Positions 1 to 64,000 of a DNA stretch of 64,000 nucleotides are shown one piece after another. The notes under the pieces were generated by a model. It made no database searches, was not told the origin of the DNA, and saw only the letters and a list, made by a program, of their open reading frames with translations. This DNA is from Acuticoccus sp. I52.16.1 (lineage in GTDB: Bacteria; Pseudomonadota; Alphaproteobacteria; Rhizobiales; Amorphaceae). Within the stretch, counting starts at the first letter, position 1. Each line of letters begins with the position of its first letter. The DNA lies in contig NZ_CP094828.1 of NCBI RefSeq assembly GCF_022865125.1, positions 3,713,219 through 3,777,218 on the forward strand, given 5' to 3'. The position numbers and the translations under genes are program-made.

Positions 1-2
1 CC

Positions 3-116
3 GGCCTGATGACCACCGAGCAGTGGATGAACACGGTCGACACCCGCACCGGCGACTTCCTGCGCCAGCGCTTCCAGCTCGAAGCCGCGCAGCGCGATCC
101 CGGTGCGGCGCGGTGA
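3..116 (+). CDS. C-terminal tail of a vWA/TPR (BatB-like) protein, 5' end outside window
   Basis: Only the last 37 codons are present, ending in TGA at 114-116. The tail contains EQWMNTV and then GDFLRQRF. This matches the end seen in BatB-type von Willebrand factor A proteins with TPR repeats, where a similar stretch (EQWL...GxLLRRKF) closes the protein. The next gene starts inside its stop codon (GTGA), so the two are translationally coupled. Bat proteins are membrane-associated vWA proteins linked to MoxR ATPases. The identification rests on a short tail plus the BatD-like neighbour, so it is likely but not certain. Confidence 0.6.
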   Translation, partial: GLMTTEQWMNTVDTRTGDFLRQRFQLEAAQRDPGAAR

Positions 117-1414
117 GGTGGCGCGCCGCGCTGGCGGCACTTCTGCTGCTGGTCGCCCCGGCCCTCGCCCAGAATGACGCAGGGCAGGATACGGGCGCCG
201 CGGACGCGGCGGCGCCGCGGATCGAGGCGGAGCTGAGCGCGGACGAGGCGATCCCCGGCCAGGCCGTCTCCCTGCGCGTCACCGTGCTGGTGCCGACGTT
301 CATGCCGAAGCCGCCGGTCTGGCCCAGTCTCGAGGCGCCTAACCTTTGGGTGCGCGTCGCTTCCACCGGCCCCACCAGCAAGAGCATCGGCGGGGAGACG
401 TGGTCGGGCGTGTCGCGCCGCTATCTGCTGTCGCCGATGGTGCCCGGCCCGATCCGGCTGCCGCCGGGGGAGGTGGGCGTCACCTACGCCGACCCGGACG
501 ACAACACCCCCCGCACCGTGCCGCTGGCGCTGGACGCGATCACGCTGACCGGGACCGTGCCGGAGGGGGCGGAGGGCCTCGACCCGTTCATCGCCGCCCA
601 GGCGCTGACTTTGACGCAGGACGTCTCCGGCAGTGCGGATGCGATGAAGCCGGGCGACAGCGTGGCGCGCACGGTGAAGGCGAAGATCTCCGGCACCTCG
701 CCGATGTTCCTGCCGCGCCTCCTGCCGGCGACCGAGATCGCCGGCGTGCGCGCCTATCCCGACGAGCCTGTCCTGGAGGAGGCGACCGACCGCGGCACCA
801 TCTCCGGCACGCGCACCGAGCGGGTGACGCTGGTGGCCGAAGGCGGCGGCGCCGGCGCGGCGCCCGCGATCTCGCTCGACTGGTACAACCTCGCCAGGAA
901 GGCGGTGGAGACCGCGACGGTGGACGGGTTCGCGGTCCAGGTCGACGGGCCGCCGGCGACGCGCCGGGAGCCGCGGGACTGGCGCCTCATCGGCCTCGTC
1001 GCCGCGGCGGGTGTGCTGGGACTTTCGCTGCTCTTGCTGGTGCTGCGGCGGGCCGGCCCGCCGCTGGTCCGCGCGATCGCGGCACGGCGGGCGGCGCGGC
1101 GCGCGTCCGAGGCCTACGCCTTTCATGCGCTGGTGCGGACGGTGCGCGCGCAGGACGATGCCGGCCTGCGCCCCGCGCTCGACACCTGGGCCGCGCGCTC
1201 ACCCACCGACCCCCGCCGCGACGCCGATCTCGTCGCTGCGCTCACCGCGCTCGGCGAAATGCACTATCGTGACCATCCTGGTGGCGCGACGGCGGACGGC
1301 GCCGTCTGGCAGCGTCTCGCCGCGGCGCTGCGGGCGGTGCGTCACCGCACGCTGGCGCACCGTCGTCCGGCCGCGCTGCCGCCTCTCAACCCCGGCGCCC
1401 CGGCACGGACCTGA
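113..1414 (+). CDS. BatD-like membrane-anchored protein
   Basis: 433 residues. The GTG at 113 is chosen over an earlier in-frame GTG (23) because it overlaps the upstream stop and begins directly with a clean signal peptide (MRWRAALAALLLLVAPALAQ). The periplasmic part is beta-rich, about residues 25-285. One transmembrane helix follows at about 290-312 (LVAAAGVLGLSLLLLVLRRA), then a cytoplasmic tail of roughly 120 residues. This layout and the vWA gene just upstream fit BatD (the Bacteroides aerotolerance family, widespread in proteobacteria as part of MoxR-vWA modules). Its molecular role is poorly defined and is thought to be a periplasmic scaffold. The stop overlaps the next start (TGATG). 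Confidence 0.72.
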   Translation: MRWRAALAALLLLVAPALAQNDAGQDTGAADAAAPRIEAELSADEAIPGQAVSLRVTVLVPTFMPKPPVWPSLEAPNLWVRVASTGPTSKSIGGETWSGVSRRYLLSPMVPGPIRLPPGEVGVTYADPDDNTPRTVPLALDAITLTGTVPEGAEGLDPFIAAQALTLTQDVSGSADAMKPGDSVARTVKAKISGTSPMFLPRLLPATEIAGVRAYPDEPVLEEATDRGTISGTRTERVTLVAEGGGAGAAPAISLDWYNLARKAVETATVDGFAVQVDGPPATRREPRDWRLIGLVAAAGVLGLSLLLLVLRRAGPPLVRAIAARRAARRASEAYAFHALVRTVRAQDDAGLRPALDTWAARSPTDPRRDADLVAALTALGEMHYRDHPGGATADGAVWQRLAAALRAVRHRTLAHRRPAALPPLNPGAPART

Positions 1415-3360
1415 TGCTCAAATGGATCGCTCTCACGTGGCTCCTCCTGGCCGCGCCCGCGCTCGCGCAATCGGGAGGGGCGGCGGCCGACGACGGCACG
1501 CCGGCCTACGTCGGCAGCCCCGCCTGCACCGCCTGCCACCAGGACGCGGCGGCCGCGTGGTCCGGCTCGCACCACGCCCTCGCCTGGACCGAGCCCGGTC
1601 CCGACACCATCGTCGCCGACTTCGACGGCACGCAGTTCGAGCATGACGGCATGACCGCGCGCTTTCGTGTCGACCCGGACGGCAGCTACCACGTCGACGT
1701 CACCGAGACGGACGGCGTGACGACGGACTACCGCGTGCACTCCGTGATCGGCGTGGAGCCGTTGCAGCAGTACGTCCTGGAGACCGAGCCGGGGCGGCTC
1801 CAGAGCTTCGACGTCGTGTGGGACAGCGAGGGTGGGACGGGGTGGTTCCACCTCTACCCCGACCAGGACCTGCCGCCGGACGACGGGCTGCACTGGACCG
1901 GCCCGTACAAGAACTGGAACGGCCGCTGCGCCGTGTGCCACGCCACCGGGTTCGAGAAGAACTACGACCCCGCGGCGCACACCTTCGCCTCCCGGCAGGT
2001 GGAGATCGGCGTCGGCTGCGAGGCGTGCCACGGGCCCGGCGCCGCGCACGTCGCCTGGGCCGGCGCGGCGGAACGGGTGCCGGGCGACGCGGACGGCGCC
2101 TACGCGCTGATGCAGCCCTACGCCACCGCGGATGCGACGGTCTTCCAGTGCGGCGGCTGCCATTCGCGCCGCGAGGCCTTCCTGCCGGACAGCGTGCCCG
2201 CGGGGACGCCCTATCACGACGCGTACGGTCTCTCGGTCCTGCGGCCCGGCCGATATCACGCCGACGGGCAGATCCTGGACGAGGTCTACGTTCTCGGCTC
2301 GTTCCTCCAGTCGAAGATGTATGCGCGGGGGGTGACGTGCCTCGACTGCCACGACCCGCACCGCGCGGAGCTGCGGGCGGAGGGCAACGCCGTGTGCACC
2401 CAGTGCCACAGCCCCGCCGGCAATCCGGACTTTCCGACCCTGCGGCCGGCCGCCTACGACACGCCCGCGCACACCTTCCACGAGACGGGGACGGCGGGCG
2501 CGGCGTGCAAGTCGTGCCACATGCCCGAGCGCGTCTACATGGGGAACGACTGGCGGGCCGACCACTCGCTGCGCGTGCCGCGGCCGGACCTTGCCGCCGC
2601 CACCGGCGCGCCGGAGGCCTGCACCGGCTGCCACACCGACCGTGACGCCACCTGGGCCGCGGCCGAGATCGCCGCGCGTTTCCCCGATTCGAACCATCGC
2701 GGGCCGCACTTCGGCACCGTCCTTGCGGCGGGGCGGGCAGATCCCGCCGGCGCGGCGGACGCGCTGGCGGAGCTGGTGGAGGACGAGGACGTGCCGGCCA
2801 TCGCGCGCGCCTCGGCGCTGGAGCTTCTCGGCCAGTCCGGCGCGGCGGAGATGGCGGAGCGGCTGCGCGACTATCTCGCCGACCCGGATCCGCTGGTGCG
2901 CACGGCGGCGGTCGGCGTGCAGCGCCTCGCCGAGCCGCAGCAGCGGGTGTTGGCGCTGGTGGAGAGCCTGTCGGATCCGTCGCGCGCGGTGCGCATGGAG
3001 GCGGCGCGGGCGCTGCTCGACGCGCCGATCGCGCGGTTGCCGAAGGCGATCGCGGCAGACCTCGGCGTGGCGATGGGCGAATGGCGGGCCAAGCTGCGCG
3101 CCAACTTCGACTTTCCCGAGACACATCTGCAACTGGGCGGCATGGCGCTCGTCCTGCGCAACGTGCCCGCGGCCAACGCGGCCTTTCGCGAGGTGGTGCG
3201 GATGGACCCGCAGCGGGTCGAGGCGTGGGTGATGCTGGCGCGCATCGCCGCCGCGACCGAGGGCCCCGACGCGGTGCGCGCCGTGCTGGCCGAGGCGGCG
3301 GCGCGCAATCCGGAAGACCCGTCGATCGCGGCGCTGCAGGAGCAGATCGGAGTGCAGTGA
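1414..3360 (+). CDS. Octaheme c-type cytochrome with HEAT-like and TPR repeats
   Basis: 648 residues with an N-terminal signal peptide (cleavage after ALAQ, about residue 19). Eight CXXCH haem-attachment motifs start at residues 38, 172, 202, 246, 309, 328, 365 and 403. The C-terminal part has no haem motif. It carries HEAT-like helical repeats (about 450-540) and a TPR-like segment (about 565-630). The protein is therefore a periplasmic multihaem electron carrier or oxidoreductase of the cytochrome c554/doubled-CXXCH class, with a protein-interaction tail. It is coupled to the BatD gene by a TGATG overlap, which puts a redox protein in a vWA/Bat operon. The substrate cannot be read from sequence. 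No cytochrome maturation genes are in the window. Confidence 0.85.
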   Translation: MLKWIALTWLLLAAPALAQSGGAAADDGTPAYVGSPACTACHQDAAAAWSGSHHALAWTEPGPDTIVADFDGTQFEHDGMTARFRVDPDGSYHVDVTETDGVTTDYRVHSVIGVEPLQQYVLETEPGRLQSFDVVWDSEGGTGWFHLYPDQDLPPDDGLHWTGPYKNWNGRCAVCHATGFEKNYDPAAHTFASRQVEIGVGCEACHGPGAAHVAWAGAAERVPGDADGAYALMQPYATADATVFQCGGCHSRREAFLPDSVPAGTPYHDAYGLSVLRPGRYHADGQILDEVYVLGSFLQSKMYARGVTCLDCHDPHRAELRAEGNAVCTQCHSPAGNPDFPTLRPAAYDTPAHTFHETGTAGAACKSCHMPERVYMGNDWRADHSLRVPRPDLAAATGAPEACTGCHTDRDATWAAAEIAARFPDSNHRGPHFGTVLAAGRADPAGAADALAELVEDEDVPAIARASALELLGQSGAAEMAERLRDYLADPDPLVRTAAVGVQRLAEPQQRVLALVESLSDPSRAVRMEAARALLDAPIARLPKAIAADLGVAMGEWRAKLRANFDFPETHLQLGGMALVLRNVPAANAAFREVVRMDPQRVEAWVMLARIAAATEGPDAVRAVLAEAAARNPEDPSIAALQEQIGVQ

Positions 3361-3407
3361 GGGACGGCCTGCGGGAGCGCCGCCGCGGCGCCGGCCCTCT
3401 TACGCGG

Positions 3408-5063
3408 TCACTCGGCCGGCGCGGGGACGGCGTCGCCACGGGGCGCCGTGCGGGGCTCCGGCGCCGTGTCCTCCCAGTGCTTGATGGCGGACGGGGTGTT
3501 CACCTCGACCTCCTCGGCCGAGCGATAGAGCTGCTCCTGCCGGTAGAGGATCAGCTTGTCGCGGCCGAGCGCCCGCATCAGCCCCCAGGCGAGAGCGATC
3601 AGCACGAAGGCGAAGGGGAAGCCCGCCACCACCGCGGCCGCCTGCAGGGCGTTGAGACCGCCCGCCACCAGGAGCACCGCCGCCACCGCGCCCTCGGTCG
3701 TCGCCCAGAAGATGCGTTGGATCTTCGGCGGATCGCGGTCGCCGCCGGCGGTCAGCATGTCGATCACGAAGCTGCCGCTGTCGGACGAGGTGACGAACCA
3801 CACGACGATCATCACCATGATGACGACGGCGAGGACGTTGCTCATCGGGAAGAACTCGATCAGCTTGAAGACGGCGTTGCCGTAGTCCTCCTGCGTGGCC
3901 TCGATCAGCCCCGGATTGCCGTTCAGTTCCATGTGGATCGCGGTGCCGCCGAAGGCGGTGAACCACAGGAAGAGGATCGCGCAGGGGATGAGGAGCACGC
4001 CGAGCACGAACTCGCGGATCGTGCGCCCGCGCGAAATGCGGGCGATGAAGATGCCCACGAACGGGCTCCACGACACCCACCACGCCCAGTAGAAGATCGT
4101 CCACGTCCCCTGCCAGTCGCCGCCGGAATAGGCCTCGTTCCAGAACGAGCGCTCCACCAGCGCATGCAGGTAGTTGCCGATGTTCTCGACGTAGCTGTCG
4201 AAGATGAAGAGCGTCGGGCCGACGGCGATCACGAACGCCAGCATCACCATCGACAGGATGATGTTGAAGTTGGAGATGCGCTTGATGCCCTTGTCGAGGC
4301 CGAGGAAGACCGAAACCGTCGCCAGTGCGGTGATGAAGGCGATGATGGTGACCTGCATCCACGTCGTATCGGGCGTGCCGAAGACGTGGTTGAGGCCGCC
4401 GCTGATCTGCATCACGCCGAGGCCCAGGCTGGTGACGATGCCGAACATCGTGCCGAACACGGCGAGAATATCCACCGTATGGCCGATCGGCCCGTAGATC
4501 CGGTTGCCGATCAGCGGGAAGAGCCCGGAGCGCGGCGCCAGCGGCAGGCCGCGCCGGAAGTGGAAATAGGCCAGCGAGAGCGCCACCAGGATATAGACCG
4601 CCCAGCCGTGGAACCCCCAGTGGAGGAAGGCGAAGACCATCGCCTCCGACGCCGCCCTTTGGCTTTCCGCCGCGGTCAGGGGCGGGCTGAAGAAGTGGAA
4701 GAGCGGCTCGGCGGTGCCCCAATAGAGGAGGCCGATGCCGATGCCGGCGCTGAACAGCATCGCGCTCCAGGAGACGAGCTTGTATTCCGGCTCCTCCGTC
4801 TGCTTGCCCAGGCGGATGTCCCCGTAGCGGCCGAATGCGAGGTACAGGCACAGCACCAGGATCGCGTTGACGAGGATGATGAAGAACCATCCGAAATGAA
4901 CGGTGATGACGTCTTGTGCGCCTGTAAACAGCGTCTTCGCCGTCTCGGTGAAGAGCGAGCCGAAGAGGATGAACCCGAGAATCAATGCGGCAGATATGCC
5001 AAATACCGGAGGGCTCACCTTGGGAAAGATGCCCATCCGCGCAATACGGACCTGGTCGGCCAT
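3408..5063 (-). CDS. BCCT-family choline/betaine/carnitine-type transporter
   Basis: 551 residues. The ATG at 5063 is preceded by AGGAC, which fits better than an upstream in-frame start that would add 13 residues. About twelve hydrophobic segments are visible. The family signature is clear: FSAGIGIGLLYWGTAEP near residues 90-106, then the aromatic-rich segment WGTWTIFYWAWWVSWSPF that forms the substrate cage in BetP/BetT/CaiT. BCCT carriers import quaternary ammonium compounds such as glycine betaine, choline or carnitine, by Na+ or H+ symport or by antiport. The long charged C-terminal tail is modest (about 50 residues). The gene lies downstream of the siderophore genes on the same strand after a 198-bp gap and is probably transcribed separately. 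Confidence 0.93.
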   Translation of the reverse strand: MADQVRIARMGIFPKVSPPVFGISAALILGFILFGSLFTETAKTLFTGAQDVITVHFGWFFIILVNAILVLCLYLAFGRYGDIRLGKQTEEPEYKLVSWSAMLFSAGIGIGLLYWGTAEPLFHFFSPPLTAAESQRAASEAMVFAFLHWGFHGWAVYILVALSLAYFHFRRGLPLAPRSGLFPLIGNRIYGPIGHTVDILAVFGTMFGIVTSLGLGVMQISGGLNHVFGTPDTTWMQVTIIAFITALATVSVFLGLDKGIKRISNFNIILSMVMLAFVIAVGPTLFIFDSYVENIGNYLHALVERSFWNEAYSGGDWQGTWTIFYWAWWVSWSPFVGIFIARISRGRTIREFVLGVLLIPCAILFLWFTAFGGTAIHMELNGNPGLIEATQEDYGNAVFKLIEFFPMSNVLAVVIMVMIVVWFVTSSDSGSFVIDMLTAGGDRDPPKIQRIFWATTEGAVAAVLLVAGGLNALQAAAVVAGFPFAFVLIALAWGLMRALGRDKLILYRQEQLYRSAEEVEVNTPSAIKHWEDTAPEPRTAPRGDAVPAPAE

Positions 5064-5261
5064 GCGATCGTCCTGTGCTGGCGACGAGACGCCCGGCCGC
5101 ACATCTTGGAACTACGCGGCAGGACGTCGCGCCCTGTTCGGTCGTTCAGTCAACGTCGCCGCATAGAAAAGGTTCATGTTCATTGCGGATGCGCGCACTA
5201 CACGGATGTATTCTTGTGTATGGGCGACGCACTCGAACCGCCCGCCGCTGAGGGGCCGGGC
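5064..5261. promoter_or_regulatory. Intergenic region upstream of the BCCT gene
   Basis: A 198-bp gap between the end of the siderophore operon and the BCCT start. It is locally richer in A/T near 5160-5225 and probably holds the BCCT promoter. No convincing operator or terminator could be assigned. Confidence 0.3.
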
Positions 5262-6599
5262 TCAGCCGGCCACCGTCTCGCGCACCGGCTGCGCGGTCTC
5301 GGCCGTCGCCGCCCACCAGGCCGCGTAGGCCTCGATCAGGCCGGCCTTGATGGCGAACTCGCGCCGGTCCAGCGCGTCGAGTGCGGCGCGGACGGCCGGC
5401 AGCAAGGTGCGGTCCTCGGTGCGCGACAGCTTGAGGAGATCGTAGTTCAGCGCGCGCAGGCCCTGGATGAGCGCCTCGATCTCGTCGCACCACGCCTCGA
5501 AGCTTGCGGAGTCCCGTTCGAGAGCGCGCCAGAACACCGCGAAGCCGTGCTCGTAGGCGTACTTGCGCACCAGCAGGATGGGAAACTCCGCGACCGCCGC
5601 CTCCAGCGCCGCGAGGCTGCCGCCGATCCCCGAGTGAACGTCGAGGATGCGCCGCAGGGCTTCGATCAGCGGGTTGCGGTCCCGCTCGATGCACGCCTCG
5701 AAATAGGCGGCGAGATCGTCGCGCCGCGGCGGGTGGGCCGTGCTGCGGTCGATCAGGTAGCCGCCTTCGACGCTCGGCTGCTCGATCGCGTCGACGACGT
5801 CCGCGGCGGGCATGCGCCCCTCCCAGCGGTAGTCGACGTCACGGACCAGCCAGGTGGCCGGATCCTCGGTGCGTTCCAGCAGCAGGTAGTGGGGGAAGGG
5901 GTTCTTGTTGAAGATGTTCTCCCGCCCCGGCAGGTGGAACATGTCCAGCATCACCATCACGTCCTCGTGCGCGGTGCGGGCGGCGAGAAGGCGCTTCATG
6001 ATGGCGGTGTTCTCGGCCTTGGTGCGCGCTTCGTCGTACCAGGCGCGCACGGTGCAGCCGTAGAGCCGCTCGGCCCATGTGCGGAAGAATTCCTGCCGCA
6101 TCCCTGGCTCGTGGTACTTTACGAACGAGCCGTCGCCGGTGATGAAAGGCGCATCCCAGACGCCGAAATAAAGCGGGCGCTGGTCGATCCCCGGCGCTCG
6201 CTTCATCGCATCCGCCACGCAGCTCACGAAGCAGTGGACCTTGATGTCGACATAGTCCTCGCCGTGGACGCCCTCGCGCCGGGCGGCCTCGTCGGCGGCG
6301 TTGTGGGCGACGATCTCGGCGGGCGGGGCGGCGGCCTCCTCCGGCACGGCGAGGAAGAGGTCGGCGAATTCCTCCACCGTCTCGGCGGCGCGGGTGGCGA
6401 TCGCGGCCTCCGGCGCGACGAGGCCGTGGTCGGTCTCCAGGAAGAGGAGGAGGTTCATCGTCATCAGCGAGTCGAGCGCCAGGTCCGGGCCGAGCCGGGC
6501 CTGCGGCGCGAACGCACCCACGTGACGGTTGTTCAACCGCTCGGTCAGGACGGTGCGGATGGCGGCGATGATCTCGGTCTTGGTCATGGTCATGGTCAT
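5262..6599 (-). CDS. Aryl carrier protein fused to AsbE-like condensing enzyme (AsbD-AsbE type)
   Basis: 445 residues. Residues 1-80 are an acyl/aryl carrier domain with the phosphopantetheine serine in LALDSLM (Ser44 from the ATG at 6599). Residues of about 90-445 match the AsbE-type protein of petrobactin synthesis, which joins the carrier-bound 3,4-dihydroxybenzoyl group to spermidine. In Bacillus, AsbD and AsbE are separate proteins; here no stop separates them. The start is ambiguous. Three in-frame ATGs occur at 6599, 6593 and 6587 within an ATGACC repeat, and a GTG at 6605 overlaps the upstream stop. The gene follows the AsbBC fusion with 2 bp between them and is the last gene of the operon. 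The exact amine and aryl substrates are inferred from the family, not seen. Confidence 0.8.
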   Translation of the reverse strand: MTMTMTKTEIIAAIRTVLTERLNNRHVGAFAPQARLGPDLALDSLMTMNLLLFLETDHGLVAPEAAIATRAAETVEEFADLFLAVPEEAAAPPAEIVAHNAADEAARREGVHGEDYVDIKVHCFVSCVADAMKRAPGIDQRPLYFGVWDAPFITGDGSFVKYHEPGMRQEFFRTWAERLYGCTVRAWYDEARTKAENTAIMKRLLAARTAHEDVMVMLDMFHLPGRENIFNKNPFPHYLLLERTEDPATWLVRDVDYRWEGRMPAADVVDAIEQPSVEGGYLIDRSTAHPPRRDDLAAYFEACIERDRNPLIEALRRILDVHSGIGGSLAALEAAVAEFPILLVRKYAYEHGFAVFWRALERDSASFEAWCDEIEALIQGLRALNYDLLKLSRTEDRTLLPAVRAALDALDRREFAIKAGLIEAYAAWWAATAETAQPVRETVAG

Positions 6600-6605
6600 G
6601 GTCAC
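6585..6605 (-). repeat. Hexamer repeat spanning the start codon of the carrier-AsbE gene
   Basis: On the minus strand, GTGACC is followed by three ATGACC units (the last truncated to ATG at 6587-6585). This gives four possible in-frame start codons (6605, 6599, 6593, 6587). A GGAG lies about 5 bases before the GTG and 11 before the first ATG. Repeat-number change would add or remove Met-Thr pairs without shifting the frame. Confidence 0.8.
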
Positions 6606-9598
6606 GCGTGCTCCAGCTCGCCGGCGGCGAATGCGGCGGCGACCTCGCGGCGGTTGATCTTGCCGTTCGCCTGGCGCGGCACGGTGGGCACGCGCGCGGC
6701 GACGGCGGGCATCTGGTGGCCGGCGAGGCGTTCCGCGCACCATGCCCGCAACGCCGCCTCGTCGACCTCGGCGGCCGCGTAGAGGAGACCGACACGCTCG
6801 CCCGCGAACGGATCGGCGAGGCGGAAGGCGACCGCGTCGCTCACGCCCGGCATCGCCATCACCGCGTCCTCCACCTCCTTGGGGAAGACGTTGAGCCCGG
6901 CGACGTTGATCGTGTCGTCGAGCCGCGAGAGGTAGACGAGCATGCCCTCGGCCGTGCGGTAGCCGAGATCGCGCGTCTCCACCGTGCGCCAGGGTGTCTC
7001 GATGGCGATCTCCACCGGTGCCGCCTCGCTCCCGTCCACCAGCAGGCGGTGGTGGGGCAGCACGGCGCCGATGTCCGCCGGCCGCTCGGTCTGCGGGTTG
7101 ACCGAAATGACCCCCGTTTCGGAGGTCCCGTATTGCTGGAAGAGATGGGTGACGCGGGCGCGGATCGCATCGAACCAGGGCGCCGGCAGCAGCGTGCCGG
7201 AGGTCATCGCGGCATGGATGCGCTCGCCCTCCGGCAGGAGGCGGGCCAGCGTGTGGAGCACGGCCGGTGAGGCATAGAGCACCGGCCGCTCCACCTCGGC
7301 GAGGCGGCGCAGCAGCTGGCGCGGGTTGTCCGGCCGTACCACCACCGGCACCATCCCGCGCTTCAGTCCGGCAAGGGTGCCGCAGATGAGCCCGTAGGAA
7401 TGCGTCGTCGGTGAGGCGACGACCGGGGTCATCCCCTCCGGTGCGGTGAACGCGGCGACGTAGGCGGCCAGCTCGTCCTCGACCTCGCCGAAGTCGCGGG
7501 CGATGGGCTTGGGTGCGGCGGTCGTCCCGGACGTCATCTGAACGAGGTGGCCGGGGGCCAGCGGCACGGCCGGAGCCGGCAGCCGCTCGGGCGCGGTGTT
7601 GCCGAAGAGGAGGTGCGTGCAGCCGGCGGCCACGGCCGTGCGCCGTGCCGCCTCGCGCGGGCTCGCCGGGTGGATCGGCACCACACTCGCCCCCGCCTCG
7701 CGGATGGCGAAGAAGGCGGCGAGCCACACCGCAGGGTCCTCGTGGCACACGGCGTAGCTCATCTGCGGGTCGAACGGCAGCGCCGCCCCGCCGGCGAGAT
7801 CGCCGAGGCGGGCGCGCAGGCTGTCGCGGTCGTAGCGGCGACCGTCGATGTCGATCATGCCATGGCTCTCCGGCTTGGTGTGAAACGGGTTGGGGACAGT
7901 GTGGGCGGGGAGGTCGTCCGGCCGCATCGGGTCCACCGGCGTCAGCTTCTGCGACACGAGCGACTCGACGCGGATCTCGGGCGCCGCGTGCGCCAGCCGC
8001 GCCAGCCGCCCCTCCAGCCCCTCGGCGGTGGCATGGGCTGTGACGTGCCGGCGTACGCGTTCCCAGAACTCGCGCTCCGGCAGCCCGTAGGCGGCCTCGA
8101 AGAGATGCGAAACCTCGGTGAGATTGAAGACGAAGAGCGTGTCCATGACGCACCAGCGCAGCTCTTCGACGTCGCGCAGCCAGAAGAAGAGATCGGGCGT
8201 GGGGTCGCGGAAGTGGGGGTCGAGGGCGCCGAAATCGGGCGGTGGCGGACCGGCGGACAGATAGTCCTCGACGTACTCGATGCTGTCGTGGAAGTCGCGC
8301 AGGACGGCGCGCACGGGCCAGCCTCGGTTCAGCACCAGGACCATGTTCTGCCCGTGTGCCTCGGTCGCGATCCCATGCGCCACGAGGAGATGCCAGACCG
8401 GCAGCACCGCGACCTCGATGAGCCGGTCGACCCAGCGGTCGACGCCGTAGGGGCGCACGAAGTCGTCGACGAACGGGCGGCCGTCGTTCTCCACACTCAT
8501 CAGCGCGGTGAGCGGGACGGCCCGCTCGTCCGGCCCCAACGTCGCCTCGACGCTGGTGCGCCACAGCGCCGAGGCGACCTCCGCGCGCGGACCGTCGCGG
8601 TCGAGGATCGCGCCGGCGTGCTCCTCGAGGATCGTCAGCGGCAGCCGCTCGGCGAAGGCGGGGTCGCGCGCGACGATCGCGGCGAGCCAGGCGGAGAGGG
8701 CGGGCGCGCTGGCGACGGTGTGCGGCGGCAGGATGCGGCGCATCGTGGTGTTGGTGACGTCGAGCGGCAGCTTGACGTTGGGCGCGGCCGGCCGGTCGAC
8801 GTTGAAGACCGTGCGCAGCGACTGCCCGGCGACGTAGCGCTCGCCGATCTCGCCCAGCGGCAGGATGTCGCCGCGGGCGATATCGTCCGCCAGGTGGGGG
8901 GCGAGGCGCGTCCACTGGAACGGGTGGACCGGCAGCAGCGCTGGCTCGTCCGCCCGCCAGCCGGCCCGGCGCGCGGCATCGAGGGCGCGCGCGTGGCCGG
9001 CCTCGCCGATGGCGCGGGCGGCGAAGCCGGGTGCCGCCGCATCGCCCGAGAGCGTCACCCGGTCGCGCTGGACGGCCAGCCAGACGAGGCGAAAAGGCGG
9101 CGCGCCCTGGCCGTGGCGGACGTGATCCTCGGCACCGAAGCCGGTGCGGGAGCGGAACGAGGGGTGGTAGGGGTGGCCGTCGTCGAGCGCGCCTTCCAGC
9201 GCGGCGAAGCCGGCGGCGCGGCGTGGCACGGCGGACGCCCCGGCGAGGTCCGGCACGGCGATCTGCTCGCTGGCGGCGACGGTTGCGTCCAGCTCGGCGA
9301 GGAAGCCGCGCAGCTTGGGCGAGCCGCCGCCGACATCGTGGACCAACGCCGCCAGGGTGCCGACCGTCCAGCGCCCGCCGGCGTTCATCTGCACGCTGCC
9401 GGGCCGCAGCCGCGGACGCCCGAACGGTCCCACCCGGCCGAACGCACGCCACCGTCGCCCCGTCGCCTCCCAGGCGAAGACGGTCTCGAACGCGCCCTCG
9501 GTGCGCTGCACGTCGACCATGCGCTCGAAGATCAGCGCGGCGGCGAGTTGGCGCAAAACGCGCTCCTGCGGTCGCGCGCGGTTCTCAAACGGCAGCAT
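6602..9598 (-). CDS. NIS siderophore synthetase fused to aryl-AMP ligase (AsbB-AsbC type)
   Basis: 998 residues, ATG at 9598. Residues 1-580 are an IucA/IucC-type NRPS-independent siderophore synthetase with LLPVHPFQW, KLPLDVTNTTMRRIL and EAHGQNMVLVLNRG. It resembles AsbB, which condenses citrate with an acylated polyamine using ATP. Residues 581-998 are an adenylate-forming ligase with TSGTTAAPK (A3), QYGTSETG (A5), the hinge DDTINVAGLNVFPKEVED (A8) and RQANGKINRREV carrying the A10 lysine. This fits AsbC, which activates 3,4-dihydroxybenzoate and loads it on the carrier. The reading frame is open throughout, so this is a real fusion. An internal Met581 (7858) has a GGAGAG about 7 bases upstream, so a free ligase may also be made. 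Coupled upstream to the AsbA-like gene (32 bp) and downstream to the carrier-AsbE gene. Confidence 0.85.
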   Translation of the reverse strand: MLPFENRARPQERVLRQLAAALIFERMVDVQRTEGAFETVFAWEATGRRWRAFGRVGPFGRPRLRPGSVQMNAGGRWTVGTLAALVHDVGGGSPKLRGFLAELDATVAASEQIAVPDLAGASAVPRRAAGFAALEGALDDGHPYHPSFRSRTGFGAEDHVRHGQGAPPFRLVWLAVQRDRVTLSGDAAAPGFAARAIGEAGHARALDAARRAGWRADEPALLPVHPFQWTRLAPHLADDIARGDILPLGEIGERYVAGQSLRTVFNVDRPAAPNVKLPLDVTNTTMRRILPPHTVASAPALSAWLAAIVARDPAFAERLPLTILEEHAGAILDRDGPRAEVASALWRTSVEATLGPDERAVPLTALMSVENDGRPFVDDFVRPYGVDRWVDRLIEVAVLPVWHLLVAHGIATEAHGQNMVLVLNRGWPVRAVLRDFHDSIEYVEDYLSAGPPPPDFGALDPHFRDPTPDLFFWLRDVEELRWCVMDTLFVFNLTEVSHLFEAAYGLPEREFWERVRRHVTAHATAEGLEGRLARLAHAAPEIRVESLVSQKLTPVDPMRPDDLPAHTVPNPFHTKPESHGMIDIDGRRYDRDSLRARLGDLAGGAALPFDPQMSYAVCHEDPAVWLAAFFAIREAGASVVPIHPASPREAARRTAVAAGCTHLLFGNTAPERLPAPAVPLAPGHLVQMTSGTTAAPKPIARDFGEVEDELAAYVAAFTAPEGMTPVVASPTTHSYGLICGTLAGLKRGMVPVVVRPDNPRQLLRRLAEVERPVLYASPAVLHTLARLLPEGERIHAAMTSGTLLPAPWFDAIRARVTHLFQQYGTSETGVISVNPQTERPADIGAVLPHHRLLVDGSEAAPVEIAIETPWRTVETRDLGYRTAEGMLVYLSRLDDTINVAGLNVFPKEVEDAVMAMPGVSDAVAFRLADPFAGERVGLLYAAAEVDEAALRAWCAERLAGHQMPAVAARVPTVPRQANGKINRREVAAAFAAGELEHA

Positions 9599-9630
9599 GG
9601 GGCCCGGCCTCGTCCGTGCGGGGGCGGCTG

Positions 9631-11391
9631 TCAGTGCGAATAGGCATGGGCGCGTGTCGCTGCTGCGGCTGAGCCGGCTTGGAAGAGGACGTTGGGACCC
9701 TGGCCGTAGAGCGGGTATCCATGAGCACCGCCCAGCTCGTCGACGTCGAAGAGGCGCGCGCCGAGGTTGCCTTTCATCGTGATCGTCGGTCGCTCCAACA
9801 GGCGGCGGCAGAAGCGCCGGCCGGCGCCGTCGCACTCGCCCGCCAGCGTTTCGATACGCCGGTGCAGCATCGCCAGAAGCCTCGCCTCGTCGGCCAGCCC
9901 GTCGCGCCCCAGCCGCGCGATGACCGCGAACACCTGGTTGACGACGAGGTAGTAGGCGAAGCGGTCGTTGATCTCGGCCTCGTCGAAGTAAAGCTCGTCG
10001 ATCCGGCTCGCCTCCGGGATCGCCGTCTCCAGCCGCGGCCGGTAGCTCTGCGCGAGATAGTAGCCCTGGTTGTCGCGGTAGAAGGACGCGCGCGGGCGGC
10101 CGCCGGCGACGTCGAGCAGGGAGTTCTGCTGGTGCGCCTCCAGGGCGATGCCGGCGATATCGTAGAGCCGCACCAGCGGGACGAAGGCGCACTCCAGATA
10201 GTCGGCGAACCAACTCGTGCCGGCGTCGGGTCCGGGCGTCGCGCCGACCAGTGTCTCCATCAGCGAAGGTTCTCCCGGCAGCGGATTGCCGGTCAGGGCG
10301 GCGACAGTCACGGCCGACCCCGCGCGCGGGCCGCGGAACGGGTTCTGCCGCAGGATGGTCTCGAACCCGCTCTCGGGCCGGCCGGGGATGGTGACGGTGG
10401 CATACGCGGTGTCGAGCAGGATGCGCAGCCGGGGGAGGCGGGCCAGCACGTTGGTCCGGCGGAAGAAGCGGGCGATCGCGACCCCCGCGGCAAGCTCGTG
10501 CCGCCGGTTGCGCCGCACCGAATTGGTGATGCGCACCGGGAGGCTGAACTTCAGCATGAAGGGCGCACGCTCGCTGTAGACGGTGCGCATGGAGGACGTG
10601 CCGCTGAACGCCGGCCCCAGCGGCCCCAGCGGTCGCAGCGCGCCGCAGGTCTTCAGCGCGTCGACCGCGGGGTCGAGCTGTAGCGCCTCGGCCTGGAGGG
10701 GGTGCATGAGAATGAGCCGCTCGCCGGCGCGCAGCTGGGGGCGTGCCATGTGCGCCATGCACCGCGTGGCGCTGTAGCGACCCGCCGACCCCTCCTCGAC
10801 GAGGGAGCCCTGCGCGGCGAACCCGACCAGCTGGAACGCGCCCCCGGCCTCCGGCCCGTAGACCTCGCGCTGCCAGTCGGTCACGCCCTGCATGCTCTTC
10901 GGTGTCGGGTGGAAGCTGTGGCCGAAGACGATCGACTGCTCGGCGGCGATGAAACCGGTGGCGCGCGGGCGGGCGGCGTGGCGCGCCACGTTGGCGGCGA
11001 CCGCCTGGCAGCTCAGCAGCACGCGCAGGAAGAGTTCCACCTCGCGTGCCCGAGTGGCGGTGCAGCGCGTGCCCGCCCCGACCCGGCGATAGGCCTCGCG
11101 CAGCAGCCCGGCCACGGCGTCGAGCGGCTCCACCGGCAGCCAGCGGCCCCAAGGCGCGTCGAGCCCGCGCCGCCACACGCCGCCGAAGCGGTGCGGCCCG
11201 CAGAGCGAGCGCGCCTCGACCTTGGCCCGCAGCACCGCGCCCTCGCCCTCGAGGCACCATTCGACCCAGTCCGCCCCGCGGTCGTCGGCGTCGCGCCCCG
11301 GGTCGATCTCGCGCAGATAGCAATTGGCAAATGTCTCGAAGGTCGCCCGCTCGGCGATCGCGAAGGCGTCTTTCTGAGTGATCGCCACCAT
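9631..11391 (-). CDS. NIS siderophore synthetase (AsbA-like, IucA/IucC family)
   Basis: 586 residues. The ATG at 11391 was chosen because the following sequence (AFAIAERATFETFANCYLRE) aligns with the beginning of AsbA-type proteins. In-frame starts at 11448 and 11463 only add a segment without family resemblance. Family motifs seen are HSFHPTPKSMQG, HPLQAEAL, KFSLPVRITNSVRRN and LEAHQQNSLLDV, in the usual order of the ATP- and citrate-binding fold. AsbA-type enzymes condense citrate with a polyamine (spermidine in petrobactin), and AsbB adds the second arm. This is the first gene of the minus-strand operon and is divergent from the receptor gene. Its promoter region contains two perfect palindromes. 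Confidence 0.88.
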   Translation of the reverse strand: MVAITQKDAFAIAERATFETFANCYLREIDPGRDADDRGADWVEWCLEGEGAVLRAKVEARSLCGPHRFGGVWRRGLDAPWGRWLPVEPLDAVAGLLREAYRRVGAGTRCTATRAREVELFLRVLLSCQAVAANVARHAARPRATGFIAAEQSIVFGHSFHPTPKSMQGVTDWQREVYGPEAGGAFQLVGFAAQGSLVEEGSAGRYSATRCMAHMARPQLRAGERLILMHPLQAEALQLDPAVDALKTCGALRPLGPLGPAFSGTSSMRTVYSERAPFMLKFSLPVRITNSVRRNRRHELAAGVAIARFFRRTNVLARLPRLRILLDTAYATVTIPGRPESGFETILRQNPFRGPRAGSAVTVAALTGNPLPGEPSLMETLVGATPGPDAGTSWFADYLECAFVPLVRLYDIAGIALEAHQQNSLLDVAGGRPRASFYRDNQGYYLAQSYRPRLETAIPEASRIDELYFDEAEINDRFAYYLVVNQVFAVIARLGRDGLADEARLLAMLHRRIETLAGECDGAGRRFCRRLLERPTITMKGNLGARLFDVDELGGAHGYPLYGQGPNVLFQAGSAAAATRAHAYSH

Positions 11392-11518
11392 TTTCACCAA
11401 AGTCTTGGGCCAGTATCGGACATTCGATCCATCCCTACTGACCCCCATCGGGAGGCGGGACACTCGATCCGAGGCCCCGACCGGGGCGATATCAATTAAA
11501 CTAAACTCTACGAGTCAA

Positions 11519-11533
11519 CTACCAAAATGGTAG
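11519..11533. promoter_or_regulatory. Perfect palindrome CTACCA-AAA-TGGTAG, operator candidate
   Basis: Six-base arms around a 3-base centre, fully symmetric. Its right arm TGGTAG recurs 20 bp downstream at 11548-11553, at the edge of the second palindrome. The centre lies 31 bp (about three helical turns) from the centre of that second site, as for cooperative binding on one DNA face. Confidence 0.55.
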
Positions 11534-11549
11534 CCGTCACAGCCTAATG

Positions 11550-11564
11550 GTAGAATTATTCTAC
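11550..11564. promoter_or_regulatory. Perfect palindrome GTAGAA-TTA-TTCTAC, Irr/ICE-like operator candidate
   Basis: The core TAGAA-N3-TTCTA resembles the ICE motif recognised by the iron/haem-responsive regulator Irr in alphaproteobacteria (TTTAGAA-N3-TTCTAAA, from general knowledge). Its location between siderophore synthesis and receptor genes supports iron control. The outer bases differ from the ICE consensus, so a different Fur-family or other regulator remains possible. Confidence 0.55.
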
Positions 11565-11577
11565 TTTAAGGCGCCAT

Positions 11578-11589
11578 AACGATATCGTT
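11578..11589. promoter_or_regulatory. Perfect palindrome AACGATATCGTT
   Basis: A 12-bp fully symmetric site just downstream of the Irr-like palindrome and closer to the receptor gene. It may be a further protein-binding site. No family match is claimed, and 12-bp palindromes can arise by chance. Confidence 0.3.
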
Positions 11590-11723
11590 GTGTGTGGGTC
11601 ACAGTGCTGCCACAACCCCATGATCCAATGGGCCAAAAGTGGAGGGTTCTGCTATCTCTCCCCGCATAACTCGGTAAGTGGACTATCCAAGTCAATATTA
11701 TGGTCTTGGTGAAGGGTCCTCCG

Positions 11724-13781
11724 ATGATGCGTCATTCGCTCTACCTGCTGACGGCGTCTGTGAGCATGTTTCCAATCATGGCGTATGCGCAGAGCGGCAG
11801 TGTGATTCAGCTCGACCCGGTGACCATCGGGCAAACCGAGCCGGGCGACGAGAGCGCCGAGGGCACCGGCACCACCGGCTCGAACGACGCGGCCGCCGGG
11901 CCGGACGGAGACGGCGACGCGCTCGCCGGCGATCCGGGTGCCCCGGGCAGCTTCACAGTCGGTCCCGGCGAGATCGCCCGCAACAACCCGACCAACCTGC
12001 AGGAGCTGTTCGTCGACGAGCCGACCGTCACCGTCGGATCGTCGATCCCGATGTCGCAGAAGATCTTCGTCCAGGGTGTCGAGGAGCCGAACCTCGCCGT
12101 CACGATCGACGGCACGCGGCAGAACAACAAGGTCTTCCACCACAACGCCACGACGCTGATCGACACCGACCTTCTGAAGGCGGTGCGGGTCGACCCGGGC
12201 GTCGCGCCGGCGGACGCGGGGCCGGGGGCGCTCGGCGGTGCGATCGCGTTCGAGACCAAGGACGTCGACGATATCCTCGCCGAGGGAAAGATGTACGGCG
12301 GGCAGGTCACCGGCGAGTACCAGACCAACGGCGACATCTTCGCCACCAGCGGCCAGCTCGCCGGCCGCTATGCCGGGTTCGAGGCGCTGCTGTTCGGCAA
12401 ATGGGCCACCGGCGACCTCATGCAGGACGGCAACGGGGACGATATCATCGGCTCGGGCACCAGCCTTCTGTCGGGCCTCGGCAAGGTCGCCTACGAGGCG
12501 GAGTCGGGTGACCGCATCGAAGCCGCGTTCGAGATCGTCAACGACGACGACGCGCGTCCTTACCGCGCCGATATCGGCCAGATCATCGGCGGGCGCCCGG
12601 TGCCCCTGACGCGCGACTACGACCTGACCCGCCAGAACTATACCCTGACCTACACCGACGAGACCCCGCGCGATTTCTGGGATCCGAAGGTGCAGCTCGG
12701 CTTCAGCGTCACCGACGTCGACCTGACCGAGCCGGAGCAGACCATCTCCGGCACGACGCAGTCGCTCAACGGCCGCGCGCAGAACACGATCCGCGGCGAG
12801 TTCGGCTCGATCGTCTTCGGCTCCGACTTCTACGTCGACGAAGCCGAGCTCGACTATCGCTACCTCCTCGACCGCAACTTCGACGAATCGGGGGCCGAGC
12901 GGGCGCAGAACGTCGGCTTCTACACCCAGGCCCGGCTCGACATCACCGACCGTGTGCGCGCCTCCGGTGGCGCGCGCGTCGACGTCCAGCACTTCGAGGG
13001 GATCGACGGCACCGAGGTCACCAATGCCGGCCCGTCGCTCAACCTGTCGGGCGAGGTGGACGTGACGAGCTTCCTCACCGCCTACGCCGGCGTCTCCCAC
13101 GTGTGGGCCGGCATTCCCCTCGCCGAAAACTTCATCATGAACCCCAACTGGATCTACGACACGCAGATCGAGCCGACGACGTCCGACAACGTGGTCGCGG
13201 GGCTGCGGGCGCACTACCAGGGCTTGCGCGCCGGGGCGAAGGTGTTCCAGACGAAGATCTACAACGCGCGCACGCCGGACTACTCCATCGGCCCCGCCTT
13301 CCAGCGGGATATCCGCACCCGCGGTTACGAGCTGTCGGCCGGGTACGACAATTACGGCCTCTCGACCAACGTCGCCTACGCCTTCATCGACAGCGAGATC
13401 GACGGCAATCCGGGCGACAGCTATGTCGGCCGCTACCTCACCGTGCCGGTGGGGCACGTGCTGACGGGGTCGGCCTCCTATCTCTACGCGCCGTGGGGCG
13501 TGCGGGTCGGCGCCAACATCGAGGTCGCGTTCGAGTACGACGACACCTACGACGTCGACCTCGACGCGCCGGGCGAGCCGCTGCCGGGCTACCAGGTGGT
13601 CAACGCCTTCGCCGAGTGGACGCCGGTGCAGTTTCCCAATCTGACCGTGCGTGCCGAGGTGAACAACCTGTTCGACGAGGAGTACGCCGCGCGCGGCACC
13701 TACGGCACCGAGTTCGGCTCGGTGGTGCCGCTCTACGAGCCGGGCCGCTCGTTCCTCTTCAAGGCTGCGGCGCGCTTTTGA
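11724..13781 (+). CDS. TonB-dependent outer-membrane receptor, probably for the ferric siderophore
   Basis: 685 residues. The ATG at 11724 has GAAGGG upstream and is followed by a signal peptide (MMRHSLYLLTASVSMFPIMAYAQ). After it comes a TonB-box-like stretch (VIQLDPVTI) and then an acidic, Gly/Asp-rich linker of about 40 residues. The plug domain contains IFVQGVEEPNLAVTIDGTRQ, then GALGGAIAFETKD. A 22-stranded beta-barrel region follows, ending in the terminal Phe typical of outer-membrane proteins (AAARF). It is divergent from the NIS synthetase operon, so the likely ligand is the ferric form of that product. The plug also resembles haem-receptor plugs, so haem is an alternative. The next gene starts within its stop codon. 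Confidence 0.88.
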   Translation: MMRHSLYLLTASVSMFPIMAYAQSGSVIQLDPVTIGQTEPGDESAEGTGTTGSNDAAAGPDGDGDALAGDPGAPGSFTVGPGEIARNNPTNLQELFVDEPTVTVGSSIPMSQKIFVQGVEEPNLAVTIDGTRQNNKVFHHNATTLIDTDLLKAVRVDPGVAPADAGPGALGGAIAFETKDVDDILAEGKMYGGQVTGEYQTNGDIFATSGQLAGRYAGFEALLFGKWATGDLMQDGNGDDIIGSGTSLLSGLGKVAYEAESGDRIEAAFEIVNDDDARPYRADIGQIIGGRPVPLTRDYDLTRQNYTLTYTDETPRDFWDPKVQLGFSVTDVDLTEPEQTISGTTQSLNGRAQNTIRGEFGSIVFGSDFYVDEAELDYRYLLDRNFDESGAERAQNVGFYTQARLDITDRVRASGGARVDVQHFEGIDGTEVTNAGPSLNLSGEVDVTSFLTAYAGVSHVWAGIPLAENFIMNPNWIYDTQIEPTTSDNVVAGLRAHYQGLRAGAKVFQTKIYNARTPDYSIGPAFQRDIRTRGYELSAGYDNYGLSTNVAYAFIDSEIDGNPGDSYVGRYLTVPVGHVLTGSASYLYAPWGVRVGANIEVAFEYDDTYDVDLDAPGEPLPGYQVVNAFAEWTPVQFPNLTVRAEVNNLFDEEYAARGTYGTEFGSVVPLYEPGRSFLFKAAARF

Positions 13782-14080
13782 TGGCCGGCGATCCCGCGCG
13801 CTCGGTGGCGACGGTGGAGACCGCGTCGGCGCGGCGCTATGTCGGCCAGCTCGCCAAGCACTTCGCCCACAAGATCGAGGTGGAGACGGGCGAGAACCAC
13901 GCCGTGCTGCGCTTCGAGTGCGGCACCTGCTGGATGCGCGCCGAGGAGGGGCGGCTCGACCTCATGGTCGAGAGCCCTGACCTCGACCAGCGGGCGGAGA
14001 CCGAGGCGGTGGTCGAGCGCCATCTGATGGTGTTCGCCTTCCGCGAAACCCTGGAGCCGCTCGCCTGGCGCCCGGCATAG
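13781..14080 (+). CDS. DUF2218 family protein
   Basis: 99 residues, starting at the ATG that overlaps the receptor stop (TGATG), so translation is coupled to the receptor. It matches the DUF2218 family: small cytoplasmic proteins with a conserved HFAHKIEV segment, here followed by RFECGTCWM. The family is often found beside siderophore receptor and reductase genes. A role in handling the imported siderophore or iron is inferred from context; no enzymatic activity is established. No signal peptide is present. Confidence 0.82.
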   Translation: MAGDPARSVATVETASARRYVGQLAKHFAHKIEVETGENHAVLRFECGTCWMRAEEGRLDLMVESPDLDQRAETEAVVERHLMVFAFRETLEPLAWRPA

Positions 14081-14082
14081 CA

Positions 14083-14117
14083 AGCCGGCGATCGTCGAGG
14101 TTCCCGCCGCGCCGGCT
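14083..14117. terminator. Stem-loop between convergent genes
   Basis: AGCCGGCG (14083-14090) pairs perfectly with CGCCGGCT (14110-14117) around a 19-base loop. It lies between the stops of the convergent DUF2218 and lipoprotein genes. There is no T-tract, so its action as a terminator is only suggested. Confidence 0.35.
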
Positions 14118-14617
14118 CAACGGCCGGACGGGGCGCGGTCGTCGGTCGGTGCGGTGGGCGGCGGGCTCGCCGGGGGCTGGCCGCGGCCGGGCACGTAGCC
14201 GATGCAGCCGCGTACGATCTCCCCACAGGCGGCGTCCTCCGCGCCCATGACGTCGGTCGCGCCGGCGTAGGCGACCTCCACCACCTTGCCCTCGGCGAAC
14301 CGCATCTGCGCACGGCAGTCCATGGTGCTGCTCTGCGAGAAGCTGGGGCCGGGGATCGATATGAGCGTCGGCAGCGTCGGCAGCGTGACCGAGGTGCCGG
14401 CGGCGGAGCTGCGCACGTAGCTCCAGATCTCGGTGCCGCCCTCGGTCATCGTCTTGGTGGGGAAGCCGGCGCACATGCGCAGCTCCGTCTTGGTGAGGCC
14501 GACGATGTCGCTGCGGCCCTCCGCGGCGTCGTAGGCGTCGGCGATGACACAGCCCGCGACGGGAAGGACCGCGAGGGGGAGGAGCATCGCGCGGAACAAC
14601 AAGCGCATGGCATCCAA
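14117..14617 (-). CDS. Small putative lipoprotein of unknown function
   Basis: 166 residues. The N-terminus is a lipoprotein signal with lipobox VAGC (Cys at about residue 23 from the start used). The mature part has a motif-like DIVGLTKTELRMCAGFPTK, resembling small outer-membrane lipoproteins of the SmpA/OmlA-like size class, in which 'GLTKxxVxxxxGxPT' motifs are common. It also has a Pro-rich tail. Two starts are possible, ATG 14617 or ATG 14608; the second gives a tighter signal peptide. Its function is unknown. It is convergent with the receptor/DUF2218 pair. Confidence 0.65.
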   Translation of the reverse strand: MDAMRLLFRAMLLPLAVLPVAGCVIADAYDAAEGRSDIVGLTKTELRMCAGFPTKTMTEGGTEIWSYVRSSAAGTSVTLPTLPTLISIPGPSFSQSSTMDCRAQMRFAEGKVVEVAYAGATDVMGAEDAACGEIVRGCIGYVPGRGQPPASPPPTAPTDDRAPSGR

Positions 14618-15006
14618 TCACTTTGCGTCGTCAGTGGGTTGGTGGGCGAACGCATGGCCTGGCGATCCGATCCGCCCGGCGCCGTGCGGGGCCGCCATGC
14701 ATCCGCGCCGGTAACCATGACGCCGCCCACCAGCTCAACCGGGCGGCGAACGTGGCACCGCGATGGCGCTCGGCGTACCGGCGGCGGTCGATGCCGGCAC
14801 CGTCCGCGGCGCCGTGGCCGCGAGGCGCGGCGACGAACACGGCACCGGTGTGGCGGTGCGCCGGCGGCAGGCGCGGACGCGGTCCGCGAAGCTGCCCCGC
14901 CGCCCTCCCAAGGTTGCGGCGAGACGCGCAATCTTTTTTCTGGATTAAGGGGATGCGCTACCGTGCGGTGCGTTCCGACGAACGGTTGAGACACGGGGGG
15001 ATGGCG
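14618..15006. other. Intergenic region without a recognisable gene
   Basis: 389 bp between the divergent lipoprotein and cupin genes. Open frames here are Arg/Pro-rich by-products of high GC. An A/T-rich stretch at about 14930-14947 is a possible promoter element for the cupin gene. An in-frame ATG at 14953 could extend the cupin protein by 18 residues. Confidence 0.4.
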
Positions 15007-15369
15007 ATGGACGAAGGGCGGCCGACAGGCGTCACCGGTGGCAACATCTTCGCGGCCCTGCCGGGCGCGGCGGCGGCGGAAGACTTCGCCACGCTGGCGG
15101 CGCGGCCCGGCGTCAGGGTGGAGCGGATCGTTTCGCACGGCCACACGACGCCGGCCGGCACCTGGTACGATCAGGCCTGGGACGAATGGGTGCTGGTGCT
15201 GGAGGGCGAGGCGGCCGTCCTCGTCGAGGGCGAAGCGTCGCCGCGCAGCATGCGGCGCGGCGACCACCTCTTCCTGCCGCGCCATGTACGGCACCGCGTC
15301 GTACGGACCGCGCCGGATCGGGCGACGGTCTGGCTGGCGGTCCACTTCGGCGAGCCGGGCGATCCCTGA
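15007..15369 (+). CDS. Cupin-domain protein
   Basis: 120 residues, a single small beta-barrel cupin. The motifs VSHGHTTPAGTWYDQAWDEW and later GDHLFLPRHVRHRV match cupin motifs 1 and 2, including the metal-type His and Glu positions. The segment NIFAALPGAAAAEDF near the N-terminus is typical of a common proteobacterial single-domain cupin family of unknown substrate. The ATG at 15007 has a GGGGG 6 bases upstream; 15001 and 14953 are in-frame alternatives. It is convergent with the cysteine synthase gene. No specific activity can be assigned. Confidence 0.75.
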   Translation: MDEGRPTGVTGGNIFAALPGAAAAEDFATLAARPGVRVERIVSHGHTTPAGTWYDQAWDEWVLVLEGEAAVLVEGEASPRSMRRGDHLFLPRHVRHRVVRTAPDRATVWLAVHFGEPGDP

Positions 15370-15390
15370 CGGAACCGCCCGGCCGACCGA

Positions 15391-16476
15391 TTACTCGGCG
15401 GCGAGCTGGAAGCCGGGGGTGGACTGGGAGAGGGCGAGCTCCTCCTCGTCCATGTCGGCCGGGATCTGCTCGAACAGCGGGGTCGACAGGTAGCGCTCGC
15501 CGGTGTCCGGCAGCATGGCGAGGATCACCGAACCCTCCGGCGCCCCTTCCGCCACCTTGCGCGCGACCGCGAAGGTGCCGCCGCCGGAGATGCCGGTGAG
15601 GATCCCCTCCTGGCGCGCCAGCTTCTGCGCCCACTCCACCGCCTCGGGCCCGGTGACCGGGATCAGCTCGTCGTACGACTTGTTGTCGATCGCCTCTTGC
15701 AGGACGTAGGGGATGAAGTCCGGCGTCCAGCCCTGGATCGGATGCGCCTCGAAGGCGGGGTGGCTGTGGGCGGGGGAATTGTCGCTGCTGCGCTCCTGCC
15801 GCTTGCCGCTGCCGACGAGCTGCGCGTTCGCCGGCTCCGACAGGATGATCTTGGTGTCCGGCCGCTCACGCCGCAGCACGCGCGACACGCCCGCCACCGT
15901 GCCCCCGGTGCCGTACCCGGTGACGAAGTAGTCGAGCCGGCCGCCGGCGAAGTCGCCGATGATCTCCCGGCCGGTGGTCGCCTCGTGGATGGCCGCGTTG
16001 GCCTCGGTCTCGAATTGGTGGGCGAGGAACCAGCCGTTCTTCTGCGCCAGCTCGACCGCCTTCTGGTACATGCCGAAGCCCTTCTGCGCGCGCGGCGTCA
16101 GCACGACCTTGGCACCCAGCATCCGCATCAGCCGGCGCCGCTCGACCGAGAAGCTGTCGGCCATGGTGATGACGAGCGGGTAGCCCTTCTGCGCGCACAC
16201 CATGGCGAGGCCGATGCCGGTGTTGCCGCTGGTCGCCTCGACCACGGTCTGGCCCGGCTTCAGCGCACCGGTGCGCTCGGCCTCCTCGATGATGGCGATG
16301 GCCAGGCGGTCCTTCACCGAGGCCGCCGGATTGAAGAACTCCGCCTTCACGTAGAGCGTGGCGTGCGGGACGCCGAGATTGTTGATGCGGATTACCGGTG
16401 TGTTGCCGATGGTCTCGAGCACGTCGTCGAACAGTCGGCCGCGGCCGGTGGTGGTCCTGGATTGCGCCGATGTCAT
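15391..16476 (-). CDS. cysK: Cysteine synthase A (O-acetylserine sulfhydrylase)
   Basis: 361 residues. The ATG at 16476 has AGGGAGA upstream. A PLP-dependent fold-type II enzyme that makes cysteine from O-acetylserine and sulfide. PLP lysine K55 lies in NPAASVKDR. The asparagine/Thr loop is ATSGNTG, the phosphate-binding loop is GTGGT, and GISGGG is at the C-terminal side. It is about 40 residues longer than the E. coli enzyme, mainly through an insertion at about residues 223-245 before HPIQGWTPDFIP, as in other alphaproteobacterial CysK proteins. It is monocistronic as far as can be seen. Confidence 0.92.
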   Translation of the reverse strand: MTSAQSRTTTGRGRLFDDVLETIGNTPVIRINNLGVPHATLYVKAEFFNPAASVKDRLAIAIIEEAERTGALKPGQTVVEATSGNTGIGLAMVCAQKGYPLVITMADSFSVERRRLMRMLGAKVVLTPRAQKGFGMYQKAVELAQKNGWFLAHQFETEANAAIHEATTGREIIGDFAGGRLDYFVTGYGTGGTVAGVSRVLRRERPDTKIILSEPANAQLVGSGKRQERSSDNSPAHSHPAFEAHPIQGWTPDFIPYVLQEAIDNKSYDELIPVTGPEAVEWAQKLARQEGILTGISGGGTFAVARKVAEGAPEGSVILAMLPDTGERYLSTPLFEQIPADMDEEELALSQSTPGFQLAAE

Positions 16477-16750
16477 GTCGCTGTCTCCCTGCGAAGTCAC
16501 GGTGCGCGTGAGCGTCCGCTCCTTGTCCTTTTCGCTACGATCAATAGACCTTCGGCCGGGACAAGGCGAGGTGCGCGACGCGATCGCTCCGAGTTCGGCC
16601 GGGGAAGATGGGGCGCCGCGAGAACCCGGTCGAGTGCTCGCCGTCACGGTGCGGCGCTATGCTGGCCAGCACAGCCGCCCTCCCGCCTTGCCGTTAAGTC
16701 CAGCCTGAAGCGCCAGAACCGGCGCTCGACCGAGCAACGGAGGCAATGGC

Positions 16751-19411
16751 ATGGCCGATAAATTTTTCCGCGGCACCGACCGAAACGACCGGATCATCGG
16801 CGAGGACACCGACGACTTCATCCGAGGCTTCGCCGGCAACGACACACTGGAAGGGCGTGGCGGCAACGACGAGTTGATCGGTGATGAAGGCAACGACTCC
16901 CTCATCGGCGACACCGGCGACGACACCATGCGCGGTGGCGACGGCAACGACGAGATGGAGTGGAACAACGGCGACGGCAACGACCTGATGGACGGCGGCG
17001 ACGGCCGCGACACCGCCGAGGTCAACGGCGCCGAAGATGCCGGCGACGCCTTCGAGGTGCGGTCCATCCCGCGCGGTGCCTTCTTCGAGCGTACCAACCT
17101 CGGCCCGTTCGACATCGTCATCGAGAACACCGAGTTCCTGGAGGTGAACGGCCTCGGCGGCAACGACACGATCGACGCCAGCGCGCTGCAGCCGGGTGAA
17201 TTGCGCCTCCAGGCGTTCGGCGGCGACGGCAACGACCTCCTCATCGGCAGCGACGGTGCGGACCGCTTCGTCGGCGGCGACGGCATCGACGTGGTGCGTG
17301 CCGGCCTCGGCAACGATCTGATGATCTGGAACGACGGCGACGATTCGGACCGTCTCAACGGCGGGCGCGGGTTCGACATCGCGGTCGTCAACGGCTCCGA
17401 CCGCAACGACAGCTTCGAGGTCAGCTCCGTCGGCGACGTCGTCTTCGTCGAGCGCAACGCGCTGCGCCGCTTCGGGCAGGAAGACGCCACCATCAACATC
17501 GTCAACACCGACAGGCTGATCCTCAACGGCCTCGACGGCAAGGACACGCTGGATGCCAGCGGCCTACAGGCCAGTCTGATCGAGGTCGAGGCGAACGGCG
17601 GCGACGGCAACGACCTCCTGATCGGCAGCGAGGGCGACGACACCCTCGTCGGCGACCGCGGCAACGACGTCATGCGCGGCGGCGACGGCGACGACACGAT
17701 GATCTGGAACAACGGCGACGGGTCGGACCTGATGAACGGCGGCTACGGTGAGGACACCGCCGTCGCCAACGGCGCCAACAACGACGGCGACGTGTTCGTG
17801 ATCCGCGGTGCCGGCGAAAACGTCGACTTCCAGCGCACCAACTTCGGCCGCTTCTCGCTCGACATCCGCAACACGGAAATCCTCGAGGTCAACGGCCTCG
17901 GCGGTGACGACACCGTCAACGCCAGCGACCTCGGCGCCGGGCTGATCGCGTTGCGCGCGTCCGGCGGCGACGGCGACGACTTCCTGATCGGCAGCGAAGG
18001 GGACGACACGCTGATCGGCGACCGCGGCGACGACACCATGCGCGGCGGTGACGGCGACGACACGATGGTGTGGAACAACGGCGACGGCTCCGACACCATG
18101 AACGGCGGCGCCGGCGACGACACCGCCGAGGTCAACGGCTCGAACGACGCGGGCGACGTCTTCGAGGTGCGCTCCAACGGCGACAACGTCCTCTTCGAGC
18201 GGACCAACTTCGGCCCCTTCTCGCTCGACATCCGCGAGACCGAGACGCTGGACCTCAACGGCCTCGGCGGCGACGACACGATCGACGCCAGCGGCCTCGA
18301 CAACGGCGCCGCGGTGGTCGATGCGTCGGGCGGCGAGGGCGACGACGTGCTGACGGGCAGCGCGGGCGACGACACGCTCTCGGGCGACGCCGGCGACGAC
18401 ACGCTGGTCGGCTTCCGCGGCGACGACACCATGGAGGGCGGCGCGGGCGACGACCTGATGGTGTGGAACAACGGCGACGGCTCCGACGTGATGGACGGCG
18501 GCGAGGGCATCGACACCGCGCAGGTGAACGGCTCGGGCAATGCCGGGGACGAGTTCGTCGTGCGCACCAACGGCGAGAACGTCTTCTTCGAGCGTGTGAA
18601 CTTCGGCAACTTCTCGCTCGACATCCGCAACACCGAGATCCTGGAGCTGAACGGCGGCGGCGGCGACGACACGATGGACGCGCGCGACCTCGAGGCCGGG
18701 CGGGTCGCACTCACCCAGTCGGGCGGCGAGGGTGACGATCAGCTCATCGGCAGCCAGGGCGACGACCTCATCCAGGGCGATGCCGGCAACGACACCCTCG
18801 TCGGCTTCCGCGGCAGCGATACGATGGAGGGCGGCGACGGCGACGACCTGATGGTGTGGAACAACGGCGACGGCTCCGACACGATGGACGGCGGCGCCGG
18901 CGACGACACCGCCCAGGTCAACGGCGCCGACGGCGCGGGCGATGCGTTCGAGGTGGTCTCGGTCGGCGGCGAGGTGACGTTCAACCGCACCAACCTCGTG
19001 CCCTTCTCGATCGAGATCGACAACACCGAGACGATCGAGCTGAACGGCCTCGGCGGCGACGACACCATCGACGCGCGCGACCTTGGCGCGACCGACCCGG
19101 CCTTCCGCGGCGCGGGCGGCGCGGGCGACGATCAGATCTTCGGCGGCAACGGCGACGACACGATCGACGGTGGCGCCGGCAACGACACGCTCTTCGGCAA
19201 CGACGGCGCGGACATCTTCGTCTTCGCCGAGGGGGCGGACGAGATCACCGACTTCCAGGACGGGATCGACCTGATCGACGCCGCCGGCTTCGAGGACGCG
19301 CTCATCGCCCAGGTGGGCGACGACGTTGTCATCGACTTCGGCCTCGGCAACACGCTGACGCTGAAGGACCAGCTCGTCGACGATATCGGCGCCGGCGACT
19401 TCCTCGTCTGA
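16751..19411 (+). CDS. RTX-type calcium-binding protein with six tandem modules
   Basis: 886 residues with GGAGG 7 bases upstream of the ATG. There is no Sec signal peptide. The protein is made of Gly/Asp-rich RTX nonapeptides (GGxGxDxLx) alternating with a conserved beta module. Each repeat runs from WNNGDGSD through GGxGxDTAxVNG and FERTNFGPFSLDIRNTE to LNGLGGDDTIDA. Six modules begin near 16960, 17329, 17702, 18068, 18461 and 18854, with a spacing of about 122-131 residues. The C-terminus ends in RTX units and a hydrophobic-acidic tail (LTLKDQLVDDIGAGDFLV) that looks like a type I secretion signal. It is probably secreted and folds on binding extracellular Ca2+. No HlyB/HlyD genes are nearby. 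It lacks any catalytic domain. Confidence 0.9.
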   Translation: MADKFFRGTDRNDRIIGEDTDDFIRGFAGNDTLEGRGGNDELIGDEGNDSLIGDTGDDTMRGGDGNDEMEWNNGDGNDLMDGGDGRDTAEVNGAEDAGDAFEVRSIPRGAFFERTNLGPFDIVIENTEFLEVNGLGGNDTIDASALQPGELRLQAFGGDGNDLLIGSDGADRFVGGDGIDVVRAGLGNDLMIWNDGDDSDRLNGGRGFDIAVVNGSDRNDSFEVSSVGDVVFVERNALRRFGQEDATINIVNTDRLILNGLDGKDTLDASGLQASLIEVEANGGDGNDLLIGSEGDDTLVGDRGNDVMRGGDGDDTMIWNNGDGSDLMNGGYGEDTAVANGANNDGDVFVIRGAGENVDFQRTNFGRFSLDIRNTEILEVNGLGGDDTVNASDLGAGLIALRASGGDGDDFLIGSEGDDTLIGDRGDDTMRGGDGDDTMVWNNGDGSDTMNGGAGDDTAEVNGSNDAGDVFEVRSNGDNVLFERTNFGPFSLDIRETETLDLNGLGGDDTIDASGLDNGAAVVDASGGEGDDVLTGSAGDDTLSGDAGDDTLVGFRGDDTMEGGAGDDLMVWNNGDGSDVMDGGEGIDTAQVNGSGNAGDEFVVRTNGENVFFERVNFGNFSLDIRNTEILELNGGGGDDTMDARDLEAGRVALTQSGGEGDDQLIGSQGDDLIQGDAGNDTLVGFRGSDTMEGGDGDDLMVWNNGDGSDTMDGGAGDDTAQVNGADGAGDAFEVVSVGGEVTFNRTNLVPFSIEIDNTETIELNGLGGDDTIDARDLGATDPAFRGAGGAGDDQIFGGNGDDTIDGGAGNDTLFGNDGADIFVFAEGADEITDFQDGIDLIDAAGFEDALIAQVGDDVVIDFGLGNTLTLKDQLVDDIGAGDFLV

Positions 19412-19422
19412 CGCGGCCGCAT

Positions 19423-19444
19423 GCGCCGGGGCTCTCCCCGGCGC
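19423..19444. terminator. GC-rich stem-loop between convergent genes
   Basis: A perfect 9-bp stem GCGCCGGGG/CCCCGGCGC with loop CTCT, 12 bp after the RTX stop and before the convergent hydrolase stop. A second, slightly imperfect stem follows at about 19455-19492. There is no T-tract on the plus strand; it could act in both directions. Confidence 0.45.
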
Positions 19445-19501
19445 GATCCATCATGAAGGGGCGCCGCAGACACCCGTCCGCGGCGCCCTTTGCGCGTGGT
19501 T

Positions 19502-21415
19502 CTAATCCGCGGCCGTCAACGCGGGCGCCTGATCGACCACCCAGTCGACGTCCGCGGCGCGCATCAGGCCCTGGGCGACGAGGGCCTCGGCGGCGTCCTT
19601 CACGGCGCTCCGGTAGGCGGCGGCGTCGGCGTAGCGGTCGGGCAGGGGCGTGCGCGAGTCGGCGTTGCTGGCGGATGCGGGGAAGGCCACATAGGTGCCG
19701 GTCAGGCTGCACAACTCGCCCGGCGCGAAGCCCTCCTTGCGCAGGTTCCAGCCGTAATAGCTCCCCGTCGGCGCGGCGATGTAGGGTTCGCGAACGCCGC
19801 CCTCGGGCATGCCGTCTGCATCGATCCGGGGGACGAGCACCGTGTATTCATCGCCCACCGTCGGGGGCTGAGTGCCGTGGTCCATCACCATCAGGCGGTT
19901 GACCACCGGCGTCGGCCGGGCGCCGTCCAGCACCGGGAACGAGACGCTGTCGGGCGCCACCAGCGCCTCGCCGCTCGGAAACACGGTGTCCGGCGGCGCG
20001 GTACCGTCCGCCACCCAGGCGATCATGGCCTCGGTCAAGGCTCGCATCGTCGGCGCGGCGCTGATGGGGTTGGACGGGAAGACGCAGGTCTTCGTCTCGC
20101 TTGGCGACCCGCCCCAGAAGTTGAAGTGCGGGGCGCCGGCGACGAAGTAGAGCCGCACGTCCTCCGGCTGCGTGATCGGCTCGCCGGTCGGCAGCGTCGA
20201 GACCAGCGCGGCACGCGCCTGCCAGAACTCGGTCGACGTGTCGGTATGGACGACCTTCGGGCAGGTGTCGCTCTCGCCGCAGGCGTCGAGGATGCCGTCC
20301 GTCGCGCCGGTCACGGGGTCGGTCGTCTCGGCGTAGGTGAACGGGAACTGATCGCCCGGAACGTCGTGGTCCTCGTGCTGGCGCGAGTAGCGGCCCGGCT
20401 GGGCGAAAGCGTAGTTGGTGTAGGTTTTGCGCGAGCCGGCGATGTGCGGCATCACCCCGTCGAACACCTGCGCGCCTTCGGCGTCGGCGTTGAAACCCTG
20501 GTAGACGAGGTCGCGGATGAACCGGCCCGACTGCGAGATCCCCATCCCGACCACATGGTCGATGCCGGAGATGGGCGCCTCGGCGTCATGCCCCGCATTG
20601 CCGCGCAGGAACGACACGACGTCCGCCGTCGCGACGAAGGCGAGCCCGGTCGGCATGTCGCCCTTGGCCTGATAGACGATCTCGTAGATGGCGCCGGCGT
20701 CGAAGCCCTCCGGCCGCGTGATCTCGATCCGGTTCTCATCGAGGAAGCGCACGGCGAGGCCGTCCGGCGTCTGCCGCTCGTCGAGGGAGTTCTGGCGCAC
20801 GGTGATCGTGGCGGCGGCGGCGTCGGTGTCGGCGGCGGGGTAGGTGAGGGTGGCCTCGCTGGTGGCGCCGTCGTCGTCGAAGATGAATTCCTCGCGGGAC
20901 GTTCCGGTGCTGCCCTCGATCGTCGGCAGCGTCATATCGATCAATGCGTCGCCGAGGCCGGTCTGCCAGCCGCTCCACACCAGCGTGTGGCCGGCGTCCA
21001 TCAGGAAGCCGTCGCCGGGATCGTCCGGGTTGAAGGTGTTGCCGGCGGAGGCGGACAGGTTGAGGAGGCCGAGCGCCAGGGTGCGCCCGCGGTTCGGTAC
21101 CTCGTAGAAGAGCGTGCCGGAGCCGCCGCTCTTGGGTGCGACGATGGTCACCTCGGTCTGAAACTCGACCTCGCCGTCCGCGTTGGTCGGTGCCTCGTCG
21201 AGGCCGACGATACGCTGGCCGCGCTCCGACGCCGGGTCGATGGCGAAGTGGGCGATCCCGTCGATCCGCTCGTAGGCGCCGGCATCGCCGAAGGTGCGGC
21301 CGTCGTAGGCGTCGGCCCGGTTGGTGACCTCGAACTGGGTGACCCGCGCGTTCGCGCCCGAGAGCGACAGCCCGAGCGCCGTCGCGGCGAGAAGCGCCAG
21401 CTTCAATCGCGTCAT
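19502..21415 (-). CDS. Exported alpha/beta-hydrolase-domain protein
   Basis: 637 residues. The ATG at 21415 has a strong AAGGAGG and a signal peptide (MTRLKLALLAATALGLSLSGANA). It matches a large secreted alpha/beta hydrolase-domain family, about 600 residues long, that is common in proteobacteria. The nucleophile elbow is GISQSGRF (Gly-x-Ser-x-Ser-Gly). Other visible features are FYEVPNRGR near the N-terminus and PHFNFWGG around the centre. The likely activity is periplasmic ester or amide hydrolysis of an unknown substrate. It is the last gene of the minus-strand operon, 90 bp after the dehydrogenase gene. It could release the hydroxy acid that the TTT transporter then imports; this is inferred from context. 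Confidence 0.72.
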   Translation of the reverse strand: MTRLKLALLAATALGLSLSGANARVTQFEVTNRADAYDGRTFGDAGAYERIDGIAHFAIDPASERGQRIVGLDEAPTNADGEVEFQTEVTIVAPKSGGSGTLFYEVPNRGRTLALGLLNLSASAGNTFNPDDPGDGFLMDAGHTLVWSGWQTGLGDALIDMTLPTIEGSTGTSREEFIFDDDGATSEATLTYPAADTDAAAATITVRQNSLDERQTPDGLAVRFLDENRIEITRPEGFDAGAIYEIVYQAKGDMPTGLAFVATADVVSFLRGNAGHDAEAPISGIDHVVGMGISQSGRFIRDLVYQGFNADAEGAQVFDGVMPHIAGSRKTYTNYAFAQPGRYSRQHEDHDVPGDQFPFTYAETTDPVTGATDGILDACGESDTCPKVVHTDTSTEFWQARAALVSTLPTGEPITQPEDVRLYFVAGAPHFNFWGGSPSETKTCVFPSNPISAAPTMRALTEAMIAWVADGTAPPDTVFPSGEALVAPDSVSFPVLDGARPTPVVNRLMVMDHGTQPPTVGDEYTVLVPRIDADGMPEGGVREPYIAAPTGSYYGWNLRKEGFAPGELCSLTGTYVAFPASASNADSRTPLPDRYADAAAYRSAVKDAAEALVAQGLMRAADVDWVVDQAPALTAAD

Positions 21416-21505
21416 GTTCGTTTCCTCCTTGCCGGTCTGGTGCCGGTTGTCGCCGATGCTGATCCCATCGGCCGGGAGGGTCAAACACTGATGACGCGAG
21501 CGCTC

Positions 21506-22471
21506 TTAGGTGACCGCGTTGATGGGCTCTCCGCGGGCGAAGTTTTCGATGATCGTGGTGACCTGGTCGGCGACCGCCTGGATCGCTTCGCGGCTCGCCC
21601 ACGCGACGTGCGGGGTGAGGATGACGTCGTCGCGCTTGGCGATGCGGCGCATCACGTGGTCGGCGCCCGGCGGCTCGGTGGTGACGACGTCGAACCCCGC
21701 GCCGGAGATCCGCCCGGCCTCGAGGGCACGTTCCAGCGCCGCCTCGTCGACGAGGCCGCCGCGGGCCGTGTTGATGAGGAGCGGGCGGCGCTCCATCATC
21801 GCGAACTCGGCGTCGGAGATCATGTGCCGCGTCGCCGGGATCAGCGGACAGTGGAGCGTAATGACGTCGGCGGTGCGCATCACCTCCTCGAACGGGGTGT
21901 AGAGCGGCCCCATCCCGTCGACGCCCTTGTAGGCGCTGTAGAGAACGCGCATCCCGAACGCCTCGCCGAGCCTGGCGACGGAGCGGCCGAGCGAGCCGTC
22001 GCCGACGACGCCGAGCGTGGCGCCGGAGAGGTCGGCGATCGGGTAGTCGAAATAGCAGAACTGGTCGGCCTCCTCCCAGCGCCCGGCGTTCACCGACGCG
22101 CGGTAGGGGACGAGGCTGCGGCGCAGCGCCAGGATCAACGCGAAGGTGTGCTCGGGCACCGTGTTGACGGCATATTCGCGCACGTTGGCGACCGTCACGC
22201 CCGCGGCGCGGCAGGCGTCGAGGTCGATCTTGTCGTAGCCGGTGGCGGCGACCGCGATCAGCTTCAACTTGGGCGCGGCGGCGAGCTCGGCCGCCCCGAT
22301 CGCCACCTTGTTGAGGATGACGACGTTCGCCTCGGCGATGCGCGCCGCGACGTCCTGCGGCGCGGTGCGGGCGTGGACCGTCAGCGTATGCGGGACGTCC
22401 GGCGGGCGGAACTCGGTCTCGGCCGACATGGTGTCCCGGTCGAGGAGGACGATCGCGAGGGGGGCGCTCAT
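21506..22471 (-). CDS. D-2-hydroxyacid dehydrogenase (glycerate/hydroxypyruvate reductase-like)
   Basis: 321 residues. An NAD(P)-dependent 2-hydroxyacid dehydrogenase. The catalytic Arg is in NTARGGLVDE, the Glu in the VTTEPPG region and the His in LTPHVAWASREA, the usual triad. The nucleotide-binding loop is GVVGDGSLGRSVA. The TPHVAWASREA ending is typical of the glycerate/hydroxypyruvate reductase branch. Its start overlaps the stop of the preceding dehydrogenase gene (ATGA). Next to an Ldh-family enzyme of opposite stereochemistry, it may form an epimerising pair acting on a 2-hydroxy acid. The substrate is unproven. Confidence 0.85.
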   Translation of the reverse strand: MSAPLAIVLLDRDTMSAETEFRPPDVPHTLTVHARTAPQDVAARIAEANVVILNKVAIGAAELAAAPKLKLIAVAATGYDKIDLDACRAAGVTVANVREYAVNTVPEHTFALILALRRSLVPYRASVNAGRWEEADQFCYFDYPIADLSGATLGVVGDGSLGRSVARLGEAFGMRVLYSAYKGVDGMGPLYTPFEEVMRTADVITLHCPLIPATRHMISDAEFAMMERRPLLINTARGGLVDEAALERALEAGRISGAGFDVVTTEPPGADHVMRRIAKRDDVILTPHVAWASREAIQAVADQVTTIIENFARGEPINAVT

Positions 22472-23529
22472 GCGGCCTGCTCGCCGGCGAGGGCGGGGGC
22501 GCCGACGGTGGCGGCGATGGCCGCGAGGTCGGCGATCACGTTGGCGGGGAGGGTGATGCCGGTCTCGGTGCCGCGGACGGTGCGCATCGCTTCGATCTCG
22601 CCCGGCATCAGCACCGCGTCGTGACCGGAGGCGAGCGCGCTGCCCTTCAATTCGGCGACCAGCGCCTCGACCCGCTCGGCGTGGGCGGTGCGGGCGGCAC
22701 CGCGGGCGGCGTCGATGACGAGGAAGAAGTGGCCGTTGTCCTGCGTCAGCTCGAAGTCCTTGTAGAGGTTGCCCATGGACCCGGCGAAGCGACCGCCGGC
22801 GAGGACGCCCGCCAGCACCTCCACCATGATGGCGAGCGCCGAGCCCTTGGGGCCGGACATCGGCAGGACGACGCCCTTTTCGGCCGCCTGACCGTCGGTC
22901 GTCGGATTGCCGTCGCGGTCGAGCGCCCAGCCTTCGGGGATCGCCTCGCCGCGCTTGGCGGCCTCGACGATCTTGCCGCGCGCCACCACCGAGGTCGCCA
23001 TGTCGAGGAGCACCGGCGCGTTGCCGGTGACGGGGGTGCCGAAGGTGATGGGGTTGGTGCCGATCACCGGGTCGCGCCCGCCGAACACCGCCATCGACGG
23101 CGGCGCGTTGGTCATCGCGATGGCGATGCAGCCGGCTTCCACCGCGCGCTCGACGTAGAACGAGCCCGGCCCGTTGTGGTTGGAGGCGCGGATCGACGCG
23201 GCGGCGACGCCCTGCGCCTTGGCGGTCTCGATCGCCGCGTCCATGGCCTTTAGGGAGACGACCGGGCCGGGGCCGTTGTCACCGTCGACCACCAGGAACG
23301 AGGGCGCGGTGTGGGTGACTGTCACCCGCGGGTTGGCGTTGACGACGCCGCGGTGCAGCCGCTCGGCGTAGATCGGGATGCGGGTGAGGCCGTGTGAGGC
23401 GTGGCCGCGCAGGTCGGCGTGGATGAGGCAGTCAGTCACCGTGGCGGCGTCCTCGGGCGCGAGGCCCGCCGCGGTGAAGACGCCGTTGGAGAACGCGCGC
23501 AGGGTGGCGACGGGGAAGGTCTCGCTCAC
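22468..23529 (-). CDS. Ldh-family (malate/L-lactate/sulfolactate-type) dehydrogenase
   Basis: 353 residues, starting at a GTG (23529) that overlaps the upstream stop (GTGA). It has the fold and motifs of the Ldh-2 family: HADLRGHASHGLTRIPIY near the N-terminus, SNHNGPGSFYVERA, MAVFGGRDPVIGTNPI and MSGPKGSALAIMVEVL. These are the conserved NAD(P)-binding and catalytic His regions. Members oxidise malate, ureidoglycolate, (R)-sulfolactate and related 2-hydroxy acids. It is coupled on both sides (HIBADH-like gene upstream, D-2-hydroxyacid dehydrogenase downstream). The stereochemical pairing with the downstream enzyme recalls the SlcC/ComC sulfolactate racemase pair, but no sulfolyase genes are present. 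Confidence 0.85.
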   Translation of the reverse strand: MSETFPVATLRAFSNGVFTAAGLAPEDAATVTDCLIHADLRGHASHGLTRIPIYAERLHRGVVNANPRVTVTHTAPSFLVVDGDNGPGPVVSLKAMDAAIETAKAQGVAAASIRASNHNGPGSFYVERAVEAGCIAIAMTNAPPSMAVFGGRDPVIGTNPITFGTPVTGNAPVLLDMATSVVARGKIVEAAKRGEAIPEGWALDRDGNPTTDGQAAEKGVVLPMSGPKGSALAIMVEVLAGVLAGGRFAGSMGNLYKDFELTQDNGHFFLVIDAARGAARTAHAERVEALVAELKGSALASGHDAVLMPGEIEAMRTVRGTETGITLPANVIADLAAIAATVGAPALAGEQAA

Positions 23530-24419
23530 GCCTCGTCCTCCGCGCGGGTACCGTTCATGACGTCGTAGAAGAGGCCGAGCGCGGCGCTGTCGAGCTTGGC
23601 GAAGCCGGCGTTGCAGGCGGCGGTCATCAGCTGGTGGGCGAGGTTGGTCGCCGGCTGGGCGCGGTGCTCGTGCGCGCCGACGGCGGCGGCGATGCCGAGG
23701 TCCTTGCGCATCAGCTCGGCCCGGAAGCCGCCGTCGAGCGCATGGTCGATGTAGCGCTTGGCGTGCATCTCGAGGACGCCGGAGCGGGCGGCGCCGGTGG
23801 AGAGCACCTCGCGCATCATGTGCGGGTCGACCCCGGCGCTGCGGGCGAGCGCCACCGCCTCGCACGCGCCCATGAGGTTCACCGCGACCATCAGCTGGTT
23901 GCAGGCCTTCAACGCCTGCCCGGCGCCCAGCGGGCCGACGTGGTGGATGGCCTTGCCCATCGCGTCGAGAGCGGAGCGGGCGCGGGCGACGTCGCCCTCC
24001 GCACCGCCGACCATGATGGTGAGCGTCCCCTCGTTCGCCCCCTTGGCGCCGCCGGAGACCGGCGCGTCGATCATCGCGCCGCCGCCGGCCGCGATCACGC
24101 CGGCGATCTCGCGTGCCTCGAACGGGGCGATGGTCGAGCAGTCCACCAGGAGGCCGGACCAGGGCGCGGCGGCGAGGCCGCCCGGACCGGAGACAACGCC
24201 GGTCAGCGCCGCCGCGTCGGGGACGCAGGTGACGACGACCGAGGCGGCCGCCGCCACCTCGCGCGGGGTCGCGACCACGGTGGCGCCGGCGGCCCGGAAC
24301 GCCTCGGCTTTTTCGGGCGAGGAGGTGGTGACGACGAGGGGGAGGCCCGCGGCGGCGATGTTGCGCGCCATGCCGGCGCCCATCACGCCCAGGCCGATGA
24401 AGCCGATAGTGTCAGCCAT
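23526..24419 (-). CDS. 3-hydroxyisobutyrate dehydrogenase-family NAD(P)-dependent oxidoreductase
   Basis: 297 residues. The ATG at 24419 is used (a longer in-frame start only adds an Arg/Pro-rich segment). The Rossmann motif GFIGLGVMGAGMARN is at the N-terminus. Next come VDCSTIAP and the substrate loop DAPVSGGAKGANEGTL. The catalytic lysine is in GAGQALKACNQLMV (GxxxKxxxN). The family includes 3-hydroxyisobutyrate dehydrogenase, tartronate semialdehyde reductase and related beta-hydroxyacid dehydrogenases. The start lies 8 bp inside the end of TctA, which shows tight operon structure. The substrate is unknown; tartronate semialdehyde or another 3-hydroxy acid is plausible. Confidence 0.87.
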   Translation of the reverse strand: MADTIGFIGLGVMGAGMARNIAAAGLPLVVTTSSPEKAEAFRAAGATVVATPREVAAAASVVVTCVPDAAALTGVVSGPGGLAAAPWSGLLVDCSTIAPFEAREIAGVIAAGGGAMIDAPVSGGAKGANEGTLTIMVGGAEGDVARARSALDAMGKAIHHVGPLGAGQALKACNQLMVAVNLMGACEAVALARSAGVDPHMMREVLSTGAARSGVLEMHAKRYIDHALDGGFRAELMRKDLGIAAAVGAHEHRAQPATNLAHQLMTAACNAGFAKLDSAALGLFYDVMNGTRAEDEA

Positions 24420-25941
24420 GGTTGCTGCCTTCAGAAGAGGGAGTGGACGCCGGCGCGGCACGCTTTTTCAGGTCGCGGCGCAGCGCCAGCGCGAAGAAGA
24501 CCGCGACGAGTGCCGCCAGCGACAGCGTCACGGGATTGGTGAGGAACGGGGCGAACGACCCCTCCGAGCGGGTCAGCGCCTGACGCAGCGCCTCCTCGAA
24601 CGGGCGGGTGATGATGAACGTGATGAGGAGCGGAGCCACCGGCACGCCCGTCCGGTTGAAGACGAAGCCGAGGATGCCGGCGCCGAACATCACCCACACG
24701 TCGACGATGTTGTTGCGCGCGACGTACGCGCCGGCGATGCAGATCAGCGCCACGCACGGCATCAGGTAGATTTTCGGGATCCGCAGCGTCATCGCCAGCG
24801 GCCGCACCGCGATAAAGCCGAAGACGGCCATCAGGACGGTCGAGAAGAGGAGCGCCAGATAGATCGTGTAGACGATGCCGGGGTTCATCACGAAGATCAG
24901 CGGCCCCGGCGTCACCCCCTGCAGGACCAGCGCTCCGAGGAGGATCGCCGTCACCGCGTCGCCGGGGATGCCGAGCGCCAGGGTGGGGATGAACGTGGCG
25001 CCGACGACGGCGTTGTTGGCGCTTTCCGACGCCGCGACGCCGCGCACGTCGCCCTTGCCGAAGCGCGTGGCGTCGCGGGCGGCGCGCTTGGCGTCGCCGT
25101 AGGCGAGGAAGGAGGCGATCGTCGCGCCGATGCCCGGCAGGATGCCGATCGCCGAGCCGATGGCCGAAGCGCGCAGCATCGGGAAGGCGATGAGCTTCAT
25201 GTCCTTGCCGGTGATGCGGTTGGCCTCGCGGTCCTCGCCCGAGAGGCTGACCTTGCCGATCCGCTGCGAGAAGCCGCGCGTCGCCTCCTCGAGGATCTCG
25301 GCGAGCGCGAAGAGGCCGACGAGCAGCGGCACGTAGGTCAGTCCGTCCATCAGAGCCGTCTGTCCGAAGGTGAAGCGCGGCGTGCCGAGCATCGGGTCCG
25401 AGCCGACGGTCGCCAGAACCATGCCCACCGCGGCCGAGAGGAGCCCCTTGGCGAGCGAGGCGCCGGACAGGATGCCGATGACGAAGAAGGTGAAGAGGAG
25501 CAGCGAGGCGATCTCGACCGGGCCGAAGCCGAGCGCGAAGCCGGCCAGCTCCGGCGCCACCAGGATGAGGAGCACGACCGAGAACACCGCCCCGAACAGC
25601 GAGGCGATCAGCGAGATGCGCAGCGCCTTGGTGGCGAGGCCTTGCTGGGCCATCGGGAAGCCGTCGAAGATCGTCGCCGCGGAGGCGGGGGTGCCCGGCG
25701 CGTTGAGCAGGATCGCCGAGACCGAGCCGCCGAAGATCCCCGAGCCGTAAAGGCCGATGAGCAGGACGAGGGCCTGCGTCGTCGGCATGAAGATCGTCAG
25801 CGGTACCGCGAGCGCGACGGCGATGTTGACCGACAGTCCGGGGATGGCGCCGATGACGAGGCCGACCACGACCGACAGCACCAGCGTCAGCATCGTCGCC
25901 GGCTGGGCAATATCCATGAGCGCCTGGAGGAGGGGGTCCAT
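24412..25941 (-). CDS. TctA-family large membrane subunit of a TTT transporter
   Basis: 509 residues with about 10-12 hydrophobic segments. The signature segments are GAIPGLSVNIAVALAVPLT (near residue 32), LNAPGTPASAATIFDGFPM and, in the second half, GILPGIGATIASFLAYGDAKR and LGIPGDAVTAI. The doubled PG motifs are the hallmark of TctA proteins. The transporter imports a carboxylate delivered by the binding protein using the ion gradient. It is encoded in the order tctC, tctB, tctA and is followed directly by the dehydrogenase genes that probably act on the imported substrate. Confidence 0.93.
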   Translation of the reverse strand: MDPLLQALMDIAQPATMLTLVLSVVVGLVIGAIPGLSVNIAVALAVPLTIFMPTTQALVLLIGLYGSGIFGGSVSAILLNAPGTPASAATIFDGFPMAQQGLATKALRISLIASLFGAVFSVVLLILVAPELAGFALGFGPVEIASLLLFTFFVIGILSGASLAKGLLSAAVGMVLATVGSDPMLGTPRFTFGQTALMDGLTYVPLLVGLFALAEILEEATRGFSQRIGKVSLSGEDREANRITGKDMKLIAFPMLRASAIGSAIGILPGIGATIASFLAYGDAKRAARDATRFGKGDVRGVAASESANNAVVGATFIPTLALGIPGDAVTAILLGALVLQGVTPGPLIFVMNPGIVYTIYLALLFSTVLMAVFGFIAVRPLAMTLRIPKIYLMPCVALICIAGAYVARNNIVDVWVMFGAGILGFVFNRTGVPVAPLLITFIITRPFEEALRQALTRSEGSFAPFLTNPVTLSLAALVAVFFALALRRDLKKRAAPASTPSSEGSNHG

Positions 25942-25972
25942 CAGTGTCTCTCGAAGCGGATCGGGGGCGACG

Positions 25973-26428
25973 TCAGAAGAGGGCGACGCCGGGGAGCGGC
26001 ACTAGGAAGACCTTGCGCAGGATCTGGTCGATCACGACCGGCAGCAGCAGCGTCAGGATCAGCGCCACCCACCAGGTGGCACGGAACACCGCGAACACCG
26101 CGGCAAGGAAGAGGACCGCCGCCGGCAGGAAGCCGATGCGCGGCATCAGGGCGGCGGTGACCGCGACGATCGCGGCGAAGAGGATGCCGCCGGGGAGCCC
26201 TTCGCCGAACGCCGTCTGCGGTGCGGTGCGCCGGCTCAGGACGAGAACGGCGACGGCGAAGATCGCCATCATCGTGCCGGCGAAGGTCGGCAGGGCCGTG
26301 GGCCCCACCGTGTAGAAGTCGCCGGTTCCGAGCGCGGCCTGCGCCCGGCCGACCTCCGGAACGAGGACGCCGAGGTACCCGGCGGCCCCGAGGAGGAGGG
26401 CGGTGGCGAGGATGCGCTCGGCGGTCAT
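25973..26428 (-). CDS. TctB-family small membrane subunit of a TTT transporter
   Basis: 151 residues with four predicted transmembrane segments, the usual size and layout of TctB. Sequence conservation in this family is low, so the call leans on its place between the binding protein and TctA. Its ATG (26428) overlaps the end of the TctC gene by 4 bp, and 31 bp separate it from TctA. Confidence 0.88.
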   Translation of the reverse strand: MTAERILATALLLGAAGYLGVLVPEVGRAQAALGTGDFYTVGPTALPTFAGTMMAIFAVAVLVLSRRTAPQTAFGEGLPGGILFAAIVAVTAALMPRIGFLPAAVLFLAAVFAVFRATWWVALILTLLLPVVIDQILRKVFLVPLPGVALF

Positions 26429-27417
26429 TGCGTGGTGGTCTCGCCCGAGGTCTCACCCTTGCCGAGCGCGGCGGCGATGGAGTCCGACATGCCGGTCATC
26501 GCGGCCTCGAAGTCCGGGCCGGAGAGGTAGCCGGGGGTGATCTTGGCGCGGTCGGCGAGCGTGGCGAAGGTCTCCGAGTTCATCGCCTTCTCGAACCGCT
26601 CGCGCAGATACTCGGTCGCCTCGTCCGGGGTGCCGGCGGGGGCGACGAGGCCCTTCATGTTCTCGAGGTTCACGTCGTAGCCGAGGTCGGAGAGGGACGG
26701 CACGTCCGGGATCTGCTCGGCGCGATCGGAGGTGGTGGCCACCGCGTTGATCGTGCCGGCCGCCACCTGGGCCGCGGCGTCACCGGGGGTGATGATCGTC
26801 ATGTCGACGTGACCGCCCAGGAGCGCCGCGAGTGCCGGCGAGCCGCCCTGATAGGGGATGTGCTTCAGGTCGATGTCGGCCTTGTCGGCGAACACCAGGA
26901 AGGCCGAGTGCAGGACGCCGCCGGGACCGGAGGAGCCGTAGGCGAGCTGGCCGGGGTTCTCCTTGGCGCGCTCGACGATCGCCTCGATCGAGTCGAGCCC
27001 GGAGCCCTTCTTGGTGACGATCACCATGTGCTCGCGGTTGACGCGCAGCACGCCCTTGAACTGGTCGAGCGAGTAGTTGGTCTCGCGGTGGTTCGGCACT
27101 GACGTCGACTCCGAGCCGCCGGCGACCAGCAGCGTATGGCCGTCGGGCTCGGCGTTGGCGACGATTTCGGCCGCCAGGGTTCCCGAGGCGCCGGGACGGT
27201 TCACCACCACCAGCGGCACGGGGAAGAACTCCTGCGCGGCGGAGGCGATGAGGCGGGCCGTCTGGTCCGTGCCGCCGCCCGGCGCGAAGCCGACGACGAT
27301 CTGGATCGGCTTGGACGGCTCCCAGCCGCTGTCCTGCGCGTTGGCCGGAACCGCGGCGGCGGCGAGGCCGAACGCCAGAGCGCCGACGACGGCGCGCTTC
27401 GTCATCACGAATGTCAT
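26425..27417 (-). CDS. TctC-family periplasmic substrate-binding protein
   Basis: 330 residues with GGAGG 7 bases before the ATG and a signal peptide ending PANA. The Bug/TctC family core is clear: KPIQIVVGFAPGGGTDQTAR, VVVNRPGASGTLAAEIV and AYGSSGPGGVLHSA. It binds a small carboxylate in the periplasm and hands it to TctAB. It follows the RraA-like gene after 119 bp that contain two GC-rich hairpins. The RraA-like enzyme and three hydroxy-acid dehydrogenases in the same operon suggest the ligand is a hydroxylated di- or tricarboxylate. Confidence 0.92.
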   Translation of the reverse strand: MTFVMTKRAVVGALAFGLAAAAVPANAQDSGWEPSKPIQIVVGFAPGGGTDQTARLIASAAQEFFPVPLVVVNRPGASGTLAAEIVANAEPDGHTLLVAGGSESTSVPNHRETNYSLDQFKGVLRVNREHMVIVTKKGSGLDSIEAIVERAKENPGQLAYGSSGPGGVLHSAFLVFADKADIDLKHIPYQGGSPALAALLGGHVDMTIITPGDAAAQVAAGTINAVATTSDRAEQIPDVPSLSDLGYDVNLENMKGLVAPAGTPDEATEYLRERFEKAMNSETFATLADRAKITPGYLSGPDFEAAMTGMSDSIAAALGKGETSGETTTQ

Positions 27418-27536
27418 GGTTGATCCTCCCAGTGATTGATATGTCCGCCGCCCCCTCGTCGGGGGGTCTTGTGGGCGGGAGTGTTGGGGGGCCTCTGGTG
27501 CCCCCGGTCGTGCGCCGGCGTGCGGCCGGCCGTGCG
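27418..27536. promoter_or_regulatory. Intergenic hairpins between RraA-like gene and TctC
   Basis: 119 bp with two short GC stems: CCCCC/GGGGG at 27451-27465 and GGGGGC/GCCCCC at 27487-27505. They lie in the transcript leader of the abundant binding-protein gene and may set mRNA stability or processing. No T-tract follows. Confidence 0.35.
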
Positions 27537-28223
27537 TCAGACGCCTTCGCAGCCGCGGCTGCGCAGCAGCTCGTCCACCCAGGCCCGGTCCCAGCCCTCG
27601 CCGGCGATCGCGGCCTGGATCTTCGCCTCCTTCTCCACCTGCGCCCGAGACAGGGCGAGCGTCTCCTCGGCCGCCGCGCGCGGGATCGAGACGACCCCGT
27701 CCTGGTCGCCGACGATGATATCGCCCGGCTCGATGACCATGCCGTCGAGCGCGATCGGCACGCCGATCTCGCCGGGGCCGTCCTTGTAGGGACCGCGGTG
27801 GCTGACGCCGGCGCCGAAGATGGGGAAGGTGTCCTCGCAGATGACGTCCATGTCGCGCACCGCACCGTCGACCACGAAGCCGACCGCGCCGCGGCGCCGC
27901 GCGTGAGAGACGATCAGCTCTCCGATCAACGCGTTGGTGAGGTCGCCGCCGGCCTCCACGACGATGACGTCGCCGGGCTGCACCATATCGGCGGCCTTGT
28001 GGATCATCAGATTGTCGCCGGGGCGGGTCTTCACGGTCAGCGCGGTGCCGGCGAGGCGACCCTTGCCGTCCTTGAAGGTGTGCATCGGGCGCACCGTGGG
28101 TCCGGCGGCGACCATGCGGCCGAGATTGTCGCTGATGATCGCGGTCGGGATCGCGCCCAGACCGTCCACGAACGCCTTGTCGCTGCGGGTGAAGTCGCTC
28201 ACCACGCGAAAACCAAGTGCCAC
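27537..28223 (-). CDS. RraA-like/4-hydroxy-4-methyl-2-oxoglutarate aldolase-family protein
   Basis: 228 residues from the GTG at 28223, which has GGGAGG 6 bases upstream. Upstream in-frame Met codons lie beyond an unrelated Ser/Arg-rich stretch and were rejected. It shows the family motifs RGAVGFVVDGAVRDMDVI (metal and substrate residues Arg and Asp) and GDQDGVVSIPR. The family holds RraA (RNase E inhibitor) and metal-dependent retro-aldolases for 4-hydroxy-4-methyl- or 4-carboxy-4-hydroxy-2-oxoadipate. In a transporter/dehydrogenase operon an aldolase or decarboxylase role is more likely than RNase E control. It is the first gene of the operon, facing the LysR gene. Confidence 0.82.
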   Translation of the reverse strand: MALGFRVVSDFTRSDKAFVDGLGAIPTAIISDNLGRMVAAGPTVRPMHTFKDGKGRLAGTALTVKTRPGDNLMIHKAADMVQPGDVIVVEAGGDLTNALIGELIVSHARRRGAVGFVVDGAVRDMDVICEDTFPIFGAGVSHRGPYKDGPGEIGVPIALDGMVIEPGDIIVGDQDGVVSIPRAAAEETLALSRAQVEKEAKIQAAIAGEGWDRAWVDELLRSRGCEGV

Positions 28224-28326
28224 CGAGGGCCTCCCTTCGTCTCTTTTCTCGTCATGTTGGTCGACGGCAACGATGCTGTCCAATAGGAGTTTTGCGCCCA
28301 ATCGATAACGACAAGGCATCGGCGCC
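28224..28326. promoter_or_regulatory. Divergent promoter between RraA-like operon and LysR gene
   Basis: 103 bp. It contains GTTG-N8-CAAC at 28256-28271, which includes the T-N11-A spacing of LysR operators. That makes it a candidate site for the divergent regulator. Promoter boxes were not assigned. Confidence 0.4.
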
Positions 28327-29226
28327 ATGATCGACACCCGTCTCCTGCGTTCCTTTACCGTCCTCGCCGAGGAGCTGCATTTCGGCGCGGCGGCGCGGCG
28401 CCTGCACATCGCCCAGCCGGCGCTGACGCGGCAGATCCAGCAGCTCGAGGCGCGGCTCGACGTGACGCTGCTGGAGCGCACCGCGCGGCGGGTCAGCCTG
28501 ACGGCGGCCGGGCGGGCCTTTCTCACCCGTGCCCGCGGCGTCCTCAATGAGCTGGAGGAGGCGGCCGCGGAGGCGCGCCGGGTGGCCGAGGGGCAGGAGG
28601 GCGCGATTCGCGTCGGCTTCATCCACTCGTCCACCTACGGCATCACGCCGCGCATCATCCGCCACTTTCGCGAGCGTTACCCGTCGGTCTCGCTGGACCT
28701 GCACGAGATGCCGATCGACGCGCAGATCCCCGCCCTCCTCAACGGGACGATCGACGTCGGCATCCTGCGTCCGCCCCTCTCGGACGCGCGGCTGGCGACG
28801 CGGATCCTGGCGCACGAGCGGTTCGTCATCGCGCTGCCGCGCGGCCATGCCCTGTCGGGCGAGGGGACCGTGTCGCTGCGGTCGCTGGCCGGGGAGCGGT
28901 TCATTCTCTTCACGCAGGAACGCAGCCCGCTGTTCTACGAGCGGATCAAGGCGATGTGCCATGCGGCCGGGTTCAGCCCGCACGTCCAGCAGCACGCGAC
29001 CCAGATCCACACCATGGTCGGCCTCGTCGCCGCCGGGATCGGCATCGCGATCCTGCCGGAGGTCGCGCGCAACCTGCACCTGCCCGGCGTATCCTTCTGC
29101 GCCATCGAGGAGAACCCGCCGACGGTGGAGGTCGCGCTCGGATGGCGCACGGGCGACGCCAACCCGGCGCTCGCCGCCTTCCTTGGGGTGACGCACGCGC
29201 CCCTCGTCGCCACCGACGAGGCATGA
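28327..29226 (+). CDS. LysR-family transcriptional regulator
   Basis: 299 residues, normal length for the family. The N-terminal winged helix-turn-helix (residues 1-60) contains LHFGAAARRLHIAQPALTRQ. The effector domain follows from about 90, with IRVGFIHSSTYGITPRII and a second half at about 165-260. It is divergently transcribed from the RraA-TctCBA-dehydrogenase operon with 103 bp between starts, the usual arrangement for an inducer-responsive activator of that operon. The inducer is probably the transported hydroxy acid or an intermediate. Confidence 0.92.
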   Translation: MIDTRLLRSFTVLAEELHFGAAARRLHIAQPALTRQIQQLEARLDVTLLERTARRVSLTAAGRAFLTRARGVLNELEEAAAEARRVAEGQEGAIRVGFIHSSTYGITPRIIRHFRERYPSVSLDLHEMPIDAQIPALLNGTIDVGILRPPLSDARLATRILAHERFVIALPRGHALSGEGTVSLRSLAGERFILFTQERSPLFYERIKAMCHAAGFSPHVQQHATQIHTMVGLVAAGIGIAILPEVARNLHLPGVSFCAIEENPPTVEVALGWRTGDANPALAAFLGVTHAPLVATDEA

Positions 29227-29290
29227 CGGCGCGCGCGCGGCGGCGGCCGGCGCGGGGGTCGATCGGTGGAGTGGCCAAGGCGTGGCAATG

Positions 29291-29298
29291 TTGTATGA
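29291..29298 (+). promoter_or_regulatory. TTGTATGA half-site, GntR operator candidate
   Basis: The same 8-mer occurs in inverse orientation at 30116-30123, upstream of the second transporter operon. Both lie in A/T-rich gaps flanking the GntR gene, which suggests autoregulation and operon control by that protein. Confidence 0.4.
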
Positions 29299-29364
29299 TT
29301 AATTTTGCGGGCGGTCGCACAACGCGGCGCGCATGAGGATGAGGAGCCGGACCCCGTTTTGGCA

Positions 29365-30090
29365 ATGAGCGAGGATGCGAAGGTGCCGCGCTACCTGGCG
29401 CGCGAGATCGAGGACGACCTTCGTGCCGCGATCACGTCCGGTCAGTACCGCACGGGCGACAAGCTGCCCACCGAGAACGCGCTGGGGCAGAAATACGGTG
29501 TCAGCCGCACGGTGGTGCGCGAGGCGATCGCAGGCCTGCGGGCGGCCGGCACCGTGGTCTCGCGCCGTGGGAGCGGGGTGTTCGTCGCCGAGGAGCGCCT
29601 GCCGGTGCTGCCGCCCCCGGCGGAGGACTGGCCGCGCAAGGTGCCGGACGTGATCGACGCGCTGGAGCTGCGTGCGGCGGTGGAGGTGGAGGCGGCGCGC
29701 CTTGCCGCCAGCCGCGCGTCGATCGGGCAGATCGAGGAGATCTACGCCGCCGAGCGCATCTTCGCGCGCAAGATCGCCGACGGCGCGGACGCTGCGGCCG
29801 ACGACTTCGCGTTTCACCGGGCGATCGCGCGGGCGACCAACAACGCCGCGTTCGACCGCTTCCTCGCCGAGCTGGGGCCGCGAACGATCCCGCGCCGGGA
29901 GTTGGGCATCGCCCACGGCACCAAGGAATATGCCGCCTACATGGCGCGCCTGGAGGCCGAACACCGCGCCATCGTCGCCGCGATCGAGGGGCGCGACGCG
30001 CAGGCGGCGGCGGCGGCGATGGCGGCCCACCTCCTCGGCTCGTTGAAGCGATACCGCGATCTGTCGCGGCTGGCGGGTGAGCGGGCGTAA
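29365..30090 (+). CDS. GntR-family regulator, FCD (FadR-type) subfamily
   Basis: 241 residues from the ATG at 29365 (an upstream TTG at 29305 was rejected). The N-terminal winged helix contains TGDKLPTENALGQKYGVSRTVVREAI. The C-terminal all-helical FCD ligand domain (about 95-230) has the conserved DDFAFHRAIARATNN and EHRAIVAAIEGRDAQAA, which carry the metal/ligand His and Asp positions. Such regulators are usually repressors relieved by a sugar acid or carboxylate. It precedes the second TTT operon with KdgD by 204 bp, so it probably controls that operon. Matching TTGTATGA sites lie before its own gene and before the operon. Confidence 0.9.
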   Translation: MSEDAKVPRYLAREIEDDLRAAITSGQYRTGDKLPTENALGQKYGVSRTVVREAIAGLRAAGTVVSRRGSGVFVAEERLPVLPPPAEDWPRKVPDVIDALELRAAVEVEAARLAASRASIGQIEEIYAAERIFARKIADGADAAADDFAFHRAIARATNNAAFDRFLAELGPRTIPRRELGIAHGTKEYAAYMARLEAEHRAIVAAIEGRDAQAAAAAMAAHLLGSLKRYRDLSRLAGERA

Positions 30091-30096
30091 TTAATC

Positions 30097-30131
30097 GTAT
30101 AACTCGTTGACCTAGTCATACAAATGTATAA
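30097..30131. promoter_or_regulatory. Operator-like repeats upstream of the second TTT operon
   Basis: ATACA-AA-TGTAT (30118-30129) is a perfect inverted repeat. GTATAA occurs at 30097-30102 and 30126-30131, 29 bp apart. TCATACAA (30116-30123) is the inverse of the site before the GntR gene. Together they form a candidate operator/promoter for the transporter operon. Confidence 0.5.
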
Positions 30132-30293
30132 GCGTACGCGCCACGGCAGGGCGCAACGCCCGGCTCGATGTCGCGTCGCGGACAGGCTCAGATCCGGTCC
30201 CGGTCGCCGCGGCATCCTGTGACAACGAGAGCGCCCCGAGGGGGCGCCGGCGGTGCGGGCCGGGGCTCCGACCGTCGAACCTGGAGGAACCCT

Positions 30294-31265
30294 ATGCCCG
30301 CCCATTGGAAGCGACTTCTGCTCTGTGCCGCGTTCGCCACCGTCAGCACCGCCGCGCTGGCCGACTATCCGGAGAAGGACCTGCGCATCATCGTGCCGTG
30401 GGGTGCCGGCGGCGGCACGGACGGGATCGTGCGCAAGATCGCCTCGATCGCCGAGGACGCCTACGGCCAGTCCATCTACGTGGAGAACATCGAAGGCGGC
30501 GTCAGCGCGACGGGCGTGTCGCAGCTGATGAACGCGCGGCCGGACGGGTACACCATCGGCGCGCTGACCTACGACAGCATCGTCACCGTCCCCTGGCAGG
30601 GCTTCCTGCCGGACTACGACCTCGGCAAGCTGGACTACATCGCCCGCATCACCGCCGAGCCGGACGCGCTGATCGTCTCCACCTCGTCGGGCTACGACAC
30701 GTTGGAGGACGTGCTGGCGGCGGCCAAGGACGCGCCCGGCAAGGTGCGCATCGGCATGCAGAACGTCGGCTCGCGCGTCCATCTCGCCGCGCTGCAGCTG
30801 CAGAACGAGACGGGCGCCGAGTTCAAGCTGATCGCCTATCCGGGCGGCGCGGCGGCGCAGAAGGAGGCGATGCTCAACGGCGAGGTCGACATCGTCGCCA
30901 CCAGCCTGGGCGACTTCGCGTCCGTGATCGAGGACGGCGCCGGCAAGGGCGTGGTCGAGTTTACCGACACCGCCAACCCGACCTACGAAGTCCCGACCGC
31001 GGCCGACCTCGGTCTCGCGCTGCGCATGGGGAGCTTCATCGTCCTGGCCGCCCCCGACGGGACCCCGCCCGAGGCGCTGGAGAAGATCGAGGCCGCCTTC
31101 CAGACCGCCTACGAGAGCGAGGAGTTCCAGTCCTGGCTCGCCAAGGTCGGCGTGACGCCGGCGTGGCTGCCGATGGCCGAGGTACCGGCTTGGGCCGAGG
31201 AGACGACCGCCAGCGTGTCGGCCCAGCTCGACAAGCTCGTCGAAGACGGCGTCATCTCCAAGTAG
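30294..31265 (+). CDS. TctC-family periplasmic binding protein of the second TTT operon
   Basis: 323 residues with GGAGG upstream of the ATG and a signal peptide ending AALA. Family motifs are KDLRIIVPWGAGGGTDGIVRK, NIEGGVSATGVSQLM, and IGMQNVGSRVHLAA in place of the usual YGSSGxGS loop. It is clearly paralogous to, but divergent from, the protein at 26425-27417, so the ligand should differ. With KdgD at the end of the operon, a hexarate or its dehydration product (glucarate, galactarate, 5-dehydro-4-deoxyglucarate) is the best guess. Confidence 0.9.
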   Translation: MPAHWKRLLLCAAFATVSTAALADYPEKDLRIIVPWGAGGGTDGIVRKIASIAEDAYGQSIYVENIEGGVSATGVSQLMNARPDGYTIGALTYDSIVTVPWQGFLPDYDLGKLDYIARITAEPDALIVSTSSGYDTLEDVLAAAKDAPGKVRIGMQNVGSRVHLAALQLQNETGAEFKLIAYPGGAAAQKEAMLNGEVDIVATSLGDFASVIEDGAGKGVVEFTDTANPTYEVPTAADLGLALRMGSFIVLAAPDGTPPEALEKIEAAFQTAYESEEFQSWLAKVGVTPAWLPMAEVPAWAEETTASVSAQLDKLVEDGVISK

Positions 31266-31284
31266 ATCGCTCAAGCCGCGCGAG

Positions 31285-31318
31285 CGGGCGGCCGCGGCCT
31301 TCGGGGCGCGGCCGCCCG
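31285..31318 (+). other. Strong intercistronic stem-loop with TTCG loop
   Basis: The 12-bp perfect stem CGGGCGGCCGCG/CGCGGCCGCCCG (31285-31296 with 31307-31318) encloses CC-TTCG-GG, so the RNA would cap with a UUCG tetraloop. It sits between the binding-protein and membrane-subunit genes, has no T-tract, and probably protects the upstream mRNA or lowers read-through. Confidence 0.7.
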
Positions 31319-31335
31319 GTGCGTGGGGGTAACGT

Positions 31336-31832
31336 ATGCCAAGACAAAAGGCCCTTGTGAGCCGCCTGGCCCTGCCGGCCGCGCTGGCGGTGATGGCGGG
31401 CGTCTACGCGGCCGGCATCCCGAGCGTGCGCACGCTGTTCGGCAAGGGGTTCGTCGACACGCGCTTCCTGCCCAAGATCCTGGTCGCGATCGCCGCGGGC
31501 GCGCTGCTGGCGATCATCGTCCGCGAGGTGCGCACCTGGCTCGCCGAGCGGGCGGTCCCCGCCGATGACGCACCGGCCGAGCCCGGCGGGTTCGAAGCGG
31601 TCAAGCCGTTCGTGCTGTTCGCGGCGATCCTGGCCTATATCGCGGCGTTCAAGCCGGTGGGCTTCCTGATCTCGAACATGGCGCTCGGACTGCTGATCCT
31701 CTGGCTGTTCGAGTTCGGCGTCGGCCGGCCGGTGGTGCGCGTGGCGGCGGCCGCGGCGGTGACGGCGGTGGCCTATCTCCTCTTCGCGGTCGCCTTCGGA
31801 ACGCGGCTCGCCCTGCTGCCGGGGGGCTACTG

Positions 31833-31833
<1 letters not shown>
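31336..31833 (+). CDS. TctB-family small membrane subunit of the second TTT transporter
   Basis: 165 residues with four hydrophobic segments and a GGGGG-type ribosome site before the ATG. The size, topology and position between TctC and TctA identify it. The stop overlaps the TctA start (TGATG). Confidence 0.87.
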
Positions 31834-34290
<2,457 letters not shown>

Positions 34291-34302
34291 GCGACGGGGC
34301 GG

Positions 34303-34334
34303 CTCCGGCCGCTTCATTTCGCTCCCGGCCGGAG
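34303..34334 (+). terminator. Stem-loop after kdgD
   Basis: CTCCGGCC (34303-34310) pairs perfectly with GGCCGGAG (34327-34334) around a 16-base loop, 13 bp after the kdgD stop. There is no T-tract. It is a possible operon end before the unrelated histidine kinase. Confidence 0.4.
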
Positions 34335-34409
34335 TGTGACCTTCGACATGGCGCTGTTTGGATGCCATGGTGAAAGACACATGCCACCTGCCGAGCCTCG
34401 ACTTACTGA

Positions 34410-35585
34410 ATGAGCGAACTGGAAAGAGACGTCAGCGATATTGCCAGGATCAAGGCCATCCCCACGATCCTGGATATCATCTGCCGCATGACGGGAATGC
34501 GTTTCGCAGCCGTGGCCCGGGTCACCGAAGACCGCTGGATCGCATGCGAGGTCCATGACGAGATCGACTTCGGGCTCAAGCCCGGTGGCGAGCTCGAGGT
34601 CGAGACCACCTTGTGCAACGAGATCCGTCAGAGCGGGACGGCGATCGTCATCGATCATGTGGCCCAGGACGAGGTCTACTGCCGGCATCATACGCCCGAG
34701 CTCTATGGTCTCCAGAGCTACATCTCGATGCCGATCGTCCTTTCCGACGGGACGTTCTTCGGCACCTTGTGCGCCATCGACCCCGAGCCGCGCACGCTCA
34801 ACACGCCCGAGACGCTGGCGATGTTCGAGATGTTCTCCGACATCATCGGCTTCCAGCTCAGCGCACTGCACCGGGTCGACCAGGCCGAGGCGAACCTGTT
34901 GGACGAGCGCGCCGTGTCCGCCCTGCGCGAGCAGTTCATCGCCGTGCTGGGCCATGACCTGCGCAATCCGCTCGCCTCCATCGGCGGCGGTGTGCGGATC
35001 ATCCGGCGTGAGGAGCACACCAAGAAGTCGGCCGAAGTCCTGACGATGATCGAGGGCAGCGTGCGCCGGATGGCCGGGCTGATCGACAACGTGCTCGACT
35101 TCGCGCGCGGACGGTTGGGGAGCGGCATCACGCTGGACCGCAAGGTCGAACTGCTGGAGCCGGTGTTGCAGCAGGTGGTCGACGAGCTGATGGTGGTGAT
35201 GCCCGAGCGACGCATCGTCGCCGACTTTTCGCTGCCGCAGCCGATCGAATGCGACCGGGCGCGGATGGGGCAGCTCGTCTCCAACCTTCTCGGCAACGCG
35301 CTCGTCCACGGCGATCCGGCGACCCCGGTGCGTATCGTCGCCAAGGCCGACGGCGCGACCTTGAAGATCGACGTCGCCAACGAGGGGGCGCCGATCCCGC
35401 CGGAGGCGATGGCGCGCCTGTTCCAGCCATTTTTCCGCGGCGAGATCCGGCCGAACCAGCAGGGGCTCGGCCTCGGCCTTCACATCGCTTCGGAGATCGC
35501 GCGGGCACACGGCGGCGAAATCGCCGTGTCGTCGAGCCCGGAGCAGACCCGGTTCACCTTCGAGATGCCGCTGGGCCGCGCCTAG
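34410..35585 (+). CDS. Soluble GAF-domain sensor histidine kinase
   Basis: 391 residues with no transmembrane segment. GAF domain at about 15-165 (LQSYISMPIVLSDGTFFGTLCAID is the typical core). HisKA follows with the phosphoacceptor His in FIAVLGHDLRNPLASI (about residue 185). The HATPase_c domain has N-box GQLVSNLLGNALVHGD and G-box GLGLGLHIASEIARAHGG. It senses an unknown cytoplasmic signal through GAF. No cysteine/histidine chromophore site can be claimed. No response regulator gene is adjacent, so it is an orphan here. No clear Shine-Dalgarno sequence was seen before the ATG. Confidence 0.9.
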   Translation: MSELERDVSDIARIKAIPTILDIICRMTGMRFAAVARVTEDRWIACEVHDEIDFGLKPGGELEVETTLCNEIRQSGTAIVIDHVAQDEVYCRHHTPELYGLQSYISMPIVLSDGTFFGTLCAIDPEPRTLNTPETLAMFEMFSDIIGFQLSALHRVDQAEANLLDERAVSALREQFIAVLGHDLRNPLASIGGGVRIIRREEHTKKSAEVLTMIEGSVRRMAGLIDNVLDFARGRLGSGITLDRKVELLEPVLQQVVDELMVVMPERRIVADFSLPQPIECDRARMGQLVSNLLGNALVHGDPATPVRIVAKADGATLKIDVANEGAPIPPEAMARLFQPFFRGEIRPNQQGLGLGLHIASEIARAHGGEIAVSSSPEQTRFTFEMPLGRA

Positions 35586-35594
35586 GCCGGGCGG

Positions 35595-36656
35595 TCACGC
35601 ACGCGCGCCGTCGGCATGGGCGGCACGGAAGGGCACCAGGCGGCGCAGTTCTTCGTCCCACAAGGTGAGCCGCACGCAGGCGAGGCTCTCGCGCAGGGTC
35701 AGCCGGTTGGTGTGGCGAAGCTCGGGAAGGTCGCGCAGCACCTCGGGCAGGCGGTAGTGCGGGATGCGGCTCGACAGGTGGTGCACGTGGTGGATGCCGA
35801 CGTTTGCGGCGAACCACCGCAACACCGCCGGCAGCGCGTAGTGCGAGCTGCCGTGCAGGGCGGCCTCGGGGTGGGTCCAGTCGGCGTCGCCGTCCCAGTG
35901 GGTGTGCTCGAACTGGTGCTGCACATAGAAGAGCCAGACCCCGGCCGCCGACGCCAACAGCACGATCGGCAGGTGGATCATCAAAAACGGCCCGATCCCG
36001 ATCGCCCACGTCACGCCGGCGACGGCGGCGAGGATGGCGAGGTTCGTGCCCATGGTGCTCAGCCAATGCATCAGTCCGCCGCGCATGAAGCCGATCGGCA
36101 GGCGGTGGTGCAGCAGGAAGACGAAGAACGGCCCCAGCCCGAAGAGGATCAGCGGGTGGCGGTAGATGCGGTACTGGATCCGCCCGCGCAGACTGAGGTT
36201 GCGGTACTCGCGCACCGTCAACGTGGCGACGTCGCCGATGCCGCGACGGTCGAGGTTGCCGGCGCCGGCGTGGTGCAGCGCGTGGGTGCGGCGCCAATGG
36301 TCATAGGGCGTCAGCGTGAACACGCCGAGGACGCGGCCGAGCCAGTCGTTCAGCGACTGCCGGCGGAAGACCGAGCCGTGGCCGCAGTCGTGCTGGATGA
36401 GGAAGAGGCGGACGAGGAAGCCGGCCGCCGGCAGCGCGAGGAGGAGGGTCAGCCCATAGCCGACGCTAGTGAGGGCGAGCCACATCGCGGCCCACAGCGC
36501 CACGAACGGCAGCGCCGACAGCGCGATCTCGGTGAGGCTGCGCCGCACGTCCGGATCGGTGTATCGCGCCAACTCGCGCCGGATGGACCGGGCGTCGATC
36601 GTCGAGGGCGGCGGCGTCGGGGCGGAGGCGCCCGGTACGGATTGAGCGGTCGTCAC
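35595..36656 (-). CDS. Membrane fatty acid desaturase
   Basis: 353 residues from a GTG at 36656 with AAGG 6 bases upstream. No in-frame ATG exists upstream with family similarity. The three histidine boxes of di-iron desaturases are present: HDCGH, HWRRTHALHH and HHVHH, plus QHQFEHTHW. About four membrane helices are visible. It introduces a double bond into acyl chains of membrane lipids, with regiochemistry resembling delta-12/acyl-lipid types, but this is not determined. It is convergent with the histidine kinase gene (9 bp between stops), and a temperature or membrane-stress role is plausible. Confidence 0.88.
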   Translation of the reverse strand: MTTAQSVPGASAPTPPPSTIDARSIRRELARYTDPDVRRSLTEIALSALPFVALWAAMWLALTSVGYGLTLLLALPAAGFLVRLFLIQHDCGHGSVFRRQSLNDWLGRVLGVFTLTPYDHWRRTHALHHAGAGNLDRRGIGDVATLTVREYRNLSLRGRIQYRIYRHPLILFGLGPFFVFLLHHRLPIGFMRGGLMHWLSTMGTNLAILAAVAGVTWAIGIGPFLMIHLPIVLLASAAGVWLFYVQHQFEHTHWDGDADWTHPEAALHGSSHYALPAVLRWFAANVGIHHVHHLSSRIPHYRLPEVLRDLPELRHTNRLTLRESLACVRLTLWDEELRRLVPFRAAHADGARA

Positions 36657-36760
36657 ATCGGCCTTGAGGCGATCGGCGGCAGCGCGAGGCAAGTCATTCG
36701 GACCTTTCGGTTGGGGAAAGTCGTGGGTGGCGAGGGCGCCGGGCGCCCCCGAGCACGGGC

Positions 36761-37057
36761 CTATGCCGTGGCTTCGCCGACGGTCGAGGGGGTCGAATGG
36801 CGGGCCTCGCGATGGAGGGCGCGCAGCGTACCGAGGTTGAAGCGCTTGTCCTCGACGGCCATCACCAGGTCGTCCGGCCGCAGGCTGGCGCACTCGGTGA
36901 CGGCATAGTCGATCGCCTCGGCCGCCGTCGCGAAGCGACGATAGGTGAGGCCGCTGCGTTTCGCGCCGCTGCGCCGGAGGAGAAAGATCTCCGCCGGCTG
37001 GGAGTAATCGTCATCCGTCATCATGGCGGCAGGGTCGACGTTTCGTGCAGTCATCAT
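36761..37057 (-). CDS. Small conserved-looking protein of unknown function
   Basis: 98 residues, ATG at 37057 within ATGATGA, overlapping the stop of the preceding 52-residue gene. AGGAAAG lies upstream. The body contains AEIFLLRRSGAKRSGLTYRRFATAAEAIDYAVTE in two parts, then RPDDLVMAVEDKRFNLGTLRALH. This looks like a compact mixed alpha/beta fold of a kind seen in small alphaproteobacterial hypotheticals. No signal peptide or membrane segment is present. Codon bias and coupling to the upstream small gene support a real gene. It precedes the desaturase gene by 104 bp on the same strand. Confidence 0.65.
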   Translation of the reverse strand: MMTARNVDPAAMMTDDDYSQPAEIFLLRRSGAKRSGLTYRRFATAAEAIDYAVTECASLRPDDLVMAVEDKRFNLGTLRALHREARHSTPSTVGEATA

Positions 37058-37212
37058 GGCTTCTTTCCTGTGCTGACGACCTTCGGAACGCCGGGCGTCT
37101 GGAAGAGGGGGTCTTGCAGGTATTTCGGTCCGGCGCGCTTCTTCGCGGCCTTGACGTCGGCGCTGCTGGCCTTTTTCGCCTCTTTGCCGGTTCGCATTTG
37201 GCCCTTGGCCAT
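37054..37212 (-). CDS. Very small, lysine-rich protein
   Basis: 52 residues, ATG at 37212 with AAGGAC about 9 bases upstream. It begins MAKGQMRTGKEAKKASSADV and continues with basic residues, then a less charged end (KYLQDPLFQTPGVPKVV). MAKGQxRxxKEAKKPK-type starts are a known pattern in tiny alphaproteobacterial proteins of unknown role. Its TGA lies inside the ATGATGA of the following gene, so the two are coupled. The high Lys/Ala content suggests nucleic-acid or ribosome association. This is inferred only from composition. Confidence 0.65.
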   Translation of the reverse strand: MAKGQMRTGKEAKKASSADVKAAKKRAGPKYLQDPLFQTPGVPKVVSTGKKP

Positions 37213-37708
37213 TTCGATATGTCCTTGCTGGCGGCACGATCATCCGCATGGCGGGGCGGCCGGTCGCCGGCCCCGAGATCGACATGGATGAGGTCCCCGC
37301 GCGCCGCGACGGTGCGGCCGCTCGGTCGAAACAGGTGCGGGAGACGGCCCCGGAGCGCGCGATCTTCAGTAGATATGGCGCTCGCGAGAGGAATAAACAA
37401 TCCGTGCCCGGGCGGAGGGGGCGGCGAACTCTCGCGCCCGGGCCATGAAAATCCCCAGGCTGGCCGCCGTTTTGGGCCGCCGGTCGGCCGCTTTACATGC
37501 CCGGCCAATGAAAAATATTTGTTCCAAATGCGGTATGATGGTGCCTCGTGCAAAAAGACCTTGAAACGGGGTGACAAAGCGGCTATCTGCGGGATGCTAA
37601 GTTATCACTATCGACCACTGTCTCCTTTCTGGCTGCAGTCTGCGATTTTGCTCTGACGGCGCCACGACTGCCGCACGTTGCGGGCAGCGAATATGAAGGA
37701 GTGACACG
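37213..37708. promoter_or_regulatory. Divergent intergenic region with cold-shock gene leader
   Basis: 496 bp between the small gene pair and the cold-shock gene. The first 250 bp are GC-rich without a credible gene. From about 37497 it becomes A/T-rich. A sigma-70-like promoter (37561-37589) and a leader of over 100 nt with a bulged hairpin around 37668-37687 precede the cold-shock start. Confidence 0.55.
37561..37589 (+). promoter_or_regulatory. Predicted sigma-70-type promoter of the cold-shock gene
   Basis: TTGAAA (37561-37566), a 17-bp spacer and TATCTG (37584-37589). Transcription from about 37596 would give a leader of about 110 nt, in line with the long structured leaders of cspA-type genes. 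Confidence 0.5.
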
Positions 37709-37918
37709 ATGGCCACTGGCACCGTGAAATGGTTCAACGCCACCAAGGGTTTTGGTTTCATCCAGCCGGATTCCGGCTCGCGGGACGTGTTCCTGCACAT
37801 CTCTGCCGTCGAGCGGGCTGGCCTCAGCCAGGTCGACGAAGGTCAGAAGGTGAGCTTCGACATCGAGAAGGGCCGCGACGGCCGTGAGTCCGCAGCGAAC
37901 CTGCAGCTCGAGAACTAA
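37709..37918 (+). CDS. Cold-shock protein (CspA family)
   Basis: 69 residues with GAAGGAGTG before the ATG. A single cold-shock domain with RNP1 KGFGFIQ and RNP2 DVFLHIS and the usual start [11 protein letters not shown]. It is a single-stranded nucleic-acid-binding RNA chaperone of the cytoplasm. The long leader and the strong terminator directly downstream show a monocistronic unit, probably regulated at the RNA level by temperature or growth phase. Confidence 0.95.
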
Positions 37919-37926
37919 TCGATCCC

Positions 37927-37956
37927 GCTTCGGCGGCGCGTCCGCGCCGCCGAAGC
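37927..37956 (+). terminator. GC-rich hairpin after the cold-shock gene
   Basis: A perfect 13-bp stem GCTTCGGCGGCGC/GCGCCGCCGAAGC with a 4-base loop, 8 bp after the stop. There is no T-tract directly behind it. It probably stabilises the mRNA 3' end together with the following terminator. Confidence 0.6.
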
Positions 37957-37984
37957 AACCGTTCCCGGCCATCGGCCGGTATGG

Positions 37985-38020
37985 AGCACCAGCCGCGCCC
38001 GCGCGGCTGGTGCTTTTTTT
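37985..38020 (+). terminator. Rho-independent terminator
   Basis: A perfect 13-bp stem AGCACCAGCCGCG/CGCGGCTGGTGCT with loop CCCG, followed by an uninterrupted run of T (38014-38020). It ends cold-shock gene transcription. The DUF1254 gene converges from the other side. Confidence 0.9.
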
Positions 38021-38053
38021 GTGGCGTTCCGTCCGCCCGTCGCCGGGCCCGGC

Positions 38054-39661
38054 CTAACGGACCACCTCGATCTCGGACGGCTGCCAGGTCTTGTCGAAGA
38101 AGGCCGCCAACGGGCTGTAGAGACGCAGGATGAGCACCCAGCCTTTGGCCGGATCGGTCTGGATCCAGTTGCCCCGGCCGACGTCCGCCGGCTGCTCCGG
38201 CGAGAAATAGACCGTGGTCGTGCCGTCCGCATCGGCCTGCGCCGCGGGCGAGGGGTAGTTCTGGCTGCCGGCACGCGGATATTTCTGCGGTGTCTGCAGC
38301 ATCGAGCGGGTCTGGTTGTCGTACAGCGTGAACGACCAGAAGGCGGCCGCGGGGATGCCCTTCGGCAACGTCACCTTGTAGGTCTCGGCACCGTCGAAAA
38401 AGCGGCCCTCCGCGTCCTTCGCGGCGAAGAGATATTGCGAGCCGACACCGGCCAGCCGCATCGCCATCGCCGGGGTGATGCCGGTCGCCATGTAGAAGAA
38501 CGAGGTCCGCGCGTCGTTCTGCTTGTACCCCGTCGGGGGGTAGGGCTTGGCGCCCTCGGCGGTGATCTCGGGCAGCGGCGTCTCGAAGTTGTAGCCCCCG
38601 GCGAAGAGCGGGTTCCACCACTGCGAATTCTCGTAGTAGGTCCACTCCGGATCGCGCGGGGAGAAGCCCAGCGTCCGGCCGGTGGCATTCGCGACCGCGA
38701 CCGCTTCCGCCAGGATCGCCTTCATCCGCGCATCCGGCGCGAAGTCGTGCCCCTTCTTGATGCCGACCGCCGCGATCGGCCCCATCAGCTCCGGATCGAG
38801 CGCCGTGGCCGGCTCGCTCTGCACCAGCGCGTCGAGCATCTCGTAGTACGAGGCGTCGCTCGGCGGGATGGTGTTCATCACCCGGCCGGTGCCCTCGTGC
38901 CAGACGGGCGTCTCGGGCTCGGCGGCGCGCCCCAGCTCGACCCCGCCCTCCAGGTAGCGCGCGATCGACAGTCCCACGCCCCCCGGCGCGTAAGGGTAGA
39001 GCCGGGTGTGTGCCTTGATCGCTTCGACGGTGGGCGCTGGGTCGCCGTCCGTCAGGAACGAGCGGCCGAGCATGATGACGCGGTTCGTCCGCGCGTGGGC
39101 GACGTAGAAGCCGCCTTCGGGCAGGACGCCGTCGTAGCCCGGACCGACGATGAGATACTTGCCGCCCTCGCCGCGGTCGGGCCCGGAGCGGCCGAAGTCG
39201 ATCACCCAGCGGAACCACATGTCGTCGATCGTGCCCAGCGCGCCCGGCGGCGTCTCCAGCACCATCGGCCCGTCCGAAAGGTCGAAGAAGCTGAGATAGT
39301 AGATGGTGTCGGCGTTTGCGGTCAGGAACAGAGATGCCGAGTCCATCAACTCGGAAAACACCAGCATCTCGCCGTCCTTGATGCCGGCGGCGACAAAGCC
39401 CTCGTGCAACGCCTGCATGCTCACGCCCTGGAAGGCGTCGGTGAAGGCGCGGAAGGCGTAGGTGAAGTCGAGATGGTCGTAGACGGCGGTGGCGGTGGCC
39501 TCGCTCGGCGCGCCGTCCTGGAAGGTGAGGGTGCCGAGACGCGACTCGACGCTGCCAGGCGTCGAGACCGATGCGAGACCGGCGTCAGGCCCTTGGGCCG
39601 CTGCCGCGGTCGCGACGAAGAGCGCGCACGCGGCGCCGAGCTTGACCGATCGAACAAGCAT
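38054..39661 (-). CDS. Exported DUF1254/DUF1214-domain protein
   Basis: 535 residues with AGGAGG before the ATG and a signal peptide (MLVRSVKLGAACALFVATAAAA). The N-terminal DUF1254 part (about 60-190) includes NADTIYYLSFFDLSDGPMVLETP. The C-terminal DUF1214 part (about 380-520) has FWSFTLYDNQTRSML and GNWIQTDPAKGWVLILRLYSP. This two-domain architecture is widespread in exported bacterial proteins. Its biochemical function is unsettled. The divergent AraC gene, 302 bp away, may regulate it. It is convergent with the cold-shock gene. Confidence 0.88.
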   Translation of the reverse strand: MLVRSVKLGAACALFVATAAAAQGPDAGLASVSTPGSVESRLGTLTFQDGAPSEATATAVYDHLDFTYAFRAFTDAFQGVSMQALHEGFVAAGIKDGEMLVFSELMDSASLFLTANADTIYYLSFFDLSDGPMVLETPPGALGTIDDMWFRWVIDFGRSGPDRGEGGKYLIVGPGYDGVLPEGGFYVAHARTNRVIMLGRSFLTDGDPAPTVEAIKAHTRLYPYAPGGVGLSIARYLEGGVELGRAAEPETPVWHEGTGRVMNTIPPSDASYYEMLDALVQSEPATALDPELMGPIAAVGIKKGHDFAPDARMKAILAEAVAVANATGRTLGFSPRDPEWTYYENSQWWNPLFAGGYNFETPLPEITAEGAKPYPPTGYKQNDARTSFFYMATGITPAMAMRLAGVGSQYLFAAKDAEGRFFDGAETYKVTLPKGIPAAAFWSFTLYDNQTRSMLQTPQKYPRAGSQNYPSPAAQADADGTTTVYFSPEQPADVGRGNWIQTDPAKGWVLILRLYSPLAAFFDKTWQPSEIEVVR

Positions 39662-39963
39662 TGAGCGTTCCTCCTAAACAATCGTGTTTGGTATGACGCT
39701 AGGGGGAACCCCCGGTTGTGTCTTGCCCATTTCACGCCAATCTTCGCGATGCCGCCGGTTCGCCGGCTCCGCTCCCATTCGATCGATGGACGGCAACATT
39801 CCTTTTCACGTGTCGACCGATTTGGAATATGTCGAAACGTCGAGGTTGGCCGGCGGCGTCGCGCCGCCGGTCCATGGGGCGGCGGAGGCGGAACGATCGT
39901 GCCGGTTCGGGAGGCCAGGAGCAGACCCTCGCGCGCCCCGTCCCGGCGCGCGGCGGGCTCGGT
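39662..39963. promoter_or_regulatory. Divergent intergenic region, DUF1254 and AraC genes
   Basis: 302 bp. It contains GGGGG-AA-CCCCC near 39700 and a perfect 9-bp inverted repeat CCGGCGGCG-TCG-CGCCGCCGG at 39850-39870. An in-frame ATG at 39829 could extend the AraC protein, but the added sequence is Arg-rich and unlike the family. No firm promoter call. Confidence 0.4.
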
Positions 39964-40968
39964 GTGACGACGCCACCGCTCATCTTCCGGGCGGCGCACC
40001 TCCGTCTCTTCATCGGCGTGTTTCGCGAGAACGGCGTCCCCGTGGAGCAGGCATTGGCCCGCTCGCCGCTGCCCCGGTCGATCGAAACGCAGCCCGATGC
40101 CTACGTCAGCCTGCCGCTGGCGCTGCCGTGGATGGCGCACACCGGGCGCGATCTGACGACGATGGAGCTCGGCTATCTCGGGTCGCGGGACGTGTCGCTG
40201 GGGGCGCTCGACGTCAGGCTGCAATCGTCGATCCTGAGCGCGGTCAGCGGATTGCAGCGGCTGGAGCACGCGCTGCGCCTGGCGACCATCGAAGACAGCG
40301 CCCTCGTCGGCGCGATGCGTTGGGAGGGGGAGCACCTGCGGGTGTCGATCGCGATGCCGCGCCTCGCCCGCCACCCTCATGCCTGCCTCGTCGAGTGGGT
40401 GAACCTGCAAGCGATGATCGCGGTGGTACGCAGCGTCGCCGGACCGGCCTGGGCGCCGCAGGAAATGACGCTGGTCTCACGCGCCGAGGTGCCGGGCGTC
40501 GCGCTGGAGGCGTTCGGGATGACGCGCGTGCGCTCGGGCCATCCGCTCACCTCGATCCTCGTCGAGCGCGAGGCGTTGCTCCCGGCCGGGACGCTCCCCC
40601 ATCGCCCCGCCGCGCCGCTGACGGACGAGGCCGCCCCCTGGACGTTCGCCGCCGCGCTCCGGTCCGCGATCCAGCCCTATGTCGTCGCCGGCGAGGTGCC
40701 GGTCTCGCTGCCCCAGGTGGCGGAGCTGGTGGGCACGAGCCCGCGAACGCTGCAACGGCGGCTGAAGGTCTCGGGCACGACCTATGCGCAGATCGTGCAG
40801 CAAGCCCGCTTCGACCTCGCGCGCCAGTGGCTCGGCGACGCCTCCCTCAAAGTGGGCGAGATCGCCGCGATGGCGGGCTACGAAAACCCGCAGCACTTCT
40901 CGCGCGCCTTCCGCAAGCTCGCCGGCGTCACGCCCAGCGACTACCGCCTCCTGACGGCCGCGCGGTAG
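39964..40968 (+). CDS. AraC-family transcriptional regulator
   Basis: 334 residues from a GTG at 39964, the length of the OruR/ArgR-like AraC group. The N-terminal Arabinose_bd-type domain covers about 15-200. The C-terminal double helix-turn-helix begins with VPVSLPQVAELVGTSPRTLQRRL and ends with IAAMAGYENPQHFSRAFRKLAGVTPSDYR, the AraC signature. No strong ribosome site is visible, so the start is tentative. It is divergent from the DUF1254 gene and probably its regulator. The effector is unknown. Confidence 0.87.
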   Translation: MTTPPLIFRAAHLRLFIGVFRENGVPVEQALARSPLPRSIETQPDAYVSLPLALPWMAHTGRDLTTMELGYLGSRDVSLGALDVRLQSSILSAVSGLQRLEHALRLATIEDSALVGAMRWEGEHLRVSIAMPRLARHPHACLVEWVNLQAMIAVVRSVAGPAWAPQEMTLVSRAEVPGVALEAFGMTRVRSGHPLTSILVEREALLPAGTLPHRPAAPLTDEAAPWTFAAALRSAIQPYVVAGEVPVSLPQVAELVGTSPRTLQRRLKVSGTTYAQIVQQARFDLARQWLGDASLKVGEIAAMAGYENPQHFSRAFRKLAGVTPSDYRLLTAAR

Positions 40969-41038
40969 CGCCGTGCGGCGAGGCGGCCCCGGACGCCCCT
41001 GGCGCCGGCGAAGCGGGCGGCCGTGGGCGGGGACGTCG

Positions 41039-42295
41039 TTACGAGGGGCGGCGCAGAACGTCCTGCCACTCGGGATGGCGGTCGAACTGGGCCTTCGCGA
41101 AGGGGCAGAGCGGAATGATGGCGATCCCGTCGCGGCGGGCGTCCTCCACCGCCTGCCGGACCATCCGCTCCCCGACCTTGCGGCCCCGCAGCGCGGCGGG
41201 CACGTGCGTGTGGTCGATGATGACGAGCCGCTCGCCCGCCCGGCTGTAGGTCATCTCGGCCTCGGAACCGTCGACGATCAGCCGGTAGCGCCCCTTGGCG
41301 GCACCATCGACCCGTTCCACGGGCGCCTCGGTGGCGGGTGGTGCGGCCGTGGCCGCGACGGCGTCCGGCGTCCGCACCCGTCCGGGGCGCCCCTGGGGTC
41401 CGTCGAGCAGGTCCCGGTCCCAGCCCCCCAGGTCGGCCGCGGCCTCGTAGGTCGACACGAGGAAGGACAGGAGGGCCGCGCCGGGATCGGCGGCGCTCGC
41501 CACTGCCTCGTAGGGGAGGATGAACTCGCCCATGCCGTCGTGCCAAAATGCGGCATCGGGCTGCACGGGAGCGGCGCGGAAGCCCCCCGGCGTGGGGTAG
41601 GCGTAGGCGTAGAAGGCGGGGTAGTCGATCCCGCCGCCGCCGGGCCAGAAGCCGGCCGACGCGACCTCGCGGTCGTAGGCTTCCTGGGCGACGTCGTCCG
41701 GAAGGGCCGGGATGCCGGCGGGGTGGAGTGGCGCGCGCCGGCCCGAGAAACGGGTGACCGCCAGGTCGAAGCTGCCCCAAAAGAGGTGGACGGGGCTCGA
41801 CTTGCCGAGAAACGACGTCCGAAAGGTCTGGAAGACCCCATCGATCGCCAGCAGCGCCCGATGAAACCGGTGCACGGCGTCGCGGTCGTAGGGGCGGTCG
41901 CGGTGATCCTCGCGGAAGGGCACCGGGTTCGGCAGCTCGTTCGGCCGCCCGTCGAAGGTGGGCGTCCCGCCGAGGTCCGTCACCAGCCGCACGAAATCGG
42001 CGTGGAAGGCGGCGACGGTGGTGGCGCCCAGCGCGAACTGCGCCCGGCGACCGTCACCGCTGGTGCCGCTGACCGTGTGCTCCCGCAGGTCGAACCGGAT
42101 CTCGATGCCGGGACCGTCCGGGATCAGCGACGAGGTGAGGCCACGCGGCGTCACATGGAAGGTCGCGGACCAGGAATGGTTCAGCCAGGGCGCGTGCGCG
42201 ATCCGGTATTTGCCGGCGATCTGCAGGTAGAGATGCAGGGCGGCGCACGTCTCGCGCCAGCCGAGGTAGTCGAGTTGGGGCCACGTGTCGCGCAT
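41039..42295 (-). CDS. DUF5996 protein fused to a GNAT-like acetyltransferase domain
   Basis: 418 residues with GGAGG before the ATG. Residues 1-300 match DUF5996, a family of about 300 residues: WPQLDYLGWRETCAALHLYLQIAGKYR at the start, and VHLFWGSFDLAVTRFSGR and GFWPGGGGIDYPAFYAYAYPTP in the middle. A Pro/Ala linker (about 315-335) leads to a short Gcn5-related N-acetyltransferase of the small YjdJ/CG type, with MTYSRAGERLVIIDHTHVP, LRGRKVGERMV and IIPLCPFAKAQFDRHPEW. The two parts are usually separate genes. The join suggests DUF5996 and this transferase act together. Function unknown. It lies downstream of the pirin cluster on the same strand. Confidence 0.85.
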   Translation of the reverse strand: MRDTWPQLDYLGWRETCAALHLYLQIAGKYRIAHAPWLNHSWSATFHVTPRGLTSSLIPDGPGIEIRFDLREHTVSGTSGDGRRAQFALGATTVAAFHADFVRLVTDLGGTPTFDGRPNELPNPVPFREDHRDRPYDRDAVHRFHRALLAIDGVFQTFRTSFLGKSSPVHLFWGSFDLAVTRFSGRRAPLHPAGIPALPDDVAQEAYDREVASAGFWPGGGGIDYPAFYAYAYPTPGGFRAAPVQPDAAFWHDGMGEFILPYEAVASAADPGAALLSFLVSTYEAAADLGGWDRDLLDGPQGRPGRVRTPDAVAATAAPPATEAPVERVDGAAKGRYRLIVDGSEAEMTYSRAGERLVIIDHTHVPAALRGRKVGERMVRQAVEDARRDGIAIIPLCPFAKAQFDRHPEWQDVLRRPS

Positions 42296-42434
42296 TTTGC
42301 GTCCTCCATGTCGCCGGGCGGGACGTCGCCGCCGTGCGTGCTGTCCTCACCGGGGCCGGGCGCCATGCCGCGTCCAGTCCGCGTCCGGGCCGCGTCCGGG
42401 CCGCGTTCGTCGGCCGCCGAATCTTGGGGGCGGG

Positions 42435-43370
42435 TCAGTCCGGCAGGGGGATGTGCTCGTCCCGGTCGTCGGCCGGCAGGTCGAAGCGGCCCTTGCCCCA
42501 GTTCTGCGCCCGCCATTCGGCCTTGGCCGCTTCGATCCGCTCCTGCGAGGAGGCGACGAAGTTCCACCAGATATAACGCGGTCCGCCGAGCGTTGCGCCG
42601 CCGAGGATCATCAGCCGCGCGCCGCGTTCGCCGGCGGCGACGGTGATCCGGTCGCCGGGGCGAAAGACCATCATCTGCGAGGGGGCATAGTCCTGCCCCG
42701 CGACCGAGATCGAGCCGTCGACGATGTAGAGCCCGCGGTCCTCGTGATCGTCGGGCAGCGGCAGGCGGGCACCGGGCTCGAGCCGCACGTCGGCGTAGAA
42801 GGTCGGCGAGTGCATCGTCGCCGGCGCCGCTTCGCCGTAGGCGGTGCCGAGGATCAGCCGGACCGAGACGCCGCTGTCCTCGATGACGGGCAGCGTTTCC
42901 TTGCCGTGGTGCTCGAAGGAGGGGGCGATGTCCTCCTGCGCGTCGGGAAGGGCGAGCCAGGTCTGGATCCCGAACAGGCTGTTGGGGCCGGTCCGGGCGG
43001 CTGCGCTGGTGCGCTCCGAATGGGTGACGCCGCGCCCGGCCACCATCCAGTTCAGCGCCCCCGGCCGAATGATCTGGTCCGCCCCCGTGCTGTCGCGGTG
43101 ATGGAAGTCGCCGCGATACAGGTAGGTGACGGTGCCGATGCCGATATGCGGGTGCGGCCGCACGTCGACACCCTGGCCGGTCAGGAGTTCGGCCGGCCCG
43201 GCCTGGTCGAAGAAGATGAACGGGCCGACCATCTGGCGCTTCGGGGCCGGCAGGGCGCGCCGCACCTCGAATCCGCCGAGGTCACGCGCCCGCGGCACGA
43301 TGAGGGTCTCGATCGCGTCGAGGCCCACCTCGTCGGGACAGCCCGGTTCGATCGCTGGGTTCCAGCTCAT
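42435..43370 (-). CDS. Pirin family protein
   Basis: 311 residues. Bicupin with the pirin N-terminal metal site: RPHPHIGIGTVTYLYRGDF (two His), HHRDS and HSERT (His, Glu). The C-terminal pirin domain holds AGARLPLPDDHEDRGLYIVDG. Bacterial pirins bind Fe and have been linked to quercetinase activity, pyruvate dehydrogenase control and stress. Which applies here is not known. A second pirin gene lies upstream in the same direction, with a broken small gene between them. Confidence 0.92.
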   Translation of the reverse strand: MSWNPAIEPGCPDEVGLDAIETLIVPRARDLGGFEVRRALPAPKRQMVGPFIFFDQAGPAELLTGQGVDVRPHPHIGIGTVTYLYRGDFHHRDSTGADQIIRPGALNWMVAGRGVTHSERTSAAARTGPNSLFGIQTWLALPDAQEDIAPSFEHHGKETLPVIEDSGVSVRLILGTAYGEAAPATMHSPTFYADVRLEPGARLPLPDDHEDRGLYIVDGSISVAGQDYAPSQMMVFRPGDRITVAAGERGARLMILGGATLGGPRYIWWNFVASSQERIEAAKAEWRAQNWGKGRFDLPADDRDEHIPLPD

Positions 43371-43433
43371 GCGCTTTGATCCTCTCGAATAGTCCTTGGT
43401 GACGGGCTGGCGCGCGGGTGGCGCCGGCGGCGG

Positions 43434-43582
43434 TCAGGCGGCGGCGGCCGTCTCGGGATTGAAGCCGTCGAAGCTTTCGAACACGTCCATGAAGCCGGGG
43501 ACGGTCGCCTCGCGGCCCCAGTCGCGTTGCAGCTCGCAGTACATCTGCACGCGGCTGGGTTGCGGATGTCTTCGCTGGCCAT
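43434..43582 (-). pseudogene. Small gene with an apparent 1-base deletion
   Basis: From the ATG at 43582 (GGAG upstream) translation gives MASEDIRNP and then continues out of frame. In the next frame the sequence SRVQMYCELQRDWGREATVP, followed by GFMDVFESFDGFNPETAAAA and a stop (43434-43436), is clearly protein-like. The length of 149 bases is one short of a 50-codon gene. Adding one C in the CC of AACCCAGCC restores a continuous 49-residue protein (RNP-SRV). It is either a real frameshift, a programmed event or a sequencing error. It lies between the two pirin genes and 26 bases from a 13-G tract. Function unknown. Confidence 0.6.
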
Positions 43583-43607
43583 GGACGGCTCCGTTTCTCG
43601 ATGTGAT

Positions 43608-43620
43608 GGGGGGGGGGGGG
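43608..43620. repeat. 13-base G homopolymer
   Basis: An uninterrupted G run (C on the minus strand) between the stop of the second pirin gene and the start of the broken small gene. Such tracts are prone to slippage and can give phase variation when in promoters or genes. They are also a common sequencing weakness. Confidence 0.8.
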
Positions 43621-43629
43621 CGCGCCGCG

Positions 43630-44499
43630 TCAGGCCGTGGGCGTGACGAAGCGGCCGGCGTCGAAGTCTTCGGCGGCCTGGCGGATCTCGGCGTCGGTGT
43701 TCATCACGAACGGGCCGTAGCCGACGATCGGCTCGTCGATCGGTTCGCCCGTCAGGACGAGGAGCGTCGCAGCGCCGTCGGCGTGGATGTCGACATCGTG
43801 TCCGTCGCGGCCGAGCAGGATCACCTCGGCGGCGCCCGCCTCGTGCCCGTCTTCGACCGTCACGTGCCCGCTCAGGACGACGAGCATCGCGGTGTGACCC
43901 TTCGGCAGCTCGAGCGCCAGATCGGCGCCGGCCGTCAGGTCGAGGTCCCACACGTTGATCGGGGTGAAGGTCCGCGCCGGGCCCACCGCGCCGCGAAAGG
44001 CGCCGGCGATGATGCGGGCCTCGCCCGCGCCATGGGGGAGAGAGACGACCGGGATGTCCGCCTTGGGGAGCGCCTGGTAGCCGCCGGGGGCCATCTTGTG
44101 CCTGGCCGGGAGGTTCACCCACAGCTGCACCATGCGGAAGGGCCCGCCCGTCCTGGCGAAGCCCGGCGAGTGGCGCTCTTCGTGGACGATGCCGCCCGCG
44201 GCGGTCATCCACTGGACGTCGCCCGGGCCGATCACGCCGCCGTTGCCGGCCGAATCGCGATGCTCGACCTCGCCGTCGTAGACGATCGTGACGGTTTCGA
44301 ACCCGCGATGCGGATGCCGGCCGACGCCGCGCTGCTCATCCGTCGGCGCGAAGGTATGGGGCCCGGCATAGTCGAGCAGCAGGAACGGGCTGATGTGCGC
44401 GCCGAGCGTATTGTACGAGAAGAGCGAGCGGACGGGGAAGCCGTCACCCACCCAATGCTGCCGCTCGTTGCTGTAGCGACCCAGGATCTTCTTGGCCAT
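43630..44499 (-). CDS. Pirin family protein (second copy)
   Basis: 289 residues, ATG at 44499 with AGGACA upstream. It has the pirin metal motif GRHPHRGFETVTIVYDGEVEH and IVHEERHS, and the C-terminal domain with ARTFTPINVWDLDLTAG and GHTAMLVVLSGHVTVEDG. It is distinct from the neighbouring pirin (YhhW/YhaK-like ending YGPFVMNTDAEIRQA). It is divergent from a LysR gene that probably regulates it, and first in a likely pirin/small gene/pirin/DUF5996 series. Confidence 0.92.
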   Translation of the reverse strand: MAKKILGRYSNERQHWVGDGFPVRSLFSYNTLGAHISPFLLLDYAGPHTFAPTDEQRGVGRHPHRGFETVTIVYDGEVEHRDSAGNGGVIGPGDVQWMTAAGGIVHEERHSPGFARTGGPFRMVQLWVNLPARHKMAPGGYQALPKADIPVVSLPHGAGEARIIAGAFRGAVGPARTFTPINVWDLDLTAGADLALELPKGHTAMLVVLSGHVTVEDGHEAGAAEVILLGRDGHDVDIHADGAATLLVLTGEPIDEPIVGYGPFVMNTDAEIRQAAEDFDAGRFVTPTA

Positions 44500-44579
44500 G
44501 TGTGTCCTCGGAGCCCGCGCGTCTTGATGCCGACGCTTGCGAGACCGAGAGCTAATACTGCAACGATAGGCTAAAAAGA

Positions 44580-44592
44580 TTGCCGATGGCAA
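44580..44592. promoter_or_regulatory. TTGCC-GAT-GGCAA, LysR-type operator candidate
   Basis: A perfect 13-bp palindrome with the exact T-N11-A spacing of LysR boxes, located between the divergent pirin and LysR genes, 24 bp before the LysR start used here. It also argues against the in-frame ATG at 44586, which lies inside it. Confidence 0.6.
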
Positions 44593-44615
44593 CGCAGCGT
44601 CCTATCAGAGGGACG

Positions 44616-45557
44616 ATGCAGGACCTGAACGACCTCTATTATTTCGCGGCGGTCGTCGATCATGGCGGCTTCTCGGCGGCGGCACGCGCGCTCGGCGTGC
44701 AGAAGTCGAAGCTCAGCCGCCGTGTCCTGTCGCTGGAGGAGCGGCTCGGCGTGCGCCTGCTCAATCGTTCCTCGCGCCGCTTTTCGGTGACCGAGGTCGG
44801 CCGCGAGTTTCACGAGCGCTGCGTGGCGATGCTGGTCGAGGCGGAGGCGGCGGAGCAGGTGGTCGCCGAGGTGCAGGCCGAGCCCCGCGGCGTGGTGCGG
44901 ATGAGTTGTCCCTCGGCGCTATTGTCCTTTCAGTTCGCCGCGCTCGTCGCCCGCTTCATGATGCAGAACCCGCTGATCGAGGTGCATCTGGAGAGCACCA
45001 ACCGCCGCGTCGACGTCATCGCGGAGGGATTCGACCTGGCGATCCGCGTGCGTCTGCCGCCATTGGAGCCGAGCGACCTCGTCATGCGGCGGCTCGACGA
45101 GAGCAGCCAGTGCCTCGTCGCCGCGCCCGCGCTAGTCGACGGGACGGCGAAGACACCGGTCGACCTTTGCCGTCTGCCCAGCCTGGACCTCGGACCCCGC
45201 CACCGCGACCACGCCTGGGAGCTGCACCATGGCGACGGCCAGGTGGCGAGCGTTCCGCACACGCCGCGACTGATCACGGACGACATGTCGGCTCTGCGTC
45301 ATGCGGCGATCGCGGGCGTGGGGGCCGTGCAACTGCCGACCATCTTCATCTGGGAGGATGTGGCCGCCGGCCGCCTCGTCCACGTTCTGCCGGAATGGCG
45401 ACCGCGGGCCGGCATCGTCCACGCCGTCTTCCCGTCGCGCCGCGGGCTCCTGCCATCGGTGCGCGCACTGGTCGACTTTCTCGCCCGGGAGTGTGCCGTT
45501 CAGCGCTCCCGTGCCAACGTGTACGTGCGTTCTCAGCACGAGACGCCGGCCGATTGA
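44616..45557 (+). CDS. LysR-family transcriptional regulator
   Basis: 313 residues from the ATG at 44616, followed by MQDLNDLYYFAAVVDHGGFS, the usual LysR beginning. The helix-turn-helix is SAAARALGVQKSKLSRRVLSLEE. The effector domain resembles the large CrgA/DsdC-like group (VVRMSCPSALLSFQFAALVA, then DLAIRVRLPPLEPSDLVMRRL). It is divergent from the second pirin gene with 116 bp between starts. LysR/pirin pairs of this kind are common and usually give pirin induction. The signal is unknown. Confidence 0.9.
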   Translation: MQDLNDLYYFAAVVDHGGFSAAARALGVQKSKLSRRVLSLEERLGVRLLNRSSRRFSVTEVGREFHERCVAMLVEAEAAEQVVAEVQAEPRGVVRMSCPSALLSFQFAALVARFMMQNPLIEVHLESTNRRVDVIAEGFDLAIRVRLPPLEPSDLVMRRLDESSQCLVAAPALVDGTAKTPVDLCRLPSLDLGPRHRDHAWELHHGDGQVASVPHTPRLITDDMSALRHAAIAGVGAVQLPTIFIWEDVAAGRLVHVLPEWRPRAGIVHAVFPSRRGLLPSVRALVDFLARECAVQRSRANVYVRSQHETPAD

Positions 45558-45722
45558 CCGGCGCCGCCGGGCGAGCCGCGACGGCCGCCAGCGCCGCGAT
45601 TAGGGGCGTTTCATAGCCCTGACCTATATAATGACAAAAGATAATCGATTTGTCCTAACAGCCCAAATCGTAATTCTCGCCTCCGTTAAGGACCCGCTCG
45701 AGAGAGCAACTGGAGGCGATCC
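45558..45722 (+). promoter_or_regulatory. Leader region of the 2352-residue surface-protein gene
   Basis: 165 bp; the part from about 45610 is clearly A/T-rich. TATAAT occurs at 45627-45632, but no matching -35 box was found at standard spacing. A good GGAGG precedes the start at 45723. Confidence 0.35.
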
Positions 45723-48700
45723 ATGGCGCGCGTGTACGACGCAGTCGAACTGGGCACGACGACCGAGCTCAACATCCCCGGCATCGGCGGGGCCGAGGCC
45801 GATATCCTGAAGGTCGACGCGCTCGACCATGATCAGTCGTTGCGGATCCGTCCCGCGCTCGGCGGCGATCCGATCCGCGAGTGGGTGATCGGCTTCGACC
45901 TCTACGTCCCTTCGACCACGCAGAGCTGGATCGGCCTCGCCCAGCTCGGCCCCGATACCGACGACGGCGACATCTTCCTGCACGACAACAGCCTCGGCAA
46001 CGGGACGCTCGGCATCGGTATTTCCGGCCAGTATGACGGCGAAGTCGCGTTCGATACCTGGACGCGCATCGTGCTGGGCGTATCCGTCGTCGACGGCGAT
46101 ACGATCCTCACCAAATACATCGACGGCCAGCTCGTCGGCACGCAGAACGTCGGCGGGACCGACCGCTTCGAGATCACCCGCGAACTCGGCCTCACCCTCT
46201 TCACCGACGAGAGCAAGGAGACCGCGCCGCTCGCGGTGTCCGACGTCTTCTTCAGCACCGACACGGACGTCGAGGCGGTGGTCGCCGCCGGGGCGACCGC
46301 CGGTGCCGGCGGGTTCTTCGCCGAGCAACCGAGTGCCGGCGCCATCGAGATCGACTTCGCCGGCGCCGACGTGACGCCGCGCTACGGGGCCGCCAGCGTC
46401 GACCTCGAGGGCTTCGGCTTCGGCTCGCCCGAGCGGGTGGGGGAGAGCATCCTCGCCCACCCGTCGCAGCTCGGTATCGAGGGGCCGGGCGGCGAGGACA
46501 TCCCCGTCCTCGCCTTTTCCGCCTACACTGCGCGCGAGGGCATCTCCGTCACGATGCCCGACATCTCGCAGAAGGTGACGAGCTTCACCGCGGTGTGGGA
46601 CGTGCGCCTCGACGCCGTCACGGACGGGCGGGTCAGCCTGTTGCAGACCGCGTTCGCCAATGTCGGCGACGGCGATCTGTTCGTCGATTCCGACATGGGC
46701 CTCGGCCTCGACGGGGAGTATTCCGGCACCGTGCCGGTGGCGGAGTGGTCGCGCATCGCGATCACCGTCGAGGACCAGGGCGACGGGACGTCGACGCTCT
46801 CCAAGTACATCGACGGCGAGCTCGTCGGAACGCAGACCGTCGACACCGACCGCTTCACGCTGTCGCCGAACGAGAAGTTCTTCATTCTCTCCGACGCCGA
46901 CGGGGAGACCGGGACCGGCGCTCTCGCCCACTTCGGCCTGTCGCCGCTGCCGCTGAGCGCCGAGGAGGTCGCCGCGCTCGGCCCCGTCGACGGCGACGGC
47001 CCGTTCGACGAGCCCGAGCTGCTGCCCGGCCAGGTCGAGGTCGCTCCGGTCCAGCTGATGGAGGAAGGCCGCGGCGGCGTCGGCGGCTTCTATGCCAAGG
47101 ACACCGTCGCCACCGACGGGCTGACCTTCGAGACCAGCATGTCGTTCAAGATCATCGACGAGGTGGGCAAGAGCGCCGATGGCTTCGCGATGCGCATCGA
47201 CGGTCCGCGGAGCGGCAACTACCTCGGCGGCGGTGGCGGCAACATGGGCATCCCGGACGGTAACGTCCCGATCGTGTCGATCATCTTCGACCTGTTCGCC
47301 AACGACCCCGAGACGTCCGACAACGCGATGCGCATCGTGGTCGGTCACGGCGCGCGAGACGCGGGTGTCGTCTCCGTCACCGAGCTGCCGTTCCAGCTCG
47401 ACGGCGGCGAGACGCTGCACGCCTGGGTCGACTACGACGGCACGACCATGCGGGTCTACCTGAACGACGAGGACGTGAAGCCGTCCACGCCGCTGATGGA
47501 GACCGAGATCGACCTCGAGGCTGTCATCGGCGACACGGCCCGGTTCGGCGTCGCCGGTGCCACGGGGTGGGACACGACCACCCAGCGGATCACGTCCTTC
47601 GAGGTGTCCACGAATGCCGCGGGCGGTCCGGACGGCGAGCTGCTGTCGACCGCCACCGACCAGATCACGCTGGTCGGCTCGGCGGAGCGGCTCTATCCGC
47701 TGGTGCTGGACGAGGACGCGCCGCTGCAGATCGGCTTCGACGACCGCGAGCCGACCATCGAGTTCGGCTTCTCCAGCGTCGAGCTGACCGACGTGATCGC
47801 CGTCGCCGAGCCCATCAAGGACCTGCTCGTCACCCCGGACACGGCGAGCGCCACCTACGACCTCGCCACCGTCTTCGGCGCGGGCTCGCACGATTATTCG
47901 GTGACGAATTCGAACGGCGACGTCGTCGAGGCGACGATCGCCGACGGGGTCCTCTCGCTCGACTTCGGCGCGACCTACGACTACGCCGACCTCGTCGTCA
48001 CCGGGACCACCGCCGAGGGGGTGACGCTGACCGACAATGTGCGCGTGCGCGTCGCCGGCGAGAACGCCTACACCTTCGCCATCGTCCCCGATACGCAGGA
48101 CTACCCGAACGGCGACAGCGCCTCCCCGGAAGCCATGAACCAGATGTTCCAGTGGCTGGCGGACAACGCCGAGAACAAGGGCATCGGCTTCGTCTCCTCC
48201 GTCGGCGACATCGTCAACAACAACACCGACGCCGAGTGGGAGGTCGCCTTCGAGGCGTTCGACAACCTGCGCAAGGCCGGTGTCCCGTTCTCGGTGGTGC
48301 CCGGCAACCACGACATCGGCACCAACGGCAAGTCGGACGTGCGCGACACCGACAACATGAACGACGCCTTCTCCGTCACGTACATGTCACAAGATCCGAC
48401 CTACGGCGGCGGCTACGATCAGGAGCCCGACCGGATCGACAACAACTACCACCTCTACGACGCGCCGGACGGCACCGGCTGGATCATCCTGAACCTGGAG
48501 TTCGGCCAGCGCGACGACGTCATGCGCTGGGCCGACGACGTCCTCACCGAGCACGCCGACCGCAACGCGATCGTCATCGAGCACGCCTCCACCAACTTCG
48601 ACGGGCGCCTCGATGCGATCGGCGACGAGGTGGCGGCCGAGCCGGCCGGTTACGACTACGGCCTGCAGGACAGCGACGAGGGCGCCTGGGACGGCGAGAT

Positions 48701-51700
48701 GCTGTGGCGGGACGTCGTCTCGCGGCATTCCAACGTGGTGTTCACCTTCGGCGGCCACGTCTTCGGTGACGGTGCCGAGACGACGATCGACTCGAACGCC
48801 TACGGCTACGACGTCTACCAGATGCTGGTGAATTACCAGGGCGGCGTCTCGACCGAGATCACCGGGGCGGGCCTCTCCAGCCAGGGGGCCAACGGCGGCA
48901 ACGGCGCGATCCGCCTGGTGACGATCGACCCGGAGAACGACGCGGTCTACACCGAGACCTACTTCTCCGAACTCGACACCTACTTCACCGCCGTGCGCGG
49001 GTCCGAGGAGTTGGACCGCGACGGCCTGACCGGCCCCTACAAGGGCCACGAGGAGACCATCGAGAACGCCGGCATCGGCCAGCGTGACGCCGAGACGGTC
49101 GCCGAAGCCGGGGACGACCAGATCGTACGGGCACAGGCCGGCGCCGAGACGGCCGAGGTGACGCTCTCGGCCGCCTTCACCGTCGACCAGCAGAACGACG
49201 TCACCGCCTACGTCTGGCGCGATGGCGACGGCAACGTGGTCGCCCGCGGTCTGGAGCCGACCGTCGCGATGAAAGCCGGCGTCCATGACGTGACGCTCAC
49301 GGTCGAGACCGCGCACGGCGTGTCCTCGACCGACACGACGCGCGTCATCGTCGAGACCGACGCCACCTACTTCTCGGACGACTTCAACGACGGCGACGCC
49401 GCCGGCTGGAAGGCTCCCACCGACATCGACACCAGCGGCCTCCTCACCTTCGGGAGCGACGTCGAGCTCGGCCTGCCGGCGATCGAGGACGGGGTCGGCG
49501 CCAGCGCCGTCACGATCGGCGCCCTCGGTTCGTCCGAGGCCATCAAGGTGTCCGCCGACGGCGCGACGGGGGCTGTCGCGCAGTACACGCTGGTCTACGA
49601 CATCTACGTCGCCAGCGGGCAGGAGTCCGGCTACACCGCGCTCCTCCAGACCGACATGACCAACGCGAGTGACGCCGAGTTCTTCCTCAACGACAAGGGG
49701 GACGGCACCGCCGGTGTCGGCATCTCCGGCACCTATGAGGGCGCGTTCGCGTACGATGCGTGGAACCGGCTCGCGGTGACCTTCAGCGTCGTCGACGGCG
49801 CGCACGTCATGACGAAATATATCAACGGCGAGAAGGTCGGCACCCAGGTGGTCGACGACGACGTCAGCGACGGGTCGCGCTGGGCCTTCGACGCCGAGGA
49901 CGGCTTCTATATCCTTTCCGACGACAGCGACGAGACCAACGAGGTGTCGCTCGGCGCCTTCACCTTCGTCGACGGCGTGGCGACGGACGATGAGATCGCC
50001 GCGCTCGGCGGCGTGGATGCCGACGGGCCGGTCGACGGGATCGGCGGCTTCAGCACACAGTGGACCTTCGACGGTTCGCTGGACGCGGCCGACTACGGGC
50101 CCGGCTCCATGGAACTCGCCGGCATCCGCACCCTGAACACGCCGTTCGACGTGAAGGGCTCGGCCAACTCACGCGAGCAGGCGCCGGGCGTCGACGGGGT
50201 CGAAGGCGCGCTCTACGACCTGTCCGAGACCGCCGACAACGTCTTCGTGCGCGAGGGCGAGCTGATCGGCGACATGGTCCTGCAGACCACGATGATGTCG
50301 CTGTCCAATCATACGATGGGCGTCGTCTTCCGTTACGACGAGGTCAGCGGCGACCACTACCGCCTGCAGATCTCCAATGCCGACAACGTCCGCCAGCTCG
50401 TTCGCGTCGAGGACGGCGAAGAGACGGTGATCGCCGAAGAGGCCGGCGGCTACACCTTCTACGACGAGGTCGACGTGAAGATCACCGCCGAGGGCGGGGC
50501 GATCGGCGTGTCGCTGGACGGGGTGCAGCTCTTCGGCGGTATCGTCACGGACACCGACCCGCTGGCGGCCGGCACCGTCGGCTTCTACTCCTCCGACAAC
50601 GACGGCTCGATCTTCGACGACATCACCGTGCGAGCGCCGGGCGACGAGGCGGACGCCGGCGCCGACATCCGCGTCGTCGACTTCGACGGTGACGGCGTGG
50701 AGACGGTCCGCGTCGACGCCTCGATGTCGACCGGCTCCACCCCGGTCTTCACGCTCGAGGACGACCGACTCACCGGCGAGGTGCTGGTGCGCGAGTTCGC
50801 GGCGGGAGAGACCGCCGTCACCGTGACCGTGGGCGACGATCGCGACACGATGGTCGTCGACGTCGTCAGCGGCGAGCGGCTCGTCGTCGCCGAGACCTTC
50901 GACGACGGGTCGATGGACGGGTGGCTCATCGTCGACACCACCGAGTTCGACGGCGCGGGCAAGGCGGCCGAAGGCTCCGCCGACTGGGCCGTCGTCGACG
51001 GGGCGCTGGTGGAGCAGGAAGGCGCATATAGCCGCGAGCTGACTTGGGATTATGCCAGCACGTCGGACGTGTGGGAGCGAGGCTGGTCGCCTCATGGCGA
51101 CGGTGTCTACGCCCTGCACAAGGGGACCTATGCGCTCTACGAGGGCGACACCGCGCTCACCGACTATGCCATCGAGGCGGACGTCACCGCTCCCGAAGGC
51201 GAGGACGGCGGCGTCGGCTTCATGCTGAACTACGTCGATGCGGACAACTACTACAAGCTCGAGATCGACGCCCACGCCGACCTCGCGTCCCTCGTCGAGG
51301 TGGTGGACGGCTACGAGGCCTTCATCGGCCGCGTGCGCACCACTTACACGCCGGGCGACACCTTCCACCTCGCCGCGGAGAGCGTGGACGGGACCATGCA
51401 GGTCACCGTCGACGGGCATGAGCTCTTCGCCTACGACCTGGAGGCGCGGTACGCCGAAGCGGGTGCGGCGGGCGTCTACTCCTGGGGCGTCGCCGGCGCC
51501 ACGTTCGACAACGTCGCCATCATCGACCTCTCCGAGGCGGCGGCGCCCGCCGGCATCGTCGTCGACACGCTGCGCGACCGGGTGGCGGACGACGGCGTCA
51601 CCTCGCTGCGCGAGGCGGTGGCGCTGGCCAATGCGGCCGAGGGGGCGGACACGATCGTCTTCGACGCGGCACTCGCCGGCGGTACGATGGCGCTGCGCAA

Positions 51701-52781
51701 CGGCACGCTCGACCTGACCGACGACGTGGCGATCGCCGGCGCGCAGGTGACGATCGACGCCAACCGCACCGGGCGCATCTTCGCCATCGCGGACGGGACC
51801 ACGGTGGAACTGGCCGACCTCGGCTTGGAAGAGGGCCGCATCGTGATGCGCCCGGTGGCGGACGCGGACGGCGGCGCGATCCTCGCCGGCGACGACGTCA
51901 CGCTGACGCTCACCGACGTCGACATGAGCGGCCACACGGCGTTTTCCGACGGCGGCGCGATCGCGATGGGCGACGGGGCGACGATCTCGATCGTCGGCGG
52001 CGAATACGAGGGCAACCGCGCGCTCGGCCATGGCGGCGTGATCGCGGCCGGCGATGGTGCCAGCCTGGCGGTCGACGGGGCGATGTTCGCGCGCAATGCG
52101 GCGAGCGGCAGTGGCGGCGTGTTCGCGCTCGGCGACGACGCGGTCGTGCACCTCGCCGACATGGGCGCGGCCGCAAACACCGCGTGGGGCGAAGGCGGCG
52201 TGCTCTGGGCCGGCGACGGGACGAGCCTCACGGTCGACGGCGGCGAATACACCCGCAACAAGGCCGTCGCCCACGGCGGCGTGTTCGCCTTCGGCGAAGG
52301 CGTTGCGGCGAACCTCTCGGACGCCACTTTCACCGGCAACCGCGCGGTGGCGGGGGAGAGCGACGGCGGCGTGCTCCACGTGGCGGGCGGCCAGGCGACG
52401 ATCGACGGATCGGGGCTGGAGGCGGTGCGCAATAGCGCCGGCGGCAACGGCGGTGTCTTCGCCATCGGCGAGGCGGAGGGCGCGGCGCTGGACCTCTCGC
52501 TCGCCGGCAGCACGCTGATCAACAACATCGCGGGCGGCGAGGGCGGGGTGGTCTTCGCCGGCGACGGTGCGACCATCGAGGTGACGGGCAGCGACCTGCG
52601 CCGCAACATCGCCGGCGAAAACGGCGGAGTGATCGCGGTCGACGACGATGCGGCGGTCACGTTCGACGACGACGTCCTGCGCTTCAACCGTGCCGGCGAG
52701 GACGGGCCGGTGCTGCACCACGGCGACGACCTCACGCTGGTCGGCGACATCTCCCAGTGGGGCGACTTCGCATTGATCTGA
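45723..52781 (+). CDS. Giant multidomain secreted-type protein: lectin-like, metallophosphoesterase and beta-helix domains
   Basis: 2352 residues with GGAGG before the ATG and no Sec signal. Order: two LamG-like sandwiches (about 1-190, 205-440). L-type-lectin-like domain (about 440-640, GGGGGNMGIPDG). Calcineurin-like metallophosphoesterase (about 783-1100) with PDTQDY, SVGDIVNNN, VPGNHDIG, IEHAS and GGHVFGDG, a subfamily in which the last GHxH is replaced by GHVxGDG. PKD-like domain (about 1127-1210). A third LamG-like copy (about 1210-1440). Two further lectin/DUF1080-like domains (about 1464-1640, 1720-1940). A CSLREA-type beta-helix (SLREAVALANA at about 1950) of about 400 residues with repeated GGVxxxGDGxxxxV units to the end. 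The content is extracellular: carbohydrate binding plus phosphoester hydrolysis. Secretion is probably by type I or another signal-less route, as no RTX or autotransporter domain is present. Confidence 0.85.
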   Translation: MARVYDAVELGTTTELNIPGIGGAEADILKVDALDHDQSLRIRPALGGDPIREWVIGFDLYVPSTTQSWIGLAQLGPDTDDGDIFLHDNSLGNGTLGIGISGQYDGEVAFDTWTRIVLGVSVVDGDTILTKYIDGQLVGTQNVGGTDRFEITRELGLTLFTDESKETAPLAVSDVFFSTDTDVEAVVAAGATAGAGGFFAEQPSAGAIEIDFAGADVTPRYGAASVDLEGFGFGSPERVGESILAHPSQLGIEGPGGEDIPVLAFSAYTAREGISVTMPDISQKVTSFTAVWDVRLDAVTDGRVSLLQTAFANVGDGDLFVDSDMGLGLDGEYSGTVPVAEWSRIAITVEDQGDGTSTLSKYIDGELVGTQTVDTDRFTLSPNEKFFILSDADGETGTGALAHFGLSPLPLSAEEVAALGPVDGDGPFDEPELLPGQVEVAPVQLMEEGRGGVGGFYAKDTVATDGLTFETSMSFKIIDEVGKSADGFAMRIDGPRSGNYLGGGGGNMGIPDGNVPIVSIIFDLFANDPETSDNAMRIVVGHGARDAGVVSVTELPFQLDGGETLHAWVDYDGTTMRVYLNDEDVKPSTPLMETEIDLEAVIGDTARFGVAGATGWDTTTQRITSFEVSTNAAGGPDGELLSTATDQITLVGSAERLYPLVLDEDAPLQIGFDDREPTIEFGFSSVELTDVIAVAEPIKDLLVTPDTASATYDLATVFGAGSHDYSVTNSNGDVVEATIADGVLSLDFGATYDYADLVVTGTTAEGVTLTDNVRVRVAGENAYTFAIVPDTQDYPNGDSASPEAMNQMFQWLADNAENKGIGFVSSVGDIVNNNTDAEWEVAFEAFDNLRKAGVPFSVVPGNHDIGTNGKSDVRDTDNMNDAFSVTYMSQDPTYGGGYDQEPDRIDNNYHLYDAPDGTGWIILNLEFGQRDDVMRWADDVLTEHADRNAIVIEHASTNFDGRLDAIGDEVAAEPAGYDYGLQDSDEGAWDGEMLWRDVVSRHSNVVFTFGGHVFGDGAETTIDSNAYGYDVYQMLVNYQGGVSTEITGAGLSSQGANGGNGAIRLVTIDPENDAVYTETYFSELDTYFTAVRGSEELDRDGLTGPYKGHEETIENAGIGQRDAETVAEAGDDQIVRAQAGAETAEVTLSAAFTVDQQNDVTAYVWRDGDGNVVARGLEPTVAMKAGVHDVTLTVETAHGVSSTDTTRVIVETDATYFSDDFNDGDAAGWKAPTDIDTSGLLTFGSDVELGLPAIEDGVGASAVTIGALGSSEAIKVSADGATGAVAQYTLVYDIYVASGQESGYTALLQTDMTNASDAEFFLNDKGDGTAGVGISGTYEGAFAYDAWNRLAVTFSVVDGAHVMTKYINGEKVGTQVVDDDVSDGSRWAFDAEDGFYILSDDSDETNEVSLGAFTFVDGVATDDEIAALGGVDADGPVDGIGGFSTQWTFDGSLDAADYGPGSMELAGIRTLNTPFDVKGSANSREQAPGVDGVEGALYDLSETADNVFVREGELIGDMVLQTTMMSLSNHTMGVVFRYDEVSGDHYRLQISNADNVRQLVRVEDGEETVIAEEAGGYTFYDEVDVKITAEGGAIGVSLDGVQLFGGIVTDTDPLAAGTVGFYSSDNDGSIFDDITVRAPGDEADAGADIRVVDFDGDGVETVRVDASMSTGSTPVFTLEDDRLTGEVLVREFAAGETAVTVTVGDDRDTMVVDVVSGERLVVAETFDDGSMDGWLIVDTTEFDGAGKAAEGSADWAVVDGALVEQEGAYSRELTWDYASTSDVWERGWSPHGDGVYALHKGTYALYEGDTALTDYAIEADVTAPEGEDGGVGFMLNYVDADNYYKLEIDAHADLASLVEVVDGYEAFIGRVRTTYTPGDTFHLAAESVDGTMQVTVDGHELFAYDLEARYAEAGAAGVYSWGVAGATFDNVAIIDLSEAAAPAGIVVDTLRDRVADDGVTSLREAVALANAAEGADTIVFDAALAGGTMALRNGTLDLTDDVAIAGAQVTIDANRTGRIFAIADGTTVELADLGLEEGRIVMRPVADADGGAILAGDDVTLTLTDVDMSGHTAFSDGGAIAMGDGATISIVGGEYEGNRALGHGGVIAAGDGASLAVDGAMFARNAASGSGGVFALGDDAVVHLADMGAAANTAWGEGGVLWAGDGTSLTVDGGEYTRNKAVAHGGVFAFGEGVAANLSDATFTGNRAVAGESDGGVLHVAGGQATIDGSGLEAVRNSAGGNGGVFAIGEAEGAALDLSLAGSTLINNIAGGEGGVVFAGDGATIEVTGSDLRRNIAGENGGVIAVDDDAAVTFDDDVLRFNRAGEDGPVLHHGDDLTLVGDISQWGDFALI

Positions 52782-52825
52782 TGCCGCCCGGCCCATCGGC
52801 CGGACGTTGGATGGAGACAGGAGGA

Positions 52826-52854
52826 GAACCGCGGCGGCGAACCCGCCGCGGTTC
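52826..52854 (+). terminator. 12-bp hairpin after the giant surface-protein gene
   Basis: GAACCGCGGCGG pairs perfectly with CCGCCGCGGTTC around CGAAC. A smaller CCGGCC-CATC-GGCCGG hairpin lies just before it (about 52787-52802). There is no T-tract, so it is a terminator or mRNA-stabilising element of the GC-rich type. Confidence 0.5.
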
Positions 52855-53015
52855 CGGCGTCGGCCGATGGACGCGCGGCGCGGCTGGGGGCGGTGAGCCG
52901 CCGCGGGCCGGGCGCGAATTTCGGATAAGCGGAGCCGCGATAGGAGGTTACGGCGCCGGCCCTCGTCCGGCACGGCGGCGCGCCGCGAACAATCGCACAA
53001 GTTCGCGCAAGATCA

Positions 53016-53058
53016 GGCCGCCCGAGTGGCGGAGTTGCCACACATGATGAGGGCGGCC
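53016..53058 (+). other. Nested stem-loop upstream of the autotransporter
   Basis: The outer stem GGCCGCCC (53016-53023) pairs with GGGCGGCC (53051-53058). The inner stem GTGGC/GCCAC (53026-53030 with 53037-53041) has a 6-base loop. It may be a leader RNA structure or part of a terminator. Confidence 0.4.
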
Positions 53059-53239
53059 GGCACCCCCGCGCATCTGCCGCGGTTGTGATTATCCTCCGCC
53101 CCGAAATCATGGTGCCTCGGTGGAAATGACAACCTGCCGATGGGAGCGTTGCACCGGCACAGTCTCGAAGCCTCCGGAGTTCGGCGGTTCCGGGCGACGC
53201 CGTGGCGCTCCGATCCGCGACCGAGTGCGACCGCATCCT

Positions 53240-56200
53240 ATGACCGACACGCCGGCATCGACGACCCCGCAGCACACGTGCGCCGGGACGCTTCGTCTCG
53301 CGCTTCTCCTTTCGGCATCGGCGCTCGGCATCCTCGCCGCATCGCCGGCCGGCGCGCAGAACTACTCGTGCCCGGCCCCGTCGCCCGCGACCGACACCGA
53401 ACCCGCGACCTGCACTATCCCGGACACCGCGGCGATCTCGAATGTGACGGTTTTGGCGGACCCGGTCGGGGTGCAGTCGGACTATGTCCTGACCAACAAC
53501 GCCGCCATCACCTCGGACCAGGAAGAGATCCTCGAGGTCAACATCGTCGGCAACAACGGGATCGGCGACGTCGAGGGGGCGGACGACGAGAAGGGCACTG
53601 CGGTCTACGGCGGGACCACGACGCTGACGAACAACGGCGCCATCACCGCGCTGGGCGGCACTGCCCCGGAGATCCGCCCGATCTTCGTGACCCAGCAGGG
53701 CGGCAACGGCGTCCAGCCCTCGGGCCTCGGCAACAACGGCGGCCGCGGCGGCGACGGCGGTATCGTCACCGTGACCAACAACGGGACCATCACGATCACC
53801 GGCAGCGGCACCATCGATCCGGTCGCGGCCCGCGCCATCCTCGCCCAGTCGATCGCGGGCGACGGCGGTCCCCAGGGCAACGGCGCGCGCGACGAGCGTG
53901 GCGGCAACGGCGGCGACGCCAAGGACGTCACCGTCAACAACAACGCGGCGATCACCATCGGTTCGGCGGACACGCCGTTGCTCGGGACGAACTTCGCCCG
54001 CGCGATCGAGGCGGGCGGCAACGGCGGCACCGGCGGGCCGGACAACGGCTCGGGCGGCACCGGCGCGCAGCCGACCGTCACCAACACCGCCGACATCTCG
54101 ATCTACTGGGCCGGCGACGAGACCACCGACGGCGTAATTGGCATCTACGGCTACAGCACGGGCAATGTCGGCGACACGTCGAACGACAATTCCGATCCGG
54201 GCGGGAAGGGCGAGGGGGGCAAGCACGTCGCCCTCACCAACAGCGCCGACATCACGATCGACGCCACGTTCTCCGCGCCTCCGGCGGCCCAGTCGGCGGC
54301 GATGATGGCACGGTCGACCGGCGGATCCGGAGGCGAATCGTCCAACAAGAACGTCGGCGGCGCCGGCGGGCCGGGCTCCTCGGACGCGACGACGAAGGTT
54401 TCCCACTCGGCCGGGACGATCACGGTCAGCGGGACCGACGTCAGCGGCATCGTCGCCTTGAGCGCGGGCGGCGACGGCGGCAGCGGCAACGGCGCCAGCG
54501 ATTCGAGCGGCGGGGCCGGCGGCGCGGGCGGCGACATCGAGTTGGATATCCTCGCCGGGGGCCGCGTGGTCACCCGGGGGGCGAGCGGCTACGCCATGCT
54601 CGCCCAGTCGATCGGCGGCATCGGCGGGGGGAACGCGGCCACCGCCGGCACCGGCGGCGCCGGGGGTACCGTGACGGTGAACGCCGACGCGGGCACCTCG
54701 ATCGAGACGGTGGGCGACTACGCCAACGGCATCACGCTGCATTCGCTCGGCGGGGGAGGCGGGGTCGGCGCAGACTTCACCGGCGTCCTCGTCGGCGGGG
54801 GCGGCACGGGCGGGCCGGGCGGCAATGCCGGCGACGTCACAATAGACAACGGCGCCAGGCTCGGGACCGAGGGCCAGTATGCCTACGGTGTCCTCGGCCA
54901 GTCGATCGGCGGCGGCGGGGGGCACGGCGGCGTCGGCACGGGCCTCTTGATCGGACTTGGCGGCGACGGCGGCGGTGGCGGCGTCGGCGCCACGGTGACG
55001 ATCAACAACACCGGGGACGTGGCGACCAAAGGATATGGCGCGAACGCCATCGTCGCGCAGGGAATTTCCGGCGGCGGCGGTGCGGCGGGCACGTCCGGCG
55101 GTGCGCTCTCCATCGGCGGCGACGCCGGGGCGCAGTCCTCGTCCTCGGCGGTTCCGACCGCCCGCATCACCTCGAACGGAAACGTCGCGACCGTCGGCGA
55201 CGCGGCGATCGGCCTGCTCGCGCAGGCGGTCGGCGGCGGCGGCGGATCGGCGGCGGGCAGCAGCGGGCTCTATTCCGTCGGCGGCACGGGTTCCGGCGGC
55301 GGCGACGGCGGCAACGCGCTGATCTACCACGTGAGCGGGACGATCCTGACGGCGGGCGATCACGCCTATGGGATCCTCGCCCAGTCGATCGGCGGTGGCG
55401 GCGGCACGGGCGGCGACGCGCTCGACGTCTCGGTGGCGGGTGTCGGCTTCGGTGTCGGCGGATCGGCCGGCGGGGGCGGCGACGGAGGCGCCGCGTGCGT
55501 GACCAACTTCTACGACAACAATTGCCCCTCGCGCGCCACCGGCGCCGACGGGTATTCCTATACCGATCCGGACTCCGGCACCCGCGCACCGTCAGTCGGC
55601 CGGGCCTTCCTGACGACCTACGGAGACTTCGCCCACGGCGTGGTCGTGCAGTCGATCGGGGGTGGTGGCGGGACGGGCGGCAGCGTCACCGGCATCGGCG
55701 CGGTGCAGGGCCTCAACGTGCAGATCGGCGGGAGCGGCGGGGCCGCGGCCGCCGGCGGGCCGGCGTCGATCGTGCTTCGCGAATATGCCGCGAGCACCAA
55801 TGGCGACAACGCCATTGCGCTCCTCGCCCAGTCGATCGGCGGGGGCGGTGGCACCGGCGGCAGCGCGAGCTCCACCAACGGAGAAACCCTCGTGCCCATC
55901 TCCATCGGCGGGACGTCCGGTAATGCGGGGGCCGGCCAGTCGGCGACGATCGACCTCGGCGGCAGCTTCGTCTTTACCTTGGGCGCTCATGCGCACGGCG
56001 TGGTCGCCCAGTCGATCGGCGGCGGCGGCGGCACCGGCGGCGCGGCCTCGGCGATCGACGATGCGGTCGGCTTCAGCTTCGCCACCTCGATCGGCGCCGG
56101 CGGCGGCGCGGGCGGAGACGGCGGCAATGCCGACGCTGTGCTGCGCTCGACCCGCGTCGCGACCGGCTACGGCGTGCAGAACGAGCTGATCGCCGATGCG

Positions 56201-59200
56201 ACCGACGCGATCGGCCTCGTCGTGCAGTCGGTCGGCGGCAGCGGCGGCACGGGCGGGGCCTCGGCCAGCAAGGCGCTCGCCCTGCTCCTGCCCGACTTCG
56301 ACGGCACCTCGTTCGCTGCGGCGGCGTCGGTGGCGGTAGGCGGCAAGGGCGGCGTGGCGGGCGACGGCGGGGCGGCGGAGGCGACCGTCGCCGGCCTCAG
56401 CCACATTCTGACAGGCGGCGACGGTTCGCACGGCATCGTCATCCAGTCGGTCGGGGGCGGTGGCGGCAATGCCGGCGGCGCGTCCTCGCTGGCGTCCGTC
56501 ATCGGCGATTCCGACACGGTTCAGTTCAACGCCTCCGCCTCTGTCGGCAACGATGGTGGCGGCGGCGGCTCGGGCGGCGAGGCCGTGCTCTACCTGAAGG
56601 GACGCTCGCGGGTGGACACCGCCGGCGACCACGCCCAGGCGGTCGTGGTGCAGTCGATCGCCGGGGGCGGCGGCAATGCCGGCGTCGGCAGCGCGGTCAA
56701 CAACGAGTTCGGCGGCGGCGCGGTCGCGCAGGTCGAGATGGGGCTCGGGGGCACCGGAGGCTCCGGCGGCGTGGCGGGCGAGGTGTTCGTCACGACCGCA
56801 TCCGGGACGGCCATCTCCACCACCGGTTCCGGCTCGCGCGGCATCCTCGTCCAGTCGATCGGCGGCGGCGGCGGCACCTCGACCGGCGGCACCATCGGCC
56901 TCTCCGCCGCCTACGAAATCGGTGGCGGCGACGGTGAAGGTGACGGCGGCGAGGGTGGCGGCGGCAGCGCCGGCGACGACGACGGCGGTGGCGACGATGG
57001 CGGCAACGGTGATGACGACGACAAGCTCGGCGTGACCGGGTCGGTGAGCGTCGCGGTCGGCCGCGCGGGCGGCTCCGGCCAGAACGGCAACACCGTCATG
57101 ATCACCGCCGACGGATCGATCACGACCACCGGCGACGATGCGGACGGCATCCACGCCCAGTCCATCGGCGGTGGCGGCGGCCTCGGCGGCTCGATGGGCG
57201 ACGACGCGGGCGCCCCCAGCGACGGCGGCGCCTACGAAGGCATCATCCGCGGGCCGAAATTCGACATGGACACCGAGATCGGCGGCACCGGCGGGACCGG
57301 GAGCGACGGCGGCGACGTCGACGTCACGCACGGCGGGACGATCGCGACGAAGGGCGACTACGCGGACGGCATCGTCGCCCAGTCGCTCGGCGGTGGCGGC
57401 GGCACCGGCGGCACCGCCGTCTCGCAGACGGTCAACGCCCGGGTCCAGGTTCACCTCGGGGTCGGCGGTACCGGGGGGACCGGCGGCGTCGGCAATGCGG
57501 TCGCGGTCACGCTCGACGCCAGCGACGGCAAGACACCGTCGATCAGCACCGAGGGCCGACACGCCTACGGTGTGCTGATGCAGTCGATCGGCGGCGGCGG
57601 CGGTCAGGGCGCGGACGGCTCGACCAACTCCAAGGGGCAGATCTCGATCGGCGGCGGCAGGGGCGGCAGCGGCGGCGCGGCCGGTGACGCCGGCACGGTG
57701 ACGCTCGACGCGTCGAGCGGCGGCACCATCACCACCGCCGGCGACGACGCCTTCGGCATCCTCGCCCAGTCGATCGGCGGCGGCGGCGGCGTCGGCGCGT
57801 CCGGCACCTCGACCCCGTCGGTGCGCAAGCTGTCGCTGTCGGCCGACATCGCGGTCGGCGGCGAAGGCGGCGCTTCGGGCGAAGGCGCCAGCGTCTCCAT
57901 CGGCGGGAGCACCGCCGTCACCACCTCCGGCGACCGGGCCATCGCGATCCTGGCGCAGTCGGTCGGTGGCGGTGGCGGGGTCGGCGGGTCGAGTGCGGCG
58001 CAGTCCATCGCCAGCGCGACCGTCGGCGGGGACGGCACGGCCGGCGGCACCGGCGGCACCGTCACGGTCGACATGACCGGCAGCATCACCACGCACGGCG
58101 ACGGCGCGTTCGGCATCCTCGCCCAGTCGGTCGGCGGGGGCGGCGGTCTCGCGGGCGACGTCGGCGGCGGCCTCTCCAGCGCGCGCGGCATGATCGGCAC
58201 CAACGGCGGCGCCGGCGACGGCGGGGCGGTCAGCGTCACCTATGACGGCACCCTCGCGACCACGGGCGACCGGGCCTTCGGGATCGTCGCGCAGTCGATC
58301 GCCGGCGGGGGCGGGATCGTCGGCGACGCGGGCGGAGTCTCGTTCGGCTCGGCCGGGGGCGGGGATGTCGGCGGCAGCGTCTACGTGCATCAGGCCGGCA
58401 CGCTGAGCACGTCCGGCGAAGGTTCGGCGGGCATCTTCGCGCAGAGCCTCGGCGCCGCCAGCGACACCGTGACGGTGGACGTGGCCGGCACCGTCGTCGG
58501 CGGCACGGGTGCCGACGGGACGGCGGTCTTCATCTCGGAAGGGACGTCGAACGTTTCCAATATCGCCGCCGGCGCCATCGTCTCGGCCGGGGACGGCGAC
58601 GCCTTGGCGTACCGCTTCGAGACCGCCTATGCCGGCACGCTCACGGTGAACAACTCCGGCACCATCAATGGCGACGTGTCGATGGTGAACGCGAGCGGGG
58701 AGACGGTCGGCACCATCTCCAACCAGAACGGCGGCGTCTGGAACCCGGACGGCGCCAGCGCCGCGAGCGTCGTGAACGCCGGTGCGATCGACCTGACCGC
58801 CGGAGCGGGTGATGCCGTCACCGGGGCGGTGGTCCCGGCAGCGGCGGGAGAGACGCGGAGCGCCGCCTCGCGTGGCGGCACGGGCTTCGGCGTGTTCTCG
58901 GTCACGGGCGACTATACGCAGGCCCGCTCCGGCACGCTGCGCGTCGGCGCCGACTTCGCCGCCGGCACCGCCCACCGTCTCGAGGTCGGCGGTGACGTCA
59001 GCCTCGCCGGCACGGTGGAGATCGACGCGATCTCGCTGCAACGCGACGTCGAAATCGCGGTCGTCAGCGCCGCGGGCCGGGCCGGCGGCGCGCTGACGGC
59101 CCGTGACACCCGCGTGGTCGACTATGCGGCCCGCCGTGTCGGCTCCGACTTCGCCATCAGCGTCGCGGGGACGGACTTCGCCGGCGCATTCGAGGACTTC

Positions 59201-60283
59201 ACCCCCAACGCGCGGGCCGCCGCGTCGCATCTCGACGCCATCTTCGACGGCGGGTCCGGGCGCTACGCCACCGCCCTCGCCGCCCTCGCCGATCTCGCCG
59301 AGGTCGGCGACGGGGCCGACTATGCCCGCGCGGTGGCCACGCTGACGCCCGGCGCGTCGCAGGCGATGGCGGCGGCGCAGTCGACGCTGATGCGCGAGCG
59401 GCTGGACGCGGCGCTGCACTGCCGCCAGCTGTTCGGCGCGCAGACGGTGGACGAAAACGTGTGTGCCTGGGCCAGCGGCCGGGGCGCCCATGTCGGCCAG
59501 CGCGGTCAGGACGGCTACGACGGGCCGACCTGGGGCCTCGCGATCGGCGCGCAGGCGGAGGTTTCCGACCGCTGGATCGTCGGCGGCGCGGCCGGCTTCG
59601 AGCAGAGCGACTTCGATGCCTCGAACGGGCTCTCCAGCGTCGAGGGCGCATCGGGCTACCTCTCGGCCTCGGTGGGGCGGCGCTTCGGCGGGATTACCGT
59701 GTCGGGCGGGTTCTCCGGGAGCTGGGGGACCTACGACACGCGCCGCACGGTGCTGATGCCGGGCTTCGCCGGCACGGCCGAGGGGGACACCGACCTCGCG
59801 ACCATCGGCGGCCGGATCCGCGCCGCCTACCAGGCGGACCTGGCGTTCGGATACGTCCAGCCGCGGGTCGACCTCGACGTCGTCTACACCCACGCGAGCG
59901 GCTATACTGAGCGCGGTGGCGGCATCTACAACCTCGACGTTTCGCCGCACGACCGCGTGGCCTTCGTCGCCAGCCCGGCGATCGAGTTCGGCCTCGGCCG
60001 CATGTTGGGCGACGGATTGCGGATCGGCGGCTTCGCGGTGCTGGGCGCCAGCTTCTCGACGCTGGACGATTGGGAGACCGACGCGCGGCTCGAATATGCC
60101 CCCCGCGCCTCGGGCACGTTCGAGTCGACGGTGCCGATCGCGGCCGCGATCGCCGAGGTCGACATCGGCCTCACGCTGTCGCACGCGCCGTCCGCCATCG
60201 ACGCGCGGGTCGAGTACAACGGCGCCTTCGGGAACGACTTCTCGAGCCATGGCGGCATGCTGCGGATCAACAAACGGTTCTGA
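53240..60283 (+). CDS. Giant glycine-rich autotransporter (type Va)
   Basis: 2347 residues from the ATG at 53240, with an extended signal peptide (core LALLLSASALGILAASPAGAQ). No good ribosome site is visible, and GTG 53120 or ATG 53126 are alternatives. The passenger (about 40-2060) is a beta-solenoid built from about 22-24 copies of a unit containing (A/H)xGIxAQSIGGGGGxGG. Each copy is spaced by variable Gly/Asp/Asn-rich segments and NNGxI-type strands. The C-terminal autotransporter barrel (about 2070-2347) starts near CAWASGRGAHVG and TWGLAIGAQAEVSDRW and ends in RINKRF with the terminal Phe. It probably forms a surface-exposed adhesin or biofilm fibre. No catalytic motif was recognised. 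The next autotransporter follows after 128 bp on the same strand. Confidence 0.9.
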   Translation: MTDTPASTTPQHTCAGTLRLALLLSASALGILAASPAGAQNYSCPAPSPATDTEPATCTIPDTAAISNVTVLADPVGVQSDYVLTNNAAITSDQEEILEVNIVGNNGIGDVEGADDEKGTAVYGGTTTLTNNGAITALGGTAPEIRPIFVTQQGGNGVQPSGLGNNGGRGGDGGIVTVTNNGTITITGSGTIDPVAARAILAQSIAGDGGPQGNGARDERGGNGGDAKDVTVNNNAAITIGSADTPLLGTNFARAIEAGGNGGTGGPDNGSGGTGAQPTVTNTADISIYWAGDETTDGVIGIYGYSTGNVGDTSNDNSDPGGKGEGGKHVALTNSADITIDATFSAPPAAQSAAMMARSTGGSGGESSNKNVGGAGGPGSSDATTKVSHSAGTITVSGTDVSGIVALSAGGDGGSGNGASDSSGGAGGAGGDIELDILAGGRVVTRGASGYAMLAQSIGGIGGGNAATAGTGGAGGTVTVNADAGTSIETVGDYANGITLHSLGGGGGVGADFTGVLVGGGGTGGPGGNAGDVTIDNGARLGTEGQYAYGVLGQSIGGGGGHGGVGTGLLIGLGGDGGGGGVGATVTINNTGDVATKGYGANAIVAQGISGGGGAAGTSGGALSIGGDAGAQSSSSAVPTARITSNGNVATVGDAAIGLLAQAVGGGGGSAAGSSGLYSVGGTGSGGGDGGNALIYHVSGTILTAGDHAYGILAQSIGGGGGTGGDALDVSVAGVGFGVGGSAGGGGDGGAACVTNFYDNNCPSRATGADGYSYTDPDSGTRAPSVGRAFLTTYGDFAHGVVVQSIGGGGGTGGSVTGIGAVQGLNVQIGGSGGAAAAGGPASIVLREYAASTNGDNAIALLAQSIGGGGGTGGSASSTNGETLVPISIGGTSGNAGAGQSATIDLGGSFVFTLGAHAHGVVAQSIGGGGGTGGAASAIDDAVGFSFATSIGAGGGAGGDGGNADAVLRSTRVATGYGVQNELIADATDAIGLVVQSVGGSGGTGGASASKALALLLPDFDGTSFAAAASVAVGGKGGVAGDGGAAEATVAGLSHILTGGDGSHGIVIQSVGGGGGNAGGASSLASVIGDSDTVQFNASASVGNDGGGGGSGGEAVLYLKGRSRVDTAGDHAQAVVVQSIAGGGGNAGVGSAVNNEFGGGAVAQVEMGLGGTGGSGGVAGEVFVTTASGTAISTTGSGSRGILVQSIGGGGGTSTGGTIGLSAAYEIGGGDGEGDGGEGGGGSAGDDDGGGDDGGNGDDDDKLGVTGSVSVAVGRAGGSGQNGNTVMITADGSITTTGDDADGIHAQSIGGGGGLGGSMGDDAGAPSDGGAYEGIIRGPKFDMDTEIGGTGGTGSDGGDVDVTHGGTIATKGDYADGIVAQSLGGGGGTGGTAVSQTVNARVQVHLGVGGTGGTGGVGNAVAVTLDASDGKTPSISTEGRHAYGVLMQSIGGGGGQGADGSTNSKGQISIGGGRGGSGGAAGDAGTVTLDASSGGTITTAGDDAFGILAQSIGGGGGVGASGTSTPSVRKLSLSADIAVGGEGGASGEGASVSIGGSTAVTTSGDRAIAILAQSVGGGGGVGGSSAAQSIASATVGGDGTAGGTGGTVTVDMTGSITTHGDGAFGILAQSVGGGGGLAGDVGGGLSSARGMIGTNGGAGDGGAVSVTYDGTLATTGDRAFGIVAQSIAGGGGIVGDAGGVSFGSAGGGDVGGSVYVHQAGTLSTSGEGSAGIFAQSLGAASDTVTVDVAGTVVGGTGADGTAVFISEGTSNVSNIAAGAIVSAGDGDALAYRFETAYAGTLTVNNSGTINGDVSMVNASGETVGTISNQNGGVWNPDGASAASVVNAGAIDLTAGAGDAVTGAVVPAAAGETRSAASRGGTGFGVFSVTGDYTQARSGTLRVGADFAAGTAHRLEVGGDVSLAGTVEIDAISLQRDVEIAVVSAAGRAGGALTARDTRVVDYAARRVGSDFAISVAGTDFAGAFEDFTPNARAAASHLDAIFDGGSGRYATALAALADLAEVGDGADYARAVATLTPGASQAMAAAQSTLMRERLDAALHCRQLFGAQTVDENVCAWASGRGAHVGQRGQDGYDGPTWGLAIGAQAEVSDRWIVGGAAGFEQSDFDASNGLSSVEGASGYLSASVGRRFGGITVSGGFSGSWGTYDTRRTVLMPGFAGTAEGDTDLATIGGRIRAAYQADLAFGYVQPRVDLDVVYTHASGYTERGGGIYNLDVSPHDRVAFVASPAIEFGLGRMLGDGLRIGGFAVLGASFSTLDDWETDARLEYAPRASGTFESTVPIAAAIAEVDIGLTLSHAPSAIDARVEYNGAFGNDFSSHGGMLRINKRF

Positions 60284-60411
60284 ACACGGCATCGCATGGC
60301 GGTCGGTGCGGCATGCAGGCCATGCCGCGCCCGCGTCGTCGCCGCGCGGGGCGGACGGCAAGTGGATTTCGCAATCAACGTGGGTATTGTGCCATCAGTT
60401 GAAGATAGACT

Positions 60412-63400
60412 GTGCTGGTGGCTGGGTTGAACTGCATTTTTGCTGCACGCGCGGGGCGACTATTCACGACCGCCGCGCTGGTATTGTGGTCCGTGACGCA
60501 AGGGACGCTTGCCCTTGCGCAGGGGGCGACGGATGTCCCCTGGGACAACCCGGCGACGGCGGCACAAATGCAGCGCGCCATCGACCAGGCGCTGACGCAA
60601 AAGCGCATTCCCGGAGCCTCGGTCGCCGTCCGCCAGGGCGATGTTCGCTGGACGTCGAACTCCGGTCTCGCCGATATCGCCACTGGCGCCGCACCGACGC
60701 CCGAGACCTATTTCGGGTATCGCAGTGTCACCAAGTCCTTCGTCACCACGGTCGTCCTGCAGTTGGCCGACGAGGGGCGGATCAAGCTCGACGATCCGGT
60801 CGGCAACTATGTGAGCGGCGTGCCCGGCGGCGACGTGATCACGATCCGCCAGCTGGCGCAGATGCGCTCCGGCCTGTTCAACTACACCGCGTCCACGGTC
60901 TTCGTCCCGGAACTGTTGGCGGATCCCGGCCGGGACTGGACCCCGCAGGAGTTGCTCGATTTCGCCTTCGTGGAACCGTTGCAGTTCGAGCCGGGCACGT
61001 CCTACGAGTATTCGAACACCAATACCGTGCTGCTCGGCGAGGTGATCGAGGCCGCCACAGGCAACGACTGGTCGGTGGAGGTTCGGCGCCGCCTGTCGCA
61101 CCGGCTCGGGCTGAACTCCGTCACCTATCAGGGCGCGGGTTCGATGCCGACGCCGAACGGGGTCGGCTACGTCGACTACGACGACGGAACCGAGCCCGAA
61201 TCGCTCGCCGCCTTCAACGTCACGGGCGCGGGTGCCTCGGGCGGGTTGATCGGCGTCATCGGCGATGTCGAGCGCTGGGGCAAAGCGGTCGGCAGCGGGG
61301 AGTTGCTCACCAAGCGCGAGTATGTCGCGCGGCTGAAGTCCTTCGGTTCCACCGCCTCGGACCCGGAAAGTCCGGAATATGACAGTTACGGCTTCGGCCT
61401 CGGCGAGATCTCCGGCTTCATCGGCCATACCGGCAACGGTCTCGGCTTCGAAGCGCTGGTCATGTACGACCGGGCGAACGATCGCACGATCTCCATTCTG
61501 CTCAACGCCAGCAATTTCGACGATTCGGATGCGCCGGCCCATCTGTTCCGCGATCTGCTGGACATTCTCGGCTGGGCCGGACCGGACAGCCAGCGTCAGG
61601 TCGCGGCCGATGGCGAACGCGACATCGTGGGCGCCGGCACCGTCTGGACCGGCCTCGTCAGCGGACCGTTCCTGACGCGTGCCGCCGTCTATGCCGACAA
61701 TGGCGGTTCCGCCTCGGCCGATCGCCGCGTGACGCTCGCGCCGATCCAGGACTATGTGCCCGCGATCTATGTCGGAAACGGCACCGTGACCCTCGATCGC
61801 GGCGGCGACATCACCGCCTCGGTCGGCGGCGACGGCGCGTTCCTGGCGACGACGACGGGTATCGCCTCGCTGTCCCTGACGGACGTCGATCTCGTTCTGT
61901 CCGGCGACGAGGTCAGCGGCATCGGTATCGACGCGCGGGACAACTCGGTCGCCGAGTTGAACCGCGTGAGCCTGTCGGGCACGGTCCTCGCGGGACTTCA
62001 CGCCGGCGGCAACGCCCCGGCGACGATCCGGGGTGCGGACGTCGACATGGTGCTCGCCCGCGGCGACGGCGTGTGGGTGGAGGCCAACGGTTCGGTCGAC
62101 CTCGTCGACAGCCGGATCCTGTTGAGCGGGACAGGCTATGGCCTCCACGTCTCGGGCGGGGGCGGGACCGCACAGATGCGAGGGACGAACCTTTCGGTCG
62201 CGACCTCGGCGCCGAACAGCTTCGGCGTGCTCGCGCAGGGCGAGGGGGCGCACGTCGCGCTCGCCGGCGGGTCGGTGGTGACGCGCGGCGCGGATGCCCA
62301 TGCCGTCGTGCTGGGGCAGGGCGCCCGTGTCGACCTGAGCGACCTGGTGGTCTCCGCCTCGGGCCCGGCCGCGGCGGCCGTCGCCGCGCTCTCCATGGGC
62401 GATCTGCCGGGTCGTCGAAGCGCCGTGCTTTCGCTGACGAACGGCGAGCTTCTTGCCGCAAGCGGCACGGCGGTCGTGGCCGGCGGGACGGACCTGACGC
62501 TGACGGCCGCCGGGTCGCAGGTGATCGGCGCGATCACCCGCTCGCCCGATGCGCGCATCGACCTGACGTTGGCCGACGCCGGCACCTGGGTGCTACCCGC
62601 CGCAGGCGCCGGCGTGAGATCGCAAGTCGACGCGCTGGCGAACTCCGGTAGCACCGTGGTGTTCTCGCCGCCGGAAGGAGCGGGCTTCCAGAGCCTGACC
62701 GTCGGCGACTATTCCGGCGTCGATGGCACTCTGGTCATGAACGCCGCGCTGGGCGCGCGGGGGGCGAGCGATCGCCTGGTCGTCGACGGCGGGCTGGCGC
62801 GCGGGTCGACCCGCGTCCTCGTCGCGCCGATCGGCGACGGCGGGCTCACCACGGGCGACGGCATCCGGCTGATCGAGACGGTCGACGGTGGGCGGACCAC
62901 GCCGCGCGCCTTCACGCTCGGCAGCCGTGTCGCGAGCGGCGCGCTCGAATACGGCATCCATCGTGGCGGTGCGTCCGGGGGCGACGACTGGTTTTTGCGT
63001 TCGACCCAAGGCGGTGCGACCGGCCCCGCCGCGTTGCCCGCCGTGAGGGCGGAAGTCGCCGTCGACACCGCGCTCCCCGCCATCGCGTCCGAATATGGGC
63101 TCGCCGTTCTCGGCACCCGTGACGAGCGCGTCGCCGCCCGGGTGCCGGGCCGCGACAGCACGGCCTGGGCCCGCGTGTTCGGCGAGACCGGCAGCCAGGG
63201 ATCCAGCGGCGGCGACCCGCAGGCGCAGTGGGACCGCTTCCGGAGCGACGGGCCGAGCTACGACGTCGACCTCGCGGGCTTCCAGGCCGGCTATGATCAC
63301 CGGCTCTCCCTGCCCGGCGAGACCATCCAGAATCTGATCGGCTTCTATGTCGGCGCGGGGCAGGCGCGCGGTAAGGTCGACGCGGTCTACGGCGGTTCGG

Positions 63401-64000
63401 CGGGCAAGGTGTCGATGGACGCTTATTCGCTGGGCGCCTACTGGAACCATGCACAGGCCGGCGGGCTCCACATCGATGCCGTGCTGCAAGGCACCTTCTA
63501 CGACGAGGCCCGAGCGCGTTCGGTCCCCGGCGAGACGCTGGAGACCGACGGCGTCGGCCTGATCGCTTCGCTGGAAGCCGGCTATCGCTTCGACGTCGGC
63601 CAGGGTTGGGTGATCGAGCCGCAGGCGCAGCTCGTCTATCAGCGTCTCTCCTTCGACGATGGGGCCGACAGCTACGGACGGGTCGACTACGACGCGGCGA
63701 ACGACGTCTTCGGCCGGATCGGCGGGCGCGTCAGCCGTGGCTGGGCGCTGGAGAACGGCCAGGAATTGACCGGCTGGGCCCGTGCCAACCTCTGGCACGC
63801 CTTCGGCGATGGACCGGAGGTGACGTTCGCCGGGCTGGGCGGCGGCAACGCCATGTCGTTCGATTCCGGGCTCGAGGGCACGCGGGTGCAGCTCGGCCTG
63901 GGCGCATCGATGGCCCTGTCGGATCGGGTGAGCCTGTTCGCGTCGGGCGACTACGACGTGCGGATGAACGACGTCTCCGGCCACGCGCTGGGCGTACGGA
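60412..64000 (+). CDS. Autotransporter with serine hydrolase (beta-lactamase-like) passenger, 3' end outside window
   Basis: About 1196 codons are present and the frame is still open at the window end. No ATG begins the signal peptide. Candidates are GTG 60412, GTG 60418 and TTG 60427, all followed by a signal ending LALAQ. Residues of about 45-385 form a class C beta-lactamase/D-aminopeptidase (S12) domain. The nucleophile is in SVTK (about residue 105), then YSN (about 200) and HTG (about 339). A beta-helical passenger follows (about 390-880, repeats of the LSxxxVxxSG type). The autotransporter barrel begins at about 892 (SEYGLAVLGTRDERVAA, then STAWARVFGETGSQG). It is probably a surface-displayed esterase or peptidase. 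The substrate is unknown. Confidence 0.85.
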   Translation, partial: MLVAGLNCIFAARAGRLFTTAALVLWSVTQGTLALAQGATDVPWDNPATAAQMQRAIDQALTQKRIPGASVAVRQGDVRWTSNSGLADIATGAAPTPETYFGYRSVTKSFVTTVVLQLADEGRIKLDDPVGNYVSGVPGGDVITIRQLAQMRSGLFNYTASTVFVPELLADPGRDWTPQELLDFAFVEPLQFEPGTSYEYSNTNTVLLGEVIEAATGNDWSVEVRRRLSHRLGLNSVTYQGAGSMPTPNGVGYVDYDDGTEPESLAAFNVTGAGASGGLIGVIGDVERWGKAVGSGELLTKREYVARLKSFGSTASDPESPEYDSYGFGLGEISGFIGHTGNGLGFEALVMYDRANDRTISILLNASNFDDSDAPAHLFRDLLDILGWAGPDSQRQVAADGERDIVGAGTVWTGLVSGPFLTRAAVYADNGGSASADRRVTLAPIQDYVPAIYVGNGTVTLDRGGDITASVGGDGAFLATTTGIASLSLTDVDLVLSGDEVSGIGIDARDNSVAELNRVSLSGTVLAGLHAGGNAPATIRGADVDMVLARGDGVWVEANGSVDLVDSRILLSGTGYGLHVSGGGGTAQMRGTNLSVATSAPNSFGVLAQGEGAHVALAGGSVVTRGADAHAVVLGQGARVDLSDLVVSASGPAAAAVAALSMGDLPGRRSAVLSLTNGELLAASGTAVVAGGTDLTLTAAGSQVIGAITRSPDARIDLTLADAGTWVLPAAGAGVRSQVDALANSGSTVVFSPPEGAGFQSLTVGDYSGVDGTLVMNAALGARGASDRLVVDGGLARGSTRVLVAPIGDGGLTTGDGIRLIETVDGGRTTPRAFTLGSRVASGALEYGIHRGGASGGDDWFLRSTQGGATGPAALPAVRAEVAVDTALPAIASEYGLAVLGTRDERVAARVPGRDSTAWARVFGETGSQGSSGGDPQAQWDRFRSDGPSYDVDLAGFQAGYDHRLSLPGETIQNLIGFYVGAGQARGKVDAVYGGSAGKVSMDAYSLGAYWNHAQAGGLHIDAVLQGTFYDEARARSVPGETLETDGVGLIASLEAGYRFDVGQGWVIEPQAQLVYQRLSFDDGADSYGRVDYDAANDVFGRIGGRVSRGWALENGQELTGWARANLWHAFGDGPEVTFAGLGGGNAMSFDSGLEGTRVQLGLGASMALSDRVSLFASGDYDVRMNDVSGHALGVR

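Follow-up and report, generated by a model that had tools for sequence, protein, structure and literature searches.

Does a gene in which a metallophore synthetase and its partner ligase are fused in one frame make only a bifunctional protein, or does it also release a free ligase from the start codon that the ligase gene had before the fusion? The question is raised by an asbB-asbC gene of Acuticoccus located in the 64,000-nucleotide stretch of DNA analyzed here (the window), in which the ligase part opens with an in-frame ATG preceded by a Shine-Dalgarno (SD)-like GGAGAG.

Results

A fused synthetase-ligase gene in a metallophore cluster

The original prediction of an uninterrupted frame carrying an IucA/IucC synthetase (residues 1–580) and a full ligase (residues 581–998) is borne out by the open frame, which runs from 9598 to 6602 on the minus strand without an internal stop (998 residues), by Pfam, and by the NCBIfam model PRK08308 (acyl-CoA synthetase). 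The Pfam families IucA_IucC (131–367), FhuF (388–534), AMP-binding (685–860), and AMP-binding_C (908–980) all match above their gathering scores, placing a synthetase and an AMP ligase head to tail in one frame, the arrangement of an MllBC-type fusion. Among proteins of solved structure, AsbB (3to3) is the closest match, aligning over residues 10–574 with 286 bits. PRK08308 aligns to residues 581–987 with 470.8 bits, below its own cut-off of 513, and its model position 1 falls exactly on residue 581, so the ligase part looks complete from Met581. An AlphaFold2 model of the full chain, built from six sequences, came out poor, with a mean pLDDT of 55.5, and no conclusion was drawn from it.

Table 1. 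Features of the asb locus, in window coordinates
Feature	Position	Strand	Remarks
asbD-asbE (mllDE-type) fusion gene	5262..6605	-	GTG start overlaps TGA of asbB-asbC gene
asbB-asbC (mllBC-type) fusion gene	6602..9598	-	998 aa; open frame and Pfam, NCBIfam, PDB matches
Stop codon (TGA) of fused gene	6604-6602	-	
AsbC-like adenylate-forming aryl ligase part, residues 581–998	6602..7858	-	PRK08308, AMP-binding, AMP-binding_C
TGA of the ATGA overlap typical of split relatives	7855..7857	-	Lies outside the asbB frame here
Internal ATG (Met581); homologue of the asbC start codon in split relatives	7856..7858	-	Junction ATG in 26/26 fused genes
GGAGAG, SD-like, 7-base spacer to internal ATG	7866..7871	-	Sequence; anti-SD energy -6.6 kcal/mol
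AsbB-like NIS synthetase part and linker, residues 1–580	7859..9598	-	IucA_IucC, FhuF; AsbB 3to3
asbA-like NIS synthetase gene	9631..11463	-	IucA_IucC, FhuF; coordinates with provisional start codon
TonB-dependent receptor	11700..13781	+	PF00593, PF07715; divergent from asb genes
DUF2218 protein (mllG-like)	13781..14080	+	PF09981, 86 bits

The neighboring genes suggest that the locus is the biosynthetic core (asbA, asbBC, asbDE) of a metallophore of the petrobactin/rhodopetrobactin/methylolanthanin type. As in MllBC-type clusters, an AsbD-AsbE fusion comes next after the asbB-asbC gene, and its product matches the AsbD model NF005798 at residues 7–83 (52 bits, under the cut-off of 100) and DUF6005 at residues 120–439 (421.7 bits). 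The core genes are accompanied by an AsbA homologue, a TonB receptor, and a DUF2218 protein, as in methylolanthanin- and rhodopetrobactin-type clusters; the asbA-like protein shares 50% identity with the one that Methylorubrum thiocyanatum (L046) encodes at the mllA position, and relatives of the TonB receptor are also found near the cluster in two Acuticoccus loci and one Shinella locus.

An AsbB-AsbC fusion is already in print, namely MllBC of Methylorubrum extorquens AM1 (META1p4133), which like the window gene joins an AsbB-like NIS synthetase and an AsbC-like adenylation domain in one chain, and M. extorquens clusters of similar kind are described as giving methylolanthanin (PMC11317620) and rhodopetrobactin B (PMC13251462; both papers are cited from excerpts). 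The methylolanthanin cluster further resembles the window in its AsbD-AsbE fusion (MllDE), AsbA homologue, TonB receptor, and DUF2218 protein (PMC11317620, same excerpts). MllBC differs from the window gene in belonging to another clade and in its linker, which is 42 bases long as against 33 in Acuticoccus. The clusters also differ in content: for asbF (3,4-DHB synthase), neither the window nor the 20 kb that surround the cluster in two further Acuticoccus genomes gave a match, in a search in which three control loci did match, and an mllH-like GNAT acetyltransferase had no match within the window (tblastn, E 1e-3). The best asbF match in the whole genome is a QuiC-type protein away from the cluster (28% identity, E 3.7e-4).

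The premise that AsbB and AsbC are separate proteins in petrobactin pathways holds for three Bacillales loci (L057–L059), where AsbD and AsbE are apart too, and for most relatives compared, but not for the fused MllBC (PMC11317620, excerpts). The domain order of Bacillus-type AsbB and AsbC is nonetheless that of the window protein. The rhodopetrobactin cluster of Rhodopseudomonas, with asbA, asbB, asbC, and an asbDE fusion, is like that of the window (excerpted PMC11317620, Table 1; L096), although in five Rhodopseudomonas loci (L083, L086, L095, L096, L101) asbB and asbC are two genes overlapping at an ATGA, unlike in Acuticoccus.

The fusion arose by a change of frame

As the original prediction had proposed, the same domain pair was searched for in other genomes, which gave 26 fused genes and 81 non-fused loci (107 loci). 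An alignment of fused genes retrieved 132 relatives, of which the best 80 are the named loci, and one relative search was run at E 1e-200, a threshold that favors fused genes; their share among the loci is therefore no census. L056, a start-placement artefact whose ligase part is nearly empty in the first tree, was counted as non-fused. Excluded from the count were the own-genome loci L002–L008 and L011–L015 as well as L027 and L143–L148 (synthetase-only matches); from the first tree, L020 and L036, in which the frame is broken inside asbB, and the short L045, L053, L100, and L136–L139; and from the codon alignment, L053, L129, and L155.

In Acuticoccus, the gene is present in 3 of the 8 genomes of the genus and is fused in all 3. 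These genomes, one per species, encode fused proteins that are 64–73% identical and have the same 33-base linker; because all three share the fusion, asbB and asbC were presumably joined before the species split. An assembly error of one genome was ruled out, since the two other genomes carry the same fusion and linker. Among the non-fused loci, asbB ends within an ATGA that also holds the asbC start in 50 of 81, the TGA being in another frame. Counting from a conserved Asn in the tail of AsbB as far as the ATG, 56 of the 81 give a distance of 2 mod 3, compared with 0 mod 3 in all 26 fused genes. Given that the overlap TGA persists out of frame and that this distance has gone from 2 to 0 mod 3, we infer that an indel shifted the frame. 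The comparison thus shows asbB and asbC to have been joined by a change of frame rather than by a lost stop, and no former in-frame stop that is now a sense codon was found. Separately, in six Rhizobiaceae loci, B and C are in frame with one stop between them, so stop loss is possible elsewhere.

In the trees, the fused genes fall into separate clades. The quick tree rejects a single clade of Acuticoccus and Methylobacterium-group fused genes (p = 4e-5), and the careful tree, which contains 41 hand-picked rows and whose bootstrap had not converged, likewise places them in separate clades. A clade of Acuticoccus and Shinella is not rejected by the quick tree (p = 0.105) and is rejected by the careful one (p = 0.0186). 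A single origin for all fused genes is ruled out by these clade tests; judged from the trees, two fusion origins are secure and three are likely. Within the fused group, split Methylobacterium genes form a cluster with fused genes of Methylorubrum (support 83/96), and, because a clade of the fused Methylobacterium group plus L114 minus the split members is not rejected (p = 0.145, smaller set), gain and loss of the fusion are indistinguishable in this group.

The start of the ligase gene is retained at the junction

The ribosome site noticed in the original prediction, a GGAGAG about 7 bases upstream of Met581 (7858), is indeed there, with a spacer of 7 bases. Its pairing energy is equalled at 7.5% of the same gene's in-frame positions and, taken alone, is modest evidence of an internal start. 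When pairing and weak folding are considered jointly, the site is equalled at 1 of 957 in-frame positions and at none of the 15 other in-frame ATGs, and the fused gene's own start scores below it on both counts. Much of the weak folding is associated with low linker G+C, being matched by 22% of shuffles for the window gene and by 30% and 34% for the other two Acuticoccus copies. At the level of sequence, the gene has the in-frame ATG, ribosome site, and weak local folding of a putative functional internal start.

An ATG is found at the junction in all 26 distinct fused genes, in a region where few of the eight linker codons from -8 to -1 are invariant (none among the 3 Acuticoccus genes, 1 among 15 aligned Methylobacterium-group genes, and 1 among 5 Shinella genes). 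GGA encodes the Gly at -3 in 15/15 aligned Methylobacterium-group genes and 5/5 Shinella genes; once the three genes missing from the codon alignment are added, the former count becomes 17/18, L155 being the fused gene that lacks it. This is despite GGA making up only 80 of 1251 Gly codons in the Methylobacterium group and 29 of 344 in Shinella: of the 49 and 47 Gly columns that are conserved, respectively, the one at -3 alone is invariant for GGA, and it is likewise the sole invariant one of the 20 and 10 columns that hold any GGA. Anti-SD energies average -6.82 at fused junctions versus -7.19 at split asbC starts (n = 79). In the 26 fused genes, joint pairing and weak folding are equalled by no other in-frame ATG and at ≤0.31% of in-frame positions; for folding by itself, the signal in Shinella is weak, with a median of 20% of positions. 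These comparisons show that the Methylobacterium group and Shinella, as further fused clades, have retained the putative ribosome site, and across the fused genes the internal start looks to be under maintenance. The AsbD-AsbE fusion, which a lenient criterion assigns to 102 of 105 loci, differs in having no Met at the position of the Bacillales AsbE start.

For Acuticoccus itself, with three genes only, the ATG is present in 3/3 and a good ribosome site in 2/3, and no column is invariant for GGA. The site of the third copy, L009, is poor (-2.4 kcal/mol, equalled at 49% of positions). A synonymous-codon null gave 0.216 for the window gene and 0.949 for L009, and most single-gene values lie at 0.05–0.2. 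Because one of the three copies has a poor site, the case for a maintained internal start in Acuticoccus appears good, not closed. Since many majority-Met columns are invariant anyway (6/13 in Acuticoccus, 7/13 in the Methylobacterium group, and 12/17 in Shinella), the protein fold may be the reason why a Met persists at the junction, and ribosomes elongating from upstream may block internal starts. Among the matches listed by a literature search, none bore on internal starts of fused enzymes.

Discussion

We consider it probable that, after an indel fusion, one gene yields both a bifunctional synthetase-ligase and a free ligase from the old asbC start; the comparison of genomes supports the two-product reading of the original prediction. 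An indel in the asbB tail would have put asbB in frame with asbC across the ATGA overlap, giving a full chain that carries predicted citrate-amide (NIS) synthetase and aryl-adenylating ligase activities, while the old asbC ribosome site and ATG would still start some ribosomes and give a free ligase of 418 residues. The extra ligase might serve to load the AsbD-AsbE carrier, which would be needed more than once per molecule.

That the gene makes a single bifunctional chain, the ATG and GGAGAG being disused remnants of the asbC start, we regard as rather unlikely. Remnants are to be expected where split relatives begin asbC at the homologous site, and both the weak site of L009 and the single-gene synonymous nulls fit such a reading, yet it does not readily account for an ATG kept in every fused gene despite a fast-changing linker, nor for a -3 GGA held against codon bias in two separate clades. 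The split Methylobacterium genes start at the same ATG from within the fused group, which is simplest if the start is still usable, although the tree that places them outside that group is not rejected. The original prediction had named, as counting against its own reading, a universal fusion without the internal site; the opposite was found, the fusion being not universal and the ATG being kept.

It is improbable that the GGAG and the weakly folded linker act instead as a translational pause, helping the synthetase to fold before the ligase is synthesized, with no second product. An SD-like sequence in frame at a domain boundary would suit a pause, but retention of the ATG at start-like spacing, together with local weak folding, is left unexplained, and pausing at internal SD-like sites is disputed. 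A recent loss of the stop codon, which the original prediction had entertained, or an assembly or frameshift error can be set aside almost entirely: the six Rhizobiaceae loci suggest that stop loss could happen elsewhere, but nothing was found to favor it for the window gene, and it conflicts with a fusion common to three diverged Acuticoccus species with linkers of equal length and with the overlap TGA that persists out of frame.

If a bifunctional enzyme and a free ligase are both made, selection may repeatedly favor such a two-product gene, with several fusions in Alphaproteobacteria, the internal start kept each time, and reversion to two genes by frameshift possible because the internal start never decays; this we put forward tentatively. 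The locus would illustrate in detail how operon genes that overlap at an ATGA can merge into a single protein through a minor frameshift, as has happened more than once, apparently without the second gene giving up its start. Should the free ligase be made, database entries for fused genes can conceal a further product, and enzyme stoichiometry would have to be reconsidered for metallophore pathways, among them that of methylolanthanin, which is linked to lanthanides.

Domain structure and surroundings of the fused gene

The fused asbB-asbC gene, which is single-copy in the genome of Acuticoccus sp. I52.16.1, encodes Pfam matches to IucA_IucC and FhuF at residues 131–534 and to AMP-binding and its C-terminal domain at residues 685–980. 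AsbB of known structure (3to3) aligns to residues 10–574, and the acyl-CoA synthetase model PRK08308, which appears to cover AsbC, aligns from its position 1 at residue 581; the two parts are therefore joined end to start, with the ligase's own first Met kept. Together, the open frame, the domain matches, and the 3to3 alignment bear out the original prediction of AsbB and AsbC fused in one chain. Two other Acuticoccus genomes have relatives of both the neighboring TonB receptor and the DUF2218 protein in the 20 kb surrounding the cluster.

Features of the asb cluster and nearby observations (window positions)
Feature	Position	Strand	Remarks
asbB-asbC fusion gene	9598..6602	minus	998 residues, uninterrupted by stops
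AsbA-like synthetase gene	11463-9631	minus	upstream of fused gene
AsbD-AsbE fusion gene	6605-5262	minus	downstream; start overlaps fused-gene stop as GTGA
TonB receptor	11700-13781	plus	divergent from asb genes
DUF2218 protein	13781-14080	plus	divergent from asb genes
Out-of-frame ATG GCA TGA	7855-7863	minus	spans junction, ending on bypassed TGA
asbDE start	6582-6605	minus	GTGACC, then three ATGACC units
886-aa protein	16751-19411	plus	seen as ORF only; many repeated glycine-aspartate stretches; presumably RTX-like

Distribution and precedents

When the domain pair was sought in other genomes, it was found fused in 26 of 107 loci with both parts (duplicates removed) and is hence not universal; 50 of the 81 non-fused loci have the exact ATGA overlap. 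Within Acuticoccus the gene is present in 3/8 genomes, fused in all 3, and it occurs in 0/2 other genomes of the family. One of these Acuticoccus genomes, G007, has a locus identical to that of A. yangtzensis JL1095. The order sample gives matches at E 1e-60 in 15/397 genomes (one with the synthetase only) and the class sample in 3/385, the window's own included. Among 111 Methylobacterium/Methylorubrum genomes, 34 match: B and C share a single fused frame in 15 and are separate in 9, and the other 10 match with the synthetase alone. In Rhizobiaceae, 11/394 genomes clear the E 1e-200 threshold, of which 5 are fused and 6 have B and C in the same frame but divided by a single stop. Plasmid records give 73 matches; among the 30 matches listed, 3 match in one piece, 2 of them annotated as two genes.

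The domain pair is of an already-named kind, MllBC: the methylolanthanin cluster of M. extorquens AM1 includes an asbB-asbC fusion named mllBC, described by the authors as previously unobserved in characterized homologs, and an asbD-asbE fusion, mllDE (PMC11317620). M. extorquens PA1 has a cluster of this kind that a 2026 paper ties to rhodopetrobactin B; the words "fused" and "fusion" are absent from the paper's main text (PMC13251462).

Origin of the fusion

One of the two readings in the original prediction was recent loss of a stop; the gene itself is real, but a frameshift accounts better for its origin. Where the genes overlap as ATGA, asbB ends on the embedded TGA, which lies in a frame differing from that of asbC. 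Counted from a conserved Asn in the AsbB tail, the asbC ATG lies at a distance of 2 mod 3 in 56/81 non-fused loci (14 others have 0 mod 3 and 8 have 1 mod 3, with 3 not found). All 26 fused loci have 0 mod 3: 33 bases for Acuticoccus, 39 for both Shinella and the G209 pair, and either 42 or 78 elsewhere. The window junction still reads ATGATC, so that the TGA is intact and bypassed. These observations indicate a frameshifting indel across the ATGA overlap rather than a lost stop. Neighbors in an unresolved region of the tree suggest that the Acuticoccus gene descends from one with the overlap. The Shinella junction, ATGCTG, is without that TGA. Two split relatives each have a frame change in asbB at a similar point, around residue 465–468 (L020 near 1510–1556, L036 near 1501–1507) and close to a run of C; assembly error or decay may be the cause.

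The fused genes fall into three separate regions of a quick tree (98 rows, 971 columns), on which at least five changes of state are needed; a careful tree, built from 41 rows selected by hand, likewise needs five. Placing all fused genes in one clade is rejected (p 1e-45), as is a clade of Acuticoccus plus the Methylobacterium group (p 4e-5); for Acuticoccus plus Shinella, p is 0.105 on the quick tree and 0.0186 on the careful one. By these trees two fusion origins are secure and three likely, and the Acuticoccus gene is a fusion of MllBC type with an origin separate from that of the Methylobacterium-group fusion. The fused state may also revert, since split Methylobacterium genes cluster with fused Methylorubrum genes within the fused group (support 83/96, careful tree), and L114, a locus of Aureimonas pseudogalii within a mostly fused clade, has split asbB and asbC with a stop lying 20 bases upstream of the same ATG, possibly a return to the split state. 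The test does not force reversion (p 0.145).

The probable internal start

The junction ATG is present in 26/26 fused genes, with a mean anti-SD pairing of -6.82 kcal/mol versus -7.19 at 79 split asbC starts. The in-frame positions of the same gene that match its pairing amount to 1–2% (Shinella), 3% (G209 pair), 10% (the fused locus L155), 4–22% (Methylobacterium), and 6%, 7.5%, and 49% (the Acuticoccus genes). Folding around the junction is weak: positions folded as weakly make up 3–8% in Acuticoccus, a median of 2% in Methylobacterium, 20% in Shinella, and 8% at the 79 split starts; much of the Acuticoccus weak folding goes with low G+C, because 22–34% of shuffles are as weak. Taken jointly, pairing and weak folding are matched by no other in-frame ATG in any of the 26 fused genes and at 1/957 positions in the window's gene, where the internal site is better than the gene's own start on both measures (-6.6 and -9.4 versus -5.9 and -12.5 kcal/mol).

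The best test of retention is the codon carrying the ribosome site (Gly at -3), which is GGA in all 15 Methylobacterium-group genes (74–93% identical) and all 5 Shinella genes (74–89% identical), although GGA makes up 6% and 8% of Gly codons, respectively. Of the conserved Gly columns (49 and 47), no other is invariantly GGA; by a rougher but, for a remnant, fairer yardstick, 1/20 and 1/10 of columns with any GGA are invariant. As adjoining linker codons vary, the site looks to have been held since fusion in both clades. The AsbD-AsbE fusion, seen in the window as in 102/105 loci examined (lenient test), provides a contrast: none of the 102 has a Met at the Bacillales AsbE start position. An in-frame ATG does occur within the 35 codons that precede the AsbE homology in 32/102, and in 19 of these it stands immediately ahead of the homology. 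(The window's asbDE itself has four possible starts, one GTG and three in-frame ATGs; its ATGACC repeat is absent from asbDE of the other two Acuticoccus genes.) Comparative evidence thus says that the internal start has been kept in two other fused clades. With three Acuticoccus genes only (ATG in 3/3, a good ribosome site in 2/3), it is probably kept in the window's gene too. A literature search covering the listings of one library found no published account of an internal start in the fused gene.

Function and substrate supply

In petrobactin assembly, AsbC activates the aryl acid, the AsbD part carries it, and AsbE and two NIS synthetases join the pieces; the genes here fit assembly of a metallophore from citrate, polyamine, and an aryl acid. 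Aryl acid supply differs from that of the mll cluster in that an asbF homolog is lacking at the cluster: none was found in the window or in the 20 kb around the cluster of two other Acuticoccus genomes, while the Shinella, Pararhizobium, and Rhodopseudomonas controls match. Elsewhere in the genome, the best asbF match is a dehydroshikimate dehydratase of QuiC type (688 bits, below the model cut-off of 1200), which could supply 3,4-dihydroxybenzoate. The same genome encodes a XoxF-type methanol dehydrogenase (L160, G000:C1:975951-977594) whose best PDB match, 6oc5, is lanthanide-dependent, so that a lanthanide role is possible; the dehydrogenase reads EWDFDG at the site of the second Asp of lanthanide enzymes.
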